A stretch of 35,694 nt of DNA, taken from positions 1-35,694 of IMG/VR virus record IMGVR_UViG_3300031578_004767; one strand, written 5' to 3'. This DNA comes from a virus. Each line of letters begins with the position of its first letter. Within the stretch, counting starts at the first letter, position 1. Positions 1 to 35,694 of this stretch are shown here, piece after piece. The notes under the pieces are model-generated. The model searched no databases. It saw only the letters and a program-made list of their open reading frames with translations, and was not told the DNA's origin. The translations under genes were made by a program, and so were the position numbers.

Positions 1-608
1 ATTACAACTTCAGCAGGGTGGACTTCAACCATACCTCCCTTTTCAACATATCCACCACGAGCCATTTTCGGAACAGGATCTTTTCTACCGTCAGCTTTTT
101 CTTTTCCTCTAAATATACTTGCAACACTAGAACCAATTCCTTTAAATGCACCGGCAATTGATTCTTTCATTCTCTCTTTTGCTTTTTGGAAAACATCAGT
201 CTCCATAAATTTAGCAGCGAAATAACCGAATAATGGAGTTGTTCTTGCTAGTGCCATAGCAACCATATTTTGTTTATTATAGTTTATATCTTGACCAATA
301 GCTTTTCCATATTGACCAATAGCATCTTTAGTCGCACGTGCTGTACTCATCGAAATGTCTTGAATACCTTTTGTAAATGCTGTGATTGTTTCTCCGAAAC
401 GTGAAAGGACTCCATTCATCTGTCTTGCTGATGATTCCGGAGCTTGCCCGTAGTTTATGGACTCATCGGTTTCTTCAATTTGTCGTTGGGTAGTCTTTTG
501 CATTTGTGTAATAGTATTAGATACATTACTTATGCCGGATATCCTTTCTTGTTGGGCATCAGACGTTTTAGTTATACTACCTGGCTCTTGACGTTTATCA
601 TTAGCCAT
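1..608 (-). CDS. Tape-measure-like structural protein, 3' end outside the window
   Basis: The reading frame opens at an ATG at 608 with GGAG about 7 bases upstream, and it stays open to the left edge, giving at least 202 residues. The first 60 residues are polar and rich in Gln, Ser and Thr. A mildly hydrophobic Ala/Gly stretch follows (around residues 120-170). The visible end reads ARGGYVEKGGMVEVHPAEVV. That Gly-rich pattern ending in HPAEVV is common near the C-terminal part of phage tail tape-measure and related morphogenesis proteins. The position next to terminase and other virion genes fits. The protein starts too close to the pattern for a typical long tape measure, so it may be a shorter relative. 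The family assignment rests on that one motif and context. Confidence 0.6.
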   Translation of the reverse strand, partial: MANDKRQEPGSITKTSDAQQERISGISNVSNTITQMQKTTQRQIEETDESINYGQAPESSARQMNGVLSRFGETITAFTKGIQDISMSTARATKDAIGQYGKAIGQDINYNKQNMVAMALARTTPLFGYFAAKFMETDVFQKAKERMKESIAGAFKGIGSSVASIFRGKEKADGRKDPVPKMARGGYVEKGGMVEVHPAEVV

Positions 609-620
609 CCATTAATCTCC

Positions 621-1505
621 TTATGCGACTATCTTTAATATAGATTTTACTCTTGAATCTTTAGATATCATTTCTGCCATAACACAAGCTACTTCCGAGA
701 CAGAAACTAATTCTTGAAATGGTGAAGTATATGTATTACGTTTCCCAAATGTTTTTGTGTATGCATGATTTAATTCTATAAATATACTTTGCCATTTTCT
801 ATATGATCTTACAAACGATGGAAAACTTACAAAAAAGATCTTCATTGATACAATATAATTTTGTAATTGTAATCTAAATGGTGTTTCCTCTAATTTTGTT
901 TGAGGTTTAAACGTATCATAAAGCATATTATAATATTGAGTTAGTTTCTTATTTGTATTTACTGTTTCTGCGCTTTCATATGATGCTATATGATATATAA
1001 TTTCATCAATGTTCGGAACTGATTTTAGAGAAAATATTTCTGTAAATAATTCAGAATAATATTTTCTTAGAGTTGGCATCATCACTTTCAGAAATTGTTT
1101 CATGTTTTTTCCTGCTGCTAAATGCATACATTCGTGTAAAGTAGTAGATACTATTTCATCATTTGATGATGTTCCAAAGATGGTGGAATTGTTATCAATT
1201 AAAACATAAACTCTTTTATTTTCAAGATGATACATTCCAAGAATCGCTTTTGAATCTTGGCTTCCAAAAAATTTCTGTTTTAAAAATCCTAATGTACCCT
1301 TTGATTTAAAACATGGGATTAAAAGTCCTTTTTTCATTAACTTGTCGATTAAATCAACTTTGTCGCTACCTCTACTAGATTTCTCAAATGCAAATAAAAA
1401 CTTTTTGAATAGTTTTGCTGATGAATATAATTTCATTCCATCAACAACATCAACTAATTTGAGTCCAATAGGGGGCGCAAATAATTCCTGGACATTTTCA
1501 GTCAT
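621..1505 (-). CDS. Putative zinc metallopeptidase-like protein with HExxH motif
   Basis: A 294-residue protein of unknown family. The clearest motif is TTLHECMH, an HExxH zinc-peptidase signature with His124, Glu125 and His128. A glutamate in SELFTEIF about 25-30 residues later could be a third ligand, as in gluzincins. No signal peptide is apparent. The start at 1505 has GGAG seven bases upstream and lies four bases after the terminase stop, so the two are probably cotranslated. A peptidase beside the terminase and structural genes could process virion proteins, but that is inference. HExxH also occurs by chance, so the enzymatic call is tentative. Confidence 0.55.
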   Translation of the reverse strand: MTENVQELFAPPIGLKLVDVVDGMKLYSSAKLFKKFLFAFEKSSRGSDKVDLIDKLMKKGLLIPCFKSKGTLGFLKQKFFGSQDSKAILGMYHLENKRVYVLIDNNSTIFGTSSNDEIVSTTLHECMHLAAGKNMKQFLKVMMPTLRKYYSELFTEIFSLKSVPNIDEIIYHIASYESAETVNTNKKLTQYYNMLYDTFKPQTKLEETPFRLQLQNYIVSMKIFFVSFPSFVRSYRKWQSIFIELNHAYTKTFGKRNTYTSPFQELVSVSEVACVMAEMISKDSRVKSILKIVA

Positions 1506-1509
1506 GTTA

Positions 1510-3159
1510 TTACTCCTTAAAGAAACTTATCGTATCTACAAATCCGTGTACATCTTGTGGTCTACTTTTAACATATTTCATAATACTTTGGTCTGTAAAT
1601 TGAACACCACTATCTTCCATGTTAAATGCTAGAATATCTTTGAGATCATTTGCTATCATTGAACCGTCTGTCATGTTCATTAATAATGCTAAAGGTGGAT
1701 CATATTTTCTAACATAAAAACATAAAGATGCTGATAAGGCAATATCGTCAGTACACCCTGTATCTGCTTCAACTTTTCCATTAGATTTAGATACGAGTCC
1801 TGTTAATTCTAATGCTAATCTTTCAGACTTAACAGATTCAGGATATTGAGTTATATATGAATAGAGAGCGTCAATCATTAATGGTCTAGTTTTTGAATTA
1901 GTTGACAGACCTGGAACTAATGTATTGTTCCCTCGTTTTTCTTTATATAATTGTGAACAGTATTCGCTTGCATTTAAATGCTCTACAACTTGATTTCCAT
2001 ATGAGTTCGATTCTACAACTATTACAGAATTTTTGTATGTTGTTGCTGCAATTTTAACAACATTTACAAAATCAAGGACTTTACATTTACCTTGATATTC
2101 CCATACTTGTTCTAGAGTTTGATAATCCCAAACTGTAATAGCAGATTTATCTGTTCCATGCTCAGGAGCTGTATCGACCCCTATGATGTAATTTGTTCCA
2201 GGAATTGCATCAGAAAATTCCCATATTTCTCCATTATAAAGTTTGATTTTTTGCTTAGGTTTGACAGCACCATCCTGCATCTTTTCAACTGTATCTGCTT
2301 CAAAGAATGAACCCTCTGCCGGTAAGAATTTTAATTCCAACTCCTGTGCGATTTTCTTTTTGTCATGGTCGAATAATCTACATTGTGTATTATACCATTC
2401 AGGATCCTGTGCAAGCTCAGGAATCATTTTCCAATGAATAACAAATGGATGAAAAATATCATTTCCAGAAATTGACTTCAAATATCTTTCAAAATACCAT
2501 TGACCAACACCAATTGTTTTATTAGGAGTTGAAAGAACAACTGTCCCATAAGGAATCCCGACTTTACGAGCTTGCATCTGATTGGTTGATAGAGCAGGAA
2601 CCATTGAAGTCCAAGCGGTATCAACATAGTTAACAAATGCAGCTTCGTCGATAACCAAAAATGTGATTGCTTTACCACGAAGTGTCTTCTCTGGAGCATT
2701 TGGGTTTACTGGTGAAGCGAAGACTTTACTACCATTTGTTAAAATAAATGATTGTTCAGTTCTTTTTGCAAACCCTCTACCTAGTATACCCTTTAATGGT
2801 TTCATCCAATCAGGAAGTTTCTCTATCATTCCTCTAATTGCTCTTGCAAAATCGGTTGCTTCCTTCCCATCTTTTGAAATAATTCCTATTACAACATTGT
2901 TAAAAAATATAGTTAACCAAGCTGAATAAGCTTGAATGACTGTTGATATTCCAATTTGCCTACTCTTTAAAACAAGAACATAATGATAAAGTTGAACTAG
3001 ATCTATTAACTCAGTTTGTTTCTGATAAGGAATTAATTTTTCATCTCTTCCAGGCAGTTCGATTAGAATGTAATTTCGGCAGAAATAGTCGAACGAGGAT
3101 TTACACTTTAGAAATTCCTCTATGTATTTTTGAGCTAACCTTTTTAGTTGTATGGACAT
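1510..3159 (-). CDS. terL: Terminase large subunit
   Basis: A 549-residue packaging motor. The ATPase half has a Walker A variant, LKSRQIGIST (about residues 64-73), resembling the SRQ-type loop of T4 gp17. Its Walker B is ITFLVIDEA (165-173), and a coupling motif VVLSTPN lies near 207-213. The C-terminal half carries an RNase-H-like nuclease start, YIIGVDTAPEHGTDKSAI, with the metal-binding Asp in GVD. Length and domain order match tailed-phage terminases. It would pump the genome into proheads and cut concatemers. The start at 3159 has GAGGG spaced well upstream. No small terminase subunit is recognisable in the window. Confidence 0.95.
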   Translation of the reverse strand: MSIQLKRLAQKYIEEFLKCKSSFDYFCRNYILIELPGRDEKLIPYQKQTELIDLVQLYHYVLVLKSRQIGISTVIQAYSAWLTIFFNNVVIGIISKDGKEATDFARAIRGMIEKLPDWMKPLKGILGRGFAKRTEQSFILTNGSKVFASPVNPNAPEKTLRGKAITFLVIDEAAFVNYVDTAWTSMVPALSTNQMQARKVGIPYGTVVLSTPNKTIGVGQWYFERYLKSISGNDIFHPFVIHWKMIPELAQDPEWYNTQCRLFDHDKKKIAQELELKFLPAEGSFFEADTVEKMQDGAVKPKQKIKLYNGEIWEFSDAIPGTNYIIGVDTAPEHGTDKSAITVWDYQTLEQVWEYQGKCKVLDFVNVVKIAATTYKNSVIVVESNSYGNQVVEHLNASEYCSQLYKEKRGNNTLVPGLSTNSKTRPLMIDALYSYITQYPESVKSERLALELTGLVSKSNGKVEADTGCTDDIALSASLCFYVRKYDPPLALLMNMTDGSMIANDLKDILAFNMEDSGVQFTDQSIMKYVKSRPQDVHGFVDTISFFKE

Positions 3160-3189
3160 ATAACCCTCTTTAATATTTGTTCTAAGTTT

Positions 3190-4425
3190 TTAACCCTTCG
3201 ATATAATTCGATTCGTCCTAATTAATCTTAAATCGGCTGAAGATTCCCAATCTTTTGCTTTGGAAAAATTCAACTGTGTTGCTCGCATGATATATATTCC
3301 TGTGAGATCTTTATAATCATCAATTTTGGAAGTGAAAGATACTGCTTCTCCAACATTCATTAGATTTTGTAACTTTAAATTTCGCTCTAATTTTATTCTT
3401 ATTTCAGATAAATCTCCTATTTCTTCTGCCATATTTGCATTTATAAATGACTGGCTAGATTCATATCCTGTATGATCTTTATATATTCTTTGTCTGTTGG
3501 TTAGAGACATAGCTTGATTGTCAAAAAATATTTTATTTTTTTGTGATACTAAACCATATTGTTTAGCGAAAGTTTCTAATTCTAACTGAATAGTTTGACT
3601 TAATTTATCTTTGGGTTTTACAATATGCTTCATAGTTGGAGCAAAAACAGCAAATTTTGTATTGCCTGTATATGAGGTTTCAATATCATATGTTGTATAG
3701 TATACGGTATCATTTAATGTTTCTATAATTTTAGAATTATCAATATTACCTGCTAATTGATAAACAGAAAATAAATAAGATGATTTCATTTTATTTGTTA
3801 AATTTTTCAAATAGACTTTATTATCATATGTACACCATAATCCTAACCATCCATTAAATACTCCAAAAGTCCTATTTAGATGTTTTATAGCTTGATATAG
3901 TGTAGTAGGAGGAACAATTACTTGATCTAAGATATCTAGATTTCTTCCTGTGGAATCTTGTCTTATTAGACCTTTAGCTTTTGATACTATATCTTCAATA
4001 ACATATCCGACAGATGCTCTTTCATAAACTTCATTTACATACGTTGACATTGTAGTAAATGCTTTTCGAGAAACAGCTGATATTGATATTGGAGCTCTTT
4101 TAACGTCAGTATTGGTCTGTATTGTATTTTGCATAGTTAATGGGATTTCGCTTGACAAACTCATTAAACTTATCTCAATTATATCAGTTGGGATGTTTGG
4201 CGCCGTTCCGAATAATTTTATTGTCAACTTGATCTCTTCTTGCCCATATATTTTTTCTAATATCAAATCATTTTGATTCATAAAAAATTCTAATAAAAAT
4301 GTTTGATATGGCAAATCTATTGAAGTTAAAATAGTTAATTTGATAAGATCGGGAGTGAGGTCTCTATCTGATACCTTCACTTCAAACTCATATGTTCTCG
4401 ATGGTGACCAATAACTTGATGCCAT
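3190..4425 (-). CDS. Putative baseplate hub or tail structural protein
   Basis: A 411-residue, beta-rich protein without a certain family. The N-terminal 120 residues look like a strand-rich domain. A middle segment, TLYQAIKHLNRTFGVFNG followed by KVYLKNL, resembles the pattern in phage baseplate-hub proteins (gp27/gpD-like), where a helix and a YG turn precede a strand ending in a YL motif. It lies directly downstream of a 91-base intergenic gap in the direction of transcription and directly upstream of the terminase gene. A GGGGAG ribosome binding site precedes ATG 4425. Context supports a virion role. The hub assignment is inference from a weak pattern. Confidence 0.5.
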   Translation of the reverse strand: MASSYWSPSRTYEFEVKVSDRDLTPDLIKLTILTSIDLPYQTFLLEFFMNQNDLILEKIYGQEEIKLTIKLFGTAPNIPTDIIEISLMSLSSEIPLTMQNTIQTNTDVKRAPISISAVSRKAFTTMSTYVNEVYERASVGYVIEDIVSKAKGLIRQDSTGRNLDILDQVIVPPTTLYQAIKHLNRTFGVFNGWLGLWCTYDNKVYLKNLTNKMKSSYLFSVYQLAGNIDNSKIIETLNDTVYYTTYDIETSYTGNTKFAVFAPTMKHIVKPKDKLSQTIQLELETFAKQYGLVSQKNKIFFDNQAMSLTNRQRIYKDHTGYESSQSFINANMAEEIGDLSEIRIKLERNLKLQNLMNVGEAVSFTSKIDDYKDLTGIYIMRATQLNFSKAKDWESSADLRLIRTNRIISKG

Positions 4426-4516
4426 AAACGAACTCCCCTTATTTTTTATTTACATTATTTTGTTCCAAAAAAAATCGAACGAAAAAAAATGAAGTAGATT
4501 TCTCTGCCCCATTCTT
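4426..4516 (-). other. 91-base intergenic spacer, AT-rich
   Basis: One of the few non-coding gaps in the left part of the window. Read on the minus strand, it holds two runs of eight T residues separated by a short CGTTCGA segment. An A/T-rich stretch then leads into the GGGGAG ribosome binding site of the next gene. The T runs could belong to a weak terminator or an upstream element, but I see no convincing stem and no clear -35/-10 pair. The gap may separate a replication/metabolism unit from the late structural genes. Confidence 0.3.
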
Positions 4517-4774
4517 TTATGGTAATACAGTTGTTATACGATCTTTAGAAAGTGAGAATACAACTTTAACAATCTTGTTTTTAATAGATATTGTATGAAC
4601 TTCTTGTTCCCCATTATTATCAGTTTCGTAATCAAATCGGCTATTTGATATATACGGGGCAATATCTTTATTCATTCTATCATAAAAATCGCGATCAATG
4701 TCGAGATTATGTCTTTCCATTAATCGTTGTTTTACATGATTGAAGCTGTATTCCTCATCTTTTATAGTTTTCAT
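4517..4774 (-). CDS. Small hypothetical protein (85 aa)
   Basis: An unrecognised 85-residue protein. The N-terminal half is charged and helical (SFNHVKQRLMERHNLDID), and the C-terminal half alternates strand-like segments (VHTISIKNKIVKVVFSLS). That alpha-then-beta layout is loosely like DUF4258/BrnT-type small folds, but there is no decisive motif. The start overlaps the previous stop as ATGA at 4771-4774, with only a weak AGGG upstream, so translation is probably coupled. The conserved-looking ATGA junction is the main support that it is real. Confidence 0.55.
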   Translation of the reverse strand: MKTIKDEEYSFNHVKQRLMERHNLDIDRDFYDRMNKDIAPYISNSRFDYETDNNGEQEVHTISIKNKIVKVVFSLSKDRITTVLP

Positions 4775-5691
4775 AATTGCCCTAAGACCTCATACATTCG
4801 AGTCGGAACGACTAAAACGCTTTCAGCAATGTTCTCCAAAAGTCTTTTCATATTCAAATTTGGTTCAAGAGCGCAATACCTTGTAATAGATAAAAAGACT
4901 TGCCATGCACTTGGCAATGCTGGAGGTTGACCTTCTCTTGGAGGTGGTTGCATTGATGTTAATATATCGGTTATTTGTTTTCTTCTCTTTTTGCCATATT
5001 TTTCAATAACATCAAGAGTTCCAAACATCTGATCTTGGGTTAATATTGTATTGAAGCTTCTATCAATCATATCTAAAATATGATTATTGAAAACTTCAAG
5101 ATATTGATTGATACCTGAAGATAATCTTGTATTATTGCTTGCAATATGAATCATCTTCATCTCACCAAGTGAGAAACCGAATATTGTTTGGCCAATAATC
5201 TCTCCACCATCAACAGCTATACCGAAAGCAACAGTTGCTGCTTTTGTTCCGTTATAACTATTTCCAATAATCATTACAGGGTTAATATCACCTGCTTGTG
5301 GAGAACTGAGACTACTTCTTAATACAGTTTCTTCTCTGATTGCAGTTAGATCATAAAGAAGATGTGTTGCAATTTTAAGTATAGGGGTGCCGACTTCTTC
5401 TAAGGCATTACGAACTCGATCAATGATAAGTTCATTACCAACAAATTTATAGATGTTTGAAACGTACCCGACATAACTATAATTATTAGTTTGTGGGGGT
5501 GCTGTCCAAACGCCAATCATTGGAACTTCAGCTCCATCGGTCGGATGATGTTGTGGATCCAGATGCGGTTGCGAGGCTCCTAATTCTCTATATACAACTT
5601 TTGAATAACGATCTTCATATGAATACAAACCTTTGTAGGATGATGAAACATCAAGTCCCATCTCCTGTGCTCTTTGTGCGAAAGGGATCAT
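4771..5691 (-). CDS. Hypothetical protein, possibly DUF932-like
   Basis: A 306-residue protein. The central part contains GNSYNGTKAATVAFGIAV, preceded by a VGTPIL...LRSS segment. This resembles the way phage/plasmid DUF932 proteins alternate a conserved S-x-DGT-x-A box with beta strands. A proline-rich linker (SMQPPPREGQPPALPSAW) separates the main domain from a C-terminal helical piece. The ATG at 5691 has GGAG six bases upstream and lies inside the end of the upstream gene (41-base overlap). DUF932 proteins have no settled biochemical role, and the match here is weak. Confidence 0.5.
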   Translation of the reverse strand: MIPFAQRAQEMGLDVSSSYKGLYSYEDRYSKVVYRELGASQPHLDPQHHPTDGAEVPMIGVWTAPPQTNNYSYVGYVSNIYKFVGNELIIDRVRNALEEVGTPILKIATHLLYDLTAIREETVLRSSLSSPQAGDINPVMIIGNSYNGTKAATVAFGIAVDGGEIIGQTIFGFSLGEMKMIHIASNNTRLSSGINQYLEVFNNHILDMIDRSFNTILTQDQMFGTLDVIEKYGKKRRKQITDILTSMQPPPREGQPPALPSAWQVFLSITRYCALEPNLNMKRLLENIAESVLVVPTRMYEVLGQL

Positions 5692-5998
5692 GTGAGTCTC
5701 CTATTTTTTTCATTATGGTTTCTTTTATTGCTTCTTCTAATTCAATTCGAAATAATTTTAACGTCTCTCCGAAAACAGACATAGCAATCATACGAGCACA
5801 AAGTTCAATAGTTAACTTTGGATCTGCTCTACCAGTTTCACCAGTATATCTGTTTTTTAATATTTTTACAAATCTTTCTTTCGGATTATTCCTATCTCTT
5901 GTTAATGCTATCATAAAATCTGCCATAAAAAGACTGTCGCGATATGAGTTTTGTCGGTTAATAAGAGGTCGTCTAAGGGATGGTACTGCGAGCGGCAT
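5651..5998 (-). CDS. Small hypothetical protein (115 aa)
   Basis: An unrecognised 115-residue, basic, mainly helical protein. The N-terminal region has several arginines (LRRPLINRQNSYRDS), and the middle is an amphipathic helix (LCARMIAMSVFGETLKLF). It starts with a TAATG overlap on the upstream methyltransferase-like gene, so it is probably coupled to it. It runs 41 bases into the next gene in another frame. Nothing identifies a function. Confidence 0.5.
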   Translation of the reverse strand: MPLAVPSLRRPLINRQNSYRDSLFMADFMIALTRDRNNPKERFVKILKNRYTGETGRADPKLTIELCARMIAMSVFGETLKLFRIELEEAIKETIMKKIGDSHDPFRTKSTGDGT

Positions 5999-6603
5999 TA
6001 TGACACTCTCTTTGCTTGGAATCTTAGATATATATTACGACCATCATAGACAAAATGAGGATCTATTGTCTTTTCATCAACTGTAAATCGACCTTCAAAT
6101 TCCCAAAAATAAGATGCTCGTTGTGGAGTCCATATAGAAGCGTGGGGGTTTGATGGTTCATTTAATAGTTCTGTTGTCAATAAAATATTTCGTTCCTCAA
6201 ACTCCGGACTATCAGTAGTATCATCTAATAACATTTCTGCTAACGAGTGATAATTAGGAACAATTACATCAACGATTCCATCAATACGAACAGCAGTCGA
6301 TACTAAATATATGAAATATAATATTTGAGTAAAAGAAACGTGCTCAAGAAATCTGTAAATTGCAATTACATCAAAATTCATTACAGTTCGTTCTAGAAAT
6401 TTAAATACATCTTCGTTGCAGTAATATACCATATCACTTTGTAGGTTGTGAGAACGATGTTGATAATTCCATTCAACTTGTGATATTTCAGTTTTGTTAT
6501 AATAATTTAGATCTAAATTGACTTGAAATTTTCCCTGTTTGAACCTGGTTGCCATATCTGCAAGGACTGGCATTTTTCCTGCTGCGATATTCAATATATC
6601 CAT
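5998..6603 (-). CDS. SAM-dependent methyltransferase-like protein
   Basis: A 201-residue protein with the layout of a class I methyltransferase. The N-terminal DILNIAAGKMPV resembles motif I (the SAM-binding loop), and VNLDLN about 20 residues later fits the acidic motif II strand. FDVIAIYRFLEHVSF fits the motif IV region, where an LEH follows the strand. IDGIVDVIVPNYHSL resembles the GG-then-VP strand of Methyltransf_11 proteins. The loop GKM is not the usual GxG, so activity is uncertain. The substrate could be a small molecule, nucleic acid or protein. GGAGG precedes ATG 6603. Confidence 0.6.
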   Translation of the reverse strand: MDILNIAAGKMPVLADMATRFKQGKFQVNLDLNYYNKTEISQVEWNYQHRSHNLQSDMVYYCNEDVFKFLERTVMNFDVIAIYRFLEHVSFTQILYFIYLVSTAVRIDGIVDVIVPNYHSLAEMLLDDTTDSPEFEERNILLTTELLNEPSNPHASIWTPQRASYFWEFEGRFTVDEKTIDPHFVYDGRNIYLRFQAKRVS

Positions 6604-6611
6604 ATAACCTC

Positions 6612-7340
6612 CTACGCATATTGAGCAACAATACTTTTTGTGAATGGTGAAATGTAAATATCAAAATATCTTCTCTTGTCGATTTCATCCGTATCGACTA
6701 ACTTAACTGTTCCAGGTGATACTTCCATTTCTCCATATCCTCTTAAGAAAATGCTCAATTTGTCATTTTTTGTTGGGATTGCAAACAAATTTACATCATT
6801 TGAATCCAGAATGAATCTCTTTATATTTTCTAACCCTCTAAACAATCCGGGTTTATTGGCAAAATTTAATTGACATATTTTTTTGTATACTTTATCCATA
6901 TGTGGATATCTGAAAGGAATTCCTTTAATAGAAATTTGTTGTATTGTATCAATAGCTATATACATATCTCTATCTATCGACGTAATGAGCACATCAAATG
7001 TTTTTCTGAGGTTTAAAGGAATTTCTTGTATATTATTTTTATGTAGAAGTTTGGTGAGTAGCAAACCATCGTATTGTCTAATAACAATATCAGAGTCATC
7101 AATTTCATTAGCTGTTATATATTCATCTATCAATGATATTGTTGTACTCCTGAGAAACTCTGTGAGTCTTGGATTCTTTTGCATCATTTTACCGATTGCA
7201 ATATTTCTAGCTTCCTTATCATTTGGGTCTATACCTCCCAAATCATATCCATTCATTTTCATTAGAGTATAGTGACAGGATTCAATATCATAAACATAGA
7301 TTTCTTTTAGAACAAGGTTTAAATCTGGATTGATTTTCAT
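6612..7340 (-). CDS. Hypothetical protein with possible polymerase-palm-like motifs
   Basis: A 242-residue protein I do not recognise with confidence. Residues 16-27 read VYDIESCHYTLM, residues 41-51 read DKEARNIAIGK, and residues 84-96 read DIVIRQYDGLLLT. The order Asp-motif, Lys-x3-Asn helix, then strand-YDG-strand recalls motifs A, B and C of a polymerase palm domain. The protein is much shorter than any family A or B DNA polymerase and lacks fingers and exonuclease. The C-terminal half is beta-rich. A ribosome binding site AAGGAG precedes ATG 7340, after the GC-rich hairpin at 7356-7397. Confidence 0.45.
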   Translation of the reverse strand: MKINPDLNLVLKEIYVYDIESCHYTLMKMNGYDLGGIDPNDKEARNIAIGKMMQKNPRLTEFLRSTTISLIDEYITANEIDDSDIVIRQYDGLLLTKLLHKNNIQEIPLNLRKTFDVLITSIDRDMYIAIDTIQQISIKGIPFRYPHMDKVYKKICQLNFANKPGLFRGLENIKRFILDSNDVNLFAIPTKNDKLSIFLRGYGEMEVSPGTVKLVDTDEIDKRRYFDIYISPFTKSIVAQYA

Positions 7341-7355
7341 ATAATCTCCTTATAA

Positions 7356-7397
7356 CTCGGGTGAGGAGTGGACGGGGGAGGCAAAACCCCACCCGAG
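7356..7397 (-). terminator. GC-rich intergenic hairpin after gene 7406-8152
   Basis: A perfect 8-bp inverted repeat, CTCGGGTG at 7356-7363 with CACCCGAG at 7390-7397, encloses a further G-run/C-run pairing (GGGG with CCCC). It begins a few bases after a stop codon and ends about 13 bases before the next start. No U-tract follows, so it is either a non-canonical terminator, an RNA-stabilising or processing hairpin, or an attenuator. It resembles the hairpins at 18093-18120 and 34879-34911. Confidence 0.5.
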
Positions 7398-7405
7398 CTA
7401 AGAAG

Positions 7406-8152
7406 TTAGTTCAACAGGGTCATAATCACTTTATCAATCTCAAGGTGATGATTGATGTCTGTAATCCCATCCTGTCGATCTAACAACCAATTGATTGCGG
7501 CGCCTTTTGTTGCAAAGGCATCGGATTTAACACTCTGTCTATATAACAGATGCATAGTTTCTAAATCAATAGGTTGTGTCCATTGTTGCCGGTAACTTTC
7601 AATATCGCCTGTTTGAATTTCAATGGTTTCTACTCTCTTTTTTGCAACAAATTTTGCATATGGTAGAAGTCCATTGCCGATGGCATAACAAAACATTGCA
7701 ATAAGACCGGTCTTTACTCCATACATTTTGATAAATATATCATCGTTGATTGGATAAATAACTCTGAAACCATTATTATAAATTTGCATACTCGATGGTT
7801 CCAGATCAAGGACAGGTTGGATTAAAGCGTCATCAAATAATTTTAATGATCTTTTTCTTTGTCCATCTGCTAATTCAGCTCCCTCTGGGTCATCAATTGA
7901 AATTAATAGATTTTCGAGTGGGTCAACGCCACGAATGGCGACTCGAACCTGATGTAGATTCGTAAACCCTGCTCCATATTTTTCAAACCATCCACCCAAA
8001 GTTACGATTGCAATCTCATTAATGGTAGCTTCTGGTTCGATTGGAGCGACTTCATCCGATGGATCTTCTGCTAGTTCCAGATTCTCAGGAACGAATTGTG
8101 CCCCTTCATCTGCTGGTGTTTCTTGGATCATTTCATTCAAATTGTCAGTCAT
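7406..8152 (-). CDS. Hypothetical protein with acidic N-terminus, elevated GC
   Basis: A 248-residue protein of unknown family. The first 50 residues are strongly acidic and proline/glutamate-rich (probably disordered). A compact alpha/beta region follows, with a hydrophobic stretch near FIKMYGVKTGLIAMFCYA. Sampled lines of this gene are 40-50% GC, higher than most neighbours. It is followed by a strong GC-rich hairpin, a combination also seen for the ubiquitin-like gene. That suggests an abundant product, such as a virion or DNA-binding protein, but this is inference. GGAG sits ten bases before ATG 8152. Confidence 0.6.
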   Translation of the reverse strand: MTDNLNEMIQETPADEGAQFVPENLELAEDPSDEVAPIEPEATINEIAIVTLGGWFEKYGAGFTNLHQVRVAIRGVDPLENLLISIDDPEGAELADGQRKRSLKLFDDALIQPVLDLEPSSMQIYNNGFRVIYPINDDIFIKMYGVKTGLIAMFCYAIGNGLLPYAKFVAKKRVETIEIQTGDIESYRQQWTQPIDLETMHLLYRQSVKSDAFATKGAAINWLLDRQDGITDINHHLEIDKVIMTLLN

Positions 8153-8159
8153 TGGACTA

Positions 8160-8519
8160 TTACTCCTTTTCCCATTTTTTCAAATCTTCTTCTATATTGT
8201 TGCGCCATTCTGATAGATTAATGACAGCGTAAGTTTCAAGTGCTGCCCCTGCAAGGGTGAACACTTTAATCAATTCCTCATATGCTTCAACTGGAGCGGA
8301 ACCTTCTAAAACATTTTCTCTACAATTGGTTAACCATTCAGGAAGGTTTTGTTTCCACGGTCCGGAGTAACTTTTTTTAGCTTTTTCTAAATAATTATCA
8401 ATTAATATAAGAAAGCTTCCTAAGTTTAAACTCTCAACATTGTTATAATCTCCATGAGCACGCTTTTGATATTCTCGTTCTTTTTGGTACAAGTTACAAA
8501 CATCTTCAGTTCTATCCAT
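8160..8519 (-). CDS. MazG-like/all-alpha NTP-pyrophosphatase-like protein
   Basis: A 119-residue all-helical protein. The pattern KEREYQKRAHGDYNN, then GSFLILIDNYLEKAKKSY, then a later KVFTLAGAALETYAV resembles the phage MazG-like group. In that group an E-x-x-x-Q/K helix, an acidic helix (here D and E in LIDNYLEKA) and a final A-x-AALE helix form the nucleotide site. The full metal-binding EExxE signature is not obvious, so the protein may be a divergent or inactive relative. The ATG at 8519 overlaps the stop of the upstream gene by eight bases, with GGAG correctly spaced. Confidence 0.5.
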   Translation of the reverse strand: MDRTEDVCNLYQKEREYQKRAHGDYNNVESLNLGSFLILIDNYLEKAKKSYSGPWKQNLPEWLTNCRENVLEGSAPVEAYEELIKVFTLAGAALETYAVINLSEWRNNIEEDLKKWEKE

Positions 8520-9228
8520 TCAAATGCTCCTTTAAAAAGTGATAATTTTTAATTTTCTTGTCCGTGTATTCAGGCATATATTCAAGGACAAGATCACCAT
8601 TCCATTTAATAAATTTCAAATGGTTGACAAATGCCATTAGATTCAAATCACCCTTCCCTGTATTGAATGGCATATGTTGTTTTCTTTCAGAATAGATTCT
8701 GTTTGATAAATGAATTACTTCGGTGTATGGAAGTAATGTATATAATATTTTGTGATCTAACCAAATCTCTTCCGTGTGTGATGTATCAAGACAAAGTCCA
8801 AAATATTGTGGATACTCAATACAATATTTTAATATTTCAAGAGGCGATCTTAGTTCTTTCTTTTTTCTCCACTGAAAATTCTCAATACATAATTTATATT
8901 TTGGAAGAGTTTGACTTCCAACATGATCATTGATATAATAATGAATAAAACTGGTGATTAATTTATTAGGATGGATTACAAACTTTTCTGTTCCTACTGT
9001 TTCATGTATTTTATTCATTAATTTTATTATTTCATATTGTGGTCTTTTTAGAGTATCTAGGGGAAGGTGAACTACATTTACGTTCACATTGTTTCGTTCT
9101 AAGAAGTTCAAGTTACCTTCTGAGTATCTTTCGTATTTGTATAATGCCCATTGTATATTTTCCGGAATATAATTAAGATTATATCGGTTATCTTCCCCAA
9201 ATCCGTATGAGATTGAAACTCGAATCAT
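8512..9228 (-). CDS. Xylose-isomerase/AP-endonuclease-2-type TIM barrel protein
   Basis: A 238-residue protein with the strand-end metal ligands expected of the AP_endonuc_2 superfamily (endonuclease IV, sugar isomerases/epimerases). These are His54 in VVHLP, His86 in FVIHPN, Glu116 in LCIENFQW, Asp148 and His151 in LCLDTSHT, His173 in VIHLSN, and Glu216 in LVLEYMPE. GKGDLNL near residue 191 matches the G-x-G-D segment of the family. It could be an AP endonuclease or a sugar or cofactor isomerase. Its ATGA overlap with FolE2 hints at a shared pathway, but no substrate can be read from sequence. Confidence 0.75.
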   Translation of the reverse strand: MIRVSISYGFGEDNRYNLNYIPENIQWALYKYERYSEGNLNFLERNNVNVNVVHLPLDTLKRPQYEIIKLMNKIHETVGTEKFVIHPNKLITSFIHYYINDHVGSQTLPKYKLCIENFQWRKKKELRSPLEILKYCIEYPQYFGLCLDTSHTEEIWLDHKILYTLLPYTEVIHLSNRIYSERKQHMPFNTGKGDLNLMAFVNHLKFIKWNGDLVLEYMPEYTDKKIKNYHFLKEHLNG

Positions 9229-10115
9229 ATGTACCGCCTTCCATCAAATCCTCCAGCAATACCTTTCCAGTTTACAGCTACAGCTTCCGAAGTATGGATG
9301 GACTCCTCATGAATACATTTCACAATCCAATCCATAATACCGGGTATGCTATCGACGGCACTTGATATAATTCTTATTGCATCTTCAACAAACATCGGAT
9401 TTTCTGCTGCAACTCGAGCTATTTCTTGTTCGTCGATTCTTTTGATAATTGGATAAGGTAATGTTGGTATACTACTTTCAACTGCATCAATTATATCCTC
9501 TAACCAAATGTAATGCTTGTCTGTATCTACCTCGGTTAAAATGTGAGCAAACGATCTCTGATTATGTGGAAATCCAGCTCCATCTAATGCATTACATAAT
9601 TCAGCAGAGCATGGACAATATGATGAGTATTGAACTGTTACTCCTTGAAAGAATCTAAATCTGTCAATTGACGGATGATTTATGTCTCCGCTTTCTTGCA
9701 CATCTTTGATTTTATAAATCTGTCCCTCGAACTTACACTTGTAGTATATTGGAAATGAATTATCTGTTTTAATTGATTTTCGATTAATTGGCATTCTGAA
9801 TTGAAACCTCATAAATGCCGATGACCCTCCAACATTTTTTAACATCATAAAGATGATTTCTTTTATTAATTTGCTTTTTAAAGGTAAGTCTAAATAAGGT
9901 TTTAATGTTAATAATAATCTTGACATTGAGATCCCTTTTGTGCCTTCGTCTAAATCAGTCATCATTGTGACATTTGCAGTCAGCTGATGAAAACCTCCAT
10001 ATTTAGATTCTAACTTAAAAGGTACCTCAACATTTTCCACCCCCACCTGTTTAATAGGAATTGTTATGTCGGGTAAATCGCATTGAATGTCGGGTAAGCA
10101 TTCTTTATCTGTCAT
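9225..10115 (-). CDS. folE2: GTP cyclohydrolase FolE2 (type IB)
   Basis: A 296-residue enzyme that would convert GTP to dihydroneopterin triphosphate, the first step of folate, pterin and 7-deazaguanine pathways. Family signatures are GISMSRLL (61-68, the MSR box), YCPCSAELC (167-174, with the metal-binding Cys169 in PCS), PHNQRS (183-188), YPIIKRIDEQ and ENPMFVEDAIR (238-248), and the final HEESIHTSEAVA. The ATG at 10115 is preferred over a longer frame. It has GGAG six bases upstream, and the family begins near the LPDIQ segment. The gene starts inside the end of the small zinc-knuckle gene. QueD at 31.8-32.2 kb uses this product. Confidence 0.93.
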   Translation of the reverse strand: MTDKECLPDIQCDLPDITIPIKQVGVENVEVPFKLESKYGGFHQLTANVTMMTDLDEGTKGISMSRLLLTLKPYLDLPLKSKLIKEIIFMMLKNVGGSSAFMRFQFRMPINRKSIKTDNSFPIYYKCKFEGQIYKIKDVQESGDINHPSIDRFRFFQGVTVQYSSYCPCSAELCNALDGAGFPHNQRSFAHILTEVDTDKHYIWLEDIIDAVESSIPTLPYPIIKRIDEQEIARVAAENPMFVEDAIRIISSAVDSIPGIMDWIVKCIHEESIHTSEAVAVNWKGIAGGFDGRRYI

Positions 10116-10353
10116 AATATGCTCCTTTATAAAATCCTTCTCTAACAGGATCTTCCCATTTGGGATAGTTTGGTATTTCGTGTTCTCTATCATTTGAACA
10201 CTCAAATAATAATTCGGGGGTATCCCAAAAACCCCTTTGGTGGGCATCATCCCTGACTATCTTTCCTTTTTCAAGACGGAAATATTTGTCTTCGACGTGA
10301 TACCTGAGTGTGACTTCTGCTTTGCAGATTGGACAATATCTGTTTTCAAACAT
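10105..10353 (-). CDS. Small zinc-knuckle protein (82 aa)
   Basis: An 82-residue hypothetical protein. The start reads FENRYCPICKAEV, a CxxC knuckle at Cys7 and Cys10. A later ECSNDREH offers a possible second Cys/His pair, so a single zinc ribbon is plausible. The rest is polar. GGAG lies nine bases before ATG 10353. The gene overlaps its upstream neighbour by 97 bases in a different frame and its downstream neighbour folE2 by 11 bases. The function is unknown. Confidence 0.6.
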   Translation of the reverse strand: MFENRYCPICKAEVTLRYHVEDKYFRLEKGKIVRDDAHQRGFWDTPELLFECSNDREHEIPNYPKWEDPVREGFYKGAYYDR

Positions 10354-10652
10354 TTTGGTTCACTCCATAAATTTTCTGGGTCGAATTTAACAGCTTGAAT
10401 GGGGTCGATTTTTTCTTCTATATTGGTATATTTGATTGGCCGGTTAGCTATTTCCTCTTTAAAGAAATCGTTAATAGGAGGTTTTTTCATTCCGAAATTA
10501 TAACGAAAGTCGGAATAGTATTGTTTATACCAAAGTTCTCTATCTCTACGAAAATAGTCCTCCTCGGTTACAACTTTATAATCGGTTGAGAGGTTGGTAC
10601 AAGATGATGTTGCCTCGTACCAACCCCACCTCTTCTCATTAGGAACTCCCAC
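10257..10652 (-). CDS. Hypothetical protein (131 aa, GTG start)
   Basis: An unrecognised protein rich in Tyr, Trp and charged residues (for example RRDRELWYKQYYSD). I chose GTG 10652 because GGAG lies nine bases before it, whereas an in-frame TTG at 10661 touches the GGAG. The last 32 codons lie over the start of the small zinc-knuckle gene in another frame, an unusually long overlap. The start overlaps the end of the RNA polymerase beta gene by 14 bases, suggesting coupling. No domain is visible. Confidence 0.5.
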   Translation of the reverse strand: MGVPNEKRWGWYEATSSCTNLSTDYKVVTEEDYFRRDRELWYKQYYSDFRYNFGMKKPPINDFFKEEIANRPIKYTNIEEKIDPIQAVKFDPENLWSEPKCLKTDIVQSAKQKSHSGITSKTNISVLKKER

Positions 10653-13600
10653 GATAATCAACTCCTAAGACTGTAAGATAAGAGTTCAACAGTTTAACAG
10701 ATTCAGGCATTGGGTCTAAATCTTTTGAGTCTTCTATACCAACTCTACCCGGGTCAATGCAGTTTCTGATGTAATCGTTCTTCAAATCTATACAATCTGA
10801 TTTTGTTGTCAGAAATTCAAATAAATTCTTTGGAGCATCATGACCAATAATACATGCTGTTTCCATTTCACCACATCTTTGTCCACCTTTGTTTTTTCGA
10901 CCCCCTAATGGTTGCAAGGTTCTTTTCGCATATGACCCGATTCCCCTTGCTGCTAATTTTTCTTCTGCTATATGAACCATTCTGAAGAAATAAAGATATC
11001 CGGCTGCAATATCATTTAATAGATATTTTCTTGCAATAGGATCATATATTTTATATTTAAAAGTAGATCCTGTATATTGTAATGCTTGAGTCAAATCTTT
11101 TAATTGACAAGATTCAAATGGAGGCTGAATAATCGACAGAGTTTCAATAAATTCTTCATCTATTTTTTTCGGCAGTTGCTCTATGAATTGTTTAATATAC
11201 CATTTATCTTTTGTTTTGTCAATTATATCAATGTATCCTAACAGATATGACTTAAGATCTTCTTGACTTCCTTCTTCTAATATTTTTAGAAGGTTTTGTT
11301 GTAGATCATATAAAGACATTGACAAATGTAACTCAAATAATTGACCGATATTCATACGAGAGATTATACCCAATGGATTGATGCATATATCAAGATGTCT
11401 TCCATCTGGCAGTTGTGGCATTTTATCATGTGGTAATATTCTTGATATAACTCCTTTGTTTCCATGTCTATTGGCAATTTTATCCCCGACCTTGATTGAT
11501 CGAACATGAATGCCATACATTTCAACATAAATACCGTTAACCCTTTCTTTCTTATTTTTATATTTACCTACGAAAGAAAATAATTCTAAGTCTTTCTCTC
11601 TGATGAATTTAACAGCTTGATCTCGGGGTAGTTTCTCTTTAACGATAGATCTCAGAGCTAATTCTTTTTCTTTTTGCTTTTCAATAGTTTTCTCTACCCA
11701 TTCTTTATATTCTGGAATGTCTCCATTCCATTCGTTAGCAAATATTTTTACACCTGAAATGATATAAGATTTTTCTGCTTCCAAAGGTGTTGCTTCTGAA
11801 AAAACTGAATATAAATCATCTGCTGATAGAGTTTTCATAATTGCATACGGATCTCCCTGTGCGACTCTATCAAGAGTACTTGGTAATGGTTTATATTCAT
11901 CGTTTGTTAATGTCAATAAAACCTTATGGGGAGGAATAGTAAATGATAAATCTTTGAAATGGGCTGAAGTGAATGTTTCTTCATTTACTAACCTGTCGGA
12001 TATGATAATTCCATCTTCATAGTTATGACCATAATAAATCATAACTCCTGTTAGAAGATTTCGGCCGAAAGTGATTTCGCCATTCTGAACAAAGTTGCTT
12101 TCAGCTAATATTTCCCCAGCTTTGAATTTGCTACCTACACTGACATAAACTTTCATTAAATCCATATGTTCAACATAAATATTTCTATATGAAACGTCAA
12201 AGATGTCAACCGTTTTATCATCATAAACAACCATTAAATATTTTTCATCAAGGTGAACGACCTCACCATCTTTTTTAGCACACTTGATAAATTGTGTATG
12301 CTTTGTATATAAACCTTCACACCCGGATTTAATCATCGGTTGGTCAAAGTCTTTTAACATGATTGCTTGCCTCATTTGTGATGATGCCATTTGTAATCTT
12401 GTTTGATCATCATGCTCACAGAATGGGGTAAACGACACAGGTATTGAAATGGGTTGTTTCTCGCATATATCGCTTGTAAAACGGAGTTCGTCATCCAACT
12501 TGACATTAGGGATGAGGTTTTGTAGAACACCGCAATTATCGCGGTCTGGGGTGTCTACTGGACAAATACGACCGAACATTGTTGGACATATATCCCTTAA
12601 ATGTTTAGGAATGTTTTCCCTTTTAAATCCACCGGGACCCAAAAGACTTATCCTTGATAATTTGGTTAATTCTTCAATTGGGTTAATTGAAAAATCGAAC
12701 TGAACAATATCTGATACATTACATTCTGTTAATATCATAGATGAATTAATATTGAATTTTGGAGCTTTTGATGTTCTGTTTGAAAAGCACATATCGAAAA
12801 TAATTTTTGAAAGCTTTGCAAATATCATATATTCAAAACATCTAACTCTTTTATTTATAAATAGAGTATCATCTACATCTCCTGTTGCGATTGTATGAAC
12901 CAACTCGTCTAACAATGATCCTGTTTGAAGTAAATTTTTTGTAAATATATCAACTTGCGGAATTAAATCAAGAGCATATACAATATCATGCCCTTTTGAT
13001 TTAGAATTATATCTTGAATACATACGACCTATCTCTAATATAAAATCGTCCTGTGTGTCGGTTTTTAATTCATCGTAAATCATTTTACATTCAGATACTA
13101 ATATATCCATCAACTCGATTTTACCTAAGTCATCTAATTTGACATTTGCTAAATCAAATTTCTTGATCATTTCGTCAACCCCAAAATATGCAAACATCAA
13201 GATAGATAACGGAACCTTTTTTCCCAAAAAACTTACTTTGATAAATGGTTGTTCTCTATCTTTGAAGATCATTAGGGTTGCGACATTGGTTCTTAATTTA
13301 ATATTTTCTCCTCTTGTAACAATGGGGATATCAAATAGTTGAAATAAAGGGATTTTTCTACGCCCGTTTATTACAATATAATTATCGTCAACTAATTTAG
13401 GAAGATGTAAACTCAAATCAATATTTGCTGTTCCCTTTTGCAATTTAATTGCAAGGGTTTGTTTTATCGTCTTTGATAATTCTCCAGACGAAAATCTTGA
13501 TTCCTTTATGTCCAGTTCATTCAACTGGAATCCTAAATCTATTGCAGGTTGGAGTATTTGTCTTGTTACGGGTAAAATCTGTTTGTAGTCATTCACTCGA

Positions 13601-13659
13601 AGTGTGAAGATGTTTTTATCTTCATTTTGAATCTTAAAGATTGGATTAATTATGTTCAA
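10639..13659 (-). CDS. rpoB: DNA-directed RNA polymerase beta subunit (phage-encoded, unsplit)
   Basis: A 1006-residue multisubunit RNA polymerase beta homologue, shorter than the roughly 1340 residues of Escherichia coli. Conserved motifs appear in order. These are SLLGPGGF (338-345), CPVDTPDRDNCGVLQN (366-381), YGHNYEDGIIIS (543-554), and KVGDKIANRHGNKGVISR with the switch region PHDKMPQLPDGRHLDI. Near the C-terminus come GIGSYAKRTLQPLGGRK and GGQRCGEMETACI. All lie in one frame, unlike the split beta subunits of phiKZ-type phages. The start is TTG 13659, with GGAGGAG five bases upstream. It would transcribe phage genes together with the beta' gene just upstream. Confidence 0.96.
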   Translation of the reverse strand: MNIINPIFKIQNEDKNIFTLRVNDYKQILPVTRQILQPAIDLGFQLNELDIKESRFSSGELSKTIKQTLAIKLQKGTANIDLSLHLPKLVDDNYIVINGRRKIPLFQLFDIPIVTRGENIKLRTNVATLMIFKDREQPFIKVSFLGKKVPLSILMFAYFGVDEMIKKFDLANVKLDDLGKIELMDILVSECKMIYDELKTDTQDDFILEIGRMYSRYNSKSKGHDIVYALDLIPQVDIFTKNLLQTGSLLDELVHTIATGDVDDTLFINKRVRCFEYMIFAKLSKIIFDMCFSNRTSKAPKFNINSSMILTECNVSDIVQFDFSINPIEELTKLSRISLLGPGGFKRENIPKHLRDICPTMFGRICPVDTPDRDNCGVLQNLIPNVKLDDELRFTSDICEKQPISIPVSFTPFCEHDDQTRLQMASSQMRQAIMLKDFDQPMIKSGCEGLYTKHTQFIKCAKKDGEVVHLDEKYLMVVYDDKTVDIFDVSYRNIYVEHMDLMKVYVSVGSKFKAGEILAESNFVQNGEITFGRNLLTGVMIYYGHNYEDGIIISDRLVNEETFTSAHFKDLSFTIPPHKVLLTLTNDEYKPLPSTLDRVAQGDPYAIMKTLSADDLYSVFSEATPLEAEKSYIISGVKIFANEWNGDIPEYKEWVEKTIEKQKEKELALRSIVKEKLPRDQAVKFIREKDLELFSFVGKYKNKKERVNGIYVEMYGIHVRSIKVGDKIANRHGNKGVISRILPHDKMPQLPDGRHLDICINPLGIISRMNIGQLFELHLSMSLYDLQQNLLKILEEGSQEDLKSYLLGYIDIIDKTKDKWYIKQFIEQLPKKIDEEFIETLSIIQPPFESCQLKDLTQALQYTGSTFKYKIYDPIARKYLLNDIAAGYLYFFRMVHIAEEKLAARGIGSYAKRTLQPLGGRKNKGGQRCGEMETACIIGHDAPKNLFEFLTTKSDCIDLKNDYIRNCIDPGRVGIEDSKDLDPMPESVKLLNSYLTVLGVDYRGSS

Positions 13660-13661
13660 AT

Positions 13662-13838
13662 TTACTCCTCCTCATACTGTTTTTTAAGACTTTCTAAAAG
13701 TACGTCGTCTTCAATATAATATACTACGCTTTCAGAACAGGCATTTAATATTAACTGACCTAATCGAAGGTCTGGATGTTTATACCAGACCTTCGATACC
13801 ATTCGTAATACTTCATTGATTCTGTTGGGGTCTCTCAT
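13662..13838 (-). CDS. DUF1040-like small protein between the RNA polymerase genes
   Basis: A 58-residue protein beginning MRDPNRINEVLRMVSKVW and continuing PDLRLGQLI, ending in the acidic EDDVLLESLKKQ segment. This matches my memory of the DUF1040/YihD-type family, where MRDP-x-RI and PDLRLGQLI are the hallmarks. The ATG at 13838 overlaps the beta' stop as ATGA, and its final GAGGAG codons form the ribosome binding site of the beta gene, so the three genes are translationally linked. Its codons also contain a perfect 13-bp inverted repeat. A role beside the polymerase is inference. Confidence 0.75.
   Translation of the reverse strand: MRDPNRINEVLRMVSKVWYKHPDLRLGQLILNACSESVVYYIEDDVLLESLKKQYEEE
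13763..13797. repeat. Perfect 13-bp inverted repeat inside the DUF1040-like gene
   Basis: ATCGAAGGTCTGG at 13763-13775 and CCAGACCTTCGAT at 13785-13797 are exact reverse complements separated by nine bases (ATGTTTATA). The repeat lies within codons for VSKVWYKHPDLRL, so it must satisfy both protein and RNA/DNA constraints. In the minus-strand transcript it would form a strong stem-loop between the beta' and beta coding regions. No U-tract follows. Confidence 0.85.
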
Positions 13839-16519
13839 TCGATATACTCCCCTTTTAAAATTTTATCCATTATACCAGAATATTTTCCTTCGTTAAGAAT
13901 ACCTTGGAGAATACTTCTCTTTGGATTTGAGAATGCCATTGCTAATATCCAACTCTCTTGGTTTGGAACAGATTGAATTGAATAATAATCCGGAGCTATT
14001 AAATGACGATTATTTAATAATCTCCATTTTTGATGATTCTTCCACATTAACTGAGCCACGACACATTCAAAATGGACATGGTAAATATCTTTATCATATA
14101 CTTCAAATAGCTCTGAAACTATATCTGTATATGTTTTATTCTTGAACTTATGCAGGAGCTGAGATACTGATGCAAGATCACCGATAATATCTTTTTGTCT
14201 CATTGACTCTGTTTCGGTGTCCTGTCCTTGTATTACAGCTGAACCTGACGTATGGAATGTCCTGAGAACTAATTGTGTCCCACGCTCACCAAGAGTTTGA
14301 GCAGCTATGATTCCAACGAATCTGCTGTTTAATTTTTTATGTAAATCTCCATAACAAGTCTGACATAATTTGGGTGATTTACATAATATCGGAGTTCGAA
14401 TCCATATAGTTTTTCCGATTATATCTTTGTAATTTTGCTTGGTGATTAACTCAAGAGTTCCTTTATTTGACTGGTATTTGTTGACTAACATTCTAGCTTT
14501 TCTTTCAGTTTTCACATATACTTCCAAACAATCTGTAGTTCCACAATCTTCTAACTCTGTATGAATTTGGAGGTTAGCACAAGTAAAAATTAATTTTCTT
14601 GAAAGATATCCTGATGTTCCTGTATTCAGCGCAATGTCAAGAAGACCTTTTCGGCATCCGTATGTTGAATAAAAGAACTCTTCTTCTGATAATCCTTCGA
14701 CTAAATTATGTTTGATTGGTATTGGCAAAATTTCTCCGTCGAAATTTGATACAAATCCTCGGGTCATGATTATCTGTTTAACCTGGTCCCAACTTCCTCT
14801 AGCACCAGATTCAATCATGTATGCGTATTCAAAGTTTTCTCTTAAAGCTTTTGTAATTCCCTTATTCGATGATGCAACTAATTGTTGTCTGATTGTGTCT
14901 TTCTCATAAATTTTATCCCTTAATAATGTTAAGGAATCCGATTGAAAGTTTTCCAGTGACATAGTGCAACCAAATAAAGTTGCATATGTGAAACCTATTG
15001 CTTTTATATTATCCAAAACTTTAACAATTTCATCAATTGGATATCTATCTTTTATATCATTCAAAATGTCTAATAATTTCTTTTCATTGACAACTTCTTC
15101 AACTCTTGGATAATCATCTGGAAGGGAATTGTTGAAAATATTGATGCCTGTTTGATCGTCCAGTTGACCATCAAAGACACCTGTTGTTAAGAAATAAATT
15201 CCTAAAATAATATCCTGACTTGGAGTTGTTGTTAAAGTTTCATTTGATGGACTGCTTAAATTTTTGATAGCTGCAATTTTTTCTATTATTTCATCTTTTG
15301 CTCCTTCTGTTACAGGAATATAAACTGCCATTTGGTCTCCATCAAAGTCAGCATTGAATGGAGGACACACTAACGGATGAATTTTAATAACTTGATCTGA
15401 TGTAATCAAAATTTTAAATCCCAACATTCCTAATCTATGCAAAGATGGTTGTCTATTCAAGATACACATTTGACCTTCAACAACGTCCTTACATATTTTA
15501 AAAAGATCAGGTTTCTTTAATTCAATACATCTATCAACAAAATCAATAGCTTTATTTAACAACTTATATTTACCTACCTGAATAATTCGTTTTGCAATAG
15601 GAAGTTTGAACATTTCTAATGCCATAAAATATGGTAGTTTACATTCATTCAAAGATAATGAAGGATCTGGAGTTATAACAGCTCTACCCGAAAAGTCAAT
15701 CCTTTTTCCTAAAATGTTTCCACGAATTAACCCTTCCTTCTTTGCCATTTTTTCAAGGATACGATTATATAATTCATTTACATCTTTTTGTAGTTGTTTG
15801 AAATAAGTATAATATAAATTTTTATCTCTTTGAATGTTAAGAATTGTTCCTTGCATTAACTCTTTTTTGGTTAAGATTTGAACATAATACCTGTTAATTT
15901 TATCCATTAAGTGTTTGCCGCCTCCGCCTCTTGATGCAGGTCTCAAGTCTGGAGGAAGAACAATTACTTGATGGATCAGAAGACTATCAATATTAAGTAA
16001 AACATTTTTCCAGTCTTCAATTCCTTCCTCTGCCATTTGTGTAGCAACATCAAAAACTAGTTTATAAACGGCATCGGTCTTCTCATAGATTTGCACTCCA
16101 CGGGGTCTTTGTGTTTCATCGTAATTTACAACATGCTCTGTTCCATCAACATACATAAAACTTTTTTCATTTCGCATCAAATCATCAAGAGCTGATTTAA
16201 AAGTTTTACCTGCAATCTCAACTACGAGATCATAAAATAATGGGTTGACCACTGGAATGGGTAATATAATTTTAGCAAATCGAGTTCGTCTAACATCACT
16301 ATTGACAATATCGACGTGGCATAAATCACATTTGCCTCCAGTTTTTGGATTCGAGGGTCCATAATATGTCCCACATTGGCAAGTGTAATTTTTTACTGGT
16401 CCAAAAATTTGCTCGGAAAATAAACCCTCAGGATGGTATTTCTTTTTTGCTATGAGTTTTAGAGACGTCACTTCGTCTAAATTTTCACAAAAGTTTCTAT
16501 AACTAAGAATTTTTGGCAT
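13835..16519 (-). CDS. rpoC: DNA-directed RNA polymerase beta' subunit (phage-encoded, unsplit)
   Basis: A homologue of 894 residues (about 1400 in Escherichia coli). The N-terminal zinc site is C-x-C-x14-C-x2-C at Cys47, Cys49, Cys64 and Cys67. RQPSLHR lies at 356-362. The catalytic loop NADFDGDQM at 389-397 keeps all three magnesium-binding aspartates. The bridge-helix/trigger-loop region reads GARGSWDQVKQI and then YGCRKGLLDIALNTGTSGYL. A second Cys cluster (CKSPKLCQTCYGD) and GIIAAQTLGERGTQL follow. I chose ATG 16519 because GAGGAG sits about ten bases upstream; a TTG extension would put that site inside the gene. The subunit is one polypeptide. Confidence 0.96.
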   Translation of the reverse strand: MPKILSYRNFCENLDEVTSLKLIAKKKYHPEGLFSEQIFGPVKNYTCQCGTYYGPSNPKTGGKCDLCHVDIVNSDVRRTRFAKIILPIPVVNPLFYDLVVEIAGKTFKSALDDLMRNEKSFMYVDGTEHVVNYDETQRPRGVQIYEKTDAVYKLVFDVATQMAEEGIEDWKNVLLNIDSLLIHQVIVLPPDLRPASRGGGGKHLMDKINRYYVQILTKKELMQGTILNIQRDKNLYYTYFKQLQKDVNELYNRILEKMAKKEGLIRGNILGKRIDFSGRAVITPDPSLSLNECKLPYFMALEMFKLPIAKRIIQVGKYKLLNKAIDFVDRCIELKKPDLFKICKDVVEGQMCILNRQPSLHRLGMLGFKILITSDQVIKIHPLVCPPFNADFDGDQMAVYIPVTEGAKDEIIEKIAAIKNLSSPSNETLTTTPSQDIILGIYFLTTGVFDGQLDDQTGINIFNNSLPDDYPRVEEVVNEKKLLDILNDIKDRYPIDEIVKVLDNIKAIGFTYATLFGCTMSLENFQSDSLTLLRDKIYEKDTIRQQLVASSNKGITKALRENFEYAYMIESGARGSWDQVKQIIMTRGFVSNFDGEILPIPIKHNLVEGLSEEEFFYSTYGCRKGLLDIALNTGTSGYLSRKLIFTCANLQIHTELEDCGTTDCLEVYVKTERKARMLVNKYQSNKGTLELITKQNYKDIIGKTIWIRTPILCKSPKLCQTCYGDLHKKLNSRFVGIIAAQTLGERGTQLVLRTFHTSGSAVIQGQDTETESMRQKDIIGDLASVSQLLHKFKNKTYTDIVSELFEVYDKDIYHVHFECVVAQLMWKNHQKWRLLNNRHLIAPDYYSIQSVPNQESWILAMAFSNPKRSILQGILNEGKYSGIMDKILKGEYIE

Positions 16520-16520
16520 C

Positions 16521-16736
16521 TCAAGAGATCTCCTCTTTTTCTGCAAGTGATTCTAATAAATATTCTGCCAGAATCGTTAAATGCAGTTTGATTTTTTTGG
16601 CTACTATTTTTTCTAATGAAGGCATCAATACTTCCATTATTTTTTGTGCATCTTCTTCTTTAATAATTGTGTCATGTTTATCCAACTCTTCTTTAATTTT
16701 ATCTTGGATATAATTGTCTAAAGGGTGCTTCTGCAT
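16521..16736 (-). CDS. Small helical hypothetical protein (71 aa)
   Basis: A 71-residue, charged, predicted all-helical protein beginning MQKHPLDNYIQDKIKEEL. I chose ATG 16736 because GGAG is nine bases upstream; an upstream in-frame ATG has no such site. It overlaps the end of the E2-like gene by 38 bases and stops one base before the beta' start. It could be a small RNA polymerase accessory (omega-like in size) or a cassette component. No sequence motif supports either. Confidence 0.6.
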   Translation of the reverse strand: MQKHPLDNYIQDKIKEELDKHDTIIKEEDAQKIMEVLMPSLEKIVAKKIKLHLTILAEYLLESLAEKEEIS

Positions 16737-17166
16737 CGTGTATTTCTCCTTTGTCAAAGTTAACATTTATTTTCATAAAACCATCGACTGGTTTTGTTTC
16801 GTAATCTTTTTGATTAGGTCTAAAGTGAGATTCATCAAAATAATAAACTTCAAGTCTATTAATTAAAACATTTAATAGACAATTTATATCCGTAACTTCC
16901 GCACCATACTCCTCATCTCTTAGACAAAGTTCATCTGTATTCAAATCAGCGTTTGGGTGACTTCCGAAAATTCTAACTTCACTTAGTTTGTTGTTGAATC
17001 TTTTAATAATAAGACCTTCTAAATGTAATTTCTCATGAATTTTTGTTATTGTTTTCGGAACTCCATCATCTATAATAAATTTAGGAATTATTTTTCCAAC
17101 GAAAATATCATAATCAATTGATACATTTTCTTTACTTCCTGGTATATATAAATGCTTATGTTCCAT
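16699..17166 (-). CDS. E2-like ubiquitin-conjugating protein with HPN-x8-Cys
   Basis: A 155-residue protein that reads like a compact E2/UBC fold. A helix and strands lead to EVRIFGSHPN, and HPN falls at residues 70-72. DELCLRD follows, placing a candidate active-site Cys at 81. After it come helical DINCLLNVLINRLEV and YYFDESHFRP, matching the post-cysteine helix and the (N/D)P(D/E)-type segment of E2 enzymes. Eukaryotic E2s have HPN-x7-Cys-Leu, so the spacing differs by one. It would accept the modifier from an E1 as a thioester. The ATG at 17166 overlaps the ThiF-like stop as TAATG. Family membership is inferred from motif and context. Confidence 0.7.
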   Translation of the reverse strand: MEHKHLYIPGSKENVSIDYDIFVGKIIPKFIIDDGVPKTITKIHEKLHLEGLIIKRFNNKLSEVRIFGSHPNADLNTDELCLRDEEYGAEVTDINCLLNVLINRLEVYYFDESHFRPNQKDYETKPVDGFMKINVNFDKGEIHDAEAPFRQLYPR

Positions 17167-18065
17167 TATGCTCCTCCTTCTGTTTGTAATATATGAATTT
17201 CATTGTCTATTAGAACTGGTAAAAATATTAAACTTTTACTTTTATTCTTTATAGCATTTTTAAGAACTTCGATAACGTCCTCGGGGTGTTTTAAACTGTT
17301 TTGAGGAATAATCTGATACGTTGTTTTTGCAACCCTTGGTATTTCAAAAACTTCCCTGGCTATCGAACCTCTTTCTTGAACTGCTACTTTAAGAGGAGCT
17401 TTTTTATTTCTATTTAATATAGGTTGTATAACTTCCTCTAATTTTGATATTCTATTTATATTATCATCTGTATCATATATCAAGTCTGGATAAGATTTTG
17501 ATTCTTTAATACTTTTTAACATTACTGATTGAATTATGTCAATATCAATATATTTAATAGATTGTCCTTTTAATAATTCTTCAATAACATTACTACATAT
17601 TAAATCAGTTGCATAAGAAGCTGCTCTACTAATTTCATGTTTTGATAGTTGTATAACATATTCGCCTTTTGGTCTTGTTTGATCTTCTAGTTTCTTTTGA
17701 AAATCGAGTATTAGAAACTTTCCATTGATAAACATCTTCATATCAATATTCAAGTCTCTTTTGCCAAATATATTTCGGCAATCAATTATTAAGTCTGATT
17801 CTGGGAGATCGGTAATACCTTCAATGTAAAACTCTGCTCTTGGTTGAATCTCTATATTATAATTTAAAAGATTACGATATAGTACATGAACTTTTGGTTC
17901 ATCAATATCAATAGGTTGAAATATTCCTATTTCTGTATCTTTTTTATCAACTATATCCTTATCTATTAATATAAGTTTACTAACCTTAGAACATTCTACC
18001 AGATGTTTACAAAGGTGTCCTCCCAACGTTCCGGTTCCAATTACAGTTACAGTGCTGAGATTCAA
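17166..18065 (-). CDS. Divergent ThiF/E1-like protein lacking the canonical RQ motif
   Basis: A 299-residue protein. The N-terminus VTVIGTGTLGGHL (7-19), LILID ending at Asp35, and DLIIDCRN around Asp95 form a ThiF-type Rossmann fold. The N-x2-RQ motif that holds ATP in active E1 enzymes is replaced by TEIGIFQ. No clear catalytic Cys motif is present. ISRAASYATDLICSNVIEEL resembles the helical second half of ThiF proteins. It may be a non-adenylating partner, like the inactive half of heterodimeric eukaryotic E1s. The start is TTG 18065, with AAAGGAG ten bases upstream. The final codons GGA-GGA-GCA double as the ribosome binding site of the E2-like gene. Confidence 0.7.
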   Translation of the reverse strand: MNLSTVTVIGTGTLGGHLCKHLVECSKVSKLILIDKDIVDKKDTEIGIFQPIDIDEPKVHVLYRNLLNYNIEIQPRAEFYIEGITDLPESDLIIDCRNIFGKRDLNIDMKMFINGKFLILDFQKKLEDQTRPKGEYVIQLSKHEISRAASYATDLICSNVIEELLKGQSIKYIDIDIIQSVMLKSIKESKSYPDLIYDTDDNINRISKLEEVIQPILNRNKKAPLKVAVQERGSIAREVFEIPRVAKTTYQIIPQNSLKHPEDVIEVLKNAIKNKSKSLIFLPVLIDNEIHILQTEGGA

Positions 18066-18092
18066 AGGGTTAATTCTCCTTTCGGAAGGATT

Positions 18093-18120
18093 GGGTGGGG
18101 ACCCAATCGAATCCCCACCC
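18093..18120 (-). terminator. GC-rich hairpin directly after the ubiquitin-like gene
   Basis: GGGTGGGG at 18093-18100 and CCCCACCC at 18113-18120 form a perfect 8-bp stem with a 12-base loop. An alternative shorter fold, TTGGGT with ACCCAA (18091-18106), overlaps it. It begins 13 bases after the modifier stop codon and lies just before the ribosome binding site of the ThiF-like gene. No T-run follows, so partial termination, processing or mRNA protection are all possible. Confidence 0.55.
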
Positions 18121-18133
18121 GCCAGGCTCCTAT

Positions 18134-18583
18134 TTAGCAGCCTTTACGACCGGAAGGTTTCATGAACTCAAGAGAATCCCCCACTTTCAATTCATAATCG
18201 CCGGAAACTTCTTTTCCATTAACCAGACCTGTGGAGAGTTTGTCCACGTTCAACACCTCACGCAGGAACTCACCGACTTCGGCAACACTTTTCCCTTCAA
18301 CAGGAAAGGCGCCGGTACTGGCACCACATGATACACGGATTGTGGTTGTGGTTTTTTGACCGAAAGCAGCAGACGGTTTGGTCATAACGCTGTGGCCATC
18401 AAATGCAATACCTTCCAGCTTATCCGAAACATCCGGATTTCCATCGGCCAGCAGGATAGCGTCGATAACGACGTCTTTACGTTTTTTGGTCAATCCCGGC
18501 AGTCCCAGGTTGTCCACACAAAGACGACGAAGCTCTTTAAGATTCATTCCTTCTAAATTTTCACGAGTATATTCATTAGCCAT
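18134..18583 (-). CDS. Ubiquitin-like modifier fused to an N-terminal SAP-like domain
   Basis: A 149-residue two-part protein. Residues 12-46 (GMNLKELRRLCVDNLGLPG onward) match the helix-loop-helix SAP/HeH pattern, which in other proteins binds DNA. Residues 78-149 are a beta-grasp ubiquitin-like domain of MoaD/ThiS/PRTRC-C type: strand TTIRVSC, helix SVAEVGEFLREVL, then LVNGKEVSGDYELKVGDSL and EFMKPSGRKGC. The tail ends Gly-Cys, so removal of one residue would expose Gly148, recalling UFM1, whose precursor ends Val-Gly-Ser-Cys. The gene is about 50% GC against roughly 30% nearby and has a strong AAGGAGA site, suggesting high expression. Neighbouring E1, E2-like and JAMM genes support a protein-modifier role. 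Confidence 0.82.
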   Translation of the reverse strand: MANEYTRENLEGMNLKELRRLCVDNLGLPGLTKKRKDVVIDAILLADGNPDVSDKLEGIAFDGHSVMTKPSAAFGQKTTTTIRVSCGASTGAFPVEGKSVAEVGEFLREVLNVDKLSTGLVNGKEVSGDYELKVGDSLEFMKPSGRKGC

Positions 18584-18630
18584 TTTAAAATTCTCCTTAC
18601 AAAGTTTAGTTGTTGTTCACGTTCGGCTTA

Positions 18631-19314
18631 TTACTTTAAAGCCCTTGATTGCGCAATCACGGACATCTGTTTCATATCAAAATAAATTTCGGATGCCTCT
18701 ATTTTATTACTGATTACTACGTTGTAAAACACGCCACACATGAGTGTAGCTACCCATACATTTACGAAATATAATTGAGGATCAGACTGAGCTAGCTCTT
18801 CGCAGCTCATTTCCTCAGGTAATTTATCTACGGGATCTGCAATCTCCGGATGATAAGCGCACAAGTCAGGTGTTAAATCTTTACCCCCTTCTCTGACATA
18901 TAGTTGTACGTTACCGTCTGTAAATTCGTTCCCACCAGAAATTAAAGTAACATTATTTAAGTTTTTGCAGTAATTGGATGTGATCATTCTGGTTTTGTGA
19001 TTGTCTACGCATAAGAACACAATATCACCATTTAAAATAACATTGGTGATGTTTGCGTCATTTATATACGAAGGAAAGAAATCTAAATTCAGCCTTGGGA
19101 ATTGGTCTTCTATATCGCCAGCTTTAATCTCAGCTTTATTTCCCATTTGTGTAAATTCTTGTCTTTCGTAATTTTTAGTTTCATATGTATCCCCGTCCAC
19201 TAATGTTAATGTTGAATCTATATCTTTTGCATAGTTTAAGAATCGAGCAATTCTTCCACATAATACTGATCCGACTCCACCGAGTCCAATGATTTTTATA
19301 GATATTTTTTTCAT
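18631..19314 (-). CDS. ThiF/E1-like adenylating enzyme
   Basis: A 227-residue E1-like protein retaining the adenylation site. It has GLGGVGS (10-16), LVDGD with Asp40 and Asp42, NYERQEF with Asn48 and Arg51, Lys60, and CVDN with Asp104. EEMSCEELAQSDPQLYFVN places a candidate thioester Cys at 171, in a pattern close to the SC segment of PRTRC-type ThiF proteins. It would activate the C-terminal glycine of the modifier encoded just downstream. ATG 19314 is chosen because it overlaps the JAMM stop as ATGA and has CGGGAG upstream. A role in thiamine or molybdopterin synthesis is less likely, since no such pathway genes are nearby. Confidence 0.88.
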   Translation of the reverse strand: MKKISIKIIGLGGVGSVLCGRIARFLNYAKDIDSTLTLVDGDTYETKNYERQEFTQMGNKAEIKAGDIEDQFPRLNLDFFPSYINDANITNVILNGDIVFLCVDNHKTRMITSNYCKNLNNVTLISGGNEFTDGNVQLYVREGGKDLTPDLCAYHPEIADPVDKLPEEMSCEELAQSDPQLYFVNVWVATLMCGVFYNVVISNKIEASEIYFDMKQMSVIAQSRALK

Positions 19315-21086
19315 CGTTTTCTCCCGAATTTTTCCATCATCCATTGTAGAGGATTCATATTGGATCTTATCATCTCATCCATATGATGTAGATCTTGCCC
19401 CGGTATCATATTAGCAGGGTTTGGTGGTTCTTCAGCTGCCTGGTAATTGGCTGCTTCTTCGATTGCAACTTGCTCGACTTCGTTTGCGTCTCCTAATAAG
19501 TCCCTGTTTTTTGCCCCCGAGTATTCCACTAGAGCAATTTTGCAGAAAGGGCAGTTGTTATCCTTGATCAATTCTTTTGTAAATTGACTTCCGCATGATT
19601 TGCAATTATAGTGTTCTCCCTTTTTTTCATAGTTAAGGGATTGATCAGGCATTAATAATGTTCCACAGAATGGACATGAGCCACCATCTTTGCCAGTTTC
19701 TAAAAAACTAACATCAAATGTGCTAACACAACTTACACATTTAATTTGCCCTGGTTCATCATCATCGACGGTAAAATCATTTTCCTCAATTAGAGTCATA
19801 TGCTCATCTGATTTACATGATGGGCAAACCATATTACCTTTGATTTCATCTTCATCATCATAGTCAAATGTAACAAGAACATTACATTTTTCACACACAT
19901 ATGATTCTTTATCATCGTCTAGAATTGAGTTCTCTTCAATAGTTCCGTCGTTTTGATCAACTAATAGTTCAGCAACATATTCCACTGCCTTTTCTTTAAA
20001 TGCGCATGTTTTGCAAGGCATATATCTAGAAGGTGTCACTTCTGTAATAACGGGACCTTGATCATGTGCAGGAAATTTAATAGGATCGACTTTTACTCCC
20101 ACATTCTGTGGTGGACGTTTTACATCTTTTTGAACTCCGGCTGCAAGGGCGCCTGGTTTTGTTCGGTCTTTCCATGCATCTGCATCAAAGTTTCTACCCC
20201 AGTTGTTATTATATTTGGGTGCGATCCATTTACCACTTTCCCAATGACCAGCTTGATAATTTCCTCTCCAGCCGCCATATCCGCTCCATGCTGTACCATA
20301 TGAATAAGTAGGTTTGTATTCAACTGTATCCATCCATGATTTCGGACATTGGGCTTTAACATTTTTCTCGCTTGTTATAACATATCGTCTGTCATATTTA
20401 CGATATGATCGGAAAGTGGTTGCTGCATATTTTGTTGTTTCAACCATCTTTCCATTCTCCCATTTATATACTCTGGAGGTTGGAACTTTTTCAACTTCAT
20501 CAATCTCATGATCTAATCTAATTCCTTTTAAATATTCTTCTGGAGGAACTATTGTTCTGTGACCATTTGATACGATTGATGCTGAAATACTTATAAGTTC
20601 GGAATTGAGATTTCCGAATGTGATATGGAGCCCATCAAAGGACTCTTCATCACCTTGATCCGTCCCGGAATGAAACGCAGACATACTTGAATGACTGTGA
20701 ATGTCACCGATCATTGTCCACCCGTCTATAACAATTGATCTATTATAATCGAGCGAGGCAGGACCGACCTTCTGCGCTGGCGGGATAACTTTATATTTTC
20801 GTGTTTGTTCATTGAAGAATAATAATACGATTGCTTCTGACCTATGTTCCTTCTGAACTTCCCGGAAGAAATTAGCAATCTTAGCTATCAATCTTGCAGG
20901 TATCTCTGGAATGTGCATTTTAGCTGTTGCTTCAACACTCTCCAGTATTGATATGGTTTTGACTGGAGATAGACTTTCCATAATCCCTAATCTCTTTTTA
21001 ATAAATACTCCTTCTTTTCCTACAACATAATAAATATCATCTTTTGGCATCTCTTGCGTGCCGTCAGCTATCACTATTGGGAACAT
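19311..21086 (-). CDS. JAMM/JAB metalloprotease with C-terminal zinc knuckles
   Basis: A 591-residue protein. Residues 60-180 form a JAB domain with Glu84 (RSEAIVLLFF) and the exact JAMM signature His130-x-His132-x7-Ser140-x2-Asp143 in DIHSHSSMSAFHSGTD. The deubiquitinase-type chemistry is therefore intact. Residues 260-300 are rich in Tyr, Trp and Gly. Zinc-ribbon pairs follow: Cys358/361, Cys398/401 with 421/424, Cys450/453 with 471/474, and Cys495/498 with 512/515. It likely trims the modifier precursor or removes modifier from targets, with the ribbons binding substrate, modifier or nucleic acid. It overlaps the upstream large gene (TAATG) and the downstream E1 gene (ATGA). Confidence 0.9.
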   Translation of the reverse strand: MFPIVIADGTQEMPKDDIYYVVGKEGVFIKKRLGIMESLSPVKTISILESVEATAKMHIPEIPARLIAKIANFFREVQKEHRSEAIVLLFFNEQTRKYKVIPPAQKVGPASLDYNRSIVIDGWTMIGDIHSHSSMSAFHSGTDQGDEESFDGLHITFGNLNSELISISASIVSNGHRTIVPPEEYLKGIRLDHEIDEVEKVPTSRVYKWENGKMVETTKYAATTFRSYRKYDRRYVITSEKNVKAQCPKSWMDTVEYKPTYSYGTAWSGYGGWRGNYQAGHWESGKWIAPKYNNNWGRNFDADAWKDRTKPGALAAGVQKDVKRPPQNVGVKVDPIKFPAHDQGPVITEVTPSRYMPCKTCAFKEKAVEYVAELLVDQNDGTIEENSILDDDKESYVCEKCNVLVTFDYDDEDEIKGNMVCPSCKSDEHMTLIEENDFTVDDDEPGQIKCVSCVSTFDVSFLETGKDGGSCPFCGTLLMPDQSLNYEKKGEHYNCKSCGSQFTKELIKDNNCPFCKIALVEYSGAKNRDLLGDANEVEQVAIEEAANYQAAEEPPNPANMIPGQDLHHMDEMIRSNMNPLQWMMEKFGRKR

Positions 21087-23725
21087 TAAATTAGACTCCT
21101 TGGGTCAGTTAAATAGAGAAATGCAGATCCTTCAACAGGAACAAATCCTCCATTAAAGTTAGCGTTTGCAGGAACAAACCCATCAATATCTTGTTGCGAT
21201 TTACTGATTCTCGGATTGGGTATACAGTCGAGTACACATTCATCCTGAAATGATTTATCAGCGGTATACGATTCCAATCCTCCATTTGAATAATAACTTA
21301 ATGGATGATATTTCAGAGATCTAGAATCATTTGTTTGAATCATTAAATAACCATGATCTTTTGATGAATCCGCATAAGATGGTATAACAACATCCCCTGC
21401 TTGAAATTTAATTTTTTTTGGATCTAATGGAGTATGATCCTTAGTTTTCCAGACAGCTGAACTCATTGGAATATGTTTGAATTTCTCCATTACATCTTGA
21501 TACCATAAAGTACAACCGTTTGAACATAATACCAATGGATTTGGACCGTCAACAATAATACCAATAACAATATTAACGTCTTTCATTGGAAAGTTTGAAA
21601 TATTACCATCAGTGGCGATAATCTTTGTTCCTGAACTTAACTCTTCAAACTTAGTTACAATTTTTCTAATATATCCAATCCGAACAATTTGATTAGATAC
21701 AAAGATTTCTTGTGATAGAGTGCTATTTTTATCCATTAATATAAATGATAAGTTTGTATAATCTCCTTTATCTTCAACCTTGAACCCTTGGATTCTTTTA
21801 ATATTTAAAACGCTTAAAGGATCTTTCCAGTTAGCGACAACAACAAGATCACCTATCTTATGTTCCAATAATCCAAAGTGAGTATCAATCTGAAATTTCT
21901 CATTGTTTATAATGAGATTTTTAATATCACTTCTGTTGAGAGTTTCTATTCTGGTATTAGCAAAATGTATATATCCTGATGGGGTTTTGAAAACCTTTTT
22001 TCTTTCTTCATGTTCTTCCATTGGTAATGATATTCTTCGAATCATTCTACCTATTGAAATCATTGAAGGATTAATACACTCAGAACCTTTTTTTACGGCA
22101 AGAGGTGGAAATAATTTTCTTGAAGATTCTCCAAGATTATTTATCGGAATATTTAAATGCCTTCCGGTACGATCTGTGGAGAGAAATTTGAATATCAATT
22201 TGTTTTCTTGCCCAACATCAATGCCATCATAAGAGCATCTTTCTACTTGATGGATCATCGTGTTTCTATTATTTCCTGAGTGTGAATAATAATATTCAGA
22301 ACTTTTCACCAAATCCATCCCATATATATTAGGTTTATCTTGATTAAATAATTGTGCGTTTTCTGGTAGATTTGCAGCTATATAATATTGATTTCCTAAC
22401 CTAACTTCTGGGCGACCATCGAGACCTTTTCTAATATAAAATACTCTTCGATATAATTCTGCTCCAGCTTTATTTGTGTATTTAATAATATCATCACTTT
22501 TAATAACTAGCCCATTATTCATCTTTATACTGGGTAGATATTTTTGGGCTCCTATTCTCTTTTGGAAATAAGATTTTGATATATTATTCAATTTATAATT
22601 GAACAGTTTCCCTTTATATGAAAGGCGAACTTTTTGTGGTTCTTGCCCACTGACTCCTATAAAAGAAACAATATGATATTGTTTTGATTTTGATTCATTG
22701 GTAAATGAGTCTCCTACCTCTGCTCTTAATATATCATTTAGATAAATACTATTAGAAACATCATAATATACAGGATCTACTTTTTTTCTAATTTTTCCGG
22801 TTGTGATTTCCCCAATTTTTACAGGAGATGTAAAAGCTGAAATAAAATCATGGTATATAGTGTCTGGGTTTCTAGCTTTAGAGTGATCACCCATGTATTG
22901 TTTTACGTCTTCGATCAACTGGAAAATATTTTTATTATGGTTTAGCCAATCAACTCGGTATATAAACATTGGATCTAATCTTGATAAGTATTGCCACTCT
23001 AAAAAGTTTGAGATGCCGGCAACACTATCATACGCTTTGATATTGTATGTATAATCTGCATTAAATACACTTGTCCAGAATACATTAATTGTTGCATCAA
23101 CAGCTTCGGCAGCTGTATTATATGTGTCTTTATTAAGGCGACTTCCAAAACATATAGCTTGGTTATCAGAGATGTTAGATAATGGCATTTTTAAAAGGTA
23201 ATCTGATAAACCAATCATAGGATTAACTCTTAAAAATGAGTAACCCGCTTGGATTTGATGACCTCTGTTTATATACATTAGAAATATGACATAAGGAAAT
23301 GCAAGATTCAGTTTATAATAAGATCCTAATTGTGATGACTCCACTCTTTCCTGTGTTAACCATCCTTCTAGTCCGTATTCTTTTAATAGATTTTTAGACT
23401 TTATTTCTGAATACATTAAATCAAAGTTTAATGCCATCGCTACAGTTCTAAATTGGGGTTGTTGTTCGATAACATAGAGATAATCCCCATTACCAATTGG
23501 TTCAACATATCTGCAACCGGACGGAAGGATTTTTGGAGCTTGTAATGTCATCTCAGAATATTTTCTGAGGTAATCCATAGTAGGTAATGTTTTAATTCTT
23601 TTGGTGGGCAGCGCCTGTGTATGATCTTTTCTTGCGACGCTGTCTTTTTGTTCTGCTAATAATAGCGATATGTAACTTGAGTTCATTCGGATATCATAAT
23701 CTTCAAAAAGATCTTTTTCGTCCAT
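21086..23725 (-). CDS. Large cassette protein with N-terminal PRTRC-B/Prok-E2_D-like domain
   Basis: An 879-residue protein, the first and largest gene of the cassette in transcription order. Residues 140-230 contain FPYVIFLMYI and then MPLSNISDNQAICFGSRLN, with a conserved Cys192. That P-x-x-N-x5-7-C-x-G arrangement is what I recall from PRTRC-B/Prok-E2_D proteins, classed as divergent E2-like. The same domain recurs at the right edge of the window with Cys157 aligned. The remaining 600 residues are beta-rich without a recognisable family, and end in a Gly/Asn/Pro-rich tail (FVPANANFNGGFVPVEG). It could be a second E2-like enzyme, a scaffold or a ligase. The start ATG 23725 has GAGGGG upstream. 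Confidence 0.65.
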   Translation of the reverse strand: MDEKDLFEDYDIRMNSSYISLLLAEQKDSVARKDHTQALPTKRIKTLPTMDYLRKYSEMTLQAPKILPSGCRYVEPIGNGDYLYVIEQQPQFRTVAMALNFDLMYSEIKSKNLLKEYGLEGWLTQERVESSQLGSYYKLNLAFPYVIFLMYINRGHQIQAGYSFLRVNPMIGLSDYLLKMPLSNISDNQAICFGSRLNKDTYNTAAEAVDATINVFWTSVFNADYTYNIKAYDSVAGISNFLEWQYLSRLDPMFIYRVDWLNHNKNIFQLIEDVKQYMGDHSKARNPDTIYHDFISAFTSPVKIGEITTGKIRKKVDPVYYDVSNSIYLNDILRAEVGDSFTNESKSKQYHIVSFIGVSGQEPQKVRLSYKGKLFNYKLNNISKSYFQKRIGAQKYLPSIKMNNGLVIKSDDIIKYTNKAGAELYRRVFYIRKGLDGRPEVRLGNQYYIAANLPENAQLFNQDKPNIYGMDLVKSSEYYYSHSGNNRNTMIHQVERCSYDGIDVGQENKLIFKFLSTDRTGRHLNIPINNLGESSRKLFPPLAVKKGSECINPSMISIGRMIRRISLPMEEHEERKKVFKTPSGYIHFANTRIETLNRSDIKNLIINNEKFQIDTHFGLLEHKIGDLVVVANWKDPLSVLNIKRIQGFKVEDKGDYTNLSFILMDKNSTLSQEIFVSNQIVRIGYIRKIVTKFEELSSGTKIIATDGNISNFPMKDVNIVIGIIVDGPNPLVLCSNGCTLWYQDVMEKFKHIPMSSAVWKTKDHTPLDPKKIKFQAGDVVIPSYADSSKDHGYLMIQTNDSRSLKYHPLSYYSNGGLESYTADKSFQDECVLDCIPNPRISKSQQDIDGFVPANANFNGGFVPVEGSAFLYLTDPRSLI

Positions 23726-23728
23726 TCG

Positions 23729-24103
23729 TTATTCCCCTCTATAAAATTTTACAAGTTTAGCAAATTCAATCATTATCTTTTTTGCGGATCTTCCTTCGAT
23801 TCTGTGTGCCTGATACCTTTTCGGCATTTGAGCAACGTCTCTTATATCAGAAATTCTTATTGAATAATAGTTACAAACCCATTCATCCATAGGATCTCTT
23901 TCTAATGACAAGAATGATAATTCTGCTCTGCCTTTGGGAGGAACTGGTAACGCAAGAAATATGTTTGCTCCTTGTGGAACAACTTTAGGATGTGAAATAT
24001 TACCCTGTTCTTCTTTCTTTATCCTTTCACATATTTCTTTGATCTCCTCTGCCATCTCATTCGATTTTACTTCTTTTAAAATATCGTTTAAAATTTTTCC
24101 CAT
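23729..24103 (-). CDS. Hypothetical protein (124 aa)
   Basis: A 124-residue protein ending three bases before the large cassette gene starts. The first 40 residues are a charged helix. The middle reads GANIFLALPVPPKGRAELSFLSL, and the C-terminal part is basic (MPKRYQAHRIEGRSAKKIMIEF). No family is recognised. The tight spacing suggests it belongs to the cassette operon, where it could be a small adaptor. GGAG precedes ATG 24103. Confidence 0.55.
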   Translation of the reverse strand: MGKILNDILKEVKSNEMAEEIKEICERIKKEEQGNISHPKVVPQGANIFLALPVPPKGRAELSFLSLERDPMDEWVCNYYSIRISDIRDVAQMPKRYQAHRIEGRSAKKIMIEFAKLVKFYRGE

Positions 24104-24111
24104 TGTTGCTC

Positions 24112-24426
24112 CTATTTTTTAAAGGGGGTAATCTTGTATCGTTGAGTAGGAGTTTCTAACCAATCGACTCTTTCAAATGGAACTGATCTCCAATCTTTTG
24201 CCTCGAGATCATACACATGAATGATTCCACTCTTTTGCATCAACTTTAATATCCTTGACATATTGACATTCTTTGGATGATCTTTATGTGGAATTTTTTT
24301 GAAATCTAAAGTGCATTTCATTGTCCTTGCATTTCCATCTTTTTTAATAAATCGAACAGTTGCTTCTCCTGCTTCGTATAGAGTTTCCCAAAATTTTACG
24401 GCATTTCTGATCTGTTCTTCTGCCAT
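24112..24426 (-). CDS. WYL_2/DUF2693-like Sm/SH3-fold protein
   Basis: A 104-residue protein with the pattern ATVRFIKKDGNARTMKCTLD, then IIHVYDLEAKDWRSVPFERV. This resembles the phage WYL_2 (DUF2693) group, where a K-K-D-G-x-x-R-x-M-x-C-T-L hairpin is followed by an I-x-V-x-D-x-E...W-R-S strand. These are small beta-barrels of unknown role found in T4-like phages. GGAGG formed by the last codons of the radical SAM gene precedes ATG 24426. It sits between the radical SAM enzyme and the modifier cassette. Confidence 0.65.
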   Translation of the reverse strand: MAEEQIRNAVKFWETLYEAGEATVRFIKKDGNARTMKCTLDFKKIPHKDHPKNVNMSRILKLMQKSGIIHVYDLEAKDWRSVPFERVDWLETPTQRYKITPFKK

Positions 24427-24428
24427 TG

Positions 24429-25451
24429 TTACGTCCTCCTGTCGAGGTGAATTAAGTCTTCACTCCCTTGGTTGTTTCTCTCAATATGCAGACTCATTAA
24501 TAAACATGTATGATTACAACCTTGGCAATGGACTTGTTTATCTTTTGCGATTGCTTTTTCAGCAATAAATGATACCTTTCCATCTGAGTCAATTAGGTTT
24601 GGTATCTTTACTAATTTTGGAGTGTGAGTTCCTCTTATCCGTAAACATAATCTTAGAGTTCCGTCAGCATCAACCGTTACATTATGCACCCCTTTCTCCA
24701 ATTCACAATCCATACTTGAAGGTAAAACGTGCCAGATCATCGGAAGAAGAACTTTTTTCATATGAACATTTAAATCTCTATCTTGTAAAAGTTGAAACAT
24801 ATCAGCTAATTCCGGAGTCTGATTGACTAATAAACTTTTATCTTTTATATCTGAAAAATCATAATACGGACTTTTCGCTATATCAATAAATGTTATATCG
24901 CTGCTGATACCATGACTTGTCAGTATCTCAACAAGTCTATATAGATATTTTACATTATGCTTCATGACTGTTATTTCAGCAACAACATCATCAACACGAT
25001 CCTTCAATGCTAGAAGGTTTTCAAATCCTGCAATACTCTTAATGACTCTATCATCTGTATGTTCCTCGTTAAATGATGGGTCAACAGATGCGGTAAACCC
25101 CTTTACGAACTCGACACGTTCAAATAACCTGTCGATCAATGGGCGAATCTCATTCGTGTTGTTTGATATTATTGTATAGTGTATATCATTCTTGTTACAG
25201 TAGTTTATAATATCAGGCAGATCTTTTCTTAAAAGCGGCTCACCGCCATAAAAGATGTGAAAGCAATCAGGATTATGCATCTTGAATCTTTCCAAACCTT
25301 TTAAAATATAGTCTGTACTCATCTCATTTTTTATATAATGACTCATAGGAGGGTAATCTTTTGGCATATCAATATAATTTTTTACAATTGCACAATATTC
25401 ACAACTCAAGTTGCATTTTCTTGTGAGTAACCAGTTTACTATTCTAATCAT
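24429..25451 (-). CDS. Radical SAM enzyme with SPASM-like C-terminal cluster
   Basis: A 340-residue protein. CNLSCEYC (Cys13, Cys17, Cys20) is the CxxxCxxC motif binding the catalytic 4Fe-4S cluster. YGGEPLLR (68-75) is the GGE SAM-contact motif. A C-terminal Cys set (249, 269, 309, 312, 316), with DADGTLRLC between the first two, matches the SPASM/twitch auxiliary-cluster layout of peptide- and protein-modifying enzymes. This argues against QueE, which is shorter and lacks that extension. Candidate substrates include nearby small proteins. GGGAGG precedes ATG 25451. The substrate is unknown. Confidence 0.85.
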   Translation of the reverse strand: MIRIVNWLLTRKCNLSCEYCAIVKNYIDMPKDYPPMSHYIKNEMSTDYILKGLERFKMHNPDCFHIFYGGEPLLRKDLPDIINYCNKNDIHYTIISNNTNEIRPLIDRLFERVEFVKGFTASVDPSFNEEHTDDRVIKSIAGFENLLALKDRVDDVVAEITVMKHNVKYLYRLVEILTSHGISSDITFIDIAKSPYYDFSDIKDKSLLVNQTPELADMFQLLQDRDLNVHMKKVLLPMIWHVLPSSMDCELEKGVHNVTVDADGTLRLCLRIRGTHTPKLVKIPNLIDSDGKVSFIAEKAIAKDKQVHCQGCNHTCLLMSLHIERNNQGSEDLIHLDRRT

Positions 25452-25460
25452 TTAACCTCC

Positions 25461-27656
25461 CTATGCTTTAAACTCAAGCACTTCGTCAGCTTCTAATTGA
25501 TCTTTTTGTGTATGAGAAATCAAATAGATTGATCTTCCCTTTTTAAGTTTTGTCAAAACCTTAGATACATAATCAATATTTTGATCATCTAAACTATCAA
25601 AGATTTCATCAAATATTAATAGATTGACTTTCAAATCTAAATTCTTTGCTTGTAAATCTCCAAGAGTTAGAATGGTTGCAATATCAACCAACCTTGTTTG
25701 TCCTCCTGATAATTGGAGTCTTTGATTTGCTCTTGTGATAGTATCTAAAACTTTAACTGAAATTTTATCTCTGACTTCCCCTGACTTAATTGTATCTTGA
25801 GTATCAAATGAAATGATATATCTTCCGTTTGATATTTCCTCTAAATACTGTGCAACTTTCTGATTCATAAATGGTATTGCTTCATCAATTAACATTGATG
25901 GAATACCTGTTGGGGAATATCCTGCCTTCCAAAATTCAGAGACTTTATGTTTTCTTTTGTCTACTGAAATTGAATCTGTTATCTCACCTATCTCTTTTGT
26001 ATATACGATAATTCTAGCTTTGTATCCATTCAATTGAGATTCATCATATTCTTCATTTTCTTTTTGCTCAATTTGTTTTTGGAACACCTGCTTTTCAGTT
26101 TTTGATGTATTCAAACCTTCAATTGCTTCATCCAACTTTTGTTTGTTCTCTTTTGCTTGGGCTTGAACAACTTTAAATCCCATAATATATTCTATTAATG
26201 AATCCATTTTTTTAACAGATTCAGCTTGAAGGATTTTCAATTGCTTAGATGCTGCAATTTCAATTTTTTCCATAACATCTTTGACTCTCGAGTTTATATC
26301 TTGAAGGTTTTTAAGGTGTTTTTGACTTAGCTCTTCTAGTTCATTGCTGTAATGTTGGTCGGTAATTTTTAATCTTTTTTGTTTACCTTCTATATCTTTA
26401 ATGTGTTCACCCAGAAGACCTGTTAATATATCAACCTCTTTATTAGAATCTGTGATAAGTTTTTCTGACTCTATAATTTCACTCTTTAGAATACCCTTAA
26501 TTTCATCGGTTATTGCTTGCAAACAAACAGGGCAAGATGAAATTTGTGATTCAAATACACTTTCGTTTATCTTTTTGACATTTGCTTCATGAGTTATAAT
26601 TATTGCTTTGAACTTCATAATCTTTAGTTCAATTTCATGTTTTTTCTCTGTTAGTTCAGCAATGTCAATATTTATAACAGCTTGGTCGTTTCTCCATTCA
26701 GCAACAGCTTGGTCTTTTATTTTATTATATTCATCAGAAATTCCTTCTCGAGCTGTATCGGATTCGGATTTAATCTCATAAATTTTTTGGTTTTTCTGAT
26801 TTTGAAGTTCGTTTTCTTCTATATGATTTTTAGATTTTATAACCTCAATATCATTTTGAACTCGATCTATTTCGATCTGAACCTTCTCCGGTTCATAGTC
26901 GCTCTTTTTTAATTCTATAATATTTTCTTCCCAACTTTTAATAATTCGGTCAGATTGTTGAACCGATTGTTGAAGTAGTTTTATTTGATTATCTATATCA
27001 ATTTTAAATTGTTTTTTAGCTTCTTCTAATTCTGTTATTCGAGTATATGCATCTGTCAACAATCCTTGTTTTACATTTATTTGTGATTGTCTTTCTTGTA
27101 TTAATTGAATAACATCTTTCATATCCAAATCTGCTTGTTTATAATAACTAACATAATTATCAAGACCAAGCAGCTTACGAAAGATTTCTTTCTGTTTGGA
27201 GTCTGTTAAATCTGTGAAGAAGTCTTTAACCTTTTGCCCGAACATTGTGGTATTCATGAAACTTTTTTCTGGGCACCATATTCTTTCGATTTCTGGGATA
27301 ACTTCCCTGGATCCTGATTTAATATCAACTCCATTTTTATTTAAAACAACAGAGTTTCCTCCGAACTTTGAATAACTTTGATATTTTTTAACATGATACA
27401 GATCTTCATTGTGTGTAAACTTGACCCACGTATGACAGTTCTTCTGAACCACATTGTTCACAACGTCATCCCCTTTTAATCCCTTGCTTGTTGTCCCGAA
27501 CAATGTAAATGGTATTGCATCAAGTGCCATAGTTTTTCCAACACCATTTGGTCCGACTAAAAGCGTAACTGTATCATTTTTAAATGTGAGGATCATTGGA
27601 TCAATATATGGACCATAGTTTTCCATTCCTACTTCGTGCATTGTTATGTCCTTCAT
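25461..27656 (-). CDS. 46: Recombination endonuclease subunit gp46-like (SbcC/Rad50 family)
   Basis: A 731-residue SMC-like ATPase. It has Walker A GPNGVGKT (35-42), long coiled-coil segments on either side of a CPVC zinc hook (375-378), an ABC signature LSGGQTRLVDIA, and Walker B LLIFDEIFDSLDD. Length and order match T4 gp46. With the gp47-like nuclease directly upstream it would form a Mre11-Rad50-type complex for end resection and recombination-dependent replication. ATG 27656 is preferred because it overlaps the gp47 stop as ATGA and has GAGGT upstream; a longer frame from 27671 would bury that site. Confidence 0.95.
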   Translation of the reverse strand: MKDITMHEVGMENYGPYIDPMILTFKNDTVTLLVGPNGVGKTMALDAIPFTLFGTTSKGLKGDDVVNNVVQKNCHTWVKFTHNEDLYHVKKYQSYSKFGGNSVVLNKNGVDIKSGSREVIPEIERIWCPEKSFMNTTMFGQKVKDFFTDLTDSKQKEIFRKLLGLDNYVSYYKQADLDMKDVIQLIQERQSQINVKQGLLTDAYTRITELEEAKKQFKIDIDNQIKLLQQSVQQSDRIIKSWEENIIELKKSDYEPEKVQIEIDRVQNDIEVIKSKNHIEENELQNQKNQKIYEIKSESDTAREGISDEYNKIKDQAVAEWRNDQAVINIDIAELTEKKHEIELKIMKFKAIIITHEANVKKINESVFESQISSCPVCLQAITDEIKGILKSEIIESEKLITDSNKEVDILTGLLGEHIKDIEGKQKRLKITDQHYSNELEELSQKHLKNLQDINSRVKDVMEKIEIAASKQLKILQAESVKKMDSLIEYIMGFKVVQAQAKENKQKLDEAIEGLNTSKTEKQVFQKQIEQKENEEYDESQLNGYKARIIVYTKEIGEITDSISVDKRKHKVSEFWKAGYSPTGIPSMLIDEAIPFMNQKVAQYLEEISNGRYIISFDTQDTIKSGEVRDKISVKVLDTITRANQRLQLSGGQTRLVDIATILTLGDLQAKNLDLKVNLLIFDEIFDSLDDQNIDYVSKVLTKLKKGRSIYLISHTQKDQLEADEVLEFKA

Positions 27657-28672
27657 TGTACTACCTCGCATCTGTCAATGATTTCAAGACCAACGTCTAA
27701 ATATTCTTGACGCTCGTCTAATGGAACTTCTTTTATTTCAATATATCTTTCGAGTTTCTCTTTTTGTGACATTGTGCTTGTGATGCCTCTATCTGTTACA
27801 TCGACTTCTGTTTTATCTACAACGTTGAACTCTTCAAATCCAGTTACATCAATTTTATCTCTTTTAATAATCTTAACATAATGTCCTTCTTCTCTTGCTT
27901 TTTTGGCAATCTCTAGAATTTCATCTTTGTTTTTATTGGTTAAATCAACCTCGATAAATTTTCGATAACCTTTTGTTGCAACACTTTCGACTTCCAATGT
28001 CTTAGAATCTACGATTAAAAATCGTTTGTTGTCCCCCTTTTCTCCCCAATCTAATTGAATTGGAGAACCAACATAATACATTGAAGTATTGCCTTCAATG
28101 ATCTCTTGTGGTTTGTGATAATGCCCTAATAGAATAAGTTTGTATTTGGATCTCAAATCTGACATACTTATACTTGAAATAAGACTTATTCCTGAATTTA
28201 AAATTCCTTCACTCAACCCAAAATGTGAAACAAGTATATCTGCTTCACCTTCTTTAACCTGTTTAACAACTTTAGTTGAATATGGAACGAATAATATATT
28301 TTCAAATGTTTGTGGTTCTTTACTTATCCAATTAACATTTGGAACTTCTTCCAATGATCTTAATGCGGAAACAGCATCTTCACCTTTTCCCGATAAATCA
28401 TGGTTACCATCAATTACCCAAAATTTCATTTTAGGAGAATCACTGAAAAACTGTAACATGACATTTTGAGCTAATGCATGAATAATTGATTTTCCATGAA
28501 GAATATCTCCACCTATAACAACATTATCTATATCATTTTTTTGACAATAGTAAACCATAGAATATAGAGAGTTAGTTAATCCGTGTAACCTTTCTGGAAG
28601 ACCTGTTGATTCTACAATTGGATCCTGTCCGTATTTGGATAAATGTATATCTGCTGTAAATGCAAATTTCAT
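27653..28672 (-). CDS. 47: Recombination endonuclease subunit gp47-like (SbcD/Mre11 family)
   Basis: A 339-residue metallophosphoesterase. Family motifs are FTADIH (Asp8, His10), VIGGDILHGK, DGNHDLSGKG, VSHFG and LLGHYHKP, all intact. It would be the exonuclease/endonuclease partner of the gp46-like ATPase. It overlaps the FVTNSSS-type gene upstream (ATGA at 28669-28672) and gp46 downstream in the same way. The GGAGGGG ribosome binding site is supplied by the last codons of the upstream gene. Confidence 0.95.
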   Translation of the reverse strand: MKFAFTADIHLSKYGQDPIVESTGLPERLHGLTNSLYSMVYYCQKNDIDNVVIGGDILHGKSIIHALAQNVMLQFFSDSPKMKFWVIDGNHDLSGKGEDAVSALRSLEEVPNVNWISKEPQTFENILFVPYSTKVVKQVKEGEADILVSHFGLSEGILNSGISLISSISMSDLRSKYKLILLGHYHKPQEIIEGNTSMYYVGSPIQLDWGEKGDNKRFLIVDSKTLEVESVATKGYRKFIEVDLTNKNKDEILEIAKKAREEGHYVKIIKRDKIDVTGFEEFNVVDKTEVDVTDRGITSTMSQKEKLERYIEIKEVPLDERQEYLDVGLEIIDRCEVVQ

Positions 28673-29067
28673 CTTTCCCCTCCATATAAAGTATAAATGT
28701 TTAATAATCTTTCCATTCTCTTTTTATCTAACGGAATTATACAATCAGGCCCGCTAACCCCACCTTCGATGTCTTTTATAATCAATCCTTCATCATCAAG
28801 AATCTTTCCAACTGTTGAATATATTATACCTGGAATAGTTTCATTTTGATATCTATCTAAAGTATCTCCGGATTTTAAATAATCCATCGCTTCATTGAAG
28901 TATTCAATTATATCCTTTTTCGTATAATCTTCATATCCGGAATTCCATTTTTTCTGTTCTTCATATGCATCCATAATTTTTTTGATTGTAATTGGATATG
29001 AATCCGGAACATAAACAAGCGTTATTGTTGATGAACTGTTCGTTACAAATCCTGTTTTTATTTTCAT
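28669..29067 (-). CDS. FVTNSSS-signature protein 1 (132 aa)
   Basis: A 132-residue protein beginning MKIKTGFVTNSSSTITLVYV. The first 13 residues are nearly identical to those of two other genes nearby, while the rest differs. The body is charged and mixed, with no known domain (KKDIIEYFNEAMDYLKSGD and a final Gly/Asp-rich segment). A similar F-V-(S/T)-N-S-S-S start occurs in many phage and bacterial small proteins, and its meaning is not established to my knowledge. GAGGTGA precedes ATG 29067. It lies between gp47 and the second copy. Confidence 0.72.
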   Translation of the reverse strand: MKIKTGFVTNSSSTITLVYVPDSYPITIKKIMDAYEEQKKWNSGYEDYTKKDIIEYFNEAMDYLKSGDTLDRYQNETIPGIIYSTVGKILDDEGLIIKDIEGGVSGPDCIIPLDKKRMERLLNIYTLYGGER

Positions 29068-29071
29068 TATA

Positions 29072-29419
29072 TCACCTCAAGTATTCACAAAATCTCCAAG
29101 TGAAGTTTTTTGATGATCCTCCATCTCTCAGAATGTAATCGAAAACCTGTCCAATCAATGTTCCTTGTTCATCACCGAAAACAACATATTCAGTTTTACC
29201 TGGAATAAAATCTTGATTGTTTTTCAAAGCAGAATCAAGAAGATTTTCTTGTGTATATTTCGGTTCATCCTTATACCAATCATATTCTGCTTTGAATTGC
29301 TCAATCAATTGGGGGTTTTCTTCAACGAAAGACCATAAAGTTTTCATTGTTCCGCTTATGTTTGTGATTATAAACGCAGTTGAACTGCTATTTGTTACAA
29401 AGTCAGTTTTCATTTTCAT
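29072..29419 (-). CDS. FVTNSSS-signature protein 2 (115 aa)
   Basis: A 115-residue protein beginning MKMKTDFVTNSSSTAFII, then diverging into an acidic body (EENPQLIEQFKAEYDWYKDE) and a segment TEYVVFGDEQGTLIGQVF. It shares only the N-terminal signature with its two relatives, and the codons for the shared residues differ, so the constraint is on the peptide. AGAGGAAA lies upstream of ATG 29419. The start overlaps the small cysteine-rich gene. The function is unknown. Confidence 0.72.
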   Translation of the reverse strand: MKMKTDFVTNSSSTAFIITNISGTMKTLWSFVEENPQLIEQFKAEYDWYKDEPKYTQENLLDSALKNNQDFIPGKTEYVVFGDEQGTLIGQVFDYILRDGGSSKNFTWRFCEYLR

Positions 29420-29612
29420 TTTGTATTTCCTCTGTTTTTTCTTGGATATAATTCGCTAAGATATCACACGCTGTATCATCAAGAAATGATTTACTACATA
29501 ACGGTTGAACTAAACATATTTTACACGGCGATCCTTCTAACTTAGTCATATAATAAATAAAATGCGTAGATTTTTTTGTATTTTCAATTGGAACTTTCCA
29601 TATGAATTTCAT
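29403..29612 (-). CDS. Small cysteine-rich protein (69 aa)
   Basis: A 69-residue protein with CKICLVQPLCSKSFLDDTAC, giving four cysteines in C-x2-C-x6-C-x10-C spacing that could bind zinc or an iron-sulfur cluster. The tail is acidic (EKTEEIQNENEN). AGGAG is nine bases before ATG 29612. The gene overlaps both neighbouring FVTNSSS genes by 17-29 bases, so it is probably cotranslated with them. No function can be assigned. Confidence 0.62.
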   Translation of the reverse strand: MKFIWKVPIENTKKSTHFIYYMTKLEGSPCKICLVQPLCSKSFLDDTACDILANYIQEKTEEIQNENEN

Positions 29613-29892
29613 TGTTATTAACTCCTATTGCAATTAAGAATCCGAACATATCAAAATTGTCCATTGCTGTATATCCTAACATTGAATGATCCGTTTCTTC
29701 TATATGCCATGCATCATATTTACCGAGATATCCAAAATCATAATGAGGATCGTCGGGATTCTGTTTCATTAACCAACTAGCTGTCTCGATATGGTCACGA
29801 ATCATTTTCATTTGAAAGTCTGTTAAAGCTGACTTAGGAATCATAAATGAAGAAGATGAACTATTTGTTACAAAGTCAATTTTTATTTTCAT
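29584..29892 (-). CDS. FVTNSSS-signature protein 3 (102 aa)
   Basis: A 102-residue protein starting MKIKIDFVTNSSSSSFMI, the third gene here with this start. The body (DFQMKMIRDHIETASWLMKQ, then DAWHIEETDHSMLGYTAMD) is unrelated to copies 1 and 2. It overlaps the helicase stop as ATGA. The upstream ribosome binding site is weak (GGGGTGG), so translation is likely coupled to the helicase gene. Confidence 0.7.
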   Translation of the reverse strand: MKIKIDFVTNSSSSSFMIPKSALTDFQMKMIRDHIETASWLMKQNPDDPHYDFGYLGKYDAWHIEETDHSMLGYTAMDNFDMFGFLIAIGVNNNEIHMESSN

Positions 29893-31295
29893 TGTACCAC
29901 CCCATTAATGATCTCGTATGCACGATCTTGATCTATTTGTATTATTTTTGTTTGTGTTGATAAAAGGAATTGAACTGGCCATCCTTTTTGTTCATAATAT
30001 TTCATTCTTGTATATATTGATCTTGACATATCTCGACAACCATAATCGACCATATCAATAACGATTGGTTCTTTTTTATCTGGAATCTCTCTACAAACTC
30101 TACCAACTACTTGCTCAATATTAGAAATTGGAGAAGTCATAACAACACAATCTTTTTTAGGTGCATCAATTCCATCTCTACATTTTCCTGGTGTTGCAAA
30201 TGTAACTTTATAATCTAATTGATCTAATCCCCCTTTTCCGTAAAACTGTCCTTTACTATTTGTTGGGATCCATTCATAGAGTTCATCATTTAATTTAATT
30301 CTTTCTGAGAAACATATCAAATCTCTTTCATCTTTGAATCTTGTTAATAACCCTTTAAGGACATTCATAAATGGTTCGGACTTTTTCATTAGATTTAAAT
30401 ATCTAGCTCTTTGAAACTCTCCACCCCATCTAATATAAGTATATCGTCTGGAAGTATCTATCTGATAATCAAGAAGTAGGACTGTTACTCGGGCATCCAT
30501 TGTCCCTTCTGCATCACTATCAGCAAATATATCTCCCAGATGATATTCAATTATATCTCCATTTCCATCATATCTATATGGGGTTGCACTTAAACCGTAT
30601 GTATATTTTGACGGAATGTGAATAGAGCACTCGGAAAAAGTTGGAGCACCTACCGAAGTGTGAACTTCATCAGCAATAAATATACCGATATTTGCTTCAT
30701 TTAATGATCTTTGAAACTTTTGTCGATTTCTTTTCAAAAGAGATATAAATGTTTGAACGGTACAAATGATAACAGATTTAGTCAGATCCTTTTCAAATGT
30801 TGCGGATGTCAATCTTGCAATATTATCATCTTCAAGATTTGTAAATGTTTTCAATCTGTTATACCATTGCTCTGCCAACGAATCTCGATGAACAAGAATT
30901 AAACTTTTCTTTTTTCTGACCGCAATTGTGTGAATTGAAATAACTGTTTTTCCAACACCTGGAGATAATTGAAGAATACAATTTTCTGAATTAAGCATCT
31001 TTGACATTGCTCTTTTTTGTGCCTCAGTTCGAGGAATAATATTATGCTCAATTTGAATATCCTCTCCCTCTTGTCTTATATCTTCGACTTCAAAATCAAA
31101 TGTATAATTATTTAGAGGGAAACACCTGGGTATTAATAAATAATCATCTGACTCTAAATAAAAAGTATTTATGTCGTATGTTGAATTTTGATAACTCTTG
31201 GATCTCCTTATAAGGTGTTCTTTAATGTTAATGTAAAATTCTTGATTTTTATATTCTGTTGGTATGAGCAAACCAGATCTTTTGATAATTTTCAT
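29889..31295 (-). CDS. uvsW: SF2 helicase, UvsW-like
   Basis: A 468-residue superfamily 2 DNA helicase. Motif I is SPGVGKT (111-117). Motif II is a DEVH box in IGIFIADEVH (near 215), and motif III is GLSATPYR. The second RecA lobe has DLICFSERIKLNDEL, then a glycine-containing VVGRVCREI (motif VI). An N-terminal domain of about 85 residues precedes the helicase core, as in T4 UvsW. It would remodel recombination and replication intermediates with gp46/gp47. GGAG precedes ATG 31295. The UvsW name rests on domain order and phage context. Confidence 0.88.
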   Translation of the reverse strand: MKIIKRSGLLIPTEYKNQEFYINIKEHLIRRSKSYQNSTYDINTFYLESDDYLLIPRCFPLNNYTFDFEVEDIRQEGEDIQIEHNIIPRTEAQKRAMSKMLNSENCILQLSPGVGKTVISIHTIAVRKKKSLILVHRDSLAEQWYNRLKTFTNLEDDNIARLTSATFEKDLTKSVIICTVQTFISLLKRNRQKFQRSLNEANIGIFIADEVHTSVGAPTFSECSIHIPSKYTYGLSATPYRYDGNGDIIEYHLGDIFADSDAEGTMDARVTVLLLDYQIDTSRRYTYIRWGGEFQRARYLNLMKKSEPFMNVLKGLLTRFKDERDLICFSERIKLNDELYEWIPTNSKGQFYGKGGLDQLDYKVTFATPGKCRDGIDAPKKDCVVMTSPISNIEQVVGRVCREIPDKKEPIVIDMVDYGCRDMSRSIYTRMKYYEQKGWPVQFLLSTQTKIIQIDQDRAYEIINGVVQ

Positions 31296-31305
31296 ACTTT
31301 GCTCC

Positions 31306-31755
31306 TTACATAAGATTTGCAGGGTCGAATTTAAATACCTTTTTCGTCGCCTTTACTTTTTTTGGGATTACTATACTTTCAAATTGAAATGACTCGTTAT
31401 CTAAATACTCATTATGCATTCTTTGATATCTTGTATAAGGGGCCCCACTTAATAAGTCCATAATGTTACCCATCCTTATATCATATTTTTTAAAAATTGA
31501 CCCAGCAGTCATTTGTTCGATCATTAGATTATCCATTCTTCTTGATAATTGATAAAATTGAAGTTGATCTTTATTAACTTTATTATAACAAGATTCAAAC
31601 ATAGCAACAAACCGGCTCCCTGCAATACTATTTCCAAGAAATATTGAACAAAACTTTTTTAATTCTTCAACGGGTATTGTGCCAGTTGTTATAAATATTT
31701 TATTTAAATCTTGTAAACATTTAATAAGTTTATATTCAGGTGGAGTTAATTGCAT
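31306..31755 (-). CDS. Hypothetical protein (149 aa)
   Basis: An unrecognised 149-residue helical protein, basic toward the C-terminus (PKKVKATKKVFKFDPANLM). It begins one base after the queD stop, and the last codons of queD supply its GGAGG site, so the two are translationally linked. No motif points to a function. It could be a small phage regulator or structural component. Confidence 0.6.
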   Translation of the reverse strand: MQLTPPEYKLIKCLQDLNKIFITTGTIPVEELKKFCSIFLGNSIAGSRFVAMFESCYNKVNKDQLQFYQLSRRMDNLMIEQMTAGSIFKKYDIRMGNIMDLLSGAPYTRYQRMHNEYLDNESFQFESIVIPKKVKATKKVFKFDPANLM

Positions 31756-32190
31756 TTAGTCCTCCGAATATGTTGCTTTGGAGTTTTCATTTTCATATAC
31801 GGTTACATAATCAACTTGAATATCGTTGAATGTTCTTGTAAATATTTCCTGTAGAAATTTATAAAATACCTCTGACATTACTTCTGCGGTTGGGTCTCTA
31901 TCTTGATGATCCATGATTGTTGCTCTCCAACCCATCTTATCGACAAGAGGTTTCATCCATTCAGCATCTTTTTGGTTTACAATTAAGCAATGGTCATAAG
32001 TTTCAAAATAAGATCCTGCAATTGATTTCAAGTCAGAGAAGTCCATTATCATATCGTTTGCATTTAACTTTTCAGATTTTATTCCAACATATACGATATA
32101 ATTATGTCCATGAATATTCTTACATAATCCTTCGTGTTTACTTAATCTATGACCGCCTGCGAAGGTGAATTTCTTTTCAATCCTGTACAT
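31756..32190 (-). CDS. queD: 6-carboxytetrahydropterin synthase QueD
   Basis: A 144-residue enzyme of the PTPS/QueD family, converting dihydroneopterin triphosphate to 6-carboxytetrahydropterin in the 7-deazaguanine (queuosine) pathway. Zinc ligands are His14, His27 and His29 in AGGHRL and CKNIHGH, with catalytic Cys23. MDFSDLK, DHCLIVN, PTAEVMSEVFY and VTVYENENSKATY complete the family pattern. ATG 32190 is chosen because GGAGG lies seven bases upstream; an upstream TTG frame would include that site. Together with FolE2 it supplies the first two steps, but QueE and QueC are not in this window. Confidence 0.93.
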   Translation of the reverse strand: MYRIEKKFTFAGGHRLSKHEGLCKNIHGHNYIVYVGIKSEKLNANDMIMDFSDLKSIAGSYFETYDHCLIVNQKDAEWMKPLVDKMGWRATIMDHQDRDPTAEVMSEVFYKFLQEIFTRTFNDIQVDYVTVYENENSKATYSED

Positions 32191-32542
32191 ATGTTTTTCC
32201 TCCAAGTTTAATCAGGGATGGCATCATAGCCATTGTACGTTCATTGTAATCTATTGTTTTTATATTAACAACTAAATGAACACCAACGCCCATCCCTATG
32301 TCAATTATTTTATGTCTTAAATTGTCAATATTTTGATGAGCGACTCTAAGTTGAATCTCTTTACTTGTATTGGGTTTATGTATACTACCTTTGACAGCTC
32401 CAGCTACCCAGTCGACCCAACCATGCCCTCCACATCTTTTACAAACTGCTAAATATTTCCACATATCGACGTTAATAATTCCATTCCCTCTACATTTATA
32501 ACACTTAACATTCGTATCTTTATTTTGTTTTAAAAAACCCAT
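32177..32542 (-). CDS. Zinc-knuckle phage protein (121 aa)
   Basis: A 121-residue protein with CYKCRGNGIIN and then CKRCGGHGWVDWV, a C-x2-C-x-G-x-G pair of DnaJ-type zinc knuckles. The CxxCGGxGWVDWV sequence is a pattern I recall from T4-like phage virion or hypothetical proteins. The C-terminal half is strand-rich. ATG 32542 follows GGAGG by six bases, and a longer in-frame start would bury that site. It overlaps the topoisomerase end by 23 bases and the queD start by 14. Confidence 0.72.
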   Translation of the reverse strand: MGFLKQNKDTNVKCYKCRGNGIINVDMWKYLAVCKRCGGHGWVDWVAGAVKGSIHKPNTSKEIQLRVAHQNIDNLRHKIIDIGMGVGVHLVVNIKTIDYNERTMAMMPSLIKLGGKTYVQD

Positions 32543-33830
32543 TGTAATCCTCCAGAACATATTCTCTTAAATGTTTGAGGGTATCTTTAAATTGTTTTAT
32601 CTCTTTATTTAATTCAGCTGTATCTACATCGACCGTAAGTAATCTACTTATTCGGTATTTATTAATCAATTCCTTCGCAACCTCTTTAGATACACCCGTT
32701 AATTTTTTAATTTCATTAAGTATTTTTTCTTTTGGTAATTTAGCTGAAATTCCGCTTGCAATCACGGGTCTTATCTTTAATAAAGTTTCATATTCTGAAA
32801 TGGTTTCATTTAATCTTTTGATTTCTTCTTTCAACATTGTTTCTGTTGTTTCTGAATACATATCATATGTATCTATCAATAACTGATCAACCGATTTTGG
32901 TATTACGGTTTTATTGGTATTTACAGTTATTATTTCAAATGAAATAGATCCTTCGATTGCTTCCTTTAAATCTAATACAAATCTTTGATATATAGCATCT
33001 CTATTTCGTTCTCTTAAAACTTGAAAAACAATCTCTGTAGTTGTTACTGATAAATCAGTGAATCCAACTTCACCGCTTTCAAAATGTTTTGAAAGTTTAT
33101 TTAATATTGTTTCAAATCTCTTTCCTGGAGGCCAAGACTTTAATGTTACTTGGTTCTTTCTTGGTTCCTCAAGAACAACTCCTCTGACGTCAATTTTTGC
33201 TTTTCCGGTTGTCAACAATTCATCTAATACTTTATTGTTTGACAATATGACACATTCAGTTATTGGTTTAATGATTGGTTTTGATTTCCTTACGCCTTTC
33301 AACCACAACAATCTTTTGTAAAGATCGTCGATTTCAAAGCAAGGAATGTATGTTTTATATCCGAAACCAATACCCTGAGTGTATTCTCTTCCCATTAAAC
33401 AAAACGGAAACATAGTTGGGAGATAAAATGGTTCTTTATCATCTAACTCTGTTTGAACCCAAGGAGCATAGTTGACTAATCTAAATGCAAGATTTAATGC
33501 ATAGTCGCTTGCCCTGCACTCTGTATATCTTGGAGCTGCTGGGCCGACAGGTTCGATGCCAACATTTGATCCGAAGTTTCCTTGACCTATCAAGAATCCT
33601 TGTTTGACCAACTGAACAATCGTTCCATAACATTCCCCATGAGGATGATAATGACCTGTTGTGTAAGAATCTACCTGTCTTGATTTGACAAATTTTGCTC
33701 TTGCAATTTTATATGCTGATAGTAATACTCTCCTCTCAACAGGTTTTAACCCATCAAGATCTAAGGGAAAATTTCGGTAGTTTGAATAACTTCCGTATTC
33801 CTTGTAAAGTTTTGGAAGACTTTGGTCCAT
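32520..33830 (-). CDS. 52: Type IIA DNA topoisomerase medium subunit, gp52/GyrA-like
   Basis: A 436-residue protein matching the size of T4 gp52. It has YSNYRNFPLDLDGLKPVERR (15-34), HYHPHGECYGTIV (60-72), then GQGNFGS and PAAPRYTECR, with catalytic Tyr102 next to Arg101. The middle has a tower-type region, and the C-terminus carries a coiled coil and ends in a short charged segment. It would cleave and rejoin both strands during replication or transcription. The ATPase subunit (gp39/gp60 type) is not seen in this window. The N-terminus overlaps the upstream gene by 77 bases in another frame. TAGGAG precedes ATG 33830. Confidence 0.93.
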   Translation of the reverse strand: MDQSLPKLYKEYGSYSNYRNFPLDLDGLKPVERRVLLSAYKIARAKFVKSRQVDSYTTGHYHPHGECYGTIVQLVKQGFLIGQGNFGSNVGIEPVGPAAPRYTECRASDYALNLAFRLVNYAPWVQTELDDKEPFYLPTMFPFCLMGREYTQGIGFGYKTYIPCFEIDDLYKRLLWLKGVRKSKPIIKPITECVILSNNKVLDELLTTGKAKIDVRGVVLEEPRKNQVTLKSWPPGKRFETILNKLSKHFESGEVGFTDLSVTTTEIVFQVLRERNRDAIYQRFVLDLKEAIEGSISFEIITVNTNKTVIPKSVDQLLIDTYDMYSETTETMLKEEIKRLNETISEYETLLKIRPVIASGISAKLPKEKILNEIKKLTGVSKEVAKELINKYRISRLLTVDVDTAELNKEIKQFKDTLKHLREYVLEDYNGFFKTK

Positions 33831-34203
33831 ATCCTACTCCTAATTTTGGAAAATTTGGTACTGCATTTGCTATTTTTGCGCTACTTAAATCTTCGCCCAC
33901 ACTGACTTTCAATGGATCGAAAATCATTTTGTCTTGCATTGTATATCCGACAACTTTACCTCGTTCACAATCAAGTATATATGAATAATCTGTTAGTTGA
34001 CTATCTTCCCACGGCCAGGGCCACTTATGATCTGCATTATCAACCGTTTCAAAATATTCATCTAATTGTTCTGCAAACATTGCCGGATTAACCTGAGCTA
34101 ATAATACAATTGGAATGTTCCATGGTTGTCCGTCTCTGTATATACTTCCTAACCAGGTCATATCCCCCATATTGTCTATGTAAAAATCTGCTCTTGTTCC
34201 CAT
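33754..34203 (-). CDS. Conserved phage hypothetical protein, MGTRADFY family
   Basis: A 149-residue protein beginning MGTRADFYIDNMGDMTWLGSIYRDGQ. I recall this N-terminal pattern (MGTRADFY, then a W-L-GS-I and DG) from many phage and bacterial hypothetical proteins, without known biochemistry. The middle is aromatic and acidic (HKWPWPWEDSQLTDYSY), and the C-terminus is basic. The last 25 codons overlap the topoisomerase start in a different frame. It begins one base after the next gene's stop. Confidence 0.68.
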   Translation of the reverse strand: MGTRADFYIDNMGDMTWLGSIYRDGQPWNIPIVLLAQVNPAMFAEQLDEYFETVDNADHKWPWPWEDSQLTDYSYILDCERGKVVGYTMQDKMIFDPLKVSVGEDLSSAKIANAVPNFPKLGVGYGPKSSKTLQGIRKLFKLPKFSLRS

Positions 34204-34509
34204 TTATTCCTCTTCTTGTTTTTTCATTCGTTGAAGAATTTCTTCAAAACTAGGAACGTCTCCGTTTTCGATGATTTTATAATCTTCATATGGATCTAAC
34301 AGTCTACGTCGAAGTTCCGCTTCTGCATCAGGTAACACGTCAATGTAATTGGACATTGTTGTGTATCCAATTCCATCTCTTAATATAAGAGATCCGATCA
34401 ATTGAGATATTGCATAGTTTATATCGCCTTTTGACTTTATAAACCCTGTCATATCTTCAACATATTTATTGATCTTTGTTCTTCTCCAGCTTTCGCTTAT
34501 GTATGGCAT
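34204..34509 (-). CDS. Conserved phage hypothetical protein (101 aa)
   Basis: A 101-residue protein beginning MPYISESWRR and containing GDINYAISQLIGSLI, PYEDYKIIENGDV and a charged C-terminus. This combination is familiar from a family of small phage and bacterial hypothetical proteins (DUF6899-like) with no established role. The second of two adjacent ATGs is preferred, because GGAGG is six bases upstream and family members start MPYI. The start overlaps the stop of the small Cys-rich gene. Confidence 0.66.
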   Translation of the reverse strand: MPYISESWRRTKINKYVEDMTGFIKSKGDINYAISQLIGSLILRDGIGYTTMSNYIDVLPDAEAELRRRLLDPYEDYKIIENGDVPSFEEILQRMKKQEEE

Positions 34510-34676
34510 CATTCACCTCCGATTAATTTACAGGGTGGATATCCACTTTTTCTTTTTGGAGTTAGTAATATCTTTTGGACTTTTGAGTTTCCGAAATCAC
34601 AATATAATTGATTGCGGTCATTCATTTTACAATCATCACACCCGTTACATTGTTTAGTTAAAACTTTTTTTCTCAT
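34509..34676 (-). CDS. Small cysteine-rich protein (55 aa)
   Basis: A 55-residue product, MRKKVLTKQCNGCDDCK onward. It has C-x2-C-x2-C (10, 13, 16) followed by cysteines in LYCDFG and PPCKLIG, so it may be a metal-binding knuckle. The start overlaps the upstream stop as ATGA (34673-34676), and the upstream codons give a GGAGG site. The stop overlaps the next ATG. These junctions argue that it is a real gene despite its size. Confidence 0.65.
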   Translation of the reverse strand: MRKKVLTKQCNGCDDCKMNDRNQLYCDFGNSKVQKILLTPKRKSGYPPCKLIGGE

Positions 34677-34843
34677 ACATTCGCCTCCATATATTTTTCA
34701 AATTCTACTCTGCACGGGGCACATAAAGTTGCTTGTTCTAATAGAAGTTTTCCGTTTTTATCAAGACTTGGATTTAATACCCCATCTAAATCCTCTATGC
34801 CTCCACATTTTTGACAATTATCTTTTATACTAAAATCGGTCAT
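34673..34843 (-). CDS. Small zinc-ribbon protein (56 aa)
   Basis: A 56-residue protein with CQKCGG near the start and CAPCRVEFEKYME near the end, a two-knuckle C-x2-C...C-x2-C zinc ribbon. I chose ATG 34843 because AAAGGAG lies eight bases upstream. An in-frame ATG at 34864 sits directly on another GGAG with no spacing. It follows the GC-rich hairpin at 34879-34911 in transcription order. The function is unknown; similar ribbons often bind nucleic acid or protein. Confidence 0.62.
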   Translation of the reverse strand: MTDFSIKDNCQKCGGIEDLDGVLNPSLDKNGKLLLEQATLCAPCRVEFEKYMEANV

Positions 34844-34878
34844 TTCGCGCTCTCCTTTCTTCATCTCCTCTTTAAAGT

Positions 34879-34911
34879 CGGAAGGGGGATGGGTTAGATC
34901 CCCCGTTTCCG
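34879..34911 (-). terminator. GC-rich hairpin adjacent to the stop of the right-edge gene
   Basis: GGGGGAT at 34884-34890 and ATCCCCC at 34898-34904 form a perfect 7-bp stem with a 7-base loop. CGGAA (34879-34883) with TTCCG (34907-34911) extends it beyond a two-base bulge. It begins immediately after the stop codon of the upstream gene and precedes a ribosome binding site. No U-tract follows. It resembles the hairpins at 7356-7397 and 18093-18120. Confidence 0.55.
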
Positions 34912-35694
34912 CTATTTGAAAAACGATAATAAATTTTTAAAATTAGAATTGCTGGTACCTTTATACATATTATCTTTTTCCTGTAAATATTTCCCCAATT
35001 GTTGATATGGAACATATTTAGTTTTAAAAATTTTTTCAGGATGATATTTAGATTCATATTCCCAGATAAAATAATTGTTAAAAATCTGACGATATCTATA
35101 TGCAGTAATGTTATAATTATAATCTGTATTGAATTGAGACATCCAGAAAGATCCATATAGGGTATTAATGATTTCGGAAACGTCTTCCTTGAATAGCTCC
35201 TGACGATTAAATGTTGACCCCATACAGACATTTTGATTTTGCTGTATGTTATAAAATGGAACTTTATATAACATATCATCAAACGAACGTAATGGGCTAT
35301 TTCTCATAAACATTTGAAATCGAAAATCATTAATAGTTGGATATACCATTGTAAAAGTTACAATATATGGAACTAAAATTTGAAATGTATATTCCTTAAT
35401 TCCTCCAGTTACCTTCATTCTTTCAAATTGTTGTTCCCCATTTTTAATATTTTTCTTTTGACACCATTTCTGAAAGACTTCCCATTTAGTACGTTGATTT
35501 CTTTTAATTATAATATTTCTCATTGTTGGGTTATGCTCAGTTATAAATATATGTCTTTTCCCACCAAAATAACTTTTATGATACTTTGTATTTTTTGGTA
35601 ATAATATAGATGAGAATTTTAACGAATCTAAAAATGATTCAGTTGGCCAGATTGTGACGTCAGAATCCTTTCGATATGATACCTTTCCGTTTTT
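34912..35694 (-). CDS. Partial paralogue of the PRTRC-B/E2-like N-terminal domain (5' end outside the window)
   Basis: The frame is open from the TAG at 34912-34914 to the right edge, so an apparent ATG at 35523 is internal; at least 260 residues are visible. It aligns by eye with residues 60-270 of the 879-residue cassette protein. ILLPKNTKYH matches ILPSGCRYV, ITEHNPTMR matches IEQQPQFR, and VPFYNIQQNQNVCMGSTFN matches MPLSNISDNQAICFGSRLN. FWMSQFNTDYNYNITAY matches FWTSVFNADYTYNIKAY. The conserved Cys is kept. It ends where the E2-like region of the large protein ends, so this is a stand-alone version of that domain. Confidence 0.8.
   Translation of the reverse strand, partial: KNGKVSYRKDSDVTIWPTESFLDSLKFSSILLPKNTKYHKSYFGGKRHIFITEHNPTMRNIIIKRNQRTKWEVFQKWCQKKNIKNGEQQFERMKVTGGIKEYTFQILVPYIVTFTMVYPTINDFRFQMFMRNSPLRSFDDMLYKVPFYNIQQNQNVCMGSTFNRQELFKEDVSEIINTLYGSFWMSQFNTDYNYNITAYRYRQIFNNYFIWEYESKYHPEKIFKTKYVPYQQLGKYLQEKDNMYKGTSNSNFKNLLSFFK

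Follow-up and report, generated by a model that had tools for sequence, protein, structure and literature searches.

SPASM radical-SAM enzymes modify C-terminal FxSxx peptides in conflict operons of a related kind, and a metallopeptidase releases the FxSxx motif, which stands at the C-terminus (Kaur et al. 2020, PMC7159879). No published idea closer to the locus described here was found. In the actinobacterial FxSxx-COOH/FxsB systems, as here, a SPASM radical SAM enzyme lies beside small, fast-diverging proteins that share a short motif of an aromatic and a hydroxyl residue, with a link to immune-type NTPases; the motif is C-terminal there, whereas it is N-terminal here (residues 1-18). The RiPP maturases SuiB and SkfB are the closest in predicted fold to the enzyme that accompanies the shared N-terminal peptide (the tag), with Z scores of 24.8 and 23.4, and have the same SPASM architecture. 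Their substrates are short precursor peptides, but the tag stands at the front of entire proteins (about 70-700 aa) in which no core peptide is evident, and the sequence identity of the enzyme to SuiB and SkfB is 13-18%. The short leader and core with leader removal of RiPP precursors were not found in the tagged proteins, the median length of which is 136 aa. anSME, too, is a SPASM radical SAM enzyme whose target is a short motif in a complete protein, but its motif is internal and belongs to one enzyme class, while the tag is N-terminal and heads more than 160 body clusters.

The Avs2 (AVAST) STAND NTPases are related to the locus through a large neighbour of the tagged genes in many cellular loci, which matches the PADLOC Avs2 models (E down to 5.5e-82). 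To our knowledge, Avs2 is a single gene with no radical SAM or tagged partner. The literature available without subscription was searched for the motif, and for the enzyme together with Avs2 or Pseudotevenvirus, and no description was found; a first reading of the DNA from its letters alone (the sequence-only reading) had likewise known of no established role for the shared start.

Sequences and searches

The DNA analyzed, referred to as the window, is a 35.7-kb phage fragment (35,694 nucleotides) of the IMG/VR virus record IMGVR_UViG_3300031578_004767. A tblastn search with a 22-residue tag peptide returned no match, probably owing to BLAST masking of the serine run, and tagged genes were collected in its place by DNA patterns, which fix several residues. 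Viral contigs and one-genome-per-species contigs were scanned, with one pattern scan each, yielding at least 237 stretches. For profile comparisons, each window protein was first aligned with its own relatives. A tag-blind sample consisted of 786 genomes from outside the seed set (392 Clostridia and 394 Bacteroidia), in which the enzyme was called at more than 370 bits.

Tagged genes of the window

The tagged genes and the open reading frame between them are the following:

28669-29067, minus strand, gene 1 (tagged protein 1), 132 aa, N-terminal peptide MKIKTGFVTNSSSTITL
29014..29067, minus strand, tag of gene 1, 18 residues, degenerate past residue 14, MKIKTGFVTNSSSTITLV
29072-29419, minus strand, gene 2 (tagged protein 2), 115 aa, conserved body FGDE.GTLIG.VFDY.LR.GG.S..F.W
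29366..29419, minus strand, tag of gene 2, 18 residues, MKMKTDFVTNSSSTAFII
29403..29612, minus strand, Cys-rich open reading frame between tagged genes 2 and 3, 69 aa, untagged
29584-29892, minus strand, gene 3 (tagged protein 3), 102 aa, conserved body ..W.I.E...I.G.T[SA]MDNFDM..FL..IGV
29839..29892, minus strand, tag of gene 3, 18 residues, MKIKIDFVTNSSSSSFMI

The near-identical start of three genes that the sequence-only reading had reported was confirmed by the open reading frames and by pattern matches; the genes are adjacent on the minus strand, at the coordinates it gave. The FVTNSSS pattern occurred in exactly three places in the window, the starts of genes 1, 2, and 3, and the reversed pattern, used as a control over the whole window, gave 0 matches. 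Scans of family libraries with the three proteins gave no confident family. The same scans gave no family match for the Cys-rich open reading frame, which overlaps the ends of tagged genes 2 and 3.

The window tags have the consensus MK(I)[KR]x[D/G]F[V/I][T/S]NSSS[S/T]xF[I/V][I/V], which fades beyond about residue 18. In the wider collection, the consensus was M K [I/V/L/F] [K/R] x [D/G] [F/Y] [V/I] [T/S] N S S S [S/T/A/V] [S/N/A/C] [F/Y] [I/V] [I/V], and conservation was high through residue 18 and dropped at residue 19 (366 unique proteins of the first scan). The shared start thus exists as proposed, but it extends over about 18 residues, not 13, before conservation collapses. In the proteins collected, the tag always occupied residues 1-18, i.e., the exact gene start, and tandem arrays were frequent.

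Bacillota, Bacteroidota, Pseudomonadota, archaea, and phages all have tagged proteins; among the phages are Lw1 of E. coli and the RB43/RB16 group. Among the matches listed (237 stretches) were Bacillota, Bacteroidota, Deltaproteobacteria, other bacterial phyla, Lokiarchaeota, Methanosarcina, and a Thermoplasmatales bin. The GFVSNSSS form was also matched in viral contigs, for which the matches listed are a lower bound. Phage Lw1 carries two tagged proteins and Vibrio phage D479 several. The Thermoplasmatales bin (CSMAG_1140, L146) has several tagged genes and an SbcC-family gene akin to that of the window (cluster 10); although filed as archaeal, the contig probably comes from a window-type virus that was binned together with an archaeon.

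Association with the phrog_7293 enzyme family

The neighbours of the tagged genes were tabulated by clustering all open reading frames of the 237 stretches listed. One radical-SAM/SPASM family (about 350 aa) dominated, being present in 151 of the 237; the runner-up, a phage structural protein by appearance, was in 39. The enzyme and its nearest tagged gene were on the same strand in 153 of 154 cases, with a median gap of 9 bp and a gap of <200 bp in 118. The PHROG family matched by this enzyme is phrog_7293, labelled 'unknown function'. Where no enzyme was near the tag, the genome often encoded a phrog_7293 enzyme elsewhere: in 23 of 31 such cellular genomes, and on 10 of the 19 tag-bearing virus contigs examined, among them the window-phage relatives G002, G005, G006, and G008. 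The 35.7-kb window fragment itself contains none. Relatives with longer contigs have their tags where the window has them, in the helicase-SbcDC region.

In the tag-blind sample, the enzyme was called in 6 of 392 Clostridia, and a tagged gene was within about 2 kb in all six. The strict tag pattern matched two of the 392 genomes, and in both the enzyme was present with the tag next to it (hypergeometric p ~5e-5 over the 786 genomes). The other four enzyme-positive genomes were read directly and had tag variants (GTG start, Y for F at position 7, Y at position 3) that the search pattern did not match; enzyme-negative genomes were searched by the patterns alone, so that variants could be missed there. 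Weaker radical SAM matches in the Clostridia (91-121 bits; all others were at or below 121) had a tag beside them in 0 of 4 cases. The 394 Bacteroidia genomes, also outside the seed set, had neither the enzyme nor a pattern-matched tag.

In cultured phages, 173 records had relatives of the Lw1 enzyme (gp161, a distant homologue of the partner enzyme) and 175 had relatives of the tagged gp116; the organism tallies of the two were near-identical (Klebsiella, Enterobacter, Cronobacter, Citrobacter, Escherichia, RB43, and others). Less in keeping with the association, viral contigs selected by the enzyme had a tag within 5 kb in only 49 of 78 cases, two false hits having been removed, and the remaining contigs examined were phages with the enzyme in the structural region. 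Also against the association, two large tag-bearing virus contigs (202 and 152 kb) and eight tag-bearing cellular drafts were found in which no phrog_7293 enzyme was detected; incompleteness of the drafts or contigs could be the reason. Overall, the tag sits beside the phrog_7293 family, or in the same genome, far beyond chance.

Cellular operons with tagged genes

The largest cellular family of tagged proteins was adjoined by an immune-type STAND NTPase family in 22 of 27 stretches. Five of these NTPase neighbours matched the PADLOC Avs2 models (E 9e-16 to 5.5e-82), and the N-termini of the NTPases varied, with, for example, a weak trypsin-like match. Immune-like operons in which an Avs2-like or SMEK STAND NTPase is combined with the radical SAM gene, a tagged gene, and, in most cases, a small untagged protein of which the tagged one is a paralogue were seen at L126, L144, L161, L165, L175, and L234, and on plasmid pAt (L383) of Agrobacterium, where the four genes have the same order. 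Further cellular neighbours were MoxR-like, VWA-like, and TIR plus leucine-rich-repeat proteins, and PADLOC gave weak pVip matches. No protease genes were prominent among the commonest neighbour families of tagged genes.

Partner enzyme and the proposed role of the tag

Cysteines 64, 68, 71, 256, 278, 296, and 338 were invariant in all 55 aligned enzymes, and C64, C68, and C71 form the radical SAM cluster motif (55/55). The canonical CX3CX2C spacing was present in 83 of 154 members, and many cellular members have an expanded one (e.g., about CX7CX6C); examples are L237:4604-5656, L229, and L231. A SPASM/twitch domain was indicated by PF13186, above cutoff in two of six members and weaker in the others, by the four extra invariant cysteines, and by the fold. 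Among the NCBIfam matches listed for six members (for two of them, the best 25), no equivalog cutoff was reached and the FxsB model did not appear. The viperin model NF038283 scored 20-43 bits against a cutoff of 180, and there was no specific match to prokaryotic viperins.

The enzyme was modelled with a pLDDT of 95.8. The nearest solved structures after SuiB and SkfB were PqqE (Z 21.1) and anSME (Z 20.3); these four proteins fill the first nine rows of the ranking, followed by viperins (Z ~19-20) and other RiPP enzymes. The predicted fold is thus closest to peptide-modifying SPASM enzymes, a shared fold being no proof of function.

From the sequence comparisons and the structural model, the shared peptide is probably a substrate tag for the dedicated radical-SAM/SPASM enzyme of the phrog_7293 family. 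The basic start (K2, K/R4) would dock the tag on the enzyme, a 5'-deoxyadenosyl radical would modify residues within F7-x-T/S9-N10-S11-S12-S13, and the modified tag would be retained on the mature protein. A single enzyme would serve several tagged proteins, which may be unrelated small effectors or regulators with a common modified end. In cells, the tagged proteins are often parts of Avs2-like immune operons, and in phages they may act in host takeover or counter-defence. For the phage of the window, the enzyme gene is presumed to lie outside the sequenced fragment.

The favoured chemistry, by analogy, would be either a crosslink between the side chains of Phe7 and Thr/Ser9 or a serine oxidation as in anSME. 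In FxsB-type F-x-S peptides, Phe is crosslinked to the side chain of Ser, and anSME oxidises Ser or Cys. Both candidate chemistries remove two hydrogens.

The first alternative is that the tag is a docking peptide only, by which unrelated cargo proteins are brought to or held with the enzyme, with the chemistry occurring elsewhere, on another protein, a small molecule, or a nucleotide; viperins act on a nucleotide. The association of tag and enzyme would fit this equally, and the viperin-like structural neighbours, the weak pVip matches, and the Avs2-like NTPases among the cellular neighbours of the enzyme are in its favour. We nevertheless consider it unlikely, as the near-invariance of T9-N10-S11-S12-S13 exceeds the usual need of docking and peptide-modifying enzymes outrank viperins as structural matches.

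If the tag is a modification substrate, a broader proposal may be put forward tentatively, although the chances are somewhat against it: a general post-translational tagging system, in which a single radical-SAM/SPASM enzyme puts one and the same permanent mark on the shared N-terminal peptide of proteins that are otherwise unrelated. Cells would use it in NLR-like immune operons, and large phages on whole sets of proteins for host takeover or counter-defence, with phage and host sharing one chemical code in their conflict. The substrate-tag reading itself would tie phrog_7293 and at least 164 clusters of tagged proteins, nearly all unassigned, in bacteria, archaea, and viruses to a single likely reaction. 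On this reading, a protein modification not yet described is expected in immune-type operons and in the laboratory phages RB43, RB16, and Lw1, so that it could be tested in E. coli at once. If true, many 'hypothetical proteins' would gain a common biochemical handle.

Radical SAM gene of the window

A radical SAM gene of another family lies in the same gene run as a ubiquitin-like (Ubl) cassette:

24429..25451, minus strand, radical SAM (fam13/A1), family other than phrog_7293

The window gene order (helicase, tagged genes, SbcD, SbcC, radical SAM, two small genes, E2, JAB, E1, Ubl-like) is common to about ten phages. The region 17166-24103 (minus strand) appears, judged from homologues in phage L095, to be a phage ubiquitin-like conjugation cassette, with two ThiF/E1-like genes, a small Rho_N/ThiS-like gene, a JAB-like and a Prok-E2_D-like gene, and two small genes; the L095 homologues match Prok-E2_D, Prok-JAB, and ThiF.

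This radical SAM was first assumed to be the partner of the tag and was demoted by the enzyme-centred searches. That it acts on the three window tags is quite improbable, even though it shares strand and gene run with them. Among 49 viral relatives found by it, a tag was near in about 28 and adjacent or overlapping in 17, but none was within 6 kb in 20, and several contigs of >100 kb had the window-type radical SAM with no tag found anywhere. The two large contigs mentioned above, with a tag and no phrog_7293 enzyme found, do carry the window family; on the other hand, four phages related to that of the window carry both radical-SAM families. The gene directly precedes the Ubl-cassette genes fam18, fam19, and fam20 in the gene maps of window-type phages that were examined. 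It is therefore apparently part of the ubiquitin-like cassette and probably not the partner of the tag. The proposal of a modification tag on different proteins is well supported, as is a radical-SAM/SPASM enzyme as its partner, but the nearby gene to which the sequence-only reading had pointed belongs to the other family.

Tag as a separable module

The three window genes could be ordinary paralogues of one very diverged superfamily, with the tag as its conserved first strand, and the gene 3 model offers some ground for this: tag residues 13-19 make up the beta strand with which the body begins. Residues 1-10 were disordered in this model (pLDDT 43), which predicts a flexible conserved start for the tag; the C-terminal end was also low and the remainder confident. 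The predicted fold of gene 3 had no match below E 0.001 in the PDB or among viral structures.

In the profile comparisons, with the tag included, gene 3 matched genes 1 and 2 at 98% profile probability over just the 18-19 tag columns, and with the tag removed the probability fell to 0.1-0.4%. The bodies of genes 1 and 2, tag removed, gave a weak match (23% over 63 columns), and distant kinship between these two is possible. The statement that the bodies are unrelated therefore holds for gene 3, for which the full-length homology that would make the three proteins ordinary paralogues was not found.

Across the collection, at least 696 distinct complete tagged proteins fell into at least 164 BLAST body clusters, 112 of them singletons; as these are BLAST-level clusters that include singletons, truly different folds are fewer than 164. 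Nearly all clusters were without known function. When 104 cluster representatives were aligned, the consensus was MKIRxDFVTNSSSSSF, followed by zero conserved positions. Pfam recognised four BRCT proteins, one leucine-rich repeat, a few marginal matches, and almost nothing else among the bodies, which range from 70 to over 600 aa. A few tagged proteins match phage NAD-dependent DNA ligase families, and the BRCT matches fall in four tagged body clusters. phrog_7397 was rejected as a specific family for the window proteins, since it matches tagged proteins in general (54 of 104).

Tagged and untagged paralogues stand side by side in Avs2-like bacterial operons (94.9% over 104 columns), and among relatives of the gene 1 body at least one (L254/L290) lacks the tag. 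The same body thus occurs with and without the tag, which is detachable: it is an N-terminal module that can be separated from the many unrelated proteins carrying it. Ordinary paralogy was rejected on the profile comparisons and the tagged/untagged pairs, and we regard it as very improbable.

Selection on the tag peptide

Spread of the start as a piece of DNA (ribosome site and start codons) by recombination, with no function of the peptide, would fit the constant position at the exact gene start and the tandem arrays, but it does not predict the co-occurrence with one enzyme and is contradicted by the codon data, leaving it a negligible prospect. The differing codons that the sequence-only reading had quoted for the shared residues were correct in the window genes, and across 451 tagged proteins all eight TCN/AGY class combinations were present at S11, S12, and S13. 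T9 to S12 are nearly invariant even though the serine codon classes switch. Selection therefore acts on the peptide, as had been proposed. Residues 6 and 9 also covary (D-T 411 and G-S 247 vs. G-T 21 and D-S 3); as two patterns were used, each with one position free, this coupling was not made by the search alone.
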